NCBI GenBank assembly: GCA_905234175.1
Contig: CAJOGX010000024.1
Span: forward strand, 1 to 39,203
DNA: 39,203 nucleotides
Source: an uncultured Selenomonadaceae bacterium
GTDB taxonomy: Bacteria > Bacillota > Negativicutes > Selenomonadales > Selenomonadaceae
Direction: 5' to 3'
Shown here: positions 1 through 39,203 of the stretch, piece by piece
Layout: each line of letters opens with the position of its first letter
Position numbering within the stretch: position 1 is the first letter of the stretch
The notes under the pieces: model-generated
Told to the model about the DNA's origin: nothing
Databases searched by the model: none
The model's input: the letters and a program-made list of their open reading frames with translations, nothing else
Made by a program: the position numbers and the translations under genes

Positions 1-408
1 GAACTGGAACGCGAACTTTTCAACGGCAACCTGCCGGAGCAAACTTACCTGACGCCGCCATTTCAAATTGACTGCGCGTGCAGAGTTTTCCTCGGCAAAA
101 ACGTTTTCGCGAACCACAGCCTTAGCGTCATGTCCGTCGGCACCATCACGATTGAAGATGGCGTCATGCTGGGCCCCGAAGTTGGTATTTTCAGCGTCAA
201 TCACGAGCCGAAAAATATCCGCGTCATTTTCACGAAGGAAATTCGCATAAAGAAAAACGCGTGGATTGGCGCGCGCGTGAGCATTCTGCCTGGCGTCACG
301 ATTGGCGAAAACGCGATTGTCGGCACTGGCTCCGTCGTCACGAAAGACATTCCCGATAACGCCGTCGCCGTGGGAAATCCCGCGCGCGTCGTCAAGTTCA
401 TAGATTAA
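1..408 (+). CDS. Maltose/galactoside O-acetyltransferase-like protein, 5' end outside window
   Basis: The reading frame is open from the first base, so the N-terminus is missing; 135 codons remain before TAA at 406. The protein shows left-handed beta-helix hexapeptide repeats (for example IGENAIVGTGSV and the closing PDNAVAVGNPARVVK). It also has the SVNHEP segment near residue 65, whose His is the usual catalytic base of the maltose/nodulation acetyltransferase family. By family it would transfer an acetyl group from acetyl-CoA to a sugar hydroxyl in the cytoplasm; the true acceptor cannot be told. The next gene follows after 19 bases and may be co-transcribed. Confidence 0.9.
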   Translation, partial: ELERELFNGNLPEQTYLTPPFQIDCACRVFLGKNVFANHSLSVMSVGTITIEDGVMLGPEVGIFSVNHEPKNIRVIFTKEIRIKKNAWIGARVSILPGVTIGENAIVGTGSVVTKDIPDNAVAVGNPARVVKFID

Positions 409-427
409 ATTTTTGGAGGTAATACAA

Positions 428-862
428 ATGACAGTTGAAGAAATGCAGGCAAAAATGGAAATTCAGGAACTGGTCGGGAAATTCTCGAACCTGGAAGTTG
501 ACGTGCCGCCGCAAATGGCGCTCTTCACGCCCGACACGCACGTTCAGGTTTACATGGGCGATAAGCTGGCGTTCGACATTCACGGCACCGCTGAGCTCGA
601 AAAAGTTTTCAGCCAGTTCACGGCGGCGGTTAAGCGCTCCCACCACATGAACGGTCAGCACGTTATCAAAGTCGACGGCGATACCGCAACCGGCGTCCTT
701 TACTGCCGCGCCGCGCTCGTCACCGAGGAAAACGGCAAGGAATTTATCAGCGACAACTTCATTTGGTACGAGGACACCTACGCGAAAGTCGATGGCAAGT
801 GGCTGATTAAAGCCCGCACGTCCCACTTTATCCTCAGCGATAAACACGAACTCAAAGCATAA
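428..862 (+). CDS. SnoaL/NTF2-like domain protein
   Basis: A 144-residue protein. The ATG at 428 is chosen because GGAGGT lies at 415-420 with a 7-base spacer; an upstream in-frame TTG at 413 sits inside that ribosome binding site. The size and sequence pattern (N-terminal helix with IQELVGKFS, central HHMNGQHVIKVDGDTATG, C-terminal VDGKWLIKARTSHF) fit the SnoaL_4 / NTF2-like alpha+beta barrel. Members are polyketide-type isomerases, small hydratases or ligand-binding proteins, so the substrate is unknown. It opens a group of accessory redox genes (flavin reductase-like, CMD, flavodoxin), which suggests a role in handling small ketones or quinones, by inference only. Confidence 0.8.
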   Translation: MTVEEMQAKMEIQELVGKFSNLEVDVPPQMALFTPDTHVQVYMGDKLAFDIHGTAELEKVFSQFTAAVKRSHHMNGQHVIKVDGDTATGVLYCRAALVTEENGKEFISDNFIWYEDTYAKVDGKWLIKARTSHFILSDKHELKA

Positions 863-882
863 AATTTCCCCATAAACGCGGC

Positions 883-911
883 TTGACCTGGTTGCTCCTT
901 CGTGTTAGAAT
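883..911 (+). promoter_or_regulatory. Promoter of the first HNH gene
   Basis: TTGACC at 883-888, a 17-base spacer, and TAGAAT at 906-911. The same arrangement precedes the second HNH gene at 38309-38337. Confidence 0.7.
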
Positions 912-1010
912 TTTGCTTGTTCAAGTAAACCTACACGCTGGAACTTCCAGGTCATTGGGCGTATTTTAATCGTTCCGGCGTGCAATGTCAATCACGTTGG
1001 AGGCGATTAT
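912..1010 (+). promoter_or_regulatory. Structured 5' leader of HNH gene 1
   Basis: The leader holds an 11-base-pair stem, 934-944 (CACGCTGGAAC) with 972-982 (GTTCCGGCGTG), pairing throughout with one U-G wobble and a 27-base loop. After it comes a linear block around 986-1008, with GTCAA, CACGTTGGAGG and CGATTAT. That block and an equivalent stem occur before the second HNH gene at 38338-38439. The stem sequences differ but still pair, so the structure seems to be kept by selection. No known riboswitch or intron class was recognised. Confidence 0.5.
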
Positions 1011-1659
1011 ATGTATGCTGACAAAGAAAAAAAGCGCTCTTGGCAAAAAATGCGCTATGAAAACGCTAAAATCGCGCACGCGGCGCTGATGAAGGTTTAT
1101 CCGTTCACGCTGGAAGATTTGCCAGGCGAAAACTGGGCGGCTGTTGAGTACGACGCAAAACATTACCAGATTAGCACGTTTGTTCGAATTAAAAGTTTTT
1201 ACAAAGATGAAGCTAAGATTTTGAGACCTAGTGTTGACAAGGACGGCTATCTTCAGATCCATTTGCATAAAGACGGCAAATATAAAACGTTCAAGATTCA
1301 TTATCTCGTTGGCAAAGCGTTCATTCCGAATCCTGAAGGAAAGCCAGAAATAAATTACAAATTCGGCAACAAAATGGATAATTTCGTGGAAAATCTGGAA
1401 TGGGTTACGCGCGTTGAAAATGACCGTCATGCTCGTGAGACAGGGTTAAAAAAATCTGGCGGCGAATGTACATACGCAAATCTCACGGACGAAATGGCTG
1501 AATGGGTGCGTCAAGTTAATATTCCTAAAGACAAAAAATACAGCACGAAAGCATTGGCTAAAAGGCTTGGCGTGAGTGAAACTTGCATATTTCATAATTC
1601 GCGGTAAAACCTACAAGAACGCTGGCGGCGGCAAAAAATCCGACGACGAAAACGAATAA
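1011..1659 (+). pseudogene. Decayed NUMOD4/HNH homing-type endonuclease
   Basis: The open frame from ATG 1011 (GGAGG 7 bases upstream) runs 198 codons to TAA at 1605. It matches the intact copy at 38440-39090: NUMOD4-like middle, HNH_3 block (IHYLVGKAFIPNPEGKP, VENLEWVT) and a C-terminal helix-turn-helix. Two signs of decay are visible. The NHIDGNK active-site stretch of the intact copy reads NYKFGNK here, losing the catalytic His and the Asp. A frameshift near 1593 then ends the protein early, while the other frame continues as IIRGKTYKNAGGGKKSDDENE-like sequence (21 codons, aligning to IINGETYKN) to TAA at 1657. Such proteins are typically mobile DNA endonucleases; this copy is probably inactive. 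Confidence 0.8.
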
Positions 1660-1846
1660 ATTTATCGTCTTGCCAAAATCCACGAACGCTGGTAGAATTT
1701 CTGGTAAACTCCAGATTTTCGATTTCGCGCTGACTGAAGACGAAATGAATCAGATTCGCGCGCTGGATACGGGCAAAGGAACGCACGAACCCGACGCGCC
1801 TGGCGTTGGCGAAAATCTTCTCGCTAAGTACAAAATCCACGACTAA
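1660..1846 (+). pseudogene. C-terminal remnant of an aldo/keto reductase
   Basis: In the frame ending at TAA 1844-1846 the translation reads IVLPKSTNAGRI, then LQIFDFALTEDEM, then LDTGKGTHEPDAPGVGE. This is the standard C-terminus of NADPH-dependent aldo/keto reductases, including the PKS motif of the cofactor site. Only about 62 codons remain; the catalytic Asp-Tyr-Lys-His region is absent. The remnant begins exactly where the HNH gene ends, so the insertion (or a deletion linked to it) probably removed the 5' part. No start or ribosome binding site is present. The original enzyme would fit the neighbouring redox genes. Confidence 0.75.
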
Positions 1847-1867
1847 AAATCCAGAGGCGGCGACGAT

Positions 1868-2849
1868 ATGAACAGGAAAATTTTGCGCAGTGTGCTTGCC
1901 GGTCTTACGCTGAGCGTCGGAATTTTCACGGCGAACGGCGCGGACGCGGCTAAAAATCTCGTGATTCGCGAACAGGGAAGTTTCATGGCGGGCGGCACGG
2001 TTGTCACGGCGCCTGGCTTTTACAACGGCGTCAACGACCCGCGCGACCTCACGCTCCACGGCGACCACGCTTACGTTTAAGAGCTGGGAGACGACGCCGG
2101 ATGGGCGCAAAGGTTTTGGCGTTTATATCGTCGACCAGCCGAGGCGCGGGCGTGCTGGGCAGTCCACAGTTCCCTACAGTTTTTCCGCGACGCCCGACGA
2201 CCAGCTTTGGTACTACAATTTCAGAATCGGGCAGTACCCTGGCTACTATGACAACGTGGAAGTTCCGCGCGACGCCCAAGCCCGCGACCAGTTTTTCCGG
2301 CAGATGGTTCCGAGCTTTCCTACCGAAGAAAAAGTTATCGTCGACGCAATGACTGCCGTTCTGGAAAAATCCGGCGACGCAATTTTGGTGACGCACTCGG
2401 CGGGCGGCGGTCCTGGCTGGGCAACCGCTATCCAATCCGATAAAGTCAAGGCGATTATCGCGCTGGAGCCTGGCGCGTTTCCTTTCCCAGAAGGCGAGGT
2501 TCCGCCCGTCGAAGAAACTACCAGCCCCTTCCCCGCCGTTCCAACTGAAATTCCGCTCGCCGATTTCGAGAAACTCATTAAAATTCCGATTATCGTTTAC
2601 TTCGGCGACAACGTTTACACCGGCGACCAGCCGTTTACGAACTGGGGCTTCGACAACTGGCGGACGCGCGTGAATCTGGCGATTAAATGGCTTCAGGTTG
2701 CGAAGGCGCACGGCGGGAACGTGGAAGTTCGTTACCTGTCTGACGACGGCGCGACCGGCACGACTCATTTCATGATGGCGGATTCTAACAATCTGGAAGT
2801 TGCTGACGCTATGGAAAACTGGCTCAAATCCAAAGGGCTGGCAAAATAA
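1868..2849 (+). pseudogene. Secreted alpha/beta hydrolase, disrupted by deletions
   Basis: The first frame (ATG 1868, 70 codons) has a signal peptide ending around ADA and a mature start leading to LHGDHAYV, then stops at 2078. A second frame carries on from about 2075 (KSWETTPDGRKGFGVYIVDQP) to TAA 2847, with the nucleophile motif THSAGGG and a late THFMM segment with the likely catalytic His. In relatives as I recall them, a strand with the oxyanion loop (a PLVFLHG-like segment) lies between HAYV and SWETTPDGR, and further residues precede the VYIVDQP strand. Both are missing, so two deletions are likely, one causing the frameshift. It should not give an active enzyme. Confidence 0.75.
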
Positions 2850-2868
2850 TTTTGGAGCGTGGTAATTT

Positions 2869-3447
2869 ATGAAGAAAGACATTGAAACAAAAATCGCAGT
2901 TTTCCCGATGCCGGTGCTGATGATTGCGGCGTACGACGAGGCTGGCACGGTCAACGTCATGAATGCGGCGTGGGGAATGATTTGCGCCGAAGACAAAATC
3001 GCGCTGTTTATCGACGAAGACCACAAGACGACCAAAAATATTCGCGCAGTAAAGGCGTTCACGGTTAGCCTCGCCGACCAGAAAACTATGGCGGAGGCGG
3101 ATTTCTTCGGCATAGCGACCGGCAACAAAATGGCTGACAAATTCGCGCGCACGGGTTTTCACGCGGAAAAAAGCGCTCACGTCAACGCGCCGGTTATCGC
3201 TGAATTTCCCGTCGTCATGGAATGCGAGCTGGCGGAAATCGTCGAGACTGAAAATCTGCACGCCGTCGTTGGGAAAATCGTCAACGCGCAGGCTGAGGAA
3301 AGCGTTCTCGACGCAAAAGGCAAGGTCGACCCCGCCAAAATTAACGCGCTGATTTTCGACCAGTTCCAGAGCGGCTACTACGCCGTTGGTGAAAAAGTCG
3401 GCAAGGCGTGGAACGCTGGCGCCAAGTTCATGAAGGCTAAAAAATAA
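2869..3447 (+). CDS. Flavin reductase-like / flavoredoxin-family protein
   Basis: 192 residues, start ATG 2869 with GGAG at 2854-2857. The pattern (FPMPVLMIAAYDEAG, NVMNAAWGMICAED near residues 25-45, then TVSLADQ) is that of the FMN-binding split-barrel flavin reductase-like family, often called flavoredoxins in anaerobes. These bind FMN and pass electrons between NAD(P)H or ferredoxin and small acceptors. It lies between the broken hydrolase and a carboxymuconolactone decarboxylase-like gene, with 18 bases to the latter, so co-transcription is likely. The electron acceptor is unknown; the downstream flavodoxin is a possible partner. Confidence 0.85.
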   Translation: MKKDIETKIAVFPMPVLMIAAYDEAGTVNVMNAAWGMICAEDKIALFIDEDHKTTKNIRAVKAFTVSLADQKTMAEADFFGIATGNKMADKFARTGFHAEKSAHVNAPVIAEFPVVMECELAEIVETENLHAVVGKIVNAQAEESVLDAKGKVDPAKINALIFDQFQSGYYAVGEKVGKAWNAGAKFMKAKK

Positions 3448-3465
3448 TTTCACGAGGTTTTTTCT

Positions 3466-4227
3466 ATGAATATCAGTAAGTTCGCGCGGGAATATCATGC
3501 TAAGATGTTTCCGGAGCAAAAGGAAATTATGCAGGGCAGCGACCCCGAATTGATTGAGCGCTACGAAAATTTTGCCTACGACTCCGTTATCAATCAGGAC
3601 GATTTGGACGGCAGGACGCGGCTCATGGCGAATCTGGCGATAACGATTGGCTGTCAGGGTATCGACGAATTTAAAGTGCTCGTGCCCTCGGCGCTGAATT
3701 TTGAAGTTACGCCGGTGGAAATTAAAGAAATTGTCTATCAGGCCGTTGCGTACCTTGGAATGGCGCGCGTGTTCCCGTTCCTTACGGCGGTCAACGAAAT
3801 TTTCGAGGCGCGCGGAATAAAAATGCCGCTGGAACCGCAGGCAACGACGACGATGGAAACGCGGCTCAGCGCAGGAATACAGGCGCAGGTTGACATTTTC
3901 GGCGAAGGTATGCGCGATTTCTGGCAGTCCGGCCCCGAAGAAACCCGCCACATTAATAAATGGCTGGCGGAAAATTGTTTCGGTGATTTTTACACGCGCA
4001 AGGGTCTGGACTTGAAACAGCGCGAAATGATAACTTTCTGTTTCCTTGCGGCGCAGGGCGGCTGCGAACCTCAGCTCACTTCTCACGCGGCGGCGAATAT
4101 GCGCATAGGCAACGACAAGGCTTTTCTGATAAAAATCGTCACGCAGTGCCTGCCTTATATCGGTTATCCGCGCACTCTCAACGCCTTAAGGTGCGTCAAC
4201 GCGGCGGCTGAAAAAAATTCAAACTGA
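3466..4227 (+). CDS. Carboxymuconolactone decarboxylase (CMD) family protein, two-domain
   Basis: 253 residues from ATG 3466. Two CMD-like helical repeats are visible: residues about 40-110 (RTRLMANLAITIGCQG, then VTPVEIKEIVYQAVAYLGMARVF in two parts) and about 165-245 (KQREMITFCFLAAQGGCEPQL, then SHAAANMRIG). The second repeat has a Cys followed by a His, but the CxxC redox pair of AhpD peroxidase partners is not present. It is therefore more like the CMD proteins found beside anaerobic oxidoreductases than a true AhpD. It shares the operon with the flavin reductase-like and flavodoxin genes. Its reaction is not known. Confidence 0.85.
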   Translation: MNISKFAREYHAKMFPEQKEIMQGSDPELIERYENFAYDSVINQDDLDGRTRLMANLAITIGCQGIDEFKVLVPSALNFEVTPVEIKEIVYQAVAYLGMARVFPFLTAVNEIFEARGIKMPLEPQATTTMETRLSAGIQAQVDIFGEGMRDFWQSGPEETRHINKWLAENCFGDFYTRKGLDLKQREMITFCFLAAQGGCEPQLTSHAAANMRIGNDKAFLIKIVTQCLPYIGYPRTLNALRCVNAAAEKNSN

Positions 4228-4237
4228 AGGTGAAACC

Positions 4238-4753
4238 ATGGCGAAAATTTTAATCGCTTACTTTTCCCGCGCGGACGAAAACTACGTCAACGGCGACATC
4301 GTAACTCTTCCGAAGGGCAATACCGAAATTGTCGCGGAATTTATCCAGAAGGCTGTCGGCGGCGACCTTTTCAAAATCGAGCCCGCAAAGGCTTACCCCG
4401 TCGACTACAACGAATGCACAATCGTCGCCAAGGACGAACTGCACGCGCAGGCTCGCCCCGAACTCAAAAATTATCTCGGCAGCGTTTTGGAATACGACAC
4501 GATTTTCCTCGGCTTCCCCTGCTACTGGAGTTATCCGCCCATGTCCGTCGCGACTTTCCTTGAGCGCTACGATTTTTCCGGCAAGAAAATTATCCCGTTC
4601 ACAACGCACGAGGGCAGCGGCTTTGGCAGCAGCGTCGGCTTTATCAAAAAGCTCACGCCTGGCGCGACGCTTAAACCTGGGCTTGCGATTCACGGTGCGG
4701 AGGCGGCTCGCTCAGAAAGTCAGGCGGCTAATTTCGCTAAAAGTTCTATTTGA
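4238..4753 (+). CDS. Flavodoxin family protein
   Basis: 171 residues from ATG 4238, ten bases after the CMD gene. The N-terminus KILIAYFSRADEN followed by PKGNTEIVAEFI is the FMN phosphate-binding loop of long-chain-like flavodoxins. DTIFLGFPCYWSYPPMSVATF and TTHEGSGFG form the two other FMN-contacting loops. It would carry one or two electrons in the cytoplasm, probably for the adjacent flavoprotein. The very C-terminus (AANFAKSSI) is less regular than in relatives, where a helix with a Trp is usual. A terminator follows at 4763. Confidence 0.9.
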   Translation: MAKILIAYFSRADENYVNGDIVTLPKGNTEIVAEFIQKAVGGDLFKIEPAKAYPVDYNECTIVAKDELHAQARPELKNYLGSVLEYDTIFLGFPCYWSYPPMSVATFLERYDFSGKKIIPFTTHEGSGFGSSVGFIKKLTPGATLKPGLAIHGAEAARSESQAANFAKSSI

Positions 4754-4762
4754 AAAAATTTC

Positions 4763-4792
4763 AAACTGCTGTCGGCTGGCGGCAGTTTTTTT
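4763..4792 (+). terminator. Rho-independent terminator after the flavodoxin gene
   Basis: A nine-base-pair stem, AAACTGCTG (4763-4771) with CGGCAGTTT (4780-4788), an eight-base loop, and a T run to 4792. Confidence 0.85.
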
Positions 4793-4801
4793 ATTTGGAA
4801 A

Positions 4802-4830
4802 TGGACAATTCGCGGCGGCTTTGATAAAAT
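4802..4830 (+). promoter_or_regulatory. Promoter of the response regulator gene
   Basis: TGGACA at 4802-4807, a 17-base spacer, TAAAAT at 4825-4830, followed by an AAGGAG ribosome binding site and ATG 4860. Confidence 0.6.
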
Positions 4831-4859
4831 TGCCAGAAAAACTTAAGGAGTGACGCCGA

Positions 4860-5552
4860 ATGCGATTGGTAATTGTAGACGACGATTTGATGATAGCTTC
4901 GATAAACCGCGAGTTCGCGCTGAAAATACCAGGCGTGGACGTCGTCGCAACATTTCACGACGGGCACAAGGCGCTGGATTTTTTGCAGGAAAACTCAGTC
5001 GACCTGCTGCTTTTGGATATCGCGCTGACATTTGACTACAGCGGGCTGGACTTGCTGACGGATTTGCGACGGCGCGGGAAAATGACGGACGTGATAATAA
5101 TTTCGGGCAGGAGCGAAGTGGAAAATGTCGAGAAAGCGTTCCACCTGGGAATTGTCGACTACCTTATAAAGCCGTTCACGTACGAAAGATTTCAGGAGGC
5201 AATGCAGAAATTTTTGGTTCAGCGCTCCTCACTGCAGGCGAAGGAAAAATTCACGCAGGAAGACGTTGATAAATTGCTGGCGAAACCGGCGCTGCAGGCT
5301 TCCGGCGAATCTTCCTATAACGTTTTGCGAAAGGGACTCCAGCAGCAGACGCTCAACAAAATTCTGGAGTTCATGGGGAAAAATTCCGGCAGGTACCTTA
5401 CAAGCGAGCAAATCGCCACGGATACCGGCTTTTCAAAAATGACCGTCCGGCGCTACATGAACTATCTGATTGAGCTGAAAAAAATTGCCAGCCGCACGAA
5501 TTACGCTACCGGCGGGCGCCCGTCGATAGAATACATTTTTACCGGCAGATGA
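4860..5552 (+). CDS. CitB/DcuR-family response regulator, orphan
   Basis: 230 residues. The receiver domain (about 1-120) has the acidic pair in VDDD (residues 6-8), the phosphoacceptor Asp in LLLLDI (about residue 58), a Ser in IISGRS and the Lys in YLIKPF. A linker rich in Gln and Lys leads to a C-terminal helix-turn-helix (about 165-225; SEQIATDTGFSKMTVRRYMN). This is the layout of the CitT/DcuR/DpiA class, which usually controls uptake of citrate, fumarate or malate in answer to a membrane histidine kinase. No kinase gene is next to it and it has its own promoter and terminator, so partner and targets are unknown. The dicarboxylate-type symporter at 12.7 kb is one candidate target, by inference. 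Confidence 0.9.
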   Translation: MRLVIVDDDLMIASINREFALKIPGVDVVATFHDGHKALDFLQENSVDLLLLDIALTFDYSGLDLLTDLRRRGKMTDVIIISGRSEVENVEKAFHLGIVDYLIKPFTYERFQEAMQKFLVQRSSLQAKEKFTQEDVDKLLAKPALQASGESSYNVLRKGLQQQTLNKILEFMGKNSGRYLTSEQIATDTGFSKMTVRRYMNYLIELKKIASRTNYATGGRPSIEYIFTGR

Positions 5553-5559
5553 GTTCGGC

Positions 5560-5587
5560 GCGCTTGCTTACGGGCGGGCGCTTTTTT
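5560..5587 (+). terminator. Terminator after the response regulator gene
   Basis: An eight-pair stem, GCGCTTGC (5560-5567) with GCGGGCGC (5574-5581), two of the pairs G-U, a six-base loop and six T bases. Confidence 0.85.
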
Positions 5588-5588
5588 G

Positions 5589-5617
5589 TTGACGCGGCGC
5601 GCGTCTTACGTTAGAAT
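5589..5617 (+). promoter_or_regulatory. Promoter of the dapB operon
   Basis: TTGACG at 5589-5594, a 17-base spacer, TAGAAT at 5612-5617. It is the only clear promoter found before the 10-kb gene run that ends at hpf. Confidence 0.75.
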
Positions 5618-5651
5618 TAGCAGAAAAATTTTGAGCTTGGAGGCGGATTGT

Positions 5652-6416
5652 TTGATTAAAATTTTGGTGAACGGCGCGCTCGGCAGAATGGGGCGCACGG
5701 TTATCGCGGCGGTTAAGGCTGATTCGGAGCTGGAACTCGTCGGCGCGACAGATATTTTTTCCGGCGAAGTCGACGGCGTGAAAGTTCAAACTGATTTGGC
5801 GGCAGCGCTCGAAAATCTCAGGCCGGATGTTATGGTTGACTTCACGCGGCCGGACGCGGTTTTCAGCAACGTCATGACGGCGCTTTCCAAAAAAGTTTCG
5901 CCGGTCGTCGGCACAACGGGGCTCAGCGAAAATAATCTTGCGGAAATTCGCGCGGCGGCTGAAAAAAATTCCACGCCGGCTTTCGTCGCGCCAAACTTTG
6001 CGCTCGGCGCAGTTCTGATGATGCTGCTTTCCCAGAAAGTTGCAAAGTACATGCCGGACGTTGAAATTATCGAACTGCACCACGATAAAAAACTTGACGC
6101 GCCTTCCGGCACCGCCGAGCTCACTGCCAAAATGATTTCCGAAGTTCGCGCGCCGCATAAGCAGGGGCACCCCGACGAAAAGGAGCGGCTGGCTCACGTG
6201 CGCGGCGCCGATTACGACGGGATTAGAATTCACAGCGTCCGGCTGCCTGGCTACGTCGCTCATCAGGAAGTTATTTTCGGCGGCCTCGGGCAGACGCTCA
6301 CAATTCGCCACGATTCCACCGGCAGAGAATCTTTCATGCCTGGCGTGATTCTGGCGTGTAAAAAAGTCCGCGCACTCAAAGGCTTGACCGTCGGGCTTGA
6401 TAAAATTTTGGATTAA
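5652..6416 (+). CDS. dapB: 4-hydroxy-tetrahydrodipicolinate reductase
   Basis: 254 residues with a TTG start at 5652, supported by GGAGG at 5639-5643 and by the family N-terminus KILVNGALGRMGRTV, which is the dinucleotide-binding glycine motif. Further marks are VGTTGLSE, FALGAVLMM, the catalytic ELHHDKKLDAPSGTA segment near residue 150 and a closing GGLGQTLTIRHDS. It reduces the dihydrodipicolinate precursor with NAD(P)H in the diaminopimelate/lysine pathway, feeding peptidoglycan and lysine. It is the first gene of the operon and lies 13 bases before asd, whose product makes the pathway's branch-point aldehyde. Confidence 0.97.
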   Translation: MIKILVNGALGRMGRTVIAAVKADSELELVGATDIFSGEVDGVKVQTDLAAALENLRPDVMVDFTRPDAVFSNVMTALSKKVSPVVGTTGLSENNLAEIRAAAEKNSTPAFVAPNFALGAVLMMLLSQKVAKYMPDVEIIELHHDKKLDAPSGTAELTAKMISEVRAPHKQGHPDEKERLAHVRGADYDGIRIHSVRLPGYVAHQEVIFGGLGQTLTIRHDSTGRESFMPGVILACKKVRALKGLTVGLDKILD

Positions 6417-6429
6417 CGGGGGAAATTTC

Positions 6430-7452
6430 ATGAGAAAAATAAATCTGGCGATAGTCGGCGTGACTGGCGCCGTCGGGCAGGAATTTTTAAAATTAATCGA
6501 GGAACGCAAATTCCCGTTCGCAAATCTGAAAATGCTGGCGTCTTCGCGCAGTGCAGGCAAGCAGATTGACTTCATGGGCAAAACCTACACCGTCGAAGAG
6601 ACCACCGAAAAATCTTTTGACGGCGTGGACATTGCGCTTTTCGCGGGCGGCAAGGCGAGCAAAGTTTTCGCGCCCGCTGCGGTTAAGGCAGGCGCCGTCG
6701 CTATCGACAATTCCAGCACGTTCCGCATGGATAAGGACGTTCCGCTGGTCGTGCCCGAAGTCAATCCCGCCGCGATTTCCCAGCACAGGGGAATTATCGC
6801 CAACCCGAACTGCTCGACGATTATCATGGTCATGGCGCTCAAGCCGCTCTACGACATTTCCAAAATCAAACGCGTCGTCGTTTCGACTTATCAGGCGGTT
6901 TCCGGCGCCGGCCGCGAAGGCATGGACGAACTCAAAAACCAGCTCGACGCGCTTGCGAAAGGTGAAGAAGTTCAGGCGAAAGTTCTGCCGGTCGCCTCGC
7001 TCGATAAACATTACCAGATCGCCTCGAATCTCCTGCCGCAAATCGATATTTTCATGGACAACCTCTACACCAAGGAAGAAATGAAAATGATTGACGAGAC
7101 GCGCAAGATTATGGGCGATTCGGAAATGAAAATCACGGCGACGACCGTCCGCGTGCCGGTTTACCGCAGTCACGCCGAGTCCGTCAACGTCGAATTTTAC
7201 GACGAAGTTTCGGTTGAGGCGGCTCGCGCGGCGCTGGAAAAATTCCCTGGCGTTATCCTGCGCGACAATCCCGCCGAAATGATTTATCCGCAGCCGCTTG
7301 AAACTTCCGGCAAAGACGACGTGGAAGTCGGGCGCCTTCGCAAGGATTTTTCTGTGGAGCACGGCTTGAATTTCTGGGTTTGCGGCGACCAGATTCGCAA
7401 GGGCGCGGCGCTTAACGCTTTGCAGATTGCCGAATTTCTTATCAAAAACTGA
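6430..7452 (+). CDS. asd: Aspartate-semialdehyde dehydrogenase
   Basis: 340 residues from ATG 6430. The N-terminal NADP motif is VGVTGAVGQEFL, the catalytic Cys lies in NPNCSTI (about residue 132), and the conserved YQAVSGAGREGMDEL and VPVYRSHAESVNVEF segments follow, the latter with the active-site His. It reduces aspartyl phosphate to the semialdehyde shared by lysine, methionine and threonine synthesis. Its partner dapB is immediately upstream, a sensible pair for lysine and cell-wall supply. Confidence 0.97.
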   Translation: MRKINLAIVGVTGAVGQEFLKLIEERKFPFANLKMLASSRSAGKQIDFMGKTYTVEETTEKSFDGVDIALFAGGKASKVFAPAAVKAGAVAIDNSSTFRMDKDVPLVVPEVNPAAISQHRGIIANPNCSTIIMVMALKPLYDISKIKRVVVSTYQAVSGAGREGMDELKNQLDALAKGEEVQAKVLPVASLDKHYQIASNLLPQIDIFMDNLYTKEEMKMIDETRKIMGDSEMKITATTVRVPVYRSHAESVNVEFYDEVSVEAARAALEKFPGVILRDNPAEMIYPQPLETSGKDDVEVGRLRKDFSVEHGLNFWVCGDQIRKGAALNALQIAEFLIKN

Positions 7453-7482
7453 CGGGCAAAAATTTTTACTGGAGGTGATTCC

Positions 7483-7743
7483 GTGGTTAGCGAAGAAACT
7501 ATGATGTTCAGCTTTGGCGTTGAGGAAAATCGCGCGGAAAAAGTTATACGTGCGGCGTACGAGGCGATGAGCGAAAAGGGCTACAATCCCGTTCACCAGC
7601 TGGTTGGCTATCTTTTGAGCGGCGACCCCGCGTACATTACCAGCCACCGCGACGCGCGCAGTCAGATTCGCAAAGTCGAACGCGATGAACTTTTGGAGGA
7701 GCTCGTCCGCACGTACCTTGAGCAGCTGGAGAAAAAATCTTGA
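7483..7743 (+). CDS. ireB: IreB family regulatory phosphoprotein (UPF0297)
   Basis: 86 residues with a GTG start at 7483 preceded by GGAGGTGAT. The sequence [17 protein letters not shown], then [20 protein letters not shown], is almost invariant in this family. In Enterococcus, IreB is phosphorylated by the PASTA kinase IreK and affects cephalosporin resistance; no kinase is in this window. The stop overlaps the TTG start of ruvX. In Bacillus the homologue sits between alaS and ruvX; here alaS is about 13 kb away on the other strand. Confidence 0.95.
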
Positions 7744-8156
7744 GAGCTTTGGCGCTGGACGTGGGCGATAAAACTATCGGCGTGGCGGCGAGCGATTTGC
7801 TTGGGCTTACCGCGCAGGGCGTCACCACGATTAAGCGCGTTTCAAACCGCGAAGATTTGCGGCGGCTCGGTGAACTTATCGCGCAGTACGACGCTGAAAA
7901 AATTATTATCGGTCTGCCGAAAAATATGAATGGCACCGAAGGCGAGCGCTGCGAACTTGTGAGGAAATTCGCGGAAAAAGTCGGCGCGGCTTTTCCAAGC
8001 GTCGAAATTATTTTCTGGGACGAAAGGCTCAGCACCGTTGCGGCGGAAAAATTTCTGATAAACGCGGCGGACGTAAGCCGTGGCAAGCGCAAAAAAGTTA
8101 TCGATAAAATGGCGGCGGTTTACATTCTTCAGGGCTGGCTCGACAGCAAAAATTAG
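7740..8156 (+). CDS. ruvX: RuvX/YqgF-family Holliday junction resolvase-like nuclease
   Basis: 138 residues. The TTG at 7740 overlaps the ireB stop (TTGA), which indicates translational coupling, and begins the expected [15 protein letters not shown] strand with the first catalytic Asp. [17 protein letters not shown] and [15 protein letters not shown] carry the other RNase H-fold acidic residues, and a late [15 protein letters not shown] completes the domain. The family acts on rRNA 5' end processing and, in older work, as a junction resolvase. It is in the conserved ireB-ruvX-DUF1292 order. Confidence 0.95.
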
Positions 8157-8171
8157 AGAGGAAGATTTTTT

Positions 8172-8540
8172 ATGGCTAAGGATAAACGCGAAGAAACTTT
8201 CGAGGAAGAAGATTTTCTGGTGGAAATGAGCGACGACGAGGGCAACGTTTACTACTACGCCGAGGAAATGATTATCCCCGTCAACGGCGAAAATTTTGCG
8301 ATTCTGGTTGAAGTGCACACGGACGACGAAGAAGAAGGCGCTGAGCACGAACCCCATTGCCACTGCCACGAAGACGGCGGCGAATGCGGCTGCGGCTGTG
8401 ACGAAGATTCGGTTATCATTGCGAAAATCGTCGTGAATGAGGACGGCGAAGAAGAGTACGTGGAGCCGACCGACGAGGAATTTGAGGCGGTGCAGGAAGC
8501 GTACGAAAAGCTGATGTACGAGGCTGACGAAGAAGAATGA
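8172..8540 (+). CDS. DUF1292 (YrzB-like) protein with a His/Cys-rich insert
   Basis: 122 very acidic residues from ATG 8172. The DUF1292 body is visible in FLVEMSDDEGNVYYYAEEM, then GENFAILVEV, and later EYVEPTDEEFEAVQEAYEKL. Between its strands, about residues 58-77, lies HEPHCHCHEDGGECGCGC, holding four His and five Cys, which is not part of the Bacillus YrzB protein as I know it and looks able to bind metal. The family function is unknown, but it is strictly linked to ireB and ruvX. The mltG start overlaps its stop (ATGA). Confidence 0.9.
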   Translation: MAKDKREETFEEEDFLVEMSDDEGNVYYYAEEMIIPVNGENFAILVEVHTDDEEEGAEHEPHCHCHEDGGECGCGCDEDSVIIAKIVVNEDGEEEYVEPTDEEFEAVQEAYEKLMYEADEEE

Positions 8541-9619
8541 AACGCCTGCTCGACGTAATTCTGGCGCCAATCCGAATCCTGCGCGAAATGTTTGAGGAAC
8601 TGTCGCCGAGATTCGTGGCGCTGGTAACGGCGGGCGTACTTTTCAGCGTGTTCTTAGTGGGCACCGTGCTGATTTTCGCCGAGCCAAATCCTTCCAGAAA
8701 TTCCGACGCTCAGACTTCCGGCGCCGATAAAAAAATTCACGTGAAAGTTACCGAAGGAATGACGACCGCCGAAATTGCCGACCAGCTCGTTGCCAGGGAC
8801 GTTATCAACAGCAGCCTGAAGTTTCGCTTTCTGGCGCGCGTTCGCGGCTACGACGGCAGGCTCAAGCCAGGCACGTACACTTTCGATTACAACATGGCTG
8901 ACGAAGATGTTTTTGAGAAACTTTTGACTGGCGAAAAACATCTGGTGCGGTTCACGATTCCTGAAGGCTTTGGCGTCAGGGAAATTGCCGCGCGGCTTGA
9001 GGAACTGGAACTCGTTGACAGCGAAGATTTTTTAAAGGCGGCTGAAACTTTCGCGCCCTATGATTACATGCACCGGCACCCGAACGTTATTTACGCGGCG
9101 GAGGGATTTTTATTTCCGGAAACTTACGCGGTAGAGAGCGATTACAGCGTTGAGGAAATTTTGGAAATGATGGCGGGAGAATTTGACAGGCGCGTTACGG
9201 AGGAAATGCGTAAACAGGCGCGGGAAAAAAATTTGTCGGTGTACGAGCTGGCAACATTGGCGTCGCTGGTCGAGCGGGAAGTTCGCTACGCCGAGGATTT
9301 GCCAGTCGTCGCGCAGGTTTTCTTCAAGCGACTGGAAATGGGAATGCCGCTGCAAACGGACGCGTCGCTCCAATATTTGCTGGACGAGCCGAAGGAAGAT
9401 TTGTCGATAGAGGATACGCAAATCGAGTCGCCGTACAACACGTACCTGCACGCGGGACTTCCGCCTGGACCGATAGCGAGCGCGGGAATGGCGGCGATTG
9501 AGGCGGTACTGCACCCTGCGAAGACGGATTATCTGTACTTCGTTGCCGACAGGGACGGGCACAACCACTACGCCTACACCTACGACGAGCATTTGAATCT
9601 GGTCAATCAGTATCGCTGA
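8537..9619 (+). CDS. mltG: Endolytic peptidoglycan transglycosylase MltG (YceG)
   Basis: 360 residues. A short cytoplasmic stretch is followed by one membrane segment at about residues 31-51 (ALVTAGVLFSVFLVGTVLIF). A LysM-like subdomain comes next (VTEGMTTAEIADQLVARDVI), then the YceG catalytic domain with EGFLFPETY, in which the Glu is the catalytic residue, and ASLVEREV, LQTDASLQYLL and SPYNTYLHAGLPPGPI. It cuts nascent glycan strands at the outer face of the cytoplasmic membrane and sets glycan length. The ATGA overlap with the DUF1292 gene and a four-base gap to the U32 gene show tight operon packing. Confidence 0.95.
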   Translation: MKRLLDVILAPIRILREMFEELSPRFVALVTAGVLFSVFLVGTVLIFAEPNPSRNSDAQTSGADKKIHVKVTEGMTTAEIADQLVARDVINSSLKFRFLARVRGYDGRLKPGTYTFDYNMADEDVFEKLLTGEKHLVRFTIPEGFGVREIAARLEELELVDSEDFLKAAETFAPYDYMHRHPNVIYAAEGFLFPETYAVESDYSVEEILEMMAGEFDRRVTEEMRKQAREKNLSVYELATLASLVEREVRYAEDLPVVAQVFFKRLEMGMPLQTDASLQYLLDEPKEDLSIEDTQIESPYNTYLHAGLPPGPIASAGMAAIEAVLHPAKTDYLYFVADRDGHNHYAYTYDEHLNLVNQYR

Positions 9620-9623
9620 GGCG

Positions 9624-10847
9624 GTGAGAATTTTGGTGGAACTTCTGGCTCCGGCGGGGAATTTTGAAAAGCTGGAGGCGGCGCTGACTTACGGCGCGGA
9701 CGCGGTTTATTTCGGCGGGAAAAATTTCAGCCTGCGGGCTTACGGCGACAACTTCACCGACGAAGAAATTTTGCGGGCGGTGGACTTCACGCATTCGCGC
9801 GGGAAAAAAATTTACGCGGCGGTTAATATTTTCGCGCACAACGCAGATATTGACGCGCTGGCTGGCTACCTGAAATTTCTGGAAGGCGCTGGCGTTGACG
9901 CGGCGCTGATTTCAGATTTGGGCGTGTTCAGTTTAGCGCGGGAAGTTGCGCCGAATCTGGAACTTCATGTCAGCACGCAGGCGAACGTTACGAACTGGCG
10001 GGCGGTGAAATTTTTCAGCGAACTTGGAGCGAGCCGGATAGTTCTGGCGCGGGAACTCAGCTGCGAAGAAATTTCCACGATTCGGAAAAACTGCGCGACG
10101 GAGCTTGAAATTTTCGTACATGGCGCGATGTGCATTTCGTATTCGGGTCGGTGTTACCTGTCGAAATATCTGACGGGGCGCGACGGGAATTTGGGCGCGT
10201 GTACGCACTCCTGCCGCTGGAAATATTCACTGCTGGAGGAAAAGCGCCCGAATGAATTTTTCGCAGTGGAAGAAGATTCGCGCGGCGCGTACGTGATGAA
10301 TTCGAAAGATTTGTGCTTACTGCCGTACCTTGACAGGGTGATAGCGAGCGGGGTAAATTCGCTGAAAATCGAAGGGCGCATGAAGAGCGTGAACTACGTG
10401 GCGGGCGTCGTGAAGGTTTATCGGGCGGCGATTGACAGTTACTATGACGCGCCAGAAAAATTTTCGGTACGGGCGGAGTGGCTGGCGGAGCTGGACAAAG
10501 TTGCGCACAGACCGTACACGTCGGGCTTTTTCGTGAGCGACGGCGCACCGACGGAAATTTACGACACGTCGAAGCCGAAACGATCAACGGAATTTCTGGG
10601 GATTGTCAGAGAGTTCGACGCGGAAAAAATGCTGGCGACGATAGAGCAGCGCGGAAAATTTGAGCGCGGGCAGGTTGTAGAATTTTTTCAGCCGCAGGGA
10701 AAAACTTTCGCGCAGGAAATTTCGGCGATGTTCGACGAGGCTGGCGAAGAAATTTTGGCGGCGCCGCACGCTCAGCAAATCGTGAAAGTGCCGGTCGAAC
10801 TGCCGGTGGAAATTTGGGCGCTAATGAGAGGAGATGCAACGTCATGA
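9624..10847 (+). CDS. U32 family protein (TrhP-like, tRNA hydroxylation)
   Basis: 407 residues from a GTG at 9624; a second possible start, TTG 9636, gives MVELLAPAG. The family body ELLAPAGNFEKLEAAL, YGADAVYFGG and the signature FVHGAMCISYSGRCYLS are clear, with Cys residues at about 170-195 that in characterised relatives bind an iron-sulfur cluster. Although named peptidase U32, the Bacillus and E. coli members (TrhP) take part in 5-hydroxyuridine formation in tRNA. Bacillus has two such genes after mltG and an O-methyltransferase; here there is one and no methyltransferase. The stop overlaps the acylphosphatase start. Confidence 0.9.
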   Translation: MRILVELLAPAGNFEKLEAALTYGADAVYFGGKNFSLRAYGDNFTDEEILRAVDFTHSRGKKIYAAVNIFAHNADIDALAGYLKFLEGAGVDAALISDLGVFSLAREVAPNLELHVSTQANVTNWRAVKFFSELGASRIVLARELSCEEISTIRKNCATELEIFVHGAMCISYSGRCYLSKYLTGRDGNLGACTHSCRWKYSLLEEKRPNEFFAVEEDSRGAYVMNSKDLCLLPYLDRVIASGVNSLKIEGRMKSVNYVAGVVKVYRAAIDSYYDAPEKFSVRAEWLAELDKVAHRPYTSGFFVSDGAPTEIYDTSKPKRSTEFLGIVREFDAEKMLATIEQRGKFERGQVVEFFQPQGKTFAQEISAMFDEAGEEILAAPHAQQIVKVPVELPVEIWALMRGDATS

Positions 10848-11191
10848 GGGATTTTCTGAAACAGCTTTTTAGCAGTGACGCCGATTCGGACGCCGTGGCG
10901 CCGGTCGATTCAAAAAATGCCGTGCGGAAAGTCGTCACGGTGACTGGGCGCGTGCAGGGCGTGGGTTTCAGATACTTCGTCCGGCAGGAGGCGCACGCTC
11001 GCGGTATCAGCGGCTGGGTCAAAAATTTGAATGACGGCTCCGTTATGATGGAAATTCAGTCGACGCCCGCCGTGCTTGAAGATTTGATTGAGCGGCTCAA
11101 GAAGGGCAACGGCTTTTCCAAAATCGTGCAGCTCAAGGAATACGAAGTGCCCGTCGTCGAAGGGGAGAATAAATTTGGAATTAAATATTGA
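10844..11191 (+). CDS. Acylphosphatase with an N-terminal extension
   Basis: 115 residues. The start ATG 10844 overlaps the U32 stop (ATGA) and has GAGAGGAG upstream. The acylphosphatase domain begins near residue 25 with [21 protein letters not shown], holding the phosphate loop and catalytic Arg, and [16 protein letters not shown] supplies the active-site Asn. The first 25 residues ([19 protein letters not shown]) are an acidic, low-complexity tail not found in the usual 90-residue enzyme. It hydrolyses acyl phosphates in the cytoplasm. The end overlaps aroQ by 17 bases. Confidence 0.92.
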
Positions 11192-11651
11192 CGGACTGAA
11201 CACGAAGCGGATTCTGGTACTGCACGGACCGAATCTGAACCTGCTGGGGACGCGCGAGCCGGAAGTTTATGGGACGCTGACGCTCAACGCGATAAACGAA
11301 AAACTGCGCGAGCGGGCGAAGGAACTGGGCGTGGACGAAATAGAATTTCTGCAGTCGAATTTTGAAGGCGCGCTGGTCGAGGCGATACAGAACGCGCGCG
11401 GGCGCTACGACTTCATAATTTTGAACGCGGCGGCGCTGACGCATTACAGCATAGCTCTGCGCGACGCAATTTCAGCGATACCCGTGCCGGTAATCGAAGT
11501 GCATTTGTCGAACATTCACCGGCGCGAGGAATTTCGTCACAGGTCGGTTATAGCGCCGGTCGTACTGGGACAAATCTGCGGCTTCGGCGTAGACAGTTAC
11601 ATAGCGGCGCTGGAAATTGCAACGCGGAAACTGCAGAGGGACGCCAAATGA
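11175..11651 (+). CDS. aroQ: Type II 3-dehydroquinate dehydratase
   Basis: 158 residues. The TTG start at 11175 is supported by GGGGAG at 11162-11167. The family N-terminus [20 protein letters not shown] contains the conserved Asn, Arg and catalytic Tyr; [16 protein letters not shown] and [17 protein letters not shown] contain the base-partner His and substrate-binding residues. It dehydrates 3-dehydroquinate to 3-dehydroshikimate in the aromatic amino acid pathway. No other shikimate gene is here. The stop overlaps the next ATG. The aroQ, Xaa-Pro peptidase, efp order is also seen in other Firmicutes. Confidence 0.95.
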
Positions 11652-12712
11652 GCGCGCGCCTTGAACGTCTCACTAAAAAATTTCGCGCGGAAAATCTCGA
11701 CGCGGTGATTATCAGCAAGCCGGAAAATGTTTTTTACTTCAGCGGATTTCGCGGCGACAGTACGATTTTGCTCATCGGGGAAAATTTTCGCAGGCTGATA
11801 ACCGACAGCCGCTACACCGAGCAGGCGGCGTTGCAGACGAAAGATTTCGAGCTTGTCGAGCAGAGCGACGGGCTGATTAAAAAGCTGGCGGAAGAAATTA
11901 AAAACTGCGGCGCAAAAATTCTCGGCTTTGAAGGTAGAGTGCTGACTTTTGACGAATATAACAGGCTGAAAGAAAATTTGTCCGGCGTCGAACTGAAGTC
12001 GGTCGAAGTCGATTCGTTGCGGCAGATTAAAGACGCGGCGGAAATTTCAAACATACGGCGCGCGTGCGAAATTGGCGACAGGGCTTTTGCGGAAACTTTG
12101 AACTTCATCAAAGCTGGCGTCAGCGAAATTGACGTTGCGGCGGCGCTGGAAAATTTTATGCGCAGGTTCGGTTCCGAGAAGCCGGCGTTCGATACGATTG
12201 TTGCGTCGGGCGTGCGCGGGAGTCTGCCGCACGGGATTGCCAGCGAGAAAATTATTTCTGACGGCGAATTTGTGACGCTGGATTTCGGCGCGAAGTTCAA
12301 CGGCTACTGCTCTGATATGACGCGGACGGTTTGCGTTGGAAAGGCCAGCGACAGGCAGCGCGAAGTTTACGGCGCAGTTTTGAGCGCGCAGCTCCACGGG
12401 CTGGAAATTATCAAAGCGGGCGTCAGCGGGAAGTTTGTCGACGCCGCCGTTCGCGAAAAGCTGAATCGCGCGGGGCTGGGAAAATATTTCACGCACGCGC
12501 TGGGGCACAGCCTCGGTCTGGAAATTCACGAAGAGCCGCGTTTGAGCCGCCTCAGCACCTGCGAAAGTCTCGAAGCCGGAATGATTGTAACCGACGAGCC
12601 TGGCGTTTACATTGCGGGCGTCGGCGGTCTGAGGATTGAAGATACCGTGCTTGTAAGGAGAGGCGCCGCTGAAACTCTGACGAACGCGCCAAAAAATCTG
12701 ATTGAGCTTTGA
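11648..12712 (+). CDS. M24-family Xaa-Pro aminopeptidase
   Basis: 354 residues, start overlapping the aroQ stop (ATGA). The creatinase-like N-terminal domain covers about residues 1-125 ([20 protein letters not shown]). The pita-bread catalytic domain follows, with metal ligands in [40 protein letters not shown] and GGLRIEDTV, the complete Asp-Asp-His-Glu-Glu set. It removes an N-terminal residue before proline from peptides in the cytoplasm. Its place before efp matches the peptidase-efp pair in Bacillus. Confidence 0.95.
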
Positions 12713-12725
12713 GGTGTAATTGTTT

Positions 12726-14333
12726 TTGAGTAAAAAATTTCATCTGACGCTGGAAAATTTCTCAGAAACCGTTGAAAAGATTGAAGCGGCGCTGACTGCG
12801 GAAAAACTCACACGCAGGGAATTGATGAACGCGCAGCTCCTGCTGGAAGAGACTTTCATGCGAATGGTGAATCTCGGCAAGGCTGAAAGCGTCGAAATTA
12901 CAATTTCCAAACGTTTCGGCGACTTGAATTTATCGCTGGAAGGCGAGGGCGAGGAATACAACCCGCTGATTTCCGTCACGGATTTCGACGAGGACGACGA
13001 AGATTATTTCCGCACGATAATTTTAAAGTCCAACGCCGCCAAAATGCGTTACGCGCGCAAGGGCAATAAAAATCTTGTGCTGATTCAGGTGCATGAATAC
13101 AGCAGCCGCCAGATGTACTACACGCTTTTCGGAATGATTGCGGGAGTTGTCTCCGGTCTGATTTTGAAATTCACCGCGTCGCCGGAAGTCATTTCAGTTT
13201 TCAGCGAAACAATTTCCGGTTCCGTTCAGACGATGTTCATGAGCGCGCTGAATATGATGATTGCGCCGGTGGTTTTCTTCAGCATAATAAACGGAATTAC
13301 TGGGCTGACGGATTCGGTGAGCATTGGCAGAATCGGCGGCAAGTTAATTGGGCTGTACTCCATGACGACGATTATCGCGATTTTTATCGGCTTGACGATG
13401 GCGTTTTTCTTTTTTTCAAGCGGCGTCCCGCAAGTCGGAATGGTCGAGGGGGAAGCGTCGCATGAAAAAATTTCGCTAATCTCCGAGATTGTCAACGTAA
13501 TCCCGAAAAATTTAATATCGCCCGTGTTGAACCGCGAACTCCTGCAGGTAATTTTTATCGCCGTGCTCTTCGGGATTTTTATAAACAAACTCGGCGACAA
13601 GGTGAAAATGCTGAACGACTTCGCGCGGGAGGCGAATGATTTTTGCCTGGCGATTATCGGAGCAATCACGAAGTTTATCCCGCTGGTAACATTTTTCGCA
13701 ATGGCGGGGCTGATTTTAAATTTGGGGCTCGATTCAGTAATTTTGCTGGGAAAACTTTTGGGCTGCTACGCTCTCGGCATGGTGCTGATGATTTTGGTTT
13801 ACGGCTCAATACTGCTGGTATTTGGCAGAATTTCACCGGTGCCGCTTTTCAAAAAACTGCCGAGCTTTATAACAATTCCGTTCGCAACGAGCTCCTCCGC
13901 CGTAACAATGCCGTTCACGATGAAATTCTGTACAGAAAAAATTGGAATCTCGCCGAAAATTTCTTCGTTCTCAATACCAATCGGCACGACGATAAACATG
14001 GACGGCACGGCGATTTTTTATTCAACGACCTGCATAATGCTTTTGAAAATGTACGGCGTGGAAATTGACAGCACGGCGATTTTTACGCTGCTGCTTGCGA
14101 TTTTCACGGTTTCAGTCGGGGCGCCAGGAATACCAGGCGGCGCGGTAATTTTAATGGCGGCGATTGTGGGAATGTTCGGCGTACCGGCAGAAGCGATAGC
14201 GATTGTTTTAGCGATAAGCCCCATTGAAGACAGAATAAGCACCACGATAAATGTTGTCGGCGATATTGGCGCAAGTACGATTCTCGCCAAAACTGAAAAT
14301 CTGTTTGACGAGAAGATTTATTTTAAACCGTAG
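12726..14333 (+). CDS. Dicarboxylate/amino acid:cation symporter with RsbW-like N-terminal domain
   Basis: About 535 residues. TTG 12726 has GAGGTG nine bases upstream; TTG 12720 is possible but only three bases from it. From about residue 135 the protein is a DAACS (GltP/glutamate-type) symporter with eight or so membrane segments and the substrate and cation motifs SSSAVTMPFTM and NMDGTAIF, then APGIPGGAVILM. The first 130 residues are soluble and resemble an anti-sigma HATPase (RsbW) domain: LLLEETFMRM in the N-box position, EGEEYNPL in the G1 position and RKGNKNLVLIQ at the end. The N-box Asn and the G1 Asp appear missing, so it may sense rather than hydrolyse nucleotide. Substrate is not known. 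Confidence 0.85.
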   Translation: MSKKFHLTLENFSETVEKIEAALTAEKLTRRELMNAQLLLEETFMRMVNLGKAESVEITISKRFGDLNLSLEGEGEEYNPLISVTDFDEDDEDYFRTIILKSNAAKMRYARKGNKNLVLIQVHEYSSRQMYYTLFGMIAGVVSGLILKFTASPEVISVFSETISGSVQTMFMSALNMMIAPVVFFSIINGITGLTDSVSIGRIGGKLIGLYSMTTIIAIFIGLTMAFFFFSSGVPQVGMVEGEASHEKISLISEIVNVIPKNLISPVLNRELLQVIFIAVLFGIFINKLGDKVKMLNDFAREANDFCLAIIGAITKFIPLVTFFAMAGLILNLGLDSVILLGKLLGCYALGMVLMILVYGSILLVFGRISPVPLFKKLPSFITIPFATSSSAVTMPFTMKFCTEKIGISPKISSFSIPIGTTINMDGTAIFYSTTCIMLLKMYGVEIDSTAIFTLLLAIFTVSVGAPGIPGGAVILMAAIVGMFGVPAEAIAIVLAISPIEDRISTTINVVGDIGASTILAKTENLFDEKIYFKP

Positions 14334-14357
14334 AAAAATTTTGGAGGAATGATTGAA

Positions 14358-14915
14358 GTGATTTCAAGTACAGATTTTAGAACCGGTCTGACGATTGAGC
14401 TTGACGGCGGCGCGTGGCAGGTCGTAGAATTTCAGCACGTGAAACCTGGCAAGGGCGCGGCGTTCGTGCGCACGAAAATTAAAAACGTGGAGACCGGCGC
14501 GGTAGTTGAGCGCACTTTTAACCCCAACGAAAAAATGCCGCCAGCGCGCCTCGATACCCGCCGCATGGAATACCTCTACGAAACCGACGGCAACTACACG
14601 CTGATGGATACCGAAACTTATGAGCAGATGGAACTTACCAAAGAACAGCTCGGCACGGCGCTGAATTATCTCAAGGAAAATATGGAAGTCAACCTGCAGA
14701 CGTTCAAGGGACGCATTATCGGCGTCAGCCTGCCAAATTCCGTCGAGCTCAAAGTCACCGACTGCGAACCCGCCGTCAAGGGCAACACCGCAACCGGCGC
14801 GACCAAGAACGCCACGCTTGAAACCGGTTACGTCGTCCGCGTGCCGCTTTTCATTAACGAAGGCGACGTGCTCAGAATCGATACCCGCACTGGCAATTAC
14901 ATTGAGCGCGCATAA
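14358..14915 (+). CDS. efp: Elongation factor P
   Basis: 185 residues, exactly the usual length. The GTG at 14358 is chosen because GGAGG at 14343-14347 is ten bases upstream and the protein then begins ISSTDFRTG as in the family; an ATG at 14349 is only one base from the ribosome binding site. The KOW-like first domain carries the modifiable Lys32 in KPGKGAAF, followed by two OB domains, with the signature NAT and [19 protein letters not shown] at the end. EF-P relieves ribosomes stalled at proline runs. No modification enzyme gene is in the window. hpf follows after 21 bases. Confidence 0.97.
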
Positions 14916-14936
14916 TTACGAAGGAGCTGATTTTTT

Positions 14937-15500
14937 ATGGCAACTTTTAACATAAGAGGCAAAAACGTCGACGTTACGCAGAACCTGCGCGAATACGTGG
15001 AAAAGCGCGTCGGAAAAATTACCCGCTACTTTGAGAATATCGACGAAGTTTCGGTACTGCTCGCCGTCGAAAAGGGGCGCCACATCGTCGAAGTCACGGC
15101 GGAAATTCCCCGCAGCGGGCTCGTACTTCGCGGGCAGGAATCCACGGCGGATATGTATTCCTCAATCGATCTGGTCGTAGAAAAACTCGAACGCCAGATT
15201 CGCAAGCAGAAAACTAAGCTCGAACGCCGTTTCCGTGGCGGCGGCTTCAAGGCGGAACTTTTCGCCGAGGAACAGAAAGCGGCGCGCGCTGAGGCGGCTC
15301 AGGAGGACGAGAGCGAAGAATATCCCGTCGTTAAAACTAAACGCTTCGTCGTCAAGCCCATGGACGTGCAGGAGGCGATTATGCAAATGAACCTGCTCAA
15401 CCACAGCTTTTTCGTTTTCCGCGACGCTCAGACCGAAAATTTCTGCGTGGTTTACCGGCGCAACGACGGCGCTTACGGCCTGCTCGAATCCGACAATTAA
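14937..15500 (+). CDS. hpf: Ribosome hibernation promoting factor, long form
   Basis: 187 residues from ATG 14937 with AAGGAG upstream. Residues 1-100 form the S30AE domain that sits in the ribosomal A and P sites (FNIRGKNVDVTQNLREYVEKR in two pieces, then KKQKTK-like basic segment). A linker rich in Glu and Ala leads to the C-terminal domain (VVKTKRFVVKPMDVQEAIMQM, in part, and HSFFVFRDA) that joins two small subunits into 100S dimers. It stores inactive ribosomes in slow growth. It is the last gene of the long operon; a terminator follows. Confidence 0.95.
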   Translation: MATFNIRGKNVDVTQNLREYVEKRVGKITRYFENIDEVSVLLAVEKGRHIVEVTAEIPRSGLVLRGQESTADMYSSIDLVVEKLERQIRKQKTKLERRFRGGGFKAELFAEEQKAARAEAAQEDESEEYPVVKTKRFVVKPMDVQEAIMQMNLLNHSFFVFRDAQTENFCVVYRRNDGAYGLLESDN

Positions 15501-15521
15501 TTTCCGGCTGTAAAAATTTTC

Positions 15522-15559
15522 AGCGGCACTGCTCAAATTCTGGGCGGCGCCGCTTTTTT
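15522..15559 (+). terminator. Terminator of the dapB-hpf operon
   Basis: AGCGGC (15522-15527) pairs with GCCGCT (15549-15554) around a long, partly paired loop, followed by a T run to 15559. Confidence 0.75.
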
Positions 15560-15561
15560 CA

Positions 15562-15589
15562 TTGTCTTTACAGCTTCGGCAGGTATAAT
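15562..15589 (+). promoter_or_regulatory. Promoter of the glucosidase gene
   Basis: TTGTCT at 15562-15567, a 16-base spacer and a perfect TATAAT at 15584-15589. Confidence 0.6.
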
Positions 15590-15620
15590 GAATACAAATT
15601 TTAAGCGAAAGGTGATTTGA

Positions 15621-17042
15621 ATGTTACACAAAAAATTAAAGCCGTTCCCGAAAGATTTTTTCTGGGGCGCGTCAACTTCCGCGTATCAGGTTGAAGGCGC
15701 CAACCTCGAAGACGGCAAAGGTCCTTCCTGTCAGGACGTTAAAGAGCTGCCGCCTGGTACTGCCGACCTCAAAACCTGCGCCGACAACTACCACCGCTAC
15801 AAGGAAGACATCGCGCTCATGGCGGAAATGGGCTTCAAGTCCTACCGCTTTTCAATCGCCTGGACGCGCATTCTGCCCAACGGCGACGGCGAAGTCAACC
15901 CCAAGGGTATCGAGTTCTATAACAATCTTATCAACGAGTGCCTCAAGTATAACATCACGCCAATTGTCACGATGTTCCATTTCGACATGCCCGACGCCCT
16001 TGACAGGCGCGGCTCCTGGTCTAACCGCGACTCTATCGGCTGGTTTGAAAATTATTCCAGAATCCTGTTCGAGAATTTCGGCGACCGCGTCAGGTACTGG
16101 CTGACGATTAACGAACAGAATATGCTCACGCTCGTCGGCTCGGTTATCGGTACGCTCCGCGTCCCCGAAGGCACGACGAATCTCACTAAGGAAATTTATC
16201 AGCAGAATCATCATCAGCTCGTTGCGCAGGCTAAGGCAATGGTGCTCTGCCACAAAATGCTCCCCAATGCCAAAATTGGTCCCGCGCCTAACATTTCGCT
16301 CGTCTACCCCGCCAGCTGCAAGCCCGAAGATATTATCGCCGCGCAAAACTACAACGCCATTCGCAACTGGCTTTACCTCGACGCCGCCGTCCGTGGCAGG
16401 TATAACAATTTGGTATGGGCGTACCTTGAAGAAAAAGACGCCGTGCCCACTATCGGCGAAGGCGACCTTGAGGCGCTTGCCAACGCGCACCCAGATTTTA
16501 TCGGCTTCAACTATTACAATACCGGCACCGTTCAGGCAAGCACTGACTGGAATGAAAAAATGAGCCCCAACGCCGACCAGCAAAGCGCGCGCGGCGAGGC
16601 CGGCTTCTACAAGGGCTTCAGCAACCCCAATCTTATGAAAACCGAGTTCGGCTGGGAAATTGACCCAATCGGCTTCCGCGCGACGATTCGCGAACTTTAC
16701 GACCGCTACCACCTGCCGCTGCTCGTTACTGAAAACGGGCTCGGCGCTTACGACAAGCTCGAAGACGGCAAAGTCCACGACAACTACCGCATTAAATATC
16801 TCTACGAACACATCAAACAGATTCAGCAGGCGATTACTGACGGCGCCGAAATGCTCGGCTATAACCCGTGGTCGGCTATCGATTTGGTTTCCACGCACGA
16901 AGGCATTCGCAAGCGCTACGGCTTTATCTACGTCGACACCACGGACGAAAAAGTTGGCACGCTCAATCGCTACCGCAAGGATTCCTTCTTCTGGTATAAA
17001 AAGGTTATCGCCAGCAACGGCGCGGATTTGACGGAAAATTAA
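15621..17042 (+). CDS. GH1 glycosidase, probably 6-phospho-beta-glucosidase
   Basis: 473 residues, the standard GH1 TIM-barrel length, ATG 15621 with AAAGGTGAT. The N-terminal signature FFWGASTSAYQVEGA is present. The acid/base Glu165 lies in LTINEQN, where Gln replaces the usual Pro, and the nucleophile Glu371 in LLVTENGLG. Near the end, Ser424, Lys431 and Tyr433 (STHEGIRKRYGF) have the spacing of the phosphate-binding Ser-Lys-Tyr of 6-phospho-beta-galactosidase LacG, which points to phosphorylated disaccharides delivered by a PTS. No sugar-specific PTS permease is adjacent; only a mannose-type IIA lies downstream on the other strand. The gene stands alone with its own promoter. Confidence 0.88.
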   Translation: MLHKKLKPFPKDFFWGASTSAYQVEGANLEDGKGPSCQDVKELPPGTADLKTCADNYHRYKEDIALMAEMGFKSYRFSIAWTRILPNGDGEVNPKGIEFYNNLINECLKYNITPIVTMFHFDMPDALDRRGSWSNRDSIGWFENYSRILFENFGDRVRYWLTINEQNMLTLVGSVIGTLRVPEGTTNLTKEIYQQNHHQLVAQAKAMVLCHKMLPNAKIGPAPNISLVYPASCKPEDIIAAQNYNAIRNWLYLDAAVRGRYNNLVWAYLEEKDAVPTIGEGDLEALANAHPDFIGFNYYNTGTVQASTDWNEKMSPNADQQSARGEAGFYKGFSNPNLMKTEFGWEIDPIGFRATIRELYDRYHLPLLVTENGLGAYDKLEDGKVHDNYRIKYLYEHIKQIQQAITDGAEMLGYNPWSAIDLVSTHEGIRKRYGFIYVDTTDEKVGTLNRYRKDSFFWYKKVIASNGADLTEN

Positions 17043-17055
17043 TATCGAAAAAAAA

Positions 17056-17153
17056 GCGCCCCATGGACGGGGCGCGGGCCGCACTGACGCCTGGATGGCG
17101 TCACTCGGCCCAGCTTTCTTTGCCAGCGTTTCTTTCTCGCAGAAAGAAATGCT
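17056..17153 (+). repeat. Three-hairpin dispersed repeat, copy 1
   Basis: Three consecutive inverted repeats. Hairpin 1: GCGCCCC 17056-17062 with GGGGCGC 17069-17075. Hairpin 2: GGGCCG and TGACGCC (17076-17091) with GGCGTCA and CGGCCC (17097-17111). Hairpin 3: AGCGTTTCTTTCT 17125-17137 with AGAAAGAAATGCT 17141-17153. An inverted copy lies at 25556-25652. Here the element sits between two convergent genes and may serve as their terminator. Confidence 0.8.
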
Positions 17154-17165
17154 GATTTCTTTTGC

Positions 17166-17618
17166 TTATAAATCGTCTTCGTCGGGGTCGGACGGCGCAT
17201 TAAGTTCGTCGAAACTCGTGGGAATGACGCCTTCTTTGCCCGCCTCGACAGCCTTTTCCATGAGCGTCTTAATATCAGCGGAGCCGTCGTCAGTCATCTG
17301 TTCCTGCACCATAGCGATAAGCATCGGGAAGTTGACGCCCGCAACAATGCCGTAGTGTTCGTCGCCAATCGTCAGCGTGCTCGCCGCGTTGTATGGAGTT
17401 CCGCCGCGCAGGTCGTTCAGGAACAGAACGCGCTCAGGATTTCCCAGGTCAGCGATAGCCGCCTTGTACTTTTCGATAACATTTTCGGGACCTTCGCCGC
17501 GCTTGAGTATTACCGCGCGCACGCCCTGCTTTACGAGCCCTTCGCCGAGAATCATTTCGCACGATTCGAGTATCCCGTTCGCAAATTCGCCGTGAGTTCC
17601 AACAATTATTCCAAACAT
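17166..17618 (-). CDS. PTS mannose-family EIIA domain protein
   Basis: 150 residues, ATG at 17618 with GGAAGGAG upstream. The phosphoacceptor His9 is in FGIIVGTHGEFANGI, and LNDLRGGTPYNAA is the other strongly conserved piece of the mannose-type IIA fold. The C-terminus is an acidic tail (PSDPDEDDL). It takes phosphate from HPr and would hand it to a IIB protein, but no IIB, IIC or IID gene is near, so it may work with distant partners or as a regulator. It has its own promoter. Confidence 0.92.
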   Translation of the reverse strand: MFGIIVGTHGEFANGILESCEMILGEGLVKQGVRAVILKRGEGPENVIEKYKAAIADLGNPERVLFLNDLRGGTPYNAASTLTIGDEHYGIVAGVNFPMLIAMVQEQMTDDGSADIKTLMEKAVEAGKEGVIPTSFDELNAPSDPDEDDL

Positions 17619-17662
17619 TTATCGAACGCTCCTTCCAAGAAAAAAAATTTCCACCGGCGCCA

Positions 17663-17691
17663 ATCATAGCACAAAGGAAAATTATTCGCAA
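17663..17691 (-). promoter_or_regulatory. Promoter of the PTS IIA gene
   Basis: On the minus strand, TTGCGA (17686-17691), a 17-base spacer, TATGAT (17663-17668). Confidence 0.6.
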
Positions 17692-17707
17692 CGCCTGCAG
17701 AAAATTT

Positions 17708-19441
17708 TTATGCGGCGAGATTCTGCGAAAGTTTGTAGTAAACGCCGCGCCGCGCGATAAGATTTTCGTGCGTGCCATCCTCGGTAATGCTTCCGTGCTC
17801 CAAAACTAAAATCCTGCTGGAATTTCTGACGGTAGCCAGCCGGTGCGCCACGGTTATCGTCGTGCGGTTCTCGGAAAGTTTCTGCATGGCCCGCTGAATC
17901 TGGCGTTCAGTTTCGTTATCGAGCGCGCTTGTGGCTTCGTCCAGAATCAAAATTTTCGGGTTGCGCAGGAACATTCTGGCGATAGCAATGCGCTGTTTCT
18001 GCCCGCCGGAAAGTTTCACGCCGCGTTCGCCGATAAAAGTATCGTAGCCGTTGGGCAGCGCGGAAATAAATTCGTGAGCCTCAGCCAGTTTCGCCGCCTC
18101 AATAATTTCTGCGTCCGTCGCGTCGGGGCGCCCGTAGGCAATGTTGTCTTTGACGCTCGCCGAAAATAAAAACGTGTCCTGCTGAATCATACCGACTTCC
18201 TGCCGCAGATTTTCAGTCTTGAGCGTTTTAATGTCGCGCCCGTTGATAGAAATTTTTCCGCCGCTGAGGTTGTACATGCCCAGGAGCAGTTCGCAGAGCG
18301 TAGTTTTGCCGCCGCCGGTCATTCCGACAATTCCAATGTGTTCGCCCGCCGCTATGCTCAAATTGAAGTCGCTGAAAATTGGCGGCGTGTTCTCGTAAGC
18401 AAAATCCACGTGCGAAAATTCTATCGCCTGCGGTTCGACGCCGCTTTCAAGTTCCGCCACGCGCTCCGCTGAAATTTCGCTCGACTCCGGCAGTTCCATA
18501 AGCTCGCGGTAACGCTGTACGCCCGCCATTCCGCGCTGATAAATTTCCGTCATCATCATCAGCTGAAAAACCGGCCGCATGCAAATCATCATATACAGCA
18601 GGAACGCCACGAGGTCGCTGAACGTCATGAGCCCAAGGCTTATCAGCGCGCCGCCCAAAACTGTTATGACCAAATTCATCAGGTTGGAAAAAAAATCCAT
18701 GCCGCCATGAAGTCTGCCGACGGTACTGAAAGATTTTTCCTGTACGCGCAAAAGATTTTCACCGGCGCGCGTCATTTTTTGGAGTTCGCGCTCCTCACTG
18801 CTGAAAATTTTCACGAGGCGGATACCCTGCAGGCTTTCGGAAATTTGCCCGCTGAGGTCGCCGGTATTTTCGCGCGCCTTCATGAACATCTGTTTCATGT
18901 CGCGGTTGAGCTTGAACGTCTGCCACGTCTTGACGAAAAGCAGCGCCGTCACGATAAGCGCAAGTTGCCAGTTCAGATAAAACAGCAGCGCGACCGAGCC
19001 GAGCATTGTTATCGTGCACGTTACAAAAAGGTGCGGCACGGCGAACATCAGGTTCCCGACTTCCGAAATGTCGTTGACGAGCCGCGAAAGTAACTGCCCG
19101 CTCTGCGCGTTGTCGTAGAAGGAATAGCCCATTCGCAGCAGGTGCCGGAAAAGTTTTTCGCGCATGTCAAATTCGATTCGCGCGCCCATTCCGCGTCCGA
19201 GGCGTTCAACTTCGTAGTTCAGAAAATAATTCGCCGCGTAAACCAGCAGCAGCCAGCCCGCAACCGCCGCCATTTCTGCAGAAATTCCGAGCGGCAGAAG
19301 TTCATTCATTATGTGGCGAATCAGCATCGGCGCCAAAAGTCCGAGCCCCGCCGCCGCCAGCGAGCCAAAAATTACAAATGCTACGGTTTTTCTGTGCGCA
19401 GCGTAGCTTTCCGCAAAAAATTTCAGCTGGTGTCTGAGCAT
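17708..19441 (-). CDS. ABC exporter, fused permease and ATPase (MsbA/LmrA type)
   Basis: 577 residues. The ATG at 19441 has GGAGGGACGTGAA upstream. About residues 1-310 form the six-helix membrane domain; from about 335 the nucleotide-binding domain has Walker A GMTGGGKTTL, Q-loop MIQQDTF, signature LSGGQKQRIAIAR, Walker B ILILDEATSALD and the switch His in VAHRLATV. It is a half transporter that would act as a homodimer exporting lipids, drugs or other amphiphiles. There is no N-terminal C39 peptidase domain, so it is not an obvious exporter for the double-glycine peptides at 31-33 kb. Single gene with its own promoter. Confidence 0.93.
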   Translation of the reverse strand: MLRHQLKFFAESYAAHRKTVAFVIFGSLAAAGLGLLAPMLIRHIMNELLPLGISAEMAAVAGWLLLVYAANYFLNYEVERLGRGMGARIEFDMREKLFRHLLRMGYSFYDNAQSGQLLSRLVNDISEVGNLMFAVPHLFVTCTITMLGSVALLFYLNWQLALIVTALLFVKTWQTFKLNRDMKQMFMKARENTGDLSGQISESLQGIRLVKIFSSEERELQKMTRAGENLLRVQEKSFSTVGRLHGGMDFFSNLMNLVITVLGGALISLGLMTFSDLVAFLLYMMICMRPVFQLMMMTEIYQRGMAGVQRYRELMELPESSEISAERVAELESGVEPQAIEFSHVDFAYENTPPIFSDFNLSIAAGEHIGIVGMTGGGKTTLCELLLGMYNLSGGKISINGRDIKTLKTENLRQEVGMIQQDTFLFSASVKDNIAYGRPDATDAEIIEAAKLAEAHEFISALPNGYDTFIGERGVKLSGGQKQRIAIARMFLRNPKILILDEATSALDNETERQIQRAMQKLSENRTTITVAHRLATVRNSSRILVLEHGSITEDGTHENLIARRGVYYKLSQNLAA

Positions 19442-19466
19442 TTCACGTCCCTCCGTAAATTTTCGC

Positions 19467-19498
19467 AAAAAAAATACCCTGCACAATAATACAGGGCA
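19467..19498 (-). terminator. Terminator of the alaS/LEA-like transcript
   Basis: On the minus strand, TGCCCTG (19498-19492) pairs with CAGGGTA (19481-19475), followed by eight T bases (19474-19467). It overlaps the -10 element of the ABC exporter promoter. Confidence 0.65.
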
Positions 19499-19514
19499 CG
19501 ACGGGAATCGTCAA
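19486..19514 (-). promoter_or_regulatory. Promoter of the ABC exporter gene
   Basis: On the minus strand, TTGACG (19509-19514), a 17-base spacer, TATTAT (19486-19491). Confidence 0.7.
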
Positions 19515-19557
19515 TAGCTATAATCAAATTGTAATAATTTTTAACCGCGCGCAAAGT

Positions 19558-20103
19558 TCAGCTGTTCTTTTTGAGCTGCTGAGTGGTCTCCTTGAGGTTG
19601 TTGCGAATCGCGCCCTTGACGGCGGCGGTAGCTTTGAAAGTTGCGTCGTCGATTTTATCAGCGGCGGCGTCGACTTTTTCCGCGACGGTCTCTTTGATAG
19701 ACTTTTTGGTTTCGGCGACGGTCTCTTTGGCGTTGGAAAGGTCAGCTTTCGCGGCGGTAACGGCCTCTTTGGTGTCGTCAACTTTTTCAGCGACGGCCTC
19801 TTTAACGTCATCTTTTACGCCGACGAGGTCTTTTTTGGCAGCGGCAACGCGTTCTTTGGCGTCTTCGACGGCCTCTTTCGCGTCTTCAACTTTTTCCGCG
19901 ACAGATTTTTTAACATCGTCCTTAACGCCGACGAGGTCCTTTTTGGCAGCGGCAACGCGTTCCTTAGCGTCGTCAACTTTTTCTTCAACGGCCTCTTTCG
20001 CGTTGGAAATTTTTTCCTTAGCGCTGTCAACGGCGTTATCGAGTTTTTCAGCCACGGCGCCGGCCTTTTCAGCGGCAGCGTCAACGAGTGATTTGATAGA
20101 CAT
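19558..20103 (-). CDS. LEA-like / apolipoprotein-like helical repeat protein
   Basis: 181 residues, ATG at 20103 with GGAGG six bases upstream. Composition is almost only Ala, Lys, Asp, Glu and Val; there is no Cys, Trp, Tyr or Pro. Eleven-residue periodicity of the AKEAVEEKVDD type is seen throughout, as in LEA group 3 proteins. A 36-residue unit is duplicated, with DAKERVAAAKKDLVGVKDD at about 45 and again at 81. It should form long amphipathic helices or be disordered until drying or membrane contact. No signal peptide is present. It follows alaS by 15 bases, an odd partner for a tRNA synthetase. Stress protection is inference from family resemblance. Confidence 0.8.
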   Translation of the reverse strand: MSIKSLVDAAAEKAGAVAEKLDNAVDSAKEKISNAKEAVEEKVDDAKERVAAAKKDLVGVKDDVKKSVAEKVEDAKEAVEDAKERVAAAKKDLVGVKDDVKEAVAEKVDDTKEAVTAAKADLSNAKETVAETKKSIKETVAEKVDAAADKIDDATFKATAAVKGAIRNNLKETTQQLKKNS

Positions 20104-20118
20104 TCAAATTCCTCCAGT

Positions 20119-22749
20119 TTAATTTTTCTCAGCGATTTGGCGGATAAGTTTTTCAGCGGCGTCGAACATTTTTGGGAGACCTTCGGGATTTTTGCCGCCA
20201 GCCTGCGCCATATCGGGACGCCCGCCGCCACCGCCGCCAATCAGCTTGGAGACTTCTTTAACGATTTTGCCGGCGTGGACGCCCAGCGCGACGGCCTTTT
20301 TGTCAGCCTTGACGACGAGATTAACCTTGCCGTCATTGACAGCCGCCAGCGTCAGCGCGCCGGTATCGACCTTGCTAATGAGGAAGTCGGCGATTTCGCG
20401 GAGCTCGTCCATGTCCTTAGCCTTCGCGACGCCCGCAAGATATTTGAGCGCGCCAATTTCCTTAGCGCCCATCAAAAGTTTCTGCGCCTCTGCCTTTTCC
20501 TGCACGGCGTGAACTTCGTCGAGCTGCTTTTTCATCGCCTTATCTTCCGCGAGAATTTTTTCAACCTGCGCCGGTAAATCTTCCGCGCGAACTTTTAACA
20601 GCGTCGAGACGGAATTTAAAAGCTCCGCCTGCCGGTTGGCGTCCAGAATCGCCGCGCGGCCGGTGATAGCTTCGATACGACGAACGCCCGCCGCCACGCC
20701 GCCTTCGCTGACGATTTTGAATCTGCCAATCTGCCCGACGTTTTTGACGTGGGAGCCGCCGCAAAGTTCGCAGCTGAAACCAGGCACGCTGACAACGCGA
20801 ACAACGTCGCCGTATTTTTCGCCGAACAGCGCCATTGCGCCGAGTTTTTTGGCGTCGTCAATGCTCATCTGCTGAATGTCAACGTCATTCGCTTTGAGAA
20901 TTTCCTCGTTGACAAGTTCCTCGACGGCGGCAAGCTGCTGGGCGGTTACCGGCTCGAAGTTGGAAAAGTCAAAGCGCAGACGTTCCGGCGTAACAAGCGA
21001 ACCCGCCTGATGAACCTGCTCGCCGACTATTTTCCTGAGCGCTGCCTGAAGCAAATGCGTGGCGGTATGATTTCGCGCGGAGGAAAGTTTTTTATCGCGG
21101 TCGACAACAATCTGAACGGTCTCGCCGATTTTGAGCTGACCTTCCTCAACGTAGGCTTCGTGGTAAACCGTGCCGTCGGGAAGTTTCTTAGCGTTGTCGA
21201 CGCGGATTTTGCCGAACTCGCTCAAAAATTCGCCGGCGTCACCGACCTGCCCGCCGCCTTCCGCGTAAAAGGGCGTGCGCTCAAGGATAATTCCAACTTC
21301 GTCGCCGTCGTGAATTTCGTCAGCCAGCTCGCCGCGCTTCCACATGGCAACGACTTTCGCGCTGGCGGCAGTTTCGTCGACTTTGATATTTTTAGTGTCG
21401 ACGCTGGACAAATCCGGAATCGCCGCCCATTCGTTCGCGGCACGAGCGGCACGGGCACGCTGGCGCTGATTTTCCATGGCGGTATCGAAACCTTTTTTGT
21501 CGGGCGTCAGAGAATTTTCCTGCAGAATTTCTTCAGTGAGCTCGAACGGGAAACCGAAAGTGTCGTAGAGGCGGAAAATAAATTCGCCAGCCAGCTCGGT
21601 CTTGCCGGAATTTTTAGCGGCGTCAATTTCGCGCGTGAGAAGTTCCATGCCCTGCGCGAGGGTTGCGGCGAAACGGTCTTCCTCAAGGCGTATAACTTTT
21701 TTGATATAGCCGGATTTTTCGGTGAGCGCTTCAAAATCGTCGACGCCGGAATAAATTTTGCAGACGGCTTCAACGGCGCCTTCCAGAAACGCGTCCTTAA
21801 TGCCGAGCATTCTGCCGTGACGAATCGCGCGGCGCAAAATTCTGCGCAGAACGTAGCCGCGCCCTTCGTTGGAAGGTAAAATCCCGTCCATAATCATAAT
21901 CGTCATGGAGCGCGCGTGGTCGGCGATAACCTTGAAGGAAATATCTTTCTTAGCGTCGGCGCCGTACTTCAAATTGCAGCAGCTTTCGACGTACTCGATA
22001 ATCGGGAAAAGCAGGTCGGTTTCAAAATTCGTGCGCTTGTTCTGCAAAACGGAGGCGAGACGTTCCAGCCCGCAGCCGGTATCGATATTTTTGTGTTCGA
22101 GCGGCTCATACTTGCCCTCTGCCGTTTTGTTATACTGCGTGAAAACGAGGTTCCAGATTTCGAGATAGCGGTCGCAGTCGCAGCCAGGCGCGCAGGTTGG
22201 TTTACCGCAGCCGCGTTCCTCGCCGAGGTCGATATAAATTTCGGAGTCGGGACCGCACGGACCGCCGGTACCAATTTCCCAGAAATTATCTTCCAGCCGG
22301 ACGATATGCGCAGGATTCAGACCAGGCTGTTGACGCCATATTTGCTCAGCCTCGTCGTCTTTCGGGTAAATCGAGACCCAAAGTTTTTCGCGCGGGAGCC
22401 CGCAAACTTCGGTAAGAAATTCCCACGCCCAGGGAATCGCGCTGGACTTGAAATAGTCGCCGAAGGAAAAGTTGCCGAGCATTTCAAAATAAGTGTGGTG
22501 GCGCGCGGTACGGCCGACGTTTTCGATGTCGCCGGTACGAACGCAGCGCTGAGAAGTTACTACGCGGCGGCGCGGCGGCGTAACTTTGCCCGTGAAAAAT
22601 GCCTTGAACGGCGCCATTCCCGCGCCAATCATCAAAAGCGTCGGGTCGTCTTTCGGTATCAGCGACGCGCTGGGAAGGTGCAGGTGTCCTTTGCCCTCGA
22701 AGAATTTCACGTACGCCGCGCGCAATTCATTTCCCGTCATTTTTTTCAA
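20119..22749 (-). CDS. alaS: Alanine-tRNA ligase
   Basis: About 876 residues, full length. TTG at 22749 is chosen since GGAGG lies eight bases upstream; ATG 22740 is a second choice and gives MTGNELRAAYVKFFEGKGH, the usual family start. Class II motifs are clear: SASLIPKDDPTLLMIGAGMA, the TSQRCVRTGDIENVG motif, and GYVLRRILRRAIRHGRMLGI. The editing domain has HTATHLLQAALRK and CELCGGSHV, the zinc site that clears Ser-tRNA(Ala). The C-terminal oligomerisation domain ends in GGGGGGRPDMAQAGG. In Bacillus alaS is next to ireB; here that linkage is broken. Confidence 0.97.
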   Translation of the reverse strand: MKKMTGNELRAAYVKFFEGKGHLHLPSASLIPKDDPTLLMIGAGMAPFKAFFTGKVTPPRRRVVTSQRCVRTGDIENVGRTARHHTYFEMLGNFSFGDYFKSSAIPWAWEFLTEVCGLPREKLWVSIYPKDDEAEQIWRQQPGLNPAHIVRLEDNFWEIGTGGPCGPDSEIYIDLGEERGCGKPTCAPGCDCDRYLEIWNLVFTQYNKTAEGKYEPLEHKNIDTGCGLERLASVLQNKRTNFETDLLFPIIEYVESCCNLKYGADAKKDISFKVIADHARSMTIMIMDGILPSNEGRGYVLRRILRRAIRHGRMLGIKDAFLEGAVEAVCKIYSGVDDFEALTEKSGYIKKVIRLEEDRFAATLAQGMELLTREIDAAKNSGKTELAGEFIFRLYDTFGFPFELTEEILQENSLTPDKKGFDTAMENQRQRARAARAANEWAAIPDLSSVDTKNIKVDETAASAKVVAMWKRGELADEIHDGDEVGIILERTPFYAEGGGQVGDAGEFLSEFGKIRVDNAKKLPDGTVYHEAYVEEGQLKIGETVQIVVDRDKKLSSARNHTATHLLQAALRKIVGEQVHQAGSLVTPERLRFDFSNFEPVTAQQLAAVEELVNEEILKANDVDIQQMSIDDAKKLGAMALFGEKYGDVVRVVSVPGFSCELCGGSHVKNVGQIGRFKIVSEGGVAAGVRRIEAITGRAAILDANRQAELLNSVSTLLKVRAEDLPAQVEKILAEDKAMKKQLDEVHAVQEKAEAQKLLMGAKEIGALKYLAGVAKAKDMDELREIADFLISKVDTGALTLAAVNDGKVNLVVKADKKAVALGVHAGKIVKEVSKLIGGGGGGRPDMAQAGGKNPEGLPKMFDAAEKLIRQIAEKN

Positions 22750-22778
22750 TTTATCAGCCTCCAAAAAAAATTTTTGCC

Positions 22779-23048
22779 TTAGTTAAGTTCAAATCCCATG
22801 ATTGTGCCGTATTGCATGAACTCGCTCGCTGCAACGGGGTCATTTTTCATAATCAGCGATTCGACTTTCCTGACGTTTTCGTCAGCGATTTTAATGCGGC
22901 CGGCTTTTAATTCCGTCATGACTTTATTCAAAAGTTCGCCGCGCGAAACCAGCGAATTTCCGTAAATGACGTTATTATAAAAAATATTCATCGACGCTTC
23001 GGATTTTTCGGCGTCGCAGTTAAAAAAAACGAATGCTCTGCCCGCCAC
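22779..23048 (-). CDS. Small protein of unknown function upstream of alaS
   Basis: 89 residues with GTG 23048 (GAGAGG nine bases upstream); GTG 23057 is also in frame but touches the ribosome binding site. The sequence is AGRAFVFFNCDAEKSEASMN at the start and SEFMQYGTIMGFELN at the end, soluble, with one Cys and no signal peptide. I do not recognise the family. It lies between a good promoter and alaS, 29 bases before the synthetase start, so it is the first gene of that operon. Confidence 0.7.
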   Translation of the reverse strand: MAGRAFVFFNCDAEKSEASMNIFYNNVIYGNSLVSRGELLNKVMTELKAGRIKIADENVRKVESLIMKNDPVAASEFMQYGTIMGFELN

Positions 23049-23082
23049 GAAGTTCACCCTCTCAAAAATAATTTACCGGCGC

Positions 23083-23111
23083 AGTATAACACTTTTTTCC
23101 GCGCATTGCAA
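23083..23111 (-). promoter_or_regulatory. Promoter of the small protein-alaS-LEA operon
   Basis: On the minus strand, TTGCAA (23106-23111), a 17-base spacer, TATACT (23083-23088). No T-box leader was seen before alaS. Confidence 0.7.
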
Positions 23112-23147
23112 ACTGGTAGAACTTCTGATAAAAAAATGAAAAAGCGC

Positions 23148-23176
23148 TTGAAAAAATTTCACACGTATGTTAATAT
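23148..23176 (+). promoter_or_regulatory. Promoter of the porin gene
   Basis: TTGAAA at 23148-23153, a 17-base spacer, TAATAT at 23171-23176. The leader to ATG 23276 is about 93 bases. Confidence 0.7.
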
Positions 23177-23275
23177 CTAAAACAGCTTGAGAAAGGCGAC
23201 GGCGGAGGATTTTTTAGCCGCCGAAGTTTTATTGGCAAGCCAGAAAAATTTCTATTGAAATCGGAGGTTTTTCGT

Positions 23276-24331
23276 ATGAAGAAAAAAATTCTTTTGGCTC
23301 TGACGACGGCGCTGGTTTTGGGCACGACTTCGCAAACTTTCGCAGCGCCAATAGACGACGAAGTAACGGAACTGCGCGCCCGCCTTGCGCAGCTGGAACG
23401 CCGCATTGCTGAGCGCGACGCCAGAATGGAATACGAAAGCGAGCGCGTGGACGATCTCGAACGCGATATTAACTATCGCAATTCGCAGAGCAGCTGGGCG
23501 GATAAGTTCAATCTTACCGGCGAACTTCGCTACCGTTTCTGGGGGATTAAACATTCGCCAGATGTCAGCAATTTGCAGCTCCGCCTTTTCCCGACTTTCC
23601 AGATTGACGATCATTTTGCCGTTAAGTCGCGTATTACCGGCAGCTACGACATGAAAAACGACTCCAACGCCACCGCAAGCATGACGTACGCATATCTCGA
23701 AAGCAAGTTCGACAATTTCCAGGTCAACGCCGGTAAAATGCCGCTGTTCACGAACGCGGACGGCGGGCTCGTCGCGGATGATTTCTTCAGCGGTCTGCAG
23801 TTCATTACCGGCACGGACGCGCTCAAATTCTACGTCAACGGCGGGCACTGGAACAAAACCAGCGCGGATTACATTGGCGCTGAGGCGGTGTACGACGTGA
23901 ACGACAGGGTTAACGTCGGCGCGGGCTACCATTACTTCAAGGAGAGCGACAGAAAAGCGCAGATTGCGGCGGCGGGCACGAACATTGGGCTTACCGACAC
24001 GCTGAGCCTGAACGCGGCGGTTGCGCACAATTCCAAAGCCAGCAGCCACAAGACCGCGTACAACGTTGAGGCGGATTATCGTGGCGCGAAACGTGACGAA
24101 AAAGGCAGCTGGGGCGCGTTTGCGGCGTACCGCTATATCGGCGGCGATGTCGGTATCGCTCCCACGTACGATTCCTTCGCGCAGGTTACGGACAAAAAGG
24201 GCTTCGACATTGGCGCGAGCTTCACGCCCTACAACGACACCCTGCTCAAGCTCAGCTACTTCCACGGCAAGGGGCTTACTACGAAAGAAAATGACCGCAC
24301 TATTTTTGCGCGCGCCAGCATTTTCTTTTAA
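23276..24331 (+). CDS. Outer-membrane beta-barrel porin
   Basis: 351 residues, ATG 23276 after GGAGG. A signal peptide (KKKILLALTTALVLGTTSQTFA) is cut near residue 23, here quoted only in outline. Residues about 25-65 form a charged coiled coil (EVTELRARLAQLERRIAERD), followed by a beta barrel of alternating strands (NLTGELRYRFWGI, AVKSRITGSYDM, FQVNAGKMPLFT) and a last strand ending ARASIFF. A terminal Phe is the usual signal for BAM-type assembly. The protein lacks an SLH domain, which many Negativicute porins use to hold peptidoglycan; the coiled coil may replace it. It shows that the organism has an outer membrane. Confidence 0.88.
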   Translation: MKKKILLALTTALVLGTTSQTFAAPIDDEVTELRARLAQLERRIAERDARMEYESERVDDLERDINYRNSQSSWADKFNLTGELRYRFWGIKHSPDVSNLQLRLFPTFQIDDHFAVKSRITGSYDMKNDSNATASMTYAYLESKFDNFQVNAGKMPLFTNADGGLVADDFFSGLQFITGTDALKFYVNGGHWNKTSADYIGAEAVYDVNDRVNVGAGYHYFKESDRKAQIAAAGTNIGLTDTLSLNAAVAHNSKASSHKTAYNVEADYRGAKRDEKGSWGAFAAYRYIGGDVGIAPTYDSFAQVTDKKGFDIGASFTPYNDTLLKLSYFHGKGLTTKENDRTIFARASIFF

Positions 24332-24370
24332 TTAATTCATTCAAGCACTTATTTTCTGGCGAAAAAAAAG

Positions 24371-24406
24371 CGGGGCAGTCGCTCAGACGGCGGTTGCTCC
24401 GTTTTT
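24371..24406. terminator. Bidirectional terminator between porin and dipeptidase genes
   Basis: A 12-pair stem, CGGGGCAGTCGC (24371-24382) with GCGGTTGCTCCG (24390-24401), three pairs being G-U, with T bases after it on the plus strand and an A run before it that serves the minus-strand gene. Confidence 0.85.
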
Positions 24407-24422
24407 AGTTGCGTGGAAAATT

Positions 24423-25139
24423 TTACGCGGCGTCAGCGAAATCCGCACTGCTTATCGGAAATTCAAAATACGTGTCGGGATAGGGCTCATTCGCCAGCGT
24501 GAAGTGCCACCATTCCGAATAGAGCGGCTTGAACCCGTGCTTAATCATGACGTCGCGCAGGAACTGGCGGTTAGCAATTTGAGTCTGCGTGAGGTTTCCG
24601 CGATAATCGGGGTGGGAAAGTTCGCCGAAATAATCGAAGGTGCCACCCATGTCGACTTCCTTGCCTGTGCGCATGTCGAAGAGCGTCAGGTCGACGGTAG
24701 AGCCGCGCGTGTGGCCGGATTTTTCCATGATGTAATCTTCGTGGAAGAGGCGGGACTTGTCAATTTCGGGGTAGAAATAACTTTTCATGCGGGTATCGCC
24801 GATATCCTTCGCCCAGCGGACGAAATGGTCAACGGCCATCTGGGGACGGTAGGCGTCGAAAATTTTCAGCCGGTAGCCGTGGAGTTTAACTTCGTCGGAA
24901 ACTTTTCTGAGGGCGGCGGCAGCCTCGCGGGTAAGGAGCGCGCATGGTTCGTAGTAGCCGTCAATCCTGTCGCCGACGAAATTGTAGGTGGAGTAGTAGC
25001 GAATTTCGAGGATAGCGTCCGGCACTGCGTCCGAGAGCAGTACGAAGCCCGACGGGTCGAGCACATTTAGCGAGCGCTGAGCCTGCGCCGGAGTTATCAG
25101 CAGCGCCAGAGTCAGGAGTATTCCCGCTAAGAATTTCAT
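24423..25139 (-). CDS. Secreted D-alanyl-D-alanine dipeptidase (VanX/DdpX, M15D)
   Basis: 238 residues, ATG 25139 overlapping the upstream stop. A signal peptide ends at AQA (residue 20). The zinc site is complete: His143 and Asp150 in SGHTRGSTVDLTL and His212 in SEWWHF, with catalytic Glu209 and the transition-state Arg98 in FDAYRPQ. It splits D-Ala-D-Ala in the periplasm. No VanH, VanA or VanS/R gene is near, so it is more likely a cell-wall recycling enzyme like E. coli DdpX than part of a vancomycin resistance operon. Its pairing with a superoxide reductase gene is unexpected. Confidence 0.92.
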   Translation of the reverse strand: MKFLAGILLTLALLITPAQAQRSLNVLDPSGFVLLSDAVPDAILEIRYYSTYNFVGDRIDGYYEPCALLTREAAAALRKVSDEVKLHGYRLKIFDAYRPQMAVDHFVRWAKDIGDTRMKSYFYPEIDKSRLFHEDYIMEKSGHTRGSTVDLTLFDMRTGKEVDMGGTFDYFGELSHPDYRGNLTQTQIANRQFLRDVMIKHGFKPLYSEWWHFTLANEPYPDTYFEFPISSADFADAA

Positions 25140-25519
25140 TTTACATCCGCCTTCCAGAGCCCGTGCAGGTTGCAATATTCGTAAACAGCCAGCGGTTTAT
25201 CGCCGTCCGGCACGAGAAATTCAGCTTCGGGCTTATCGCTGGACGAAAGGTAACGGTGCTGGCCGCCGCGCTTTGTCTGCAGGTAAATCCACTGAATCAA
25301 ATGCGCGTCAGTCATCGGGTGAGCAACGGATCCGACTTTCACGGTGACTTTGTTGCCACTGACTTCGACAACGGGGACGTGTTTTTCCTGCGCGGCGTCG
25401 GTGGTGTTCGCGCTGAGAGAGTGCATTGGCTTGCCGTTGCAGGAAAGTTCGCCGCCGCCGTTGTTAAGGAGCATGACCAGAGTTTTGTCCTCGCCGATTA
25501 AAATTCTGCCGTTTGACAT
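25136..25519 (-). CDS. Superoxide reductase (neelaredoxin/desulfoferrodoxin centre II only)
   Basis: 127 residues, ATG 25519 after GGGAGGAATTAAG. The iron site that reduces superoxide is complete: Lys46-His47 (EKHVPVV), His67 (AHPMTDAH), His73, Cys116 and His119 (YEYCNLHGLW). The N-terminal desulforedoxin domain with its second iron, found in two-iron desulfoferrodoxins, is missing; a 25-residue piece with a single Cys (LSCNGKP) stands there. It protects anaerobes from oxygen, taking electrons from rubredoxin. Its stop overlaps the dipeptidase ATG, so the two are translated together. Confidence 0.9.
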   Translation of the reverse strand: MSNGRILIGEDKTLVMLLNNGGGELSCNGKPMHSLSANTTDAAQEKHVPVVEVSGNKVTVKVGSVAHPMTDAHLIQWIYLQTKRGGQHRYLSSSDKPEAEFLVPDGDKPLAVYEYCNLHGLWKADVK

Positions 25520-25555
25520 CTTAATTCCTCCCAGTTTTGGTTTGTTGGTGTGCCT

Positions 25556-25652
25556 AACTTTCTTTCTGCCCAGAAAGAAAGTTACAAAGAAAGACGGGGC
25601 CGAGTGACGCCGTCCAGGCGTCAGTGCGGCCCGCGCCCCATCCATGGGGCGT
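25556..25652 (-). repeat. Three-hairpin dispersed repeat, copy 2
   Basis: Inverted relative to 17056-17153 and about 8.5 kb away. Hairpin 3: AACTTTCTTTCTG (25556-25568) with CAGAAAGAAAGTT (25571-25583). Hairpin 2: GGGCCG and TGACGCC (25597-25611) with GGCGTCA and CGGCCC (25617-25632). Hairpin 1: GCGCCCC (25633-25639) with GGGGCGT (25646-25652). It lies inside the 5' leader of the superoxide reductase transcript. Confidence 0.8.
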
Positions 25653-25692
25653 GAGTTATCTTAATGCTAATCATCTATGGAATTTTTTAGGT

Positions 25693-25721
25693 ATTTTAGC
25701 GGAAAAATTTGGCATTGGCAA
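25693..25721 (-). promoter_or_regulatory. Promoter of the superoxide reductase-dipeptidase pair
   Basis: On the minus strand, TTGCCA (25716-25721), a 17-base spacer, TAAAAT (25693-25698). The resulting leader of about 170 bases contains the whole three-hairpin repeat. Confidence 0.55.
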
Positions 25722-25754
25722 GTAGGATATTTTGCGCGAGCGGCGAAACAAATC

Positions 25755-25784
25755 TTGACAATGATAGCGGCGGTGTTGTAAAAT
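25755..25784 (+). promoter_or_regulatory. Promoter of the yceD gene
   Basis: A perfect TTGACA at 25755-25760, an 18-base spacer and TAAAAT at 25779-25784. The -10 element overlaps the first possible ATG of yceD. Confidence 0.65.
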
Positions 25785-26256
25785 GCTCAAAGTGCAGATT
25801 AGCAGGGGTGGCAGTGTGCCCTTCGAGTTCAGAGTCGCGGCAAATTTGTTTTGCGGCGAAAATCTTCTCGACAACGGCAGGTTTATCGGCGATATTGAAA
25901 TCTCCGGCGAAATTCTTGACGACGGTTTGAAGTGCGTGACGCGCGGAAAAATTAAATGCAGGAAACAGTTTTCTTGTGACAGATGTTTGACGCAAGCGAC
26001 AGTAAGCCAGGTGACGGACTTCGACGAAGAAATTGACGGCGCGGATATTGTTGACGATTATGTTGAGCTTACGGAACTTGTGCGGGACAACCTGATAGCC
26101 AGCCAGCCTATACAGAATTTGTGTAAGGCGGACTGCAGGGGCTTGTGCCCTGTCTGCGGAAAAAATTTGAATGACGGCGCGTGTGAGTGCGAAAATTTTA
26201 AGGTTGATCCGAGGCTTGCACCGTTAATGAATTTCAAATCGTTCGAGGAGGTGTAA
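25783..26256 (+). CDS. yceD: YceD/DUF177 family protein
   Basis: Up to 157 residues. The core has RKQFSCDRCLTQA near residue 65 and CRGLCPVCGKNLNDGACEC near 120, the Cys motifs of the YceD family, which is linked to 23S rRNA accumulation and nearly always precedes rpmF. The start is uncertain: ATG 25783 lies inside the -10 box, so a transcript from that promoter could not carry it. In-frame GTG 25792 would be leaderless, and GTG 25816 has AGGGG seven bases upstream. Homology around GGSVPFEF favours including residues before 25816. rpmF follows three bases after the stop. Confidence 0.85.
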   Translation: MLKVQISRGGSVPFEFRVAANLFCGENLLDNGRFIGDIEISGEILDDGLKCVTRGKIKCRKQFSCDRCLTQATVSQVTDFDEEIDGADIVDDYVELTELVRDNLIASQPIQNLCKADCRGLCPVCGKNLNDGACECENFKVDPRLAPLMNFKSFEEV

Positions 26257-26259
26257 ACT

Positions 26260-26436
26260 TTGGCAGCACCTAAAAGGAAATTGAGCAAATCAAGACGCGA
26301 CCGGCGCCGTGCAAATTGGAAGTTGGAAGCTCCGAATTACGTAAGATGTCCGAGGTGTCACGAGCCTAAACTTCCGCACCATGTGTGCCTGGAATGCGGT
26401 TACTATGACGGCAAAGAAGTTATTGAAACGGCTTGA
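26260..26436 (+). CDS. rpmF: 50S ribosomal protein L32
   Basis: 58 residues with a TTG start at 26260, AGGAGGT at 26246-26252 giving a seven-base spacer. The translation begins AAPKRKLSKSRRDRRRANWK, the usual basic N-terminus, and has the zinc-binding form with CPRC and CLEC and the ending GYYDGKEVIETA. It is part of the large subunit. The yceD-rpmF-plsX order is conserved in most bacteria and ties lipid synthesis to ribosome production. Confidence 0.97.
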   Translation: MAAPKRKLSKSRRDRRRANWKLEAPNYVRCPRCHEPKLPHHVCLECGYYDGKEVIETA

Positions 26437-26454
26437 GGATAGCGGAAATTTTTG

Positions 26455-26484
26455 GGCAGGCATTTAAACCTGCCTATTTTTTTT
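26455..26484 (+). terminator. Terminator after rpmF
   Basis: GGCAGG (26455-26460) pairs with CCTGCC (26469-26474) and is followed by a T-rich run to 26484. It stands between rpmF and plsX, so plsX expression depends on read-through or on a promoter I cannot see. Confidence 0.8.
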
Positions 26485-26500
26485 GCAAGGAGTAAACCAA

Positions 26501-27505
26501 ATGAAATTGGCAGTTGACGCGATGGGCGGCGACAGAGCTCCGGCGGAAATCGTCAAAGGCGCAGTCGAGGCAGCTAGAAAAAATCCCTGCGAAATTGTTC
26601 TGGTTGGCGACGAAGAAAAAATCGTTGAAATCCTGAGCGAAGAAGAAGGCTGGGAAAATCTGCCGCTCAAGATAAGGCACGCCGCCGAAACTATTTCCAT
26701 GGGCGAGCACCCTGCTGACGCCGTTCGCAACAAGAAAAATTCGTCAATCGTCGTTGCTACGCAGCTCGTCAAGTCTGGTGAATGTGACGCGGTACTTTCC
26801 GCCGGCTCGACGGGTGCCGCAGTTGCCGCCGCTCAGATTATTCTCAAGCGCATTCACGGAATTGGGCGCCCTGCTATTGCCACGCCAATTCCCACGCCCA
26901 AAGGCGTCACGCTCCTTCTGGACGGCGGCGCCAACGTTGACAGCAAGCCGGTACATCTTGTTCAAAGCGGGATTATGGGCGCGCTGTACGCTGAGCACGT
27001 CCTCGGCAAGAAAAATCCGCGCGTCGGTCTTTTGAATATCGGCGAGGAAGAAACTAAGGGCAACGAGCAGGCGAAGGAGACTTTCCGGCTTTTCAGCAAC
27101 ATGACGGCGATAAATTTCGCGGGCAACGCCGAAGGGCGCGATATTCCCGCTGGCGATTTTGACGTGATTGTTTGTGACGGCTTCGTTGGTAACATCGTGC
27201 TGAAATTCGGCGAAGGAATGGCGCTGACGATTTTTGAGCTGATTAAAGAGGCGATTGAGGCGGCGAACGTAGCAACGAAACTCGGCGCGCTTTTGCTAAT
27301 GCCGACGCTGAAAGATTTATCGAAAAGGCTGGATGCGTCAGAATACGGTGGCGCACCACTTCTGGGCGTGAATGGCTACTGCATAATCAGCCACGGCAGT
27401 TCCAGCGCGAAATCGATTTGCAATGCGATTGGCGTTGCTAACGGCTATGTTCACAGTAACATTCTGGAGAAAATTAAAACCGCGCTCGACGAGCAAAAAT
27501 TTTAA
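26501..27505 (+). CDS. plsX: Phosphate acyltransferase PlsX
   Basis: 334 residues, ATG 26501 after AAGGAG. The family marks are KLAVDAMGGDRAPAEIVKGA, LSAGSTGAAVAAAQ, LLLDGGANVD, NIGEEETKGNEQAKE and CDGFVGNIVLK. It converts acyl-ACP to acyl phosphate, the first committed step of phospholipid synthesis in Gram-positive lineages, with PlsY as next enzyme. In many Firmicutes fapR precedes it and fabH follows; neither is here. Confidence 0.97.
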   Translation: MKLAVDAMGGDRAPAEIVKGAVEAARKNPCEIVLVGDEEKIVEILSEEEGWENLPLKIRHAAETISMGEHPADAVRNKKNSSIVVATQLVKSGECDAVLSAGSTGAAVAAAQIILKRIHGIGRPAIATPIPTPKGVTLLLDGGANVDSKPVHLVQSGIMGALYAEHVLGKKNPRVGLLNIGEEETKGNEQAKETFRLFSNMTAINFAGNAEGRDIPAGDFDVIVCDGFVGNIVLKFGEGMALTIFELIKEAIEAANVATKLGALLLMPTLKDLSKRLDASEYGGAPLLGVNGYCIISHGSSSAKSICNAIGVANGYVHSNILEKIKTALDEQKF

Positions 27506-27521
27506 GGCTGCTTTAACGTAA

Positions 27522-27550
27522 TTGAAATATAATTTTTCGCGGGTTATAAT
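27522..27550 (+). promoter_or_regulatory. Promoter of fabK
   Basis: TTGAAA at 27522-27527, a 17-base spacer and TATAAT at 27545-27550, directly before the GAGGAGGA ribosome binding site. Confidence 0.75.
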
Positions 27551-27574
27551 ATGGCAGGTGAGGAGGAAGATTGA

Positions 27575-28522
27575 ATGTTTGAAAACAACATAATCTGCAA
27601 GCTGCTGAAAATCAAGTATCCGATATTTCAGGGCGGAATGGCGTGGATAGGCACGGCGGAGCTTGCGTCAGCGGTATCGAATGCGGGCGGTCTGGGGCTG
27701 ATTGGCGCCGGACACATGCCGCCGGATATTTTGCGCAAGGAAATTCAAAAGTGCAAGGGCTGGACGGAAAAACCTTTCGGCGTGAACATAATGCTGATGT
27801 CGCCGTTCGTGAAGGAAGTCATGCAGGTCGTCATTGATGAGCGCGTACCGGTTGTGACGACGGGCGCGGGGAACCCAGGCGAATACGTTCCGGCGCTCAA
27901 GGAAATTGGCGCGAAAGTTATACCGGTCGTGGCGAGCGTGGCGCTGGCAAAGCGTCTGGTAAAATCCGGCGCGGACGCGGTTATTGCGGAGGGCTGCGAA
28001 TCTGGCGGGCACATTGGCGAAATTTCCACGATGCCGCTGATTCCTCAGGTAGTCGACGCGGTAGACGTGCCGGTTATAGCGGCGGGCGGTTTTGGTGACA
28101 GTCGTGGTATGGCGGCGGCTTTTGCGCTCGGCGCGCACGCGATTCAGATGGGCACGCGTTTTGTTCTCAGCGAGGAATGCATTGCGCACCCGAATTACAA
28201 GGAAATTGTTTTGAAGGCGAAGGATCGCTCTACGGTCGTTACCGGCAGGACGCTCGGGCATCCAGCACGCGTTATTGCCAACAAGTTGACGCGGCAGTTT
28301 CTGGAAATGGAAGCGAACGGCACGCCCGCTGAAGAGCTGGAAAAATTCGGCGAAGGCAAATTGCATCTGGCTACGCACAAAGGCGACGTGGAAAATGGTT
28401 CCGTCATGATTGGGCAGATTTCGGGAATGCTCGACGATATTAAGCCGGTCAAACAGATTATCGATGACATTGTAAACGGACTTCCTGCGGCGGTTGCCGA
28501 ACTTCAGAGCAATTATCTTTGA
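27575..28522 (+). CDS. fabK: Enoyl-ACP reductase II
   Basis: 315 residues from ATG 27575. It is an FMN-dependent TIM-barrel protein of the nitronate monooxygenase/FabK family: YPIFQGGMAWIGTAELA, GGLGLIGAGHM, GANPGEY-like PGEYVPAL, EGCESGGHIGE and AAGGFGDSRGMAAA hold the flavin and the catalytic His. It reduces trans-2-enoyl-ACP with NADH, the last step of each elongation cycle, replacing FabI and so giving natural triclosan tolerance. Position before fabD supports this role over nitronate oxidation. Confidence 0.93.
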   Translation: MFENNIICKLLKIKYPIFQGGMAWIGTAELASAVSNAGGLGLIGAGHMPPDILRKEIQKCKGWTEKPFGVNIMLMSPFVKEVMQVVIDERVPVVTTGAGNPGEYVPALKEIGAKVIPVVASVALAKRLVKSGADAVIAEGCESGGHIGEISTMPLIPQVVDAVDVPVIAAGGFGDSRGMAAAFALGAHAIQMGTRFVLSEECIAHPNYKEIVLKAKDRSTVVTGRTLGHPARVIANKLTRQFLEMEANGTPAEELEKFGEGKLHLATHKGDVENGSVMIGQISGMLDDIKPVKQIIDDIVNGLPAAVAELQSNYL

Positions 28523-28570
28523 GCTTGAAATTTTCGCAACGGGCAAATATTTTTGAGACGGAGGGATTTC

Positions 28571-29512
28571 ATGGGCAGGCTGGCATTTATTTTTCCAGGG
28601 CAGGGCGCGCAGTCCGTCGGCATGGGCAAAGATTTTTACGACAACCGCGCCGCCGCTAAAAATTTTTTTGACGAAGCGGACGAGGCGCTGGGCTATTCAA
28701 TCAGCAAAATGTGTTTCGAGGGCTCGGAGGACGATTTGAAGTTGACGGCGAACACGCAGCCGGCGATTCTGATTGTCAGCGTGATTGCGGCGGAACTGCT
28801 CAAGGCGGAAGGGATTGCGCCGGAAGTTGCGGGCGGGCACAGTCTCGGCGAATATTCTGCGCTGGTAGCGGCGGGCGCGCTGAAATTCCGTGACGCCGTG
28901 ATTCTGGTGCACAAGCGCGGGCAGTTCATGCAGGAGGCGGTTCCCGTCGGCGAAGGCTCCATGGCGGCGATTCTCGGTCTGGACGATAAAACTATAGTGG
29001 AAATTTGCGCGGAGGCGTCAAAGGTCGGCGCGGTGCAGGCTGTCAATTTCAACTGCCCAGGTCAGACGGTTATCGCCGGCACTGTTAAGGGCGTTGACGC
29101 GGCGGTTGAAAAATCTAAGGCTGTCGGCGCGAAAAAAGCTGTCGTGCTGCCGGTCAGCGCGCCTTTCCACAGCACGCTTATGAAGCCCGCCGCCGAAAAA
29201 CTTTCCGCTGAGCTCGACAAAACTGAAATTCACGACGCCGCATTTCCCGTCGCTGCGAACTTCAACGGTACGCTCGAAACTTCCGCCGCTGAAATTAAAA
29301 AAAATCTCGTCGCGCAGGCTGATAATCCCGTCCGCTGGATTGACTGCGTGAACGCCATGAAAAATTTCGGCGCAGAAACTTTCGTCGAGTGCGGACCTGG
29401 CAAAACGCTTTGCGGTTTCAACCGCCGTATCGATAAAAAAATTCAAAGCTTAAACGTAGAAAATCTTGACAGCTTTGCCAGTACAGTTGAGGCGATTAGG
29501 AATGTTTTATAA
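28571..29512 (+). CDS. fabD: Malonyl-CoA:ACP transacylase
   Basis: 313 residues, ATG 28571 with GGAGGG. The N-terminus LAFIFPGQGAQSVGMGKDF, the nucleophile Ser91 in GHSLGEYSAL and the His in VSAPFHSTLM are complete. It loads malonyl groups onto ACP for fatty acid synthesis. The usual followers fabG, acpP and fabF are not found downstream; a VOC-fold gene begins inside the fabD end (overlap of 11 bases). Confidence 0.96.
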   Translation: MGRLAFIFPGQGAQSVGMGKDFYDNRAAAKNFFDEADEALGYSISKMCFEGSEDDLKLTANTQPAILIVSVIAAELLKAEGIAPEVAGGHSLGEYSALVAAGALKFRDAVILVHKRGQFMQEAVPVGEGSMAAILGLDDKTIVEICAEASKVGAVQAVNFNCPGQTVIAGTVKGVDAAVEKSKAVGAKKAVVLPVSAPFHSTLMKPAAEKLSAELDKTEIHDAAFPVAANFNGTLETSAAEIKKNLVAQADNPVRWIDCVNAMKNFGAETFVECGPGKTLCGFNRRIDKKIQSLNVENLDSFASTVEAIRNVL

Positions 29513-29882
29513 GTTCGACCACACGAATCTTCACGTTTCAAATCTGGAGCGCAGTGTAAAATTTTACGAAGAAGTTATCGGACTGGTTGAAATTACGCGG
29601 CTGGAGACGCCGAGTTTCGTTTTCGTTTACCTTGGCGACGTTTATCGGAGCGAGCACGTTTTGGAGCTGCAGTGGGTAAAAAAGCGCAAGGAGCCTTACG
29701 AAATTGGCGACAGCGATTTTCATCTGGCGTTCGCAACGGACAACTTTAAGGCGTCGTTCGAGAAACATAAGGCAATGGGCTGCGTCTTTGAAAAGTACAC
29801 GGAGCACGGGATTTACTGGATAAAAGACCCCGACGGCTATCTGATTGAAATTCTGGCGGAGACGTGGGAAATGGGGCGCTGA
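29502..29882 (+). CDS. VOC family protein, glyoxalase I-like
   Basis: 126 residues, ATG 29502 overlapping the fabD stop region; the ribosome binding site is GAGGCGATTAGG. Two beta-alpha-beta-beta-beta modules are seen. HTNLHVSNLERSVKFYEEVIG, in part, gives the first metal His, VLELQW the second position, DFHLAFATD the third, and YLIEILAE the last Glu, with the ending IKDPDGYLIEI typical of lactoylglutathione lyases. It probably detoxifies methylglyoxal or a related aldehyde. Glutathione use by this organism is not assured. Confidence 0.9.
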   Translation: MFYKFDHTNLHVSNLERSVKFYEEVIGLVEITRLETPSFVFVYLGDVYRSEHVLELQWVKKRKEPYEIGDSDFHLAFATDNFKASFEKHKAMGCVFEKYTEHGIYWIKDPDGYLIEILAETWEMGR

Positions 29883-29884
29883 CT

Positions 29885-30124
29885 TTGAAAAAAATTTTCG
29901 CTGTAGTTTTGACGGTGCTGGCTTTAACGGCGGCAACGGCGACGGTTATGGCGGTGCCCGCGCTTTACGATACGCCGTACATTGGGAATCGCTACAGACA
30001 TACTTTTCATTATCACGAATGTAAATCCGTGAATCAAATGAATCCGGAAAATCAGGTGCCGCTCGAAAGTCGTGAAGAGGCTATTCGTCAGGGTTTCAGA
30101 CCTTGCGGAAATTGCAGGCCGTGA
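29885..30124 (+). CDS. Small exported protein with Ada-type metal-binding fold
   Basis: 79 residues from TTG 29885; GTG 29864 in the same frame overlaps the previous gene. Residues 1-24 form a signal peptide (KKIFAVVLTVLALTA). The mature part has IGNRYRHTFHYHECKSVNQM, then SREEAIRQGFRPCGNC, which matches the Ada/metal-binding pattern H...C...PCxxC. That domain is common in secreted nucleases and small proteins of Firmicutes; here it stands alone. It could bind zinc outside the cytoplasm. A TTG start with a weak ribosome binding site suggests low or coupled expression. The partner is unknown. Confidence 0.75.
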   Translation: MKKIFAVVLTVLALTAATATVMAVPALYDTPYIGNRYRHTFHYHECKSVNQMNPENQVPLESREEAIRQGFRPCGNCRP

Positions 30125-30137
30125 ATTGGTGGAGGAA

Positions 30138-30737
30138 ATGAGTTCAAAAGCATTGATGACATTGATAGAGTCGCTGACGAAACTGCCAGGCGTCGGGGCG
30201 AAAACGGCGGCGCGGCTGGCGTATCACATCGTGGACATGAGCGCGGAGGACGTGGCGGCGCTGGCGGAGGCCATTCGCAACATTAAAACTGAAACGCATA
30301 CCTGCGCGATTTGTTTCACGACGATTGACAGCGGGCGCGAGGTCTGCGAAATTTGCGAATCTCCCAGCCGCGACGATAAAACTATCTGCGTAGTCAAGGA
30401 CGCCAAGGATTTGGACGCGATTGAGCACGCGGATTTTTACAAAGGCAGATACCACGTTACCGGCGGGCTGATTTCGCCTATGGCGGGAACTGCGCAGGAA
30501 GATTTGCGCTTTAACGAGCTTTTGGAGCGCGTTCAGAAAAGCGGCGTCGCTGAAGTTATCGTGGCGTTCGAGCCGACAATCGAAGGGAATATTACCGCGC
30601 AGTTTATCGCCAAAATGCTCAAGCCCTTCGACGTGAAAGTTACAAAGCTCGCGCAGGGCATGGCGGTCGGCGCGGACTTTGCCGGTACTGACAGCGTGAC
30701 TATTGCCAGAGCTATCGAAAACCGCGTGCCAGTTTGA
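30138..30737 (+). CDS. recR: Recombination mediator RecR
   Basis: 199 residues from ATG 30138, the standard length, with GGTGGAGGA just upstream. The helix-hairpin-helix is in LTKLPGVGAKTAARLA, the zinc finger in CAICFTTIDSGREVCEIC, and the Toprim domain in ICVVKDAKDLDAIE and RYHVTGGLISPM. With RecO and RecF it loads RecA onto gapped DNA. In Bacillus recR is followed closely by bofA; here 3 kb of peptide cassettes lie between. dnaX and the YbaB gene, common upstream neighbours, are absent. Confidence 0.96.
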   Translation: MSSKALMTLIESLTKLPGVGAKTAARLAYHIVDMSAEDVAALAEAIRNIKTETHTCAICFTTIDSGREVCEICESPSRDDKTICVVKDAKDLDAIEHADFYKGRYHVTGGLISPMAGTAQEDLRFNELLERVQKSGVAEVIVAFEPTIEGNITAQFIAKMLKPFDVKVTKLAQGMAVGADFAGTDSVTIARAIENRVPV

Positions 30738-30754
30738 ATAAAAATTTGCAACTG

Positions 30755-30790
30755 AAAAAACCCTCCGACAATCGCCGAAGGGCTTTTTTT
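30755..30790. terminator. Bidirectional terminator between recR and peptide cassette A
   Basis: An imperfect hairpin at 30761-30782 (CCCT with AGGG plus an inner CGA with TCG) with A6 on one side and a T8 run on the other. Versions of it follow cassettes B at 31081, C at 31393, D at 31988 and E at 32537. Confidence 0.75.
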
Positions 30791-30806
30791 TAGCTTTTTT
30801 TCGCGT

Positions 30807-30980
30807 TTATGCAAAAATAATCACCCGATTTTGATTCTCAATCTTTACTGCCGGGTCTTTCTCAACGTCGCCGCTGTTAGAATGAGCATAAAAGCTGCCG
30901 ACGACCTTTTCGAGCTGCTCATCGTCGAGTTTTTCGAGTTCGTCGTTGATTTTCTTGATGTTTTCCTCTCTTGTTGCCAT
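30807..30980 (-). CDS. Leader-type small peptide A
   Basis: 57 residues, ATG 30980 with AAGGAG upstream. The N-terminal 28 residues (ATREENIKKINDELEKLDDE, then QLEKVVG) resemble the leader half of the neighbouring double-glycine peptides, but VAGG is replaced by VVGS. The C-terminal half, SFYAHSNSGDVEKDPAVK and an end in VIIFA, is nearly the same as in peptides B and E. It has no Cys, so lanthionine or disulfide formation is excluded. It may be a secreted peptide, an immunity or decoy form, or a decayed precursor. Its promoter and leader are those of the whole array. Confidence 0.7.
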   Translation of the reverse strand: MATREENIKKINDELEKLDDEQLEKVVGSFYAHSNSGDVEKDPAVKIENQNRVIIFA

Positions 30981-31043
30981 TTTCTCCTTTAGGTTAATTT
31001 TGTTTTCTGCACCTTATACGCAGGGGTTCCAAATTTATTAAGT

Positions 31044-31072
31044 AGTCTAGCAAAAAAAATTTCCGCTGTCAA
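31044..31072 (-). promoter_or_regulatory. Cassette promoter A
   Basis: On the minus strand, TTGACA (31067-31072), a 17-base spacer, TAGACT (31044-31049). The shared 13-base motif ACCTTATACGCAG (plus strand 31011-31023) lies in the leader, about 20 bases past the -10 box. Confidence 0.8.
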
Positions 31073-31126
31073 CGAAAAAACCCTCCGACAATCGCCGAAG
31101 GGCTTTTTTTTAGCTTTTTTTCGCGT

Positions 31127-31300
31127 TTATAAAAAAATAAGTAGCCGATTTTGATTCTCAATCTTTACTGCCGGGTCTTTCTCAACGTCGCCGCTGTTAG
31201 AACGAGCATAAAAGCTGCCGACGACCTTTTCGAGCTGCTCATCGTCGAGTTTTTCGAGTTCGTCGTTGATTTTCTTGATGTTTTCCTCTCTTGTTGCCAT
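31127..31300 (-). CDS. Leader-type small peptide B, duplicate of A
   Basis: 57 residues, ATG 31300. It equals peptide A except His to Arg in FYARSNSG and the ending LLIFL. The DNA identity extends through promoter, leader and terminator, so cassettes A and B are a recent tandem duplication of about 315 bases. The AAGGAG before A is lost here: the leader reads CCTAAAAA before the ATG, a short deletion that removes the ribosome binding site. It is probably translated poorly or not at all. Confidence 0.65.
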   Translation of the reverse strand: MATREENIKKINDELEKLDDEQLEKVVGSFYARSNSGDVEKDPAVKIENQNRLLIFL

Positions 31301-31358
31301 TTTTTAGGCTAATTTTGTTTTCTGCACCTTATACGCAGGGGTTCCAAATTTATTAAGT

Positions 31359-31387
31359 AGTCTAGCAAAAAAAATTTCCGCCGTCAA
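31359..31387 (-). promoter_or_regulatory. Cassette promoter B
   Basis: On the minus strand, TTGACG (31382-31387), a 17-base spacer, TAGACT (31359-31364). Shared motif at 31326-31338. Confidence 0.8.
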
Positions 31388-31471
31388 ACTGAAAAACCCT
31401 CCGACGCGCCGCCGAAGGGCTTTTTTTGCTGATTTGCGACCGTGACGCCGCGTTTTTTCCGTCGAAACGGA

Positions 31472-31846
31472 TTATAAGGCATAACCGCCTTTCCCTTCGG
31501 GCAGATCTTGCAAATTTCTGCCGAACTTTTTGAGGGCGTAGTCAAATGCTTGCCGGCGACTAATTTTTTCACCATTAAGGTAGTATAAGTTGCTATCTGA
31601 AAAGCCCGTGTGGACAGTGATTCCGACTTTACTCCAACCTTTAGCGGCTTCATCTGAAACTGTAATGTTATAAAAAAATGCTTTTGTTGCGCCGAAACGA
31701 TCGCACAGTCCCGCCAAATCGTTCAGGAAGCGGGTGTCTCCGGCTGTTTCTTTGTACGTGCCGCCGGCGACCTGTTCGAGTTCCTCATCGCTCATTGCTT
31801 CGAGTTCGTCATTGATTTTTTTGATGTTATCTTCGCGATTTGCCAT
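31472..31846 (-). CDS. Double-glycine leader protein C
   Basis: 124 residues, ATG 31846 with AAGGAG nine bases upstream. The leader (about 29 residues) is ANREDNIKKINDELEAMSDE followed by ELEQVAGG, a typical bacteriocin-type double-glycine leader. The mature part of about 95 residues starts TYKETAGDTRFLNDLAGLCD, has one Cys, and ends with KISRRQAFDYALKKFGR and GKGGYAL. It is close to protein D along its length. By family logic it would be cut after GG and exported by a peptidase-containing ABC transporter encoded elsewhere. Whether it is a bacteriocin, a modified peptide or an adhesive or signalling protein is unknown. Confidence 0.8.
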   Translation of the reverse strand: MANREDNIKKINDELEAMSDEELEQVAGGTYKETAGDTRFLNDLAGLCDRFGATKAFFYNITVSDEAAKGWSKVGITVHTGFSDSNLYYLNGEKISRRQAFDYALKKFGRNLQDLPEGKGGYAL

Positions 31847-31955
31847 TGTTATCAGTCTCCTTTTAAATTTTTACGTTGCTGTCGATTCAGCTTGTCCTTT
31901 GCGGCTCTGTTTTTTCTTTCTGTCGCTTATACGTTCAAAATCAGTTTTCGTTACA

Positions 31956-31984
31956 AGTTTAGCAAAAAAATTTTTCGCCGTCAA
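31956..31984 (-). promoter_or_regulatory. Cassette promoter C
   Basis: On the minus strand, TTGACG (31979-31984), a 17-base spacer, TAAACT (31956-31961). The leader keeps only a partial form of the 13-base motif (CTTATACGT). Confidence 0.75.
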
Positions 31985-32071
31985 TGAAAAACCATCCGAC
32001 AGTGCGCCGAAGGGCTTTTTTTGATTCGAGTTGCGATCGTGACGCCGCGTTTTTTTCGTCGAAACGGATTA

Positions 32072-32437
32072 TCAGTAACCTTTCCCTTCGGGCATATCTT
32101 TCCACGTTTTGCCGAACTTTTTGATGGCGTATTCCATTGCTTGCTCGCGAGTAATTGATTTACCTTTAAGGTAGTATTGGTTTTCACCGAACCAGACCGG
32201 GCTGACCTGGATTCCGACTTTACTCCAACCTTTACAGGCTTCATCTGCAACTGTACCGTACTTGAAAAATCCTGCAGTTGCGCCGAAACGATCGCACAGT
32301 CCCGCCAAATCGTTCAGGAAGCGGGTGTCTCCGGCTGTTGATTTCCACGAGCCGCCTGCGACCTGGTCGAGTTCCTCATCGCTCATAAGTTCGAGTTCAT
32401 CATTGATTTTTTTAATGTTTTCTTCGCGATTTGCCAT
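32072..32437 (-). CDS. Double-glycine leader protein D
   Basis: 121 residues. ATG 32437 has GGAGG nine bases upstream; a TTG nine bases earlier lies next to the ribosome binding site. Leader: ANREENIKKINDELELMSDE then ELDQVAGG. The mature part shares AGDTRFLNDLAGLCDRFGAT with protein C exactly and ends KSITREQAMEYAIKKFGK, then PEGKGY. Residues between the blocks differ (FFKYGTVADEACKGWSKVGI), adding a second Cys at ADEACKG. C and D are thus diverged paralogues with a conserved start and end. Confidence 0.8.
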   Translation of the reverse strand: MANREENIKKINDELELMSDEELDQVAGGSWKSTAGDTRFLNDLAGLCDRFGATAGFFKYGTVADEACKGWSKVGIQVSPVWFGENQYYLKGKSITREQAMEYAIKKFGKTWKDMPEGKGY

Positions 32438-32498
32438 ATTTATCAACCTCCAAATTGCTTTCTATACCTTATACGCAGAAGCTGCAAATTTATTAAGA

Positions 32499-32527
32499 AG
32501 TTTAGCAAAAAAAATTTCCGCCGTCAA
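32499..32527 (-). promoter_or_regulatory. Cassette promoter D
   Basis: On the minus strand, TTGACG (32522-32527), a 17-base spacer, TAAACT (32499-32504). Shared motif at 32466-32478. Confidence 0.8.
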
Positions 32528-32585
32528 ACTGAAAAACCCTCCGACAATCGCCGAAGGGCTTTTTTTTAGCTTTTTTTCGCGTTTA

Positions 32586-32774
32586 TCAAAAAATAATAAG
32601 TAGCCGATTTTGATTCTCAATCTTTACTGCCTGGTCTTTCTCAACGTCGCCGCTGTTAGAACGAGCATAAAAGCTGCCATCTACGCCGTCAAGTACAAGT
32701 TCATCGCCGCCAGCCACGCTGTCGAGTTGCTCATCGGGGAGCATTTCGTCCACGATTTTCTTTTCCTCTGCCAT
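32586..32774 (-). CDS. Double-glycine leader peptide E, chimeric
   Basis: 62 residues, ATG 32774 with AGAGGA nine bases upstream. The leader AEEKKIVDEMLPDEQLDSVAGG, given here in outline only, is like that of protein F, while the mature part after VAGG contains GSFYARSNSGDVEKDQAVK and ends LLIIF, the same module as peptides A and B. So a different leader is joined to the A/B-type core. No promoter or terminator separates it from F (33 bases upstream), so F and E form one transcript. Confidence 0.75.
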   Translation of the reverse strand: MAEEKKIVDEMLPDEQLDSVAGGDELVLDGVDGSFYARSNSGDVEKDQAVKIENQNRLLIIF

Positions 32775-32807
32775 TGAGCTCAATCCTCTTTCGTTTAAGG
32801 CCGTGCC

Positions 32808-33119
32808 TTAGCGGATAATCTTAGTGCCGTTTTCAGCGTCGAAGTTCTTCCAAAATTCGTCGCGGGTAATGAGTTTGCCGGTTTTGTCGGTGTAAATGTT
32901 GGCGTTAACCAGACCGCCTCTGTCCTCATAGCCGACGTAGCCCATTTTGTGGAGCATGTTGCGCACATGAGCCGCGCTGAGTGCGTCATCTGCGCTCAAA
33001 AGTCCGCGCTTGTAGAGTTGGTCGCCGTCTACGAACGTTTCGATCCTGTTGCCTCCCGCAACGTTGTCGAGTTCCTCGTCCTTCAGAATTTCGTCCTTCA
33101 AAATTTTGTCTTCCGCCAT
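32808..33119 (-). CDS. Double-glycine leader protein F
   Basis: 103 residues. ATG 33119 follows GGAGGTTGATAAAA. Leader: AEDKILKDEILKDEELDNVAGG in outline, ending in VAGG at about residue 23. The mature part (about 80 residues) has VDGDQLYKRGLLSADDALS, HVRNMLHKMGYVGYEDRGG and KLITRDEFWKNFD. The last piece resembles the ITREQAMEYAIKKF and ISRRQAFDYALKKF endings of D and C, so a common C-terminal motif is likely. It has no Cys. The leader DNA (33120-33180) is almost identical to that of cassette D. Confidence 0.78.
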   Translation of the reverse strand: MAEDKILKDEILKDEELDNVAGGNRIETFVDGDQLYKRGLLSADDALSAAHVRNMLHKMGYVGYEDRGGLVNANIYTDKTGKLITRDEFWKNFDAENGTKIIR

Positions 33120-33180
33120 TTTTATCAACCTCCAAATTGCTTTCTATACCTTATACGCAGAAGCTGCAAATTTATTAAGA

Positions 33181-33209
33181 AGTTTAGCAAAAAAATTTTC
33201 CGCAGTCAA
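33181..33209 (-). promoter_or_regulatory. Cassette promoter F
   Basis: On the minus strand, TTGACT (33204-33209), a 17-base spacer, TAAACT (33181-33186). Shared motif at 33148-33160. Confidence 0.8.
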
Positions 33210-33247
33210 ACGAAAACCCCCCCGACGCGACCGCCGAAGGGCTTTTG

Positions 33248-33471
33248 TTATTTGTCGCCGTAATTTTTGAATATCAGCCGTTTTTTTCGTCGATTCTAGC
33301 GCTCCACCAGCCCGATAGTTCACCTTTTAACGGTTCCGGCTTGCCTGTGCACTTGTAGCCGTTCCTGTCGATGTCTTTCAGCAGATTGTTTATCCGATTC
33401 AGCGTCTTTTTGTCCTGCGTCTGCCAGTACATGTAGTCCGCAAAGGCTTTTTCAGTGAACTTCTTGTCCAT
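33248..33471 (-). pseudogene. YoeB-like toxin, frameshifted and truncated
   Basis: From ATG 33471 the frame gives 65 residues: FTEKAFADYMYWQTQDKKTL, LLKDIDRNGYKCTGKPEPLK and GELSGWWSARIDEKNG, the YoeB/Txe fold through the catalytic Glu and Arg. It then stops at 33274. A frame shifted by one base within the preceding run of seven A continues RLIFKNYGDK, as expected for YoeB (NRLIFKI), and meets a stop at 33248. The last strand with the catalytic His near residue 83 is missing in both frames. The mRNA-cleaving toxin is therefore probably inactive. Its start overlaps the antitoxin end. Confidence 0.75.
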
Positions 33472-33712
33472 TAACGAATTTCTCCCATTCTTCCGCCGTA
33501 AAGCTGACAACCTTACCTTCTTCAACTTCGTTAATTGATTCTTGCAGATGTTTGAGGTTTTCGTCGCTCCAGAATGGATCCAGTTCCAGTTTCCCGCCGT
33601 ATTTGACGCTGTTAATCAAAATCTTGATGCACTCGCCCAGGCTCATTCCCGTTGTTTCCGTGAACTCCTTCAGGTCGTCGCTGTCTATCGCTATACTTAT
33701 GTTTTCAGTCAT
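33452..33712 (-). CDS. RelB/DinJ-type antitoxin
   Basis: 86 residues, ATG 33712 after GGAGGCGATAAG. The ribbon-helix-helix half is ENISIAIDSDDLKEFTETTG, in part, and MSLGECIKILINSV; the toxin-binding half has FWSDENLKHLQESINEVEEG and ends EEWEKFVNGQEVH. It is intact although the adjacent YoeB-like gene is broken, so it may survive as an orphan regulator. It would bind the palindrome in its own promoter spacer. That promoter belongs to the same family as those of the peptide cassettes. Confidence 0.82.
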   Translation of the reverse strand: MTENISIAIDSDDLKEFTETTGMSLGECIKILINSVKYGGKLELDPFWSDENLKHLQESINEVEEGKVVSFTAEEWEKFVNGQEVH

Positions 33713-33731
33713 TCTTATCGCCTCCGAGGCA

Positions 33732-33760
33732 AGTCTAGCGGAAAAATTTTCCGCCGTCAA
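33732..33760 (-). promoter_or_regulatory. Antitoxin promoter with palindromic spacer
   Basis: On the minus strand, TTGACG (33755-33760) and TAGACT (33732-33737) enclose a 17-base spacer GCGGAAAAATTTTCCGC (plus-strand reading 33738-33754), a perfect inverted repeat with eight-base arms. It is a likely operator for the antitoxin. Confidence 0.7.
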
Positions 33761-33768
33761 GAAAATGT

Positions 33769-33776
33769 GCTATAAT
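33769..33776 (+). promoter_or_regulatory. Extended -10 promoter of bofA
   Basis: TGC followed by TATAAT around 33767-33776, with no good -35 element. It faces away from the antitoxin promoter. Confidence 0.45.
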
Positions 33777-33821
33777 GAGCGGCGCAGGAATTTAGCCTGC
33801 CTGAAAGGAGTCGCTATTAAA

Positions 33822-34061
33822 ATGCTTGAAGTTTTTATCGGTCCAATCGTCGGCGTCGTAATAGTTTTCGCGCTGGTGAAACTCATCTCGTTGCCGATTT
33901 GGCTGCTGAAAAACAGTATCGTCGGTGCGATTATGCTGTACATTTTCAATTTCATTGGGATTTTCACGATAAAGGTCACGTTTATCCACTGCCTGATTGT
34001 CGGCGTCTTCGGCATTCCAGGGATTGTCGCGCTGGTCGTTTATCTGAACTATTTGCACTGA
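33822..34061 (+). CDS. bofA: BofA family membrane protein
   Basis: 79 residues, ATG 33822 with AAAGGAG. Two to three membrane segments are seen: FIGPIVGVVIVFALVKLI, IVGAIMLYIFNFIGIF and HCLIVGVFGIPGIVALVVYL. The NSIVGAIMLYIFNFIG and GVFGIPGIVALV pieces match BofA, the inhibitor of pro-sigma-K processing in spore formers. Negativicutes keep it even where spores are unknown, so its role here may differ. It normally follows recR; the peptide and toxin-antitoxin island now separates them. The ABC-F gene starts three bases after its stop. Confidence 0.85.
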   Translation: MLEVFIGPIVGVVIVFALVKLISLPIWLLKNSIVGAIMLYIFNFIGIFTIKVTFIHCLIVGVFGIPGIVALVVYLNYLH

Positions 34062-34064
34062 GCC

Positions 34065-35717
34065 ATGATTCAACTTGATAAAGTAACGAAATTTTACGGC
34101 GAGCGGCTGATTTTTTCTGACGTGAGTTTCAAAATCGCGGACGGCGAAAAGGTCGGTATCGTCGGCAGGAACGGCGCCGGTAAGTCCACGCTGATTCGCG
34201 TCATGCTCGGCGCAGAGGAATTTGAAGGCGGAACTATCAACGGCCTTCGCAAAGAGGACATAGGTTACGCGGAACAAATCCCGCAGTTTGAAAAACCTAC
34301 GCTGCTGGCGGAAATGCTCAGCGCTGACGTTGAGGAATTTCAAGCGCGGAAAATTCTGTTTGGCTTAGGTTTTACGGAGCCGGAGCTTGCGAAAAATCCC
34401 AACGAGTTCAGCGGCGGCGAAACTGCTAAAATCGCGCTGGCAAAATCTTTACTCGACGAGCCGCGCGTTTTAATCCTCGACGAGCCCACCAACCACCTCG
34501 ACATTTACGCCATAGATTTTCTGGAAGATTTTCTGAAGAATTACCGCTACACTGTCATCGCCGTCACGCACGACCGCCATTTCCTTCAAAACTGCGTCGA
34601 CAAAATTATAGATATGGAAAACTGCCGCGCGACTGTCTACAGCGCGAACTACGAAAAATTTGTTCAGCTCAAACGCGAGCGCCGCGAATTTGAACTCAAA
34701 GCCTACGAAAAGCAGCAGGAGGAAATTGCCAGGCTGGAAGATTTCGTGCGCCGCAACAAAGTCCGCGCCTCTACTGCTAAGCGCGCCCGCAGCCGCCAGA
34801 TTAAGCTTGACAAAATGGAACGCCTTGAAAAGCCGCCGTCCGAAGAAACCGTTAAACTCCGCCTGAGCGACGCCAGCGAATCCGCTAACCGCGTGCTCAT
34901 TCTCGACAAAATCAATTTCAAGGGCATTATCAAAAATTTCAGCGCCGAAATTCGCAAGGGCGAAAAGGTCGGCTTAATCGGCCGCAACGGTATCGGCAAA
35001 TCCACCCTGCTCAAAATTATCGTCGGCGATTTGCGCGCAGATTCCGGCAGCGTCAAAATCGGCAACCGCGTCAAGGTCGGCTACCTTTCGCAGGGACACG
35101 AGGAACTCAGCGAAAATTCTACCGCCATCGAGGAACTCATCAACAATTTCGGTCTGAACATTGAGCAGGCGCGTTCCGAACTCGCAAGGCTTGACTTGTT
35201 CGCGCAGGTCGTAGAAAAACCAATCGCCGATATGTCTGGGGGAGAAAAAACGCGCGTCGCCCTCGCTAAACTTATTCTTACCGGCGCTAATTTTCTGATT
35301 CTCGACGAGCCGACGAATCATCTGGATTTGCCCGCGCGCGAAGCGATTGAATCTGCGCTGAGGAGTTTCGACGGCACGCTTTTAATCGTCACGCACGACA
35401 GATATTTACTTGACGCCGTAACCAGCCGCGTCATCGAATTTGAAGACCGTCCCGCGCCAGTTCGGGCAAAATCTGAAAAAGTTTCAAAGCCGCCAGCAAA
35501 GTCAAAGCCAGCGCCGAAAGTTTCCAGGCCGCCGGAAAAAACCGAACAGCAGCTTGAAAAACTCGAAGCTCAAATCAAAATGGCGGAAATGGAACTGAAA
35601 ATGCTGGAGCGCGAAATAAATTCAGCGTCGGAACCCGCGCGACTGGCTGAGCTGGCGGCGGCGCACGAGGCAAAACTGGCGGAAATTGACGCGCTCTACG
35701 AATTGCTCGCGGAATAA
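34065..35717 (+). CDS. ABC-F family ATPase
   Basis: 550 residues, soluble, with two ATPase domains: Walker A GRNGAGKST and GRNGIGKST, signatures FSGGETAKIALAK and MSGGEKTRVALAK, Walker B ILDEPTNHLD twice. The linker between them (about 205-275) is charged and helical (KQQEEIARLEDFVRRNKVRA) and corresponds to the P-site tRNA-reaching arm. A C-terminal coiled coil follows after a Pro/Lys-rich stretch. Such proteins act on stalled ribosomes; some give antibiotic resistance by target protection. Which subgroup this is cannot be decided by eye; the layout is closest to the housekeeping Uup/YdiF-like types. Confidence 0.92.
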   Translation: MIQLDKVTKFYGERLIFSDVSFKIADGEKVGIVGRNGAGKSTLIRVMLGAEEFEGGTINGLRKEDIGYAEQIPQFEKPTLLAEMLSADVEEFQARKILFGLGFTEPELAKNPNEFSGGETAKIALAKSLLDEPRVLILDEPTNHLDIYAIDFLEDFLKNYRYTVIAVTHDRHFLQNCVDKIIDMENCRATVYSANYEKFVQLKRERREFELKAYEKQQEEIARLEDFVRRNKVRASTAKRARSRQIKLDKMERLEKPPSEETVKLRLSDASESANRVLILDKINFKGIIKNFSAEIRKGEKVGLIGRNGIGKSTLLKIIVGDLRADSGSVKIGNRVKVGYLSQGHEELSENSTAIEELINNFGLNIEQARSELARLDLFAQVVEKPIADMSGGEKTRVALAKLILTGANFLILDEPTNHLDLPAREAIESALRSFDGTLLIVTHDRYLLDAVTSRVIEFEDRPAPVRAKSEKVSKPPAKSKPAPKVSRPPEKTEQQLEKLEAQIKMAEMELKMLEREINSASEPARLAELAAAHEAKLAEIDALYELLAE

Positions 35718-35724
35718 TTTTCGC

Positions 35725-35753
35725 TTGACGTAACGCGCTGTTTGTGTGAAAAT
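35725..35753 (+). promoter_or_regulatory. Possible promoter of the 35784 gene
   Basis: TTGACG at 35725-35730, a 17-base spacer, and a weak GAAAAT at 35748-35753. Confidence 0.4.
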
Positions 35754-35783
35754 TAGCACGCTGAAATTAAAGGAGTGATTACT

Positions 35784-36779
35784 ATGGGTCATCAACCGCC
35801 CGCATTGGAAAAACTTTTCGACGAATGGGCGAAAAAGCACGAGGAAAATCTTTCGCAGGAAGCGCCGTACTTCATGGACCACGAGGCGCCCTATGGCAAA
35901 TTCGTCCGCGACGGTATCGTCAACTTCGACAACTGGAAAAAGCAAAAGGTCAGAATTTGTTTCGTCCTGCACGAGGCCAGCGGCTACTCCGACATTGCAA
36001 AATATCCCAACGGCCACGACGTTGCCGCCGAGTGGAACGAAAAGGGCTCTTTCTCGAAATTCATGTTCAAGCTCGCAGTTTGGACGAAGGCCGTGAATGA
36101 CGCCTTCGCCGCCGCGCCCGTGACCTACGTCAAAAAGGAACTCCTCCCGATTAGCCACGATTTGATTCGCTCAATCGCCGTCGTCAACATCAAAAAGAGT
36201 GACGGTCAGAAACGCCCGAATTATTCTACCGTGAAAAATTTTGCACACGTCGACTATGCCGAACTGCGCCGCGAACTTGAAATTATCAACGCTAACATAA
36301 TTCTTTTCTGCGACAACTATTACTTCCTCGTCGGCAAGCGCCCGAAGCCCGAAGCTCAGGGCGCCGAAGAAGCTCCCGCGCCGGAAATTGTCGTTCCGCC
36401 CGCGCCGGAAATTGTCGTTCCGCCCGCGCCGGAAATTGTTACGCCGGAAACTCTCGCGACCGAAGGAATTGCCGCTGCTGAAGAAGCCGCCGCCGCTGAG
36501 GCGCAGGAAAAGAAATCGGAAATCATGTTGCCGCGCGCTTTTTATTTCGACGAGCTCAAGCCGGTTGCCAAATTCGCCTTCGCCTGGAATAACAAATTGT
36601 GTTTCCAGCTGTGGTCGCCCGCGAATTTCGTCGGCACGCTCTCTTCAAACACGATTAACTACTACGCCGTTCGCGAAATCGTCCGCGCCGCGCTCAAAGT
36701 TTTCGGGCAGAAAACCGCCGCCGCTAAGGCTAAGGCAGCAGCGCCCGCTAAACCTGCGGCTCCGGCTCCGGCTAAATAA
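35784..36779 (+). CDS. Unknown protein with PAPEIVVP repeats
   Basis: 331 residues, ATG 35784 with AAAGGAGTGATT. Residues 1-185 look like one globular domain: FVRDGIVNFDNWKKQKVRIC, then FVLHEASGYSD, and later NANIILFCDNYYFL. The FVLHEASG strand-loop recalls uracil-DNA-glycosylase-fold proteins of unknown role, but I am not sure. A spacer at 195-245 holds three repeats of PPAPEIVV and an Ala/Glu stretch, and residues 250-308 form a second conserved part (YFDELKPVAKFAFAWNNKL, then NTINYYAVREIV). A tail of Ala, Lys and Pro ends it. No signal peptide. Own promoter and terminator. Confidence 0.7.
   Translation: MGHQPPALEKLFDEWAKKHEENLSQEAPYFMDHEAPYGKFVRDGIVNFDNWKKQKVRICFVLHEASGYSDIAKYPNGHDVAAEWNEKGSFSKFMFKLAVWTKAVNDAFAAAPVTYVKKELLPISHDLIRSIAVVNIKKSDGQKRPNYSTVKNFAHVDYAELRRELEIINANIILFCDNYYFLVGKRPKPEAQGAEEAPAPEIVVPPAPEIVVPPAPEIVTPETLATEGIAAAEEAAAAEAQEKKSEIMLPRAFYFDELKPVAKFAFAWNNKLCFQLWSPANFVGTLSSNTINYYAVREIVRAALKVFGQKTAAAKAKAAAPAKPAAPAPAK
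36375..36446 (+). repeat. Three direct 24-base repeats within the 35784 gene
   Basis: Units start at 36375, 36399 and 36423; each encodes PAPEIVVP-like residues. The first two are identical and the third differs only at its end. Confidence 0.9.
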
Positions 36780-36803
36780 ATTTTTACACAGCAAATTTTT
36801 GAA

Positions 36804-36831
36804 GTCACCGTTTCGCGCGGTGGCTTTTTTT
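36804..36831 (+). terminator. Terminator after the repeat-bearing gene
   Basis: GTCACCG (36804-36810) pairs with CGGTGGC (36818-36824), one G-U pair, followed by seven T bases. Confidence 0.85.
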
Positions 36832-36865
36832 GCGCAAAGTTTATAGCGTTATAAAAATTTTTGAA

Positions 36866-36894
36866 TTGATTCGCCGCGCCGGATTTCCTATAAT
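36866..36894 (+). promoter_or_regulatory. Promoter of the DUF362 gene
   Basis: TTGATT at 36866-36871, a 17-base spacer, TATAAT at 36889-36894, followed by GGAGGAAAG. Confidence 0.7.
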
Positions 36895-36922
36895 ATAATT
36901 AAAAATTTTTGGAGGAAAGGCA

Positions 36923-37900
36923 ATGGCTGATATTTCAAGGCGTGACTTCGTGAAAATGGCTGGCGTGGCGGCGGCGGGCGCTGCCCTTTACAATCTGGGA
37001 GGCGGGATTATAATGGATAGCGGAAAAGTTTCGGCGGCGGGCGCGAAGGCAAAGGTTTACTTCACGAAAAATATTGACGCCGCGCATTTGATTCAGCTGT
37101 ACCAGAAAATCAGCGGCGAAATCAGCGGCAGGGTTGCAATAAAACTGCACACCGGCGAACCGCACGGTTCGAACATTCTCCCGCGCGATATGGTTCAGAA
37201 ATTCCAGGCGCAAATTCCGAACTCCACGATTATCGAGGCGAACGTTGCGTACGGCGGCGCGCGCTCCACGACCGACAGGCACCGGCAGACTCTGCAGACG
37301 AACGGCTGGACTTTTTGCCCCGTGGACATTATCGACGCGGAGGGCGACGTGGATTTCCCCGTGAACGGCGGCTTCCACCTGAAAAAAGTTGCAATGGGCG
37401 CACATTTGGCGAATTACGATTCGCTGGTTGTTCTGACGCACTTCAAAGGGCACGCGATGGGCGGTTTCGGCGGCAGTCTCAAAAATATTGCGATTGGCTG
37501 CGCCTCCGGCAAGGAAGGCAAGCTGCAGGTTCACGGCGTCCGCGATTACGGCAAGTGGGTTCTGGGCGAACTTTTCATGGAGCTCATGGCGGACAGCGGC
37601 AAGGCGATTTGCGACCACTTCGGCAGGAAAATTGTTTTTATCAACGTCATGCGGCGAATGAGCGTGGACTGCGATTGCGCGGGCACTTCCGCCGCCGAGC
37701 CGACGATGGCTGATATTGGAATTTGCGCCTCGACGGACATTCTGGCGGTTGACCAGGCTTGCATTGATTTGGTTTACGCGGCGCCCGACAGCAAAGATCT
37801 GCGCGAAAGAATTGAATCGCGGAAGGGACTTCGCCAGCTCAGCGCTATGCAGGAACTCGGCATGGGCAGTCGGCAATATGATTTGGTGACGGTCGACTGA
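36923..37900 (+). CDS. Tat-exported DUF362 domain protein
   Basis: 325 residues, ATG 36923. The N-terminus ISRRDFVKMAGVAAAGAALY is a twin-arginine signal, so the protein is exported folded, probably with a cofactor. The DUF362 body shows VAIKLHTGEPHGSN, EANVAYGGARSTTDRHRQTL, VVLTHFKGHAMGGFGGSLKN and GCASGKEGKLQVHG, with conserved His and Cys residues. Other members carry a ferredoxin part, which is missing here, although the region CDCAGTSAAEP keeps two Cys. The reaction is unknown. An NTF2-like gene follows after one base. Confidence 0.88.
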   Translation: MADISRRDFVKMAGVAAAGAALYNLGGGIIMDSGKVSAAGAKAKVYFTKNIDAAHLIQLYQKISGEISGRVAIKLHTGEPHGSNILPRDMVQKFQAQIPNSTIIEANVAYGGARSTTDRHRQTLQTNGWTFCPVDIIDAEGDVDFPVNGGFHLKKVAMGAHLANYDSLVVLTHFKGHAMGGFGGSLKNIAIGCASGKEGKLQVHGVRDYGKWVLGELFMELMADSGKAICDHFGRKIVFINVMRRMSVDCDCAGTSAAEPTMADIGICASTDILAVDQACIDLVYAAPDSKDLRERIESRKGLRQLSAMQELGMGSRQYDLVTVD

Positions 37901-37901
37901 T

Positions 37902-38264
37902 ATGGGCGACGAACTCGAACTGAAAAAACTGTATTTGAAAATGTGGGGCGCGCTGATTGCGAAGGACATTCCGACGCTGGAAAAAATTCACGCGGCGGAT
38001 TTCGTTTTAGTGCACATGACGGGGCGGCGCCAGCCGAAGGCGGAATACCTGCAGAGCGTACGGGACGGCGTCTTGAATTATTTTTCTGAGCGCACGGAAA
38101 AAATTTTCGTGGACGTTCGCGCAGGAAAGTTAATCGGACAGTCGCGCGTAGAGGCGGCAGTTTTCGGCGGCGGAAAAAGTATGTGGCGGCTCCAGCTGGA
38201 TTTCGACGTAGAAAAAATCGACGGCGCATGGATTTTAAAATTCGCGCGGGCATCGACGTACTGA
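37902..38264 (+). CDS. NTF2-like / DUF4440-type protein
   Basis: 120 residues, ATG 37902, one base past the DUF362 stop, so likely translated by coupling. The pattern LYLKMWGALIAKDIPTLEKI, then ADFVLVHMTGRRQPKAEYLQ, and the last strands MWRLQLDFDVEKIDGAWIL, fits the DUF4440/NTF2-like cone fold used by small binding proteins and enzymes. It has no signal peptide, unlike its neighbour. Function unknown. A strong ribosome binding site just after its end (GAGGAGG at 38263-38269) has no gene after it. Confidence 0.82.
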   Translation: MGDELELKKLYLKMWGALIAKDIPTLEKIHAADFVLVHMTGRRQPKAEYLQSVRDGVLNYFSERTEKIFVDVRAGKLIGQSRVEAAVFGGGKSMWRLQLDFDVEKIDGAWILKFARASTY

Positions 38265-38308
38265 GGAGGATTTCAATTTAAAAGACTCATTGATAATCGC
38301 AAAAAAAT

Positions 38309-38337
38309 TTGACTTACTTGCCGAACTGTGCTAGATT
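38309..38337 (+). promoter_or_regulatory. Promoter of the second HNH gene
   Basis: TTGACT at 38309-38314, a 17-base spacer, TAGATT at 38332-38337; same layout as at 883-911. Confidence 0.65.
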
Positions 38338-38439
38338 ATTAGCGTAAACTCAAAAAGCTAACACAGCCGGTTTGTAAGCCTTTAAGCATTGTATCAAATC
38401 CGGCGTGTTATGTCAAATTCACGTTGGAGGCGATTATCT
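38338..38439 (+). promoter_or_regulatory. Structured 5' leader of HNH gene 2
   Basis: AACAC, a bulged A, GCCGG and TTTG (38360-38374) pair with CAAA, a bulged T, CCGGC and GTGTT (38395-38409), giving 14 pairs. The linear block with GTCAA, CACGTTGGAGG and CGATTAT then leads to the ATG, as in the first copy. Confidence 0.5.
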
Positions 38440-39090
38440 ATGAATGACCGTCGAAAAGTAGCTGAACTCATTGCGGAATTGAAAACTCAAATGACAACGC
38501 CGGAGGAATTGAAAACTGTCAAAGATTTTGAAAAAGACTTAAAAAAACTTGACGATGCGGCATTTGCTAAGCAGGACTTAACTAACGAGATTTGGCGGGA
38601 CATTGCAGGTTTCAATGGCGATTATCAGGAGTCGAATTACGGGCGCACGAAAAGCTTCAAACGTGGCAACGTTAAGATTCTTAAGCCCTCAGTGAGTAGA
38701 AACGGATATTTGTACATTAATCTTAAAAGCAATGGCGTCCATAAACGCTATCTTGTTCACAGACTCGTCGCGATTTTGTTTATTCCGAATCCCGATAACA
38801 AACCGCAGGTCAATCATATCGACGGCAATAAGCAAAATAATCGCGTCAATAATTTAGAATGGGTAACTAGCAGTGAAAATATAACCCATGCTTATGAATG
38901 CGGCCTACAAAAATATGGCGAACAGCACCATAAATCTAAACTTACAATAGAAAACGTCAGATTCATTCGCAATGTTTACGTCAAAGGCGATAAAGAATTT
39001 GGAGCACGTCCTCTAGCAAGACGATTCGGCGTATCGCAACCCGCAATATTAAGCATAATCAATGGCGAAACCTACAAGAATGTTATATAA
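38440..39090 (+). CDS. NUMOD4/HNH homing-type endonuclease
   Basis: 216 residues, ATG 38440 with GGAGG nine bases upstream. A helical N-terminus (DRRKVAELIAELKTQMTTPE) precedes a NUMOD4 motif near residue 65-85 (EIWRDIAGFNGDYQESNYGR). The HNH_3 core follows with VHRLVAILFIPNPDNKP, VNHIDGNKQNN and VNNLEWVTSSEN, all catalytic residues kept. The C-terminus is a helix-turn-helix (ARPLARRFGVSQPAILSII). These enzymes usually cut DNA to spread themselves, most often in phages and introns. A decayed relative lies at 1011-1659. Base composition is more AT-rich than the neighbours, as expected for transferred DNA. Confidence 0.9.
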   Translation: MNDRRKVAELIAELKTQMTTPEELKTVKDFEKDLKKLDDAAFAKQDLTNEIWRDIAGFNGDYQESNYGRTKSFKRGNVKILKPSVSRNGYLYINLKSNGVHKRYLVHRLVAILFIPNPDNKPQVNHIDGNKQNNRVNNLEWVTSSENITHAYECGLQKYGEQHHKSKLTIENVRFIRNVYVKGDKEFGARPLARRFGVSQPAILSIINGETYKNVI

Positions 39091-39109
39091 ACTAATTGAG
39101 GTGATTCTA

Positions 39110-39203
39110 TTGAAAAAATTTTTCGTGCTGCTGATTTCATTGGCGGCGATATTACTGACGGGCTGCGGCGGCGGCTCCGCTGAAACGCCTGCACAGTCTG
39201 AAC
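39110..39203 (+). CDS. Lipoprotein, 3' end outside window
   Basis: 31 codons from TTG 39110 with GAGGTGA at 39098-39104. The sequence KKFFVLLISLAAILLTGCGG is a lipoprotein signal peptide with the lipobox LTGC, followed by a Gly/Ser-rich spacer (GSAETPAQSE). The mature domain lies past the window. It would be anchored in a membrane after lipid addition to the Cys. Confidence 0.85.
   Translation, partial: MKKFFVLLISLAAILLTGCGGGSAETPAQSE

Follow-up and report, generated by a model that had tools for sequence, protein, structure and literature searches.

Prochlorosins are short, cysteine-bearing lanthipeptides made by ProcM. They are found in marine picocyanobacteria (PMC10783134). Precursors of the NHLP and Nif11 types carry the GG of their leaders at about residues 70-83 (Haft et al., 2010, PMC2887384), and regulation of microbisporicin involves the ECF sigma factor MibX and the anti-sigma factor MibW (PMC4973701). 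No cultures exist of Quinella, which is abundant in certain low-methane sheep (PMC9585023). The source genome analyzed here is probably that of a Quinella, an uncultured rumen member of the Selenomonadaceae; the window, i.e., the whole stretch of DNA that was analyzed, is 39,203 nucleotides long. We consider it likely that an island of six small genes in this window belongs to a family of exported small proteins that is served by an NHLP-type exporter and forms the regulon of a dedicated ECF sigma factor.

The six genes, A to F, were all found on the minus strand as first annotated, with a recR-like gene adjoining the island and no further likely genes seen between A and F. Gene A (30807..30980) encodes 57 aa, consisting of the leader MATREENIKKINDELEKLDDEQLEKVVGS and a 28-residue core. 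Gene B (31127..31300), also of 57 aa, is a recent duplicate with a weak ribosome-binding site; the AAAGGAG present in A is absent from B. The two are 97% identical over 230 nt and therefore look like the result of a single recent duplication. A double-glycine leader precedes the core in gene C (31472..31846, 124 aa, 95-residue core), gene D (32072..32437, 121 aa, 92-residue core), gene E (32586..32774, 62 aa, 39-residue core of the A/B type) and gene F (32808..33119, 103 aa, 80-residue core). Gene E lacks a separate promoter and comes second, after F, in a shared transcription unit, which gives five units in total.

The initial annotation described leaders ending in VAGG in four genes, which holds for C, D, E, and F, while the leaders of A and B end in VVGS. 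An origin of A and B by a deletion fusing a C/D leader to an E core was considered and dropped; a change from GG to GS is simpler because relatives have the same short core directly after GG. The shared ending IT/SR..A..Y..KKFG was found in C and D as claimed but not in F, which belongs to the same profile as these two at 1.2e-31, being itself a row of that alignment. The proposed division between two types of core may go too far, as the A/B/E core might be taken for an abbreviated C-terminal module (likeness by eye, statistically weak, E = 0.07-0.09). The recurring hairpin was confirmed, its core GCCCTTCGGC being found seven times in the window and six of these in the island. A terminator-like hairpin, CCCTTCGG...GGGTTTTTT, follows A (30755..30784, minus strand), and like copies are located near 31075-31104, 31391-31421, 31986-32016, 32531-32560, and 33214-33243 (ranges by eye). 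The terminator scan listed the island copies at 33218-33241 and 31995-32011 alone, and its count of two in the window was below the shuffled mean of 4.4.

The six genes sample a larger system. In the source assembly, 26 matches to the profile were obtained at E values of up to 0.01, distributed across several contigs. Among 37 genomes of the genus, 28 were family-bearing and 9 family-less by profile search; 24 of the 28 carry 3 to 29 matches, but three (G019, G024, and G028) have a single weak match only. The family was found in none of 23 genomes outside the genus, a set without other Selenomonadaceae genera. A wider search identified relatives in 24 genomes from other genera of Selenomonadaceae, and because of these the claim that the family is restricted to the genus was dropped.

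The suggestion that the unrecognized cores belong to an undescribed family of exported peptides stands, with no Pfam or NCBIfam model over cut-off for any of A to F. Compared singly to Pfam, 77 aligned members gave a best E of 0.0036, and the commonest weak matches were double-glycine leaders. A profile search of solved structures with gene D (77-row alignment) gave 9zn4_A as the best match (E = 0.038), with a Nif11 C-terminal part placed on the leader, and nothing credible for the core of gene D (next E 0.75). The cut-off of the Nif11-like leader model TIGR03798 (32.3 bits) was not reached, with gene C at 13.9 bits and the other five unlisted, and no match to the NHLP leader model TIGR03793 (cut-off 50.9 bits) was listed for any of the six. 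No paper on the family was found among the literature matches listed.

It is possible, though in our view unlikely, that the products act as bacteriocins, of class II or resembling microcins, and kill competitors. Double-glycine leaders together with an NHLP-type exporter would fit such a function, and one gene under the shared promoter described below (L234) has a core that is glycine-rich and hydrophobic. With respect to class II bacteriocins, the genome has a C39 exporter and the genes encode GG leaders within 15-30 residues (ending in GS for A and B), but short cores that are cationic or hydrophobic were not found. In the window, the 28-39 aa cores of A, B, and E are short without being cationic, while C and D have cationic cores (pI 8.7 and 9.1) that are long and hydrophilic. 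For 143 large cores the medians were 90 aa, a GRAVY of -0.63, and a pI of 6.04, so that they are largely hydrophilic and close to neutral. Neither the island in the window nor, on visual inspection, the C12 array showed an immunity gene, and no NCBIfam bacteriocin model was over cut-off for the six genes. Together with the lack of a LanC-like domain in the genomes searched, this tells against the bacteriocin function proposed in the initial annotation.

The rates of evolution could also be taken to favor bacteriocins. Pooled over 251 pairs (260 of 771 eligible pairs were sampled and 9 dropped for want of a detected cleavage site), pN/pS was 0.45 for cores and 0.31 for leaders, and 0.20 for leaders in close pairs. 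Of 29 close pairs, 4 had a core dN above dS, and three of these 4 belong to the C/D subtype. General positive selection on the cores was nevertheless rejected because the pooled core value is 0.45 despite a dN/dS of 2.7 between the C and D cores, and we read the difference as faster evolution.

The promoter initially annotated as TTGACN-17-TARACT, here written TTGAC-N18-TARACT, was present before the transcription units. It has six copies in the 39 kb window, compared to none in 100 shuffles, of which five precede A (TAGACT, 31044..31072), B (TAGACT, 31359..31387), C (TAAACT, 31956..31984), D (TAAACT, 32499..32527), and F (F-E unit, TAAACT, 33181..33209), all on the minus strand. The sixth copy (33732-33760) precedes a YoeB-type toxin-antitoxin pair, so the element is not island-specific. 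A second element, [CT][TG]TAA[CT][AG]-N15-CGTATAA, was found in all five units, downstream of the TTGAC element and separated from it by 0-1 nt. On the minus strand it lies before A (CTTAATA-N15-CGTATAA, 31014..31042), B (31329..31357), C (in the sister form TGTAACG-N15-CGTATAA, 31927..31955), D (32469..32497), and the F-E unit (33151..33179), and we class it as an ECF-type promoter element. The CTTAAYA form gave four matches in the window, all exact, compared to a mean of 0.29 in shuffles with up to two mismatches allowed. This element is more telling than the TTGAC promoter, and the regulatory finding is our main new result.

The CTTAAYA form had 12 exact matches in the source genome (reversed-pattern control, 0). 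Eleven precede double-glycine genes, and the twelfth precedes the gene of a leader-like AAAG peptide beside an ECF-type sigma gene. The TGTAACG form had 111 matches in 17 of 60 genomes (reversed control, 6), all 17 being family-bearing members of the genus; 28 of 30 loci examined precede double-glycine genes, and two precede other proteins. That the shared promoter is due wholly to duplicated upstream DNA was rejected, since on other contigs the element lies in dissimilar surroundings. Some observations go against a strict promoter rule. Four of 23 CTTAAYA loci examined in other genomes of the genus lead to other proteins, 8 of the 28 carriers (G007, G013, G019, G024, G027, G028, G033, and G036) lack an exact match of either form, and the NHLM operon of the source genome has no copy within one mismatch.

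The ECF-type sigma factor, encoded at L153:4614-5162, is of 183 aa, with PF04542, PF08281, and PF07638 over cut-off (Sigma70_r2, 68 bits; r4_2, 49 bits; both over cut-off). Within the 37 genomes of the genus it was found in 22 of 28 family-bearing and 1 of 9 family-less genomes (p = 0.0006). At 14 of 21 loci the AAAG gene adjoins the sigma gene, lying downstream of it in 12 and upstream in 2, and in 10 of the 21 a copy of the promoter element precedes this AAAG gene. In G011, G028, and G031 a gene with NHLM ABC2 as its best family is located directly 5' of the sigma gene, which in G011 is followed by two double-glycine genes; in another genus (L256), genes for a sigma factor and an AAAG-like peptide lie side by side with family genes. 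However, the sigma loci adjoining NHLM ABC2 are without an AAAG gene, a terminator-like hairpin separates the AAAG gene from the sigma gene in the source genome (by eye), promoter types track the sigma tree in part only, and distant sigma matches (2e-23 or weaker) occur in 15 of the 23 genomes outside the genus. In a scan of the sigma-adjacent peptide for an anti-sigma factor, it matched no family.

The shared promoter might instead be read by the housekeeping sigma factor, with the neighborhood of the ECF sigma gene being incidental. In favor of this, the -10 part, CGTATAA, is similar to TATAAT, and TTGAC-N18-TARACT is located just upstream in the window. We find this improbable, as the element is almost confined to the family, has copies beside the sigma gene at the loci counted above, and the sigma factor and the family co-occur.

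The refutation proposed in the initial annotation, absence of a peptidase-containing transporter from every carrier, does not apply, since the source genome encodes an NHLP/Nif11-type (NHLM) export operon with all three subunits over curated cut-offs: ABC1 with its C39 peptidase, encoded at L024:8306-10543 (978 bits, cut-off 853), ABC2 (738 bits, cut-off 709), and HlyD (240 bits, cut-off 156). NHLM was found in 23 of 28 family-bearing vs 2 of 9 family-less genomes of the genus (Fisher p = 0.002). Two neighborhoods bear on NHLM export of the precursors, L198 and L252, the latter from another genus and with the NHLM operon adjoining four family genes. However, NHLM was not found in five carriers (G016, G020, G026, G027, and G030), which are drafts 59-86% complete; a C39 search in these gave type-I-secretion-like domains, with short matches in G020 and G026. 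Conversely, NHLM without the family was found in G018 (a partial copy) and G031.

Haft et al. (2010, PMC2887384) described the NHLP exporter together with precursors of modified peptides, and a genuine Nif11 precursor has the same promoter in G016 (L216). Both would be in agreement with the precursors being RiPP substrates, of lanthipeptide or azole type, modified before export. This is very unlikely, since a LanC-like domain was found in 0 of 38 genomes (24 of the genus), in a search directed at LanC alone that matched 1 of 14 known genomes as a control, and the cores contain 1.1% cysteine, with 57 of 143 having none. That the island is a decaying, functionless repeat array, as the near-identity of A and B, the ribosome-binding site missing from B, the GS in both and an internal stop in paralogue C17 could indicate, is hardly credible given the purifying selection on leaders and, on average, on cores, and the 88%-identical relative of gene D in another genome.

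There is good computational support for export by the NHLP-type transporter and for co-regulation, drawn from leader and core homology, presence of the exporter, co-occurrence, promoter specificity, and the neighborhoods of sigma, peptide, and exporter genes; cleavage and export themselves we infer. The six genes would thus be part of a Selenomonadaceae family whose small proteins are made as precursors, each bearing a short leader of the double-glycine type. This leader would be cleaved at GG, or at GS for A and B, by the C39 domain of the NHLM ABC exporter, whose genes lie at another site in the genome, whereupon the core would exit the cell. The dispersed genes would constitute one regulon, with the second element before each unit presumably read by the dedicated ECF-type sigma factor, whose gene appears usually to be adjoined by a small leader-like gene ending in AAAG or nearly so and often under the same promoter. 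Our guess is that the exported proteins act in competition or contact among rumen microbes. A rather unlikely extension is that the AAAG peptide itself leaves the cell by this route and acts as a sensor or signal; sigma factor, peptide, and exporter would then make up a self-inducing circuit that lets out an entire set of small folded proteins together, a peptide-gated secretome in Gram-negative rumen bacteria. If the proposed regulon is real, the promoter rule alone would find new members in many relatives, and what the bacterium secretes, and when, could be tested in rumen metatranscriptomes without culture.

Among known systems, class II bacteriocins and other double-glycine peptides (Bacteriocin_IIc, ComC, and CTB models) show weak similarity, mainly in the leader, but the large cores here are longer and hydrophilic, and no bacteriocin model was over cut-off. 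Prochlorosins likewise comprise many paralogous GG-leader precursors with a conserved leader and a variable core, but are ProcM lanthipeptides, whereas no LanC-like domain was found here in 38 genomes. Microbisporicin is alike in that an ECF sigma factor drives ribosomal-peptide genes with self-induction; as described there, it is one actinomycete cluster with a known anti-sigma factor, in contrast to a dispersed regulon with no recognized anti-sigma factor (PMC4973701). With the NHLP/Nif11 precursors and their NHLM exporter (TIGR03793, TIGR03798, TIGR03794/3796/3797), the present system has in common the same exporter proteins, a GG-ended leader of the ELSDEELxxVAGG type, and hypervariable precursors possibly encoded far from the exporter (Haft et al., 2010, PMC2887384). 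It differs in having window leaders of 23-29 residues without a Nif11 or NHLP domain, in large cores of about 90 residues that are cysteine-poor, with no LanC-like enzyme in the searched genomes, and in its sigma regulon, the word sigma occurring nowhere in the main text of PMC2887384. If correct, our reading would mean that NHLP-type export, beyond modified peptides, also serves small proteins that are unmodified and controlled by a dedicated sigma factor.

The island was found to hold six minus-strand small-protein genes (A-F), as the initial annotation had described. It is bordered by a recR-like gene (30072-30737, plus strand) and an ABC-F-like gene (34065-35717, plus strand), names that come from reading the sequence rather than from family models. 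Between F and the ABC-F-like gene lie a small toxin-antitoxin pair and one short open frame. The products of A to F comprise 57, 57, 124, 121, 62, and 103 residues, respectively. The VAGG leader ending claimed for four genes was recovered in C, D, E, and F, while the leaders of A and B end in VVGS. Identity is 97% over 230 nt between A and B with their flanks, which makes them near copies, and 82% over 300 nt between C and D. The ribosome-binding site present in A is missing from B (31293-31330). Gene E is located downstream of F without a promoter of its own, and the island therefore has five transcription units. A TTGAC-N18-TARACT element precedes all five, in line with the promoter proposed for each cassette, but it also precedes the toxin-antitoxin pair upstream and is thus not restricted to the island.

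This pair, a YoeB-type toxin gene and a presumed antitoxin gene (33274-33721, minus strand), immediately precedes the island and is itself preceded by the same element, as TTGAC-N18-TAGACT. The toxin matched PF06769 (2.6e-23, aligned to positions 1-60 of 80), and its frame appears truncated. Relatives of the toxin were present in 8 of 78 public family loci and those of the antitoxin in 7 of 78. Elsewhere in the window, two related open reading frames near both contig ends (1011-1607 and 38389-39090) carry an HNH-like stretch (N.K..VNH.DGN...N in the latter); they may encode homing or phage-type endonucleases. A 181-residue protein with charged repeats (AKKDLVGVKDDVK; 19558-20103, minus strand) is coiled-coil or LEA-like.

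Judged by sequence, genes A-F represent a sample of a wider family not confined to one island. Gene D used as query matched 15 places in its own assembly, itself included (E up to 1), and an eight-member profile gave 26 matches there, its own rows counted (E up to 0.01). Contig C12 carries an array of at least nine such genes in about 3.5 kb. The eight-member profile matched 28 of 60 relatives, all within the host's genus (28 of 37 genomes), three of them (G019, G024, and G028) by one weak match each; a second profile, built on the C12 subtype, matched 25 of 60, again all of the genus. In named species genomes the best 80 of 86 relatives, at 78 loci, were all filed under Quinella, Selenomonadaceae, or Selenomonadales. 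A broader profile matched 44 genomes in a 300-genome sample of the class: 19 of the genus, 24 from other genera of the same taxonomic family, and one elsewhere (5e-4). Some of the weaker profile matches may reflect the leader alone. No paper on the family was found among the matches listed in open-licence full texts, and the words "bacteriocin," "double-glycine," and "exporter" are absent from the main text of the Quinella genome paper (PMC9585023).

The compared upstream regions have an ECF-type element in common, CTTAAYA-N15-CGTATAA, located 0-1 nt 3' of the TTGAC element. The own genome contains 12 exact matches and none to the reversed pattern. Eleven precede double-glycine genes, one of which (contig C17) has an internal stop, and the twelfth precedes a 61-residue leader-like gene ending in VAAAG (AAAG gene), itself upstream of a sigma factor gene. 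Four further sites have one mismatch: two precede double-glycine-type genes (the leader of the one on C18 ends in VAGA), one a frame-broken leader gene, and one nothing recognisable. The other 59 relatives gave 29 matches in five genus genomes and one outside the genus, against two for the reversed control. Among 24 loci fetched, 13 led to double-glycine genes, five to the AAAG gene (for L178, an assignment based on the first residues alone), one to a Nif11-like precursor below cut-off, and four to other proteins; the sole fetched locus outside the genus led to none of these gene kinds.

A second form, TGTAACG-N15-CGTATAA, precedes gene C. It had 111 matches in 17 of 60 genomes, all of them family-bearing genus members (reversed control, six). 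With one site examined per locus, 28 of 30 fetched loci led to double-glycine genes, window gene C counted and a Nif11 precursor over its cut-off among them, and two did not. Eight of the 28 carriers lack an exact match to either form. By eye, G013 and G033 have a third, GTCATA-N15-CATATAA. G007 and G027 are also among the eight, and in G027 the genes follow long T-rich stretches; control may therefore differ in these two genomes. In other genera TAACAC...TATAAAG with similar spacing was seen by eye before arrays. In G034 a gene behind the CTTAAYA form (L173:1583-2275) is an odd fusion of a Nif11-like leader (20 bits) and, after it, an intein-like stretch (18.9 bits), both scoring below cut-off.

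The sigma protein (183 aa) matched sigma-70 regions 2 and 4 and, more weakly, an ECF family, all over cut-offs. An AAAG gene lies downstream of sigma in 12 of 21 loci read on both sides, eight of them with a copy of the promoter element in between, mostly TGTAACA. G035 has two copies, and the AAAG ending varies in one of these and in G029 and G036. In G000 and G034 the AAAG gene, with promoter element, is upstream of sigma. The gene directly 5' of sigma in G011, G028, and G031 has the NHLM exporter subunit ABC2 as best family (609-636 bits), below the 709-bit cut-off because it is cut by the locus end. Two double-glycine genes follow sigma in G011, which thus has exporter, sigma, and family genes in one contiguous run. 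A sigma relative was found within 10 kb of an NHLM gene in 9 of 21 genomes having both (G002, G007, G010, G017, G028, G031, G032, G033, and G035); the G007 relatives are distant (27-30% identity), and the G010 one is a fragment.

Among 37 genus genomes, 22 had family and sigma, six family only, one sigma only, and eight neither (p = 0.0006). Of the 23 genomes from outside the genus, 15 gave distant sigma matches, and in G315, of another genus, sigma, an AAAG-like gene, and family genes stand side by side (L256). In a tree built from 23 sigma proteins, with second copies left out and each genome assigned its commonest promoter form, promoter types were clustered: seven changes were needed versus a shuffled mean of 11.6, and none of 200 shuffles gave a value as low. 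The CTTAAYA and TGTAACG groups are each split over more than one clade, and deeper forks are unsure.

A C39-peptidase ABC transporter, which the initial annotation had suggested looking for in the rest of the genome, is present: contig C14 carries an NHLP-type operon with genes for an adaptor, an HlyD-like subunit, ABC1 (which includes the C39 peptidase), and ABC2; the HlyD-like subunit, ABC1, and ABC2 score above curated cut-offs. Counting three partial NHLM genes (G012, G018, and G032) as present, 23 of the 37 genus genomes had family and exporter, five family only, two exporter only, and seven neither (Fisher p = 0.002, a test weakened by shared ancestry). No NHLM was found in five carriers, all incomplete drafts; there a C39 search gave type-I-secretion-like domains and, in two, short matches. 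In G282, of another genus, an NHLM operon adjoins four family genes (L252); ABC1 (948 bits) and HlyD (212 bits) exceed their cut-offs, and ABC2 runs off the locus end. The own genome also encodes two ABC transporters that are type-I-secretion-like and contain C39-like domains (C9), as well as very large proteins with tandem GGAGND-type repeats (C12, L020 164-1906 and 2078-6433), which we take to be RTX-like.

The cores, reported as unrecognised, stayed so: none of A-F reached a Pfam or NCBIfam cut-off, the best E among 77 members scanned singly against Pfam was 0.0036, and the family profile gave nothing convincing against solved structures. Pairwise matches connect several own-genome subtypes, which have a common C-terminal pattern, N.Y..(N/G)GK.I(S/T)R..A; the A/B/E core is alignable to it by eye, with weak statistics (E = 0.07-0.09). 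Large cores from public loci (n = 143, from 145 sequences after two without a recognised cut site) have a median length of 90, pI of 6.04, and GRAVY of -0.63, with 1.1% Cys overall. They resemble small soluble proteins rather than membrane-active peptides. A gene behind a TGTAACG promoter in G015 (L234:1568-1798) differs from the other family members: its core is Gly-rich and hydrophobic, in appearance like that of a classical bacteriocin. Pooled pN/pS over 251 pairs was 0.31 for leaders and 0.45 for cores; the genes are therefore constrained, with cores changing faster. In 29 close pairs (core dS < 0.5) the values were 0.20 and 0.50, and core dN exceeded dS in four.

In the most likely mechanism, some condition would lead to release or synthesis of the sigma factor, which would turn on the dispersed units together. 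The leaders would mark the precursors for recognition, the C39 domain would cut, and the cores would be exported. Beside the observed sequence relations, exporter presence, promoter specificity, and neighbourhoods, we infer precursor cleavage, export, and recognition of the promoter by sigma; that the cores serve microbe-microbe competition or contact is a guess. The exporter and the GG leader are of the NHLP kind described by Haft et al. (2010; PMC2887384), and ECF control of a ribosomal peptide has a precedent in microbisporicin (PMC4973701).
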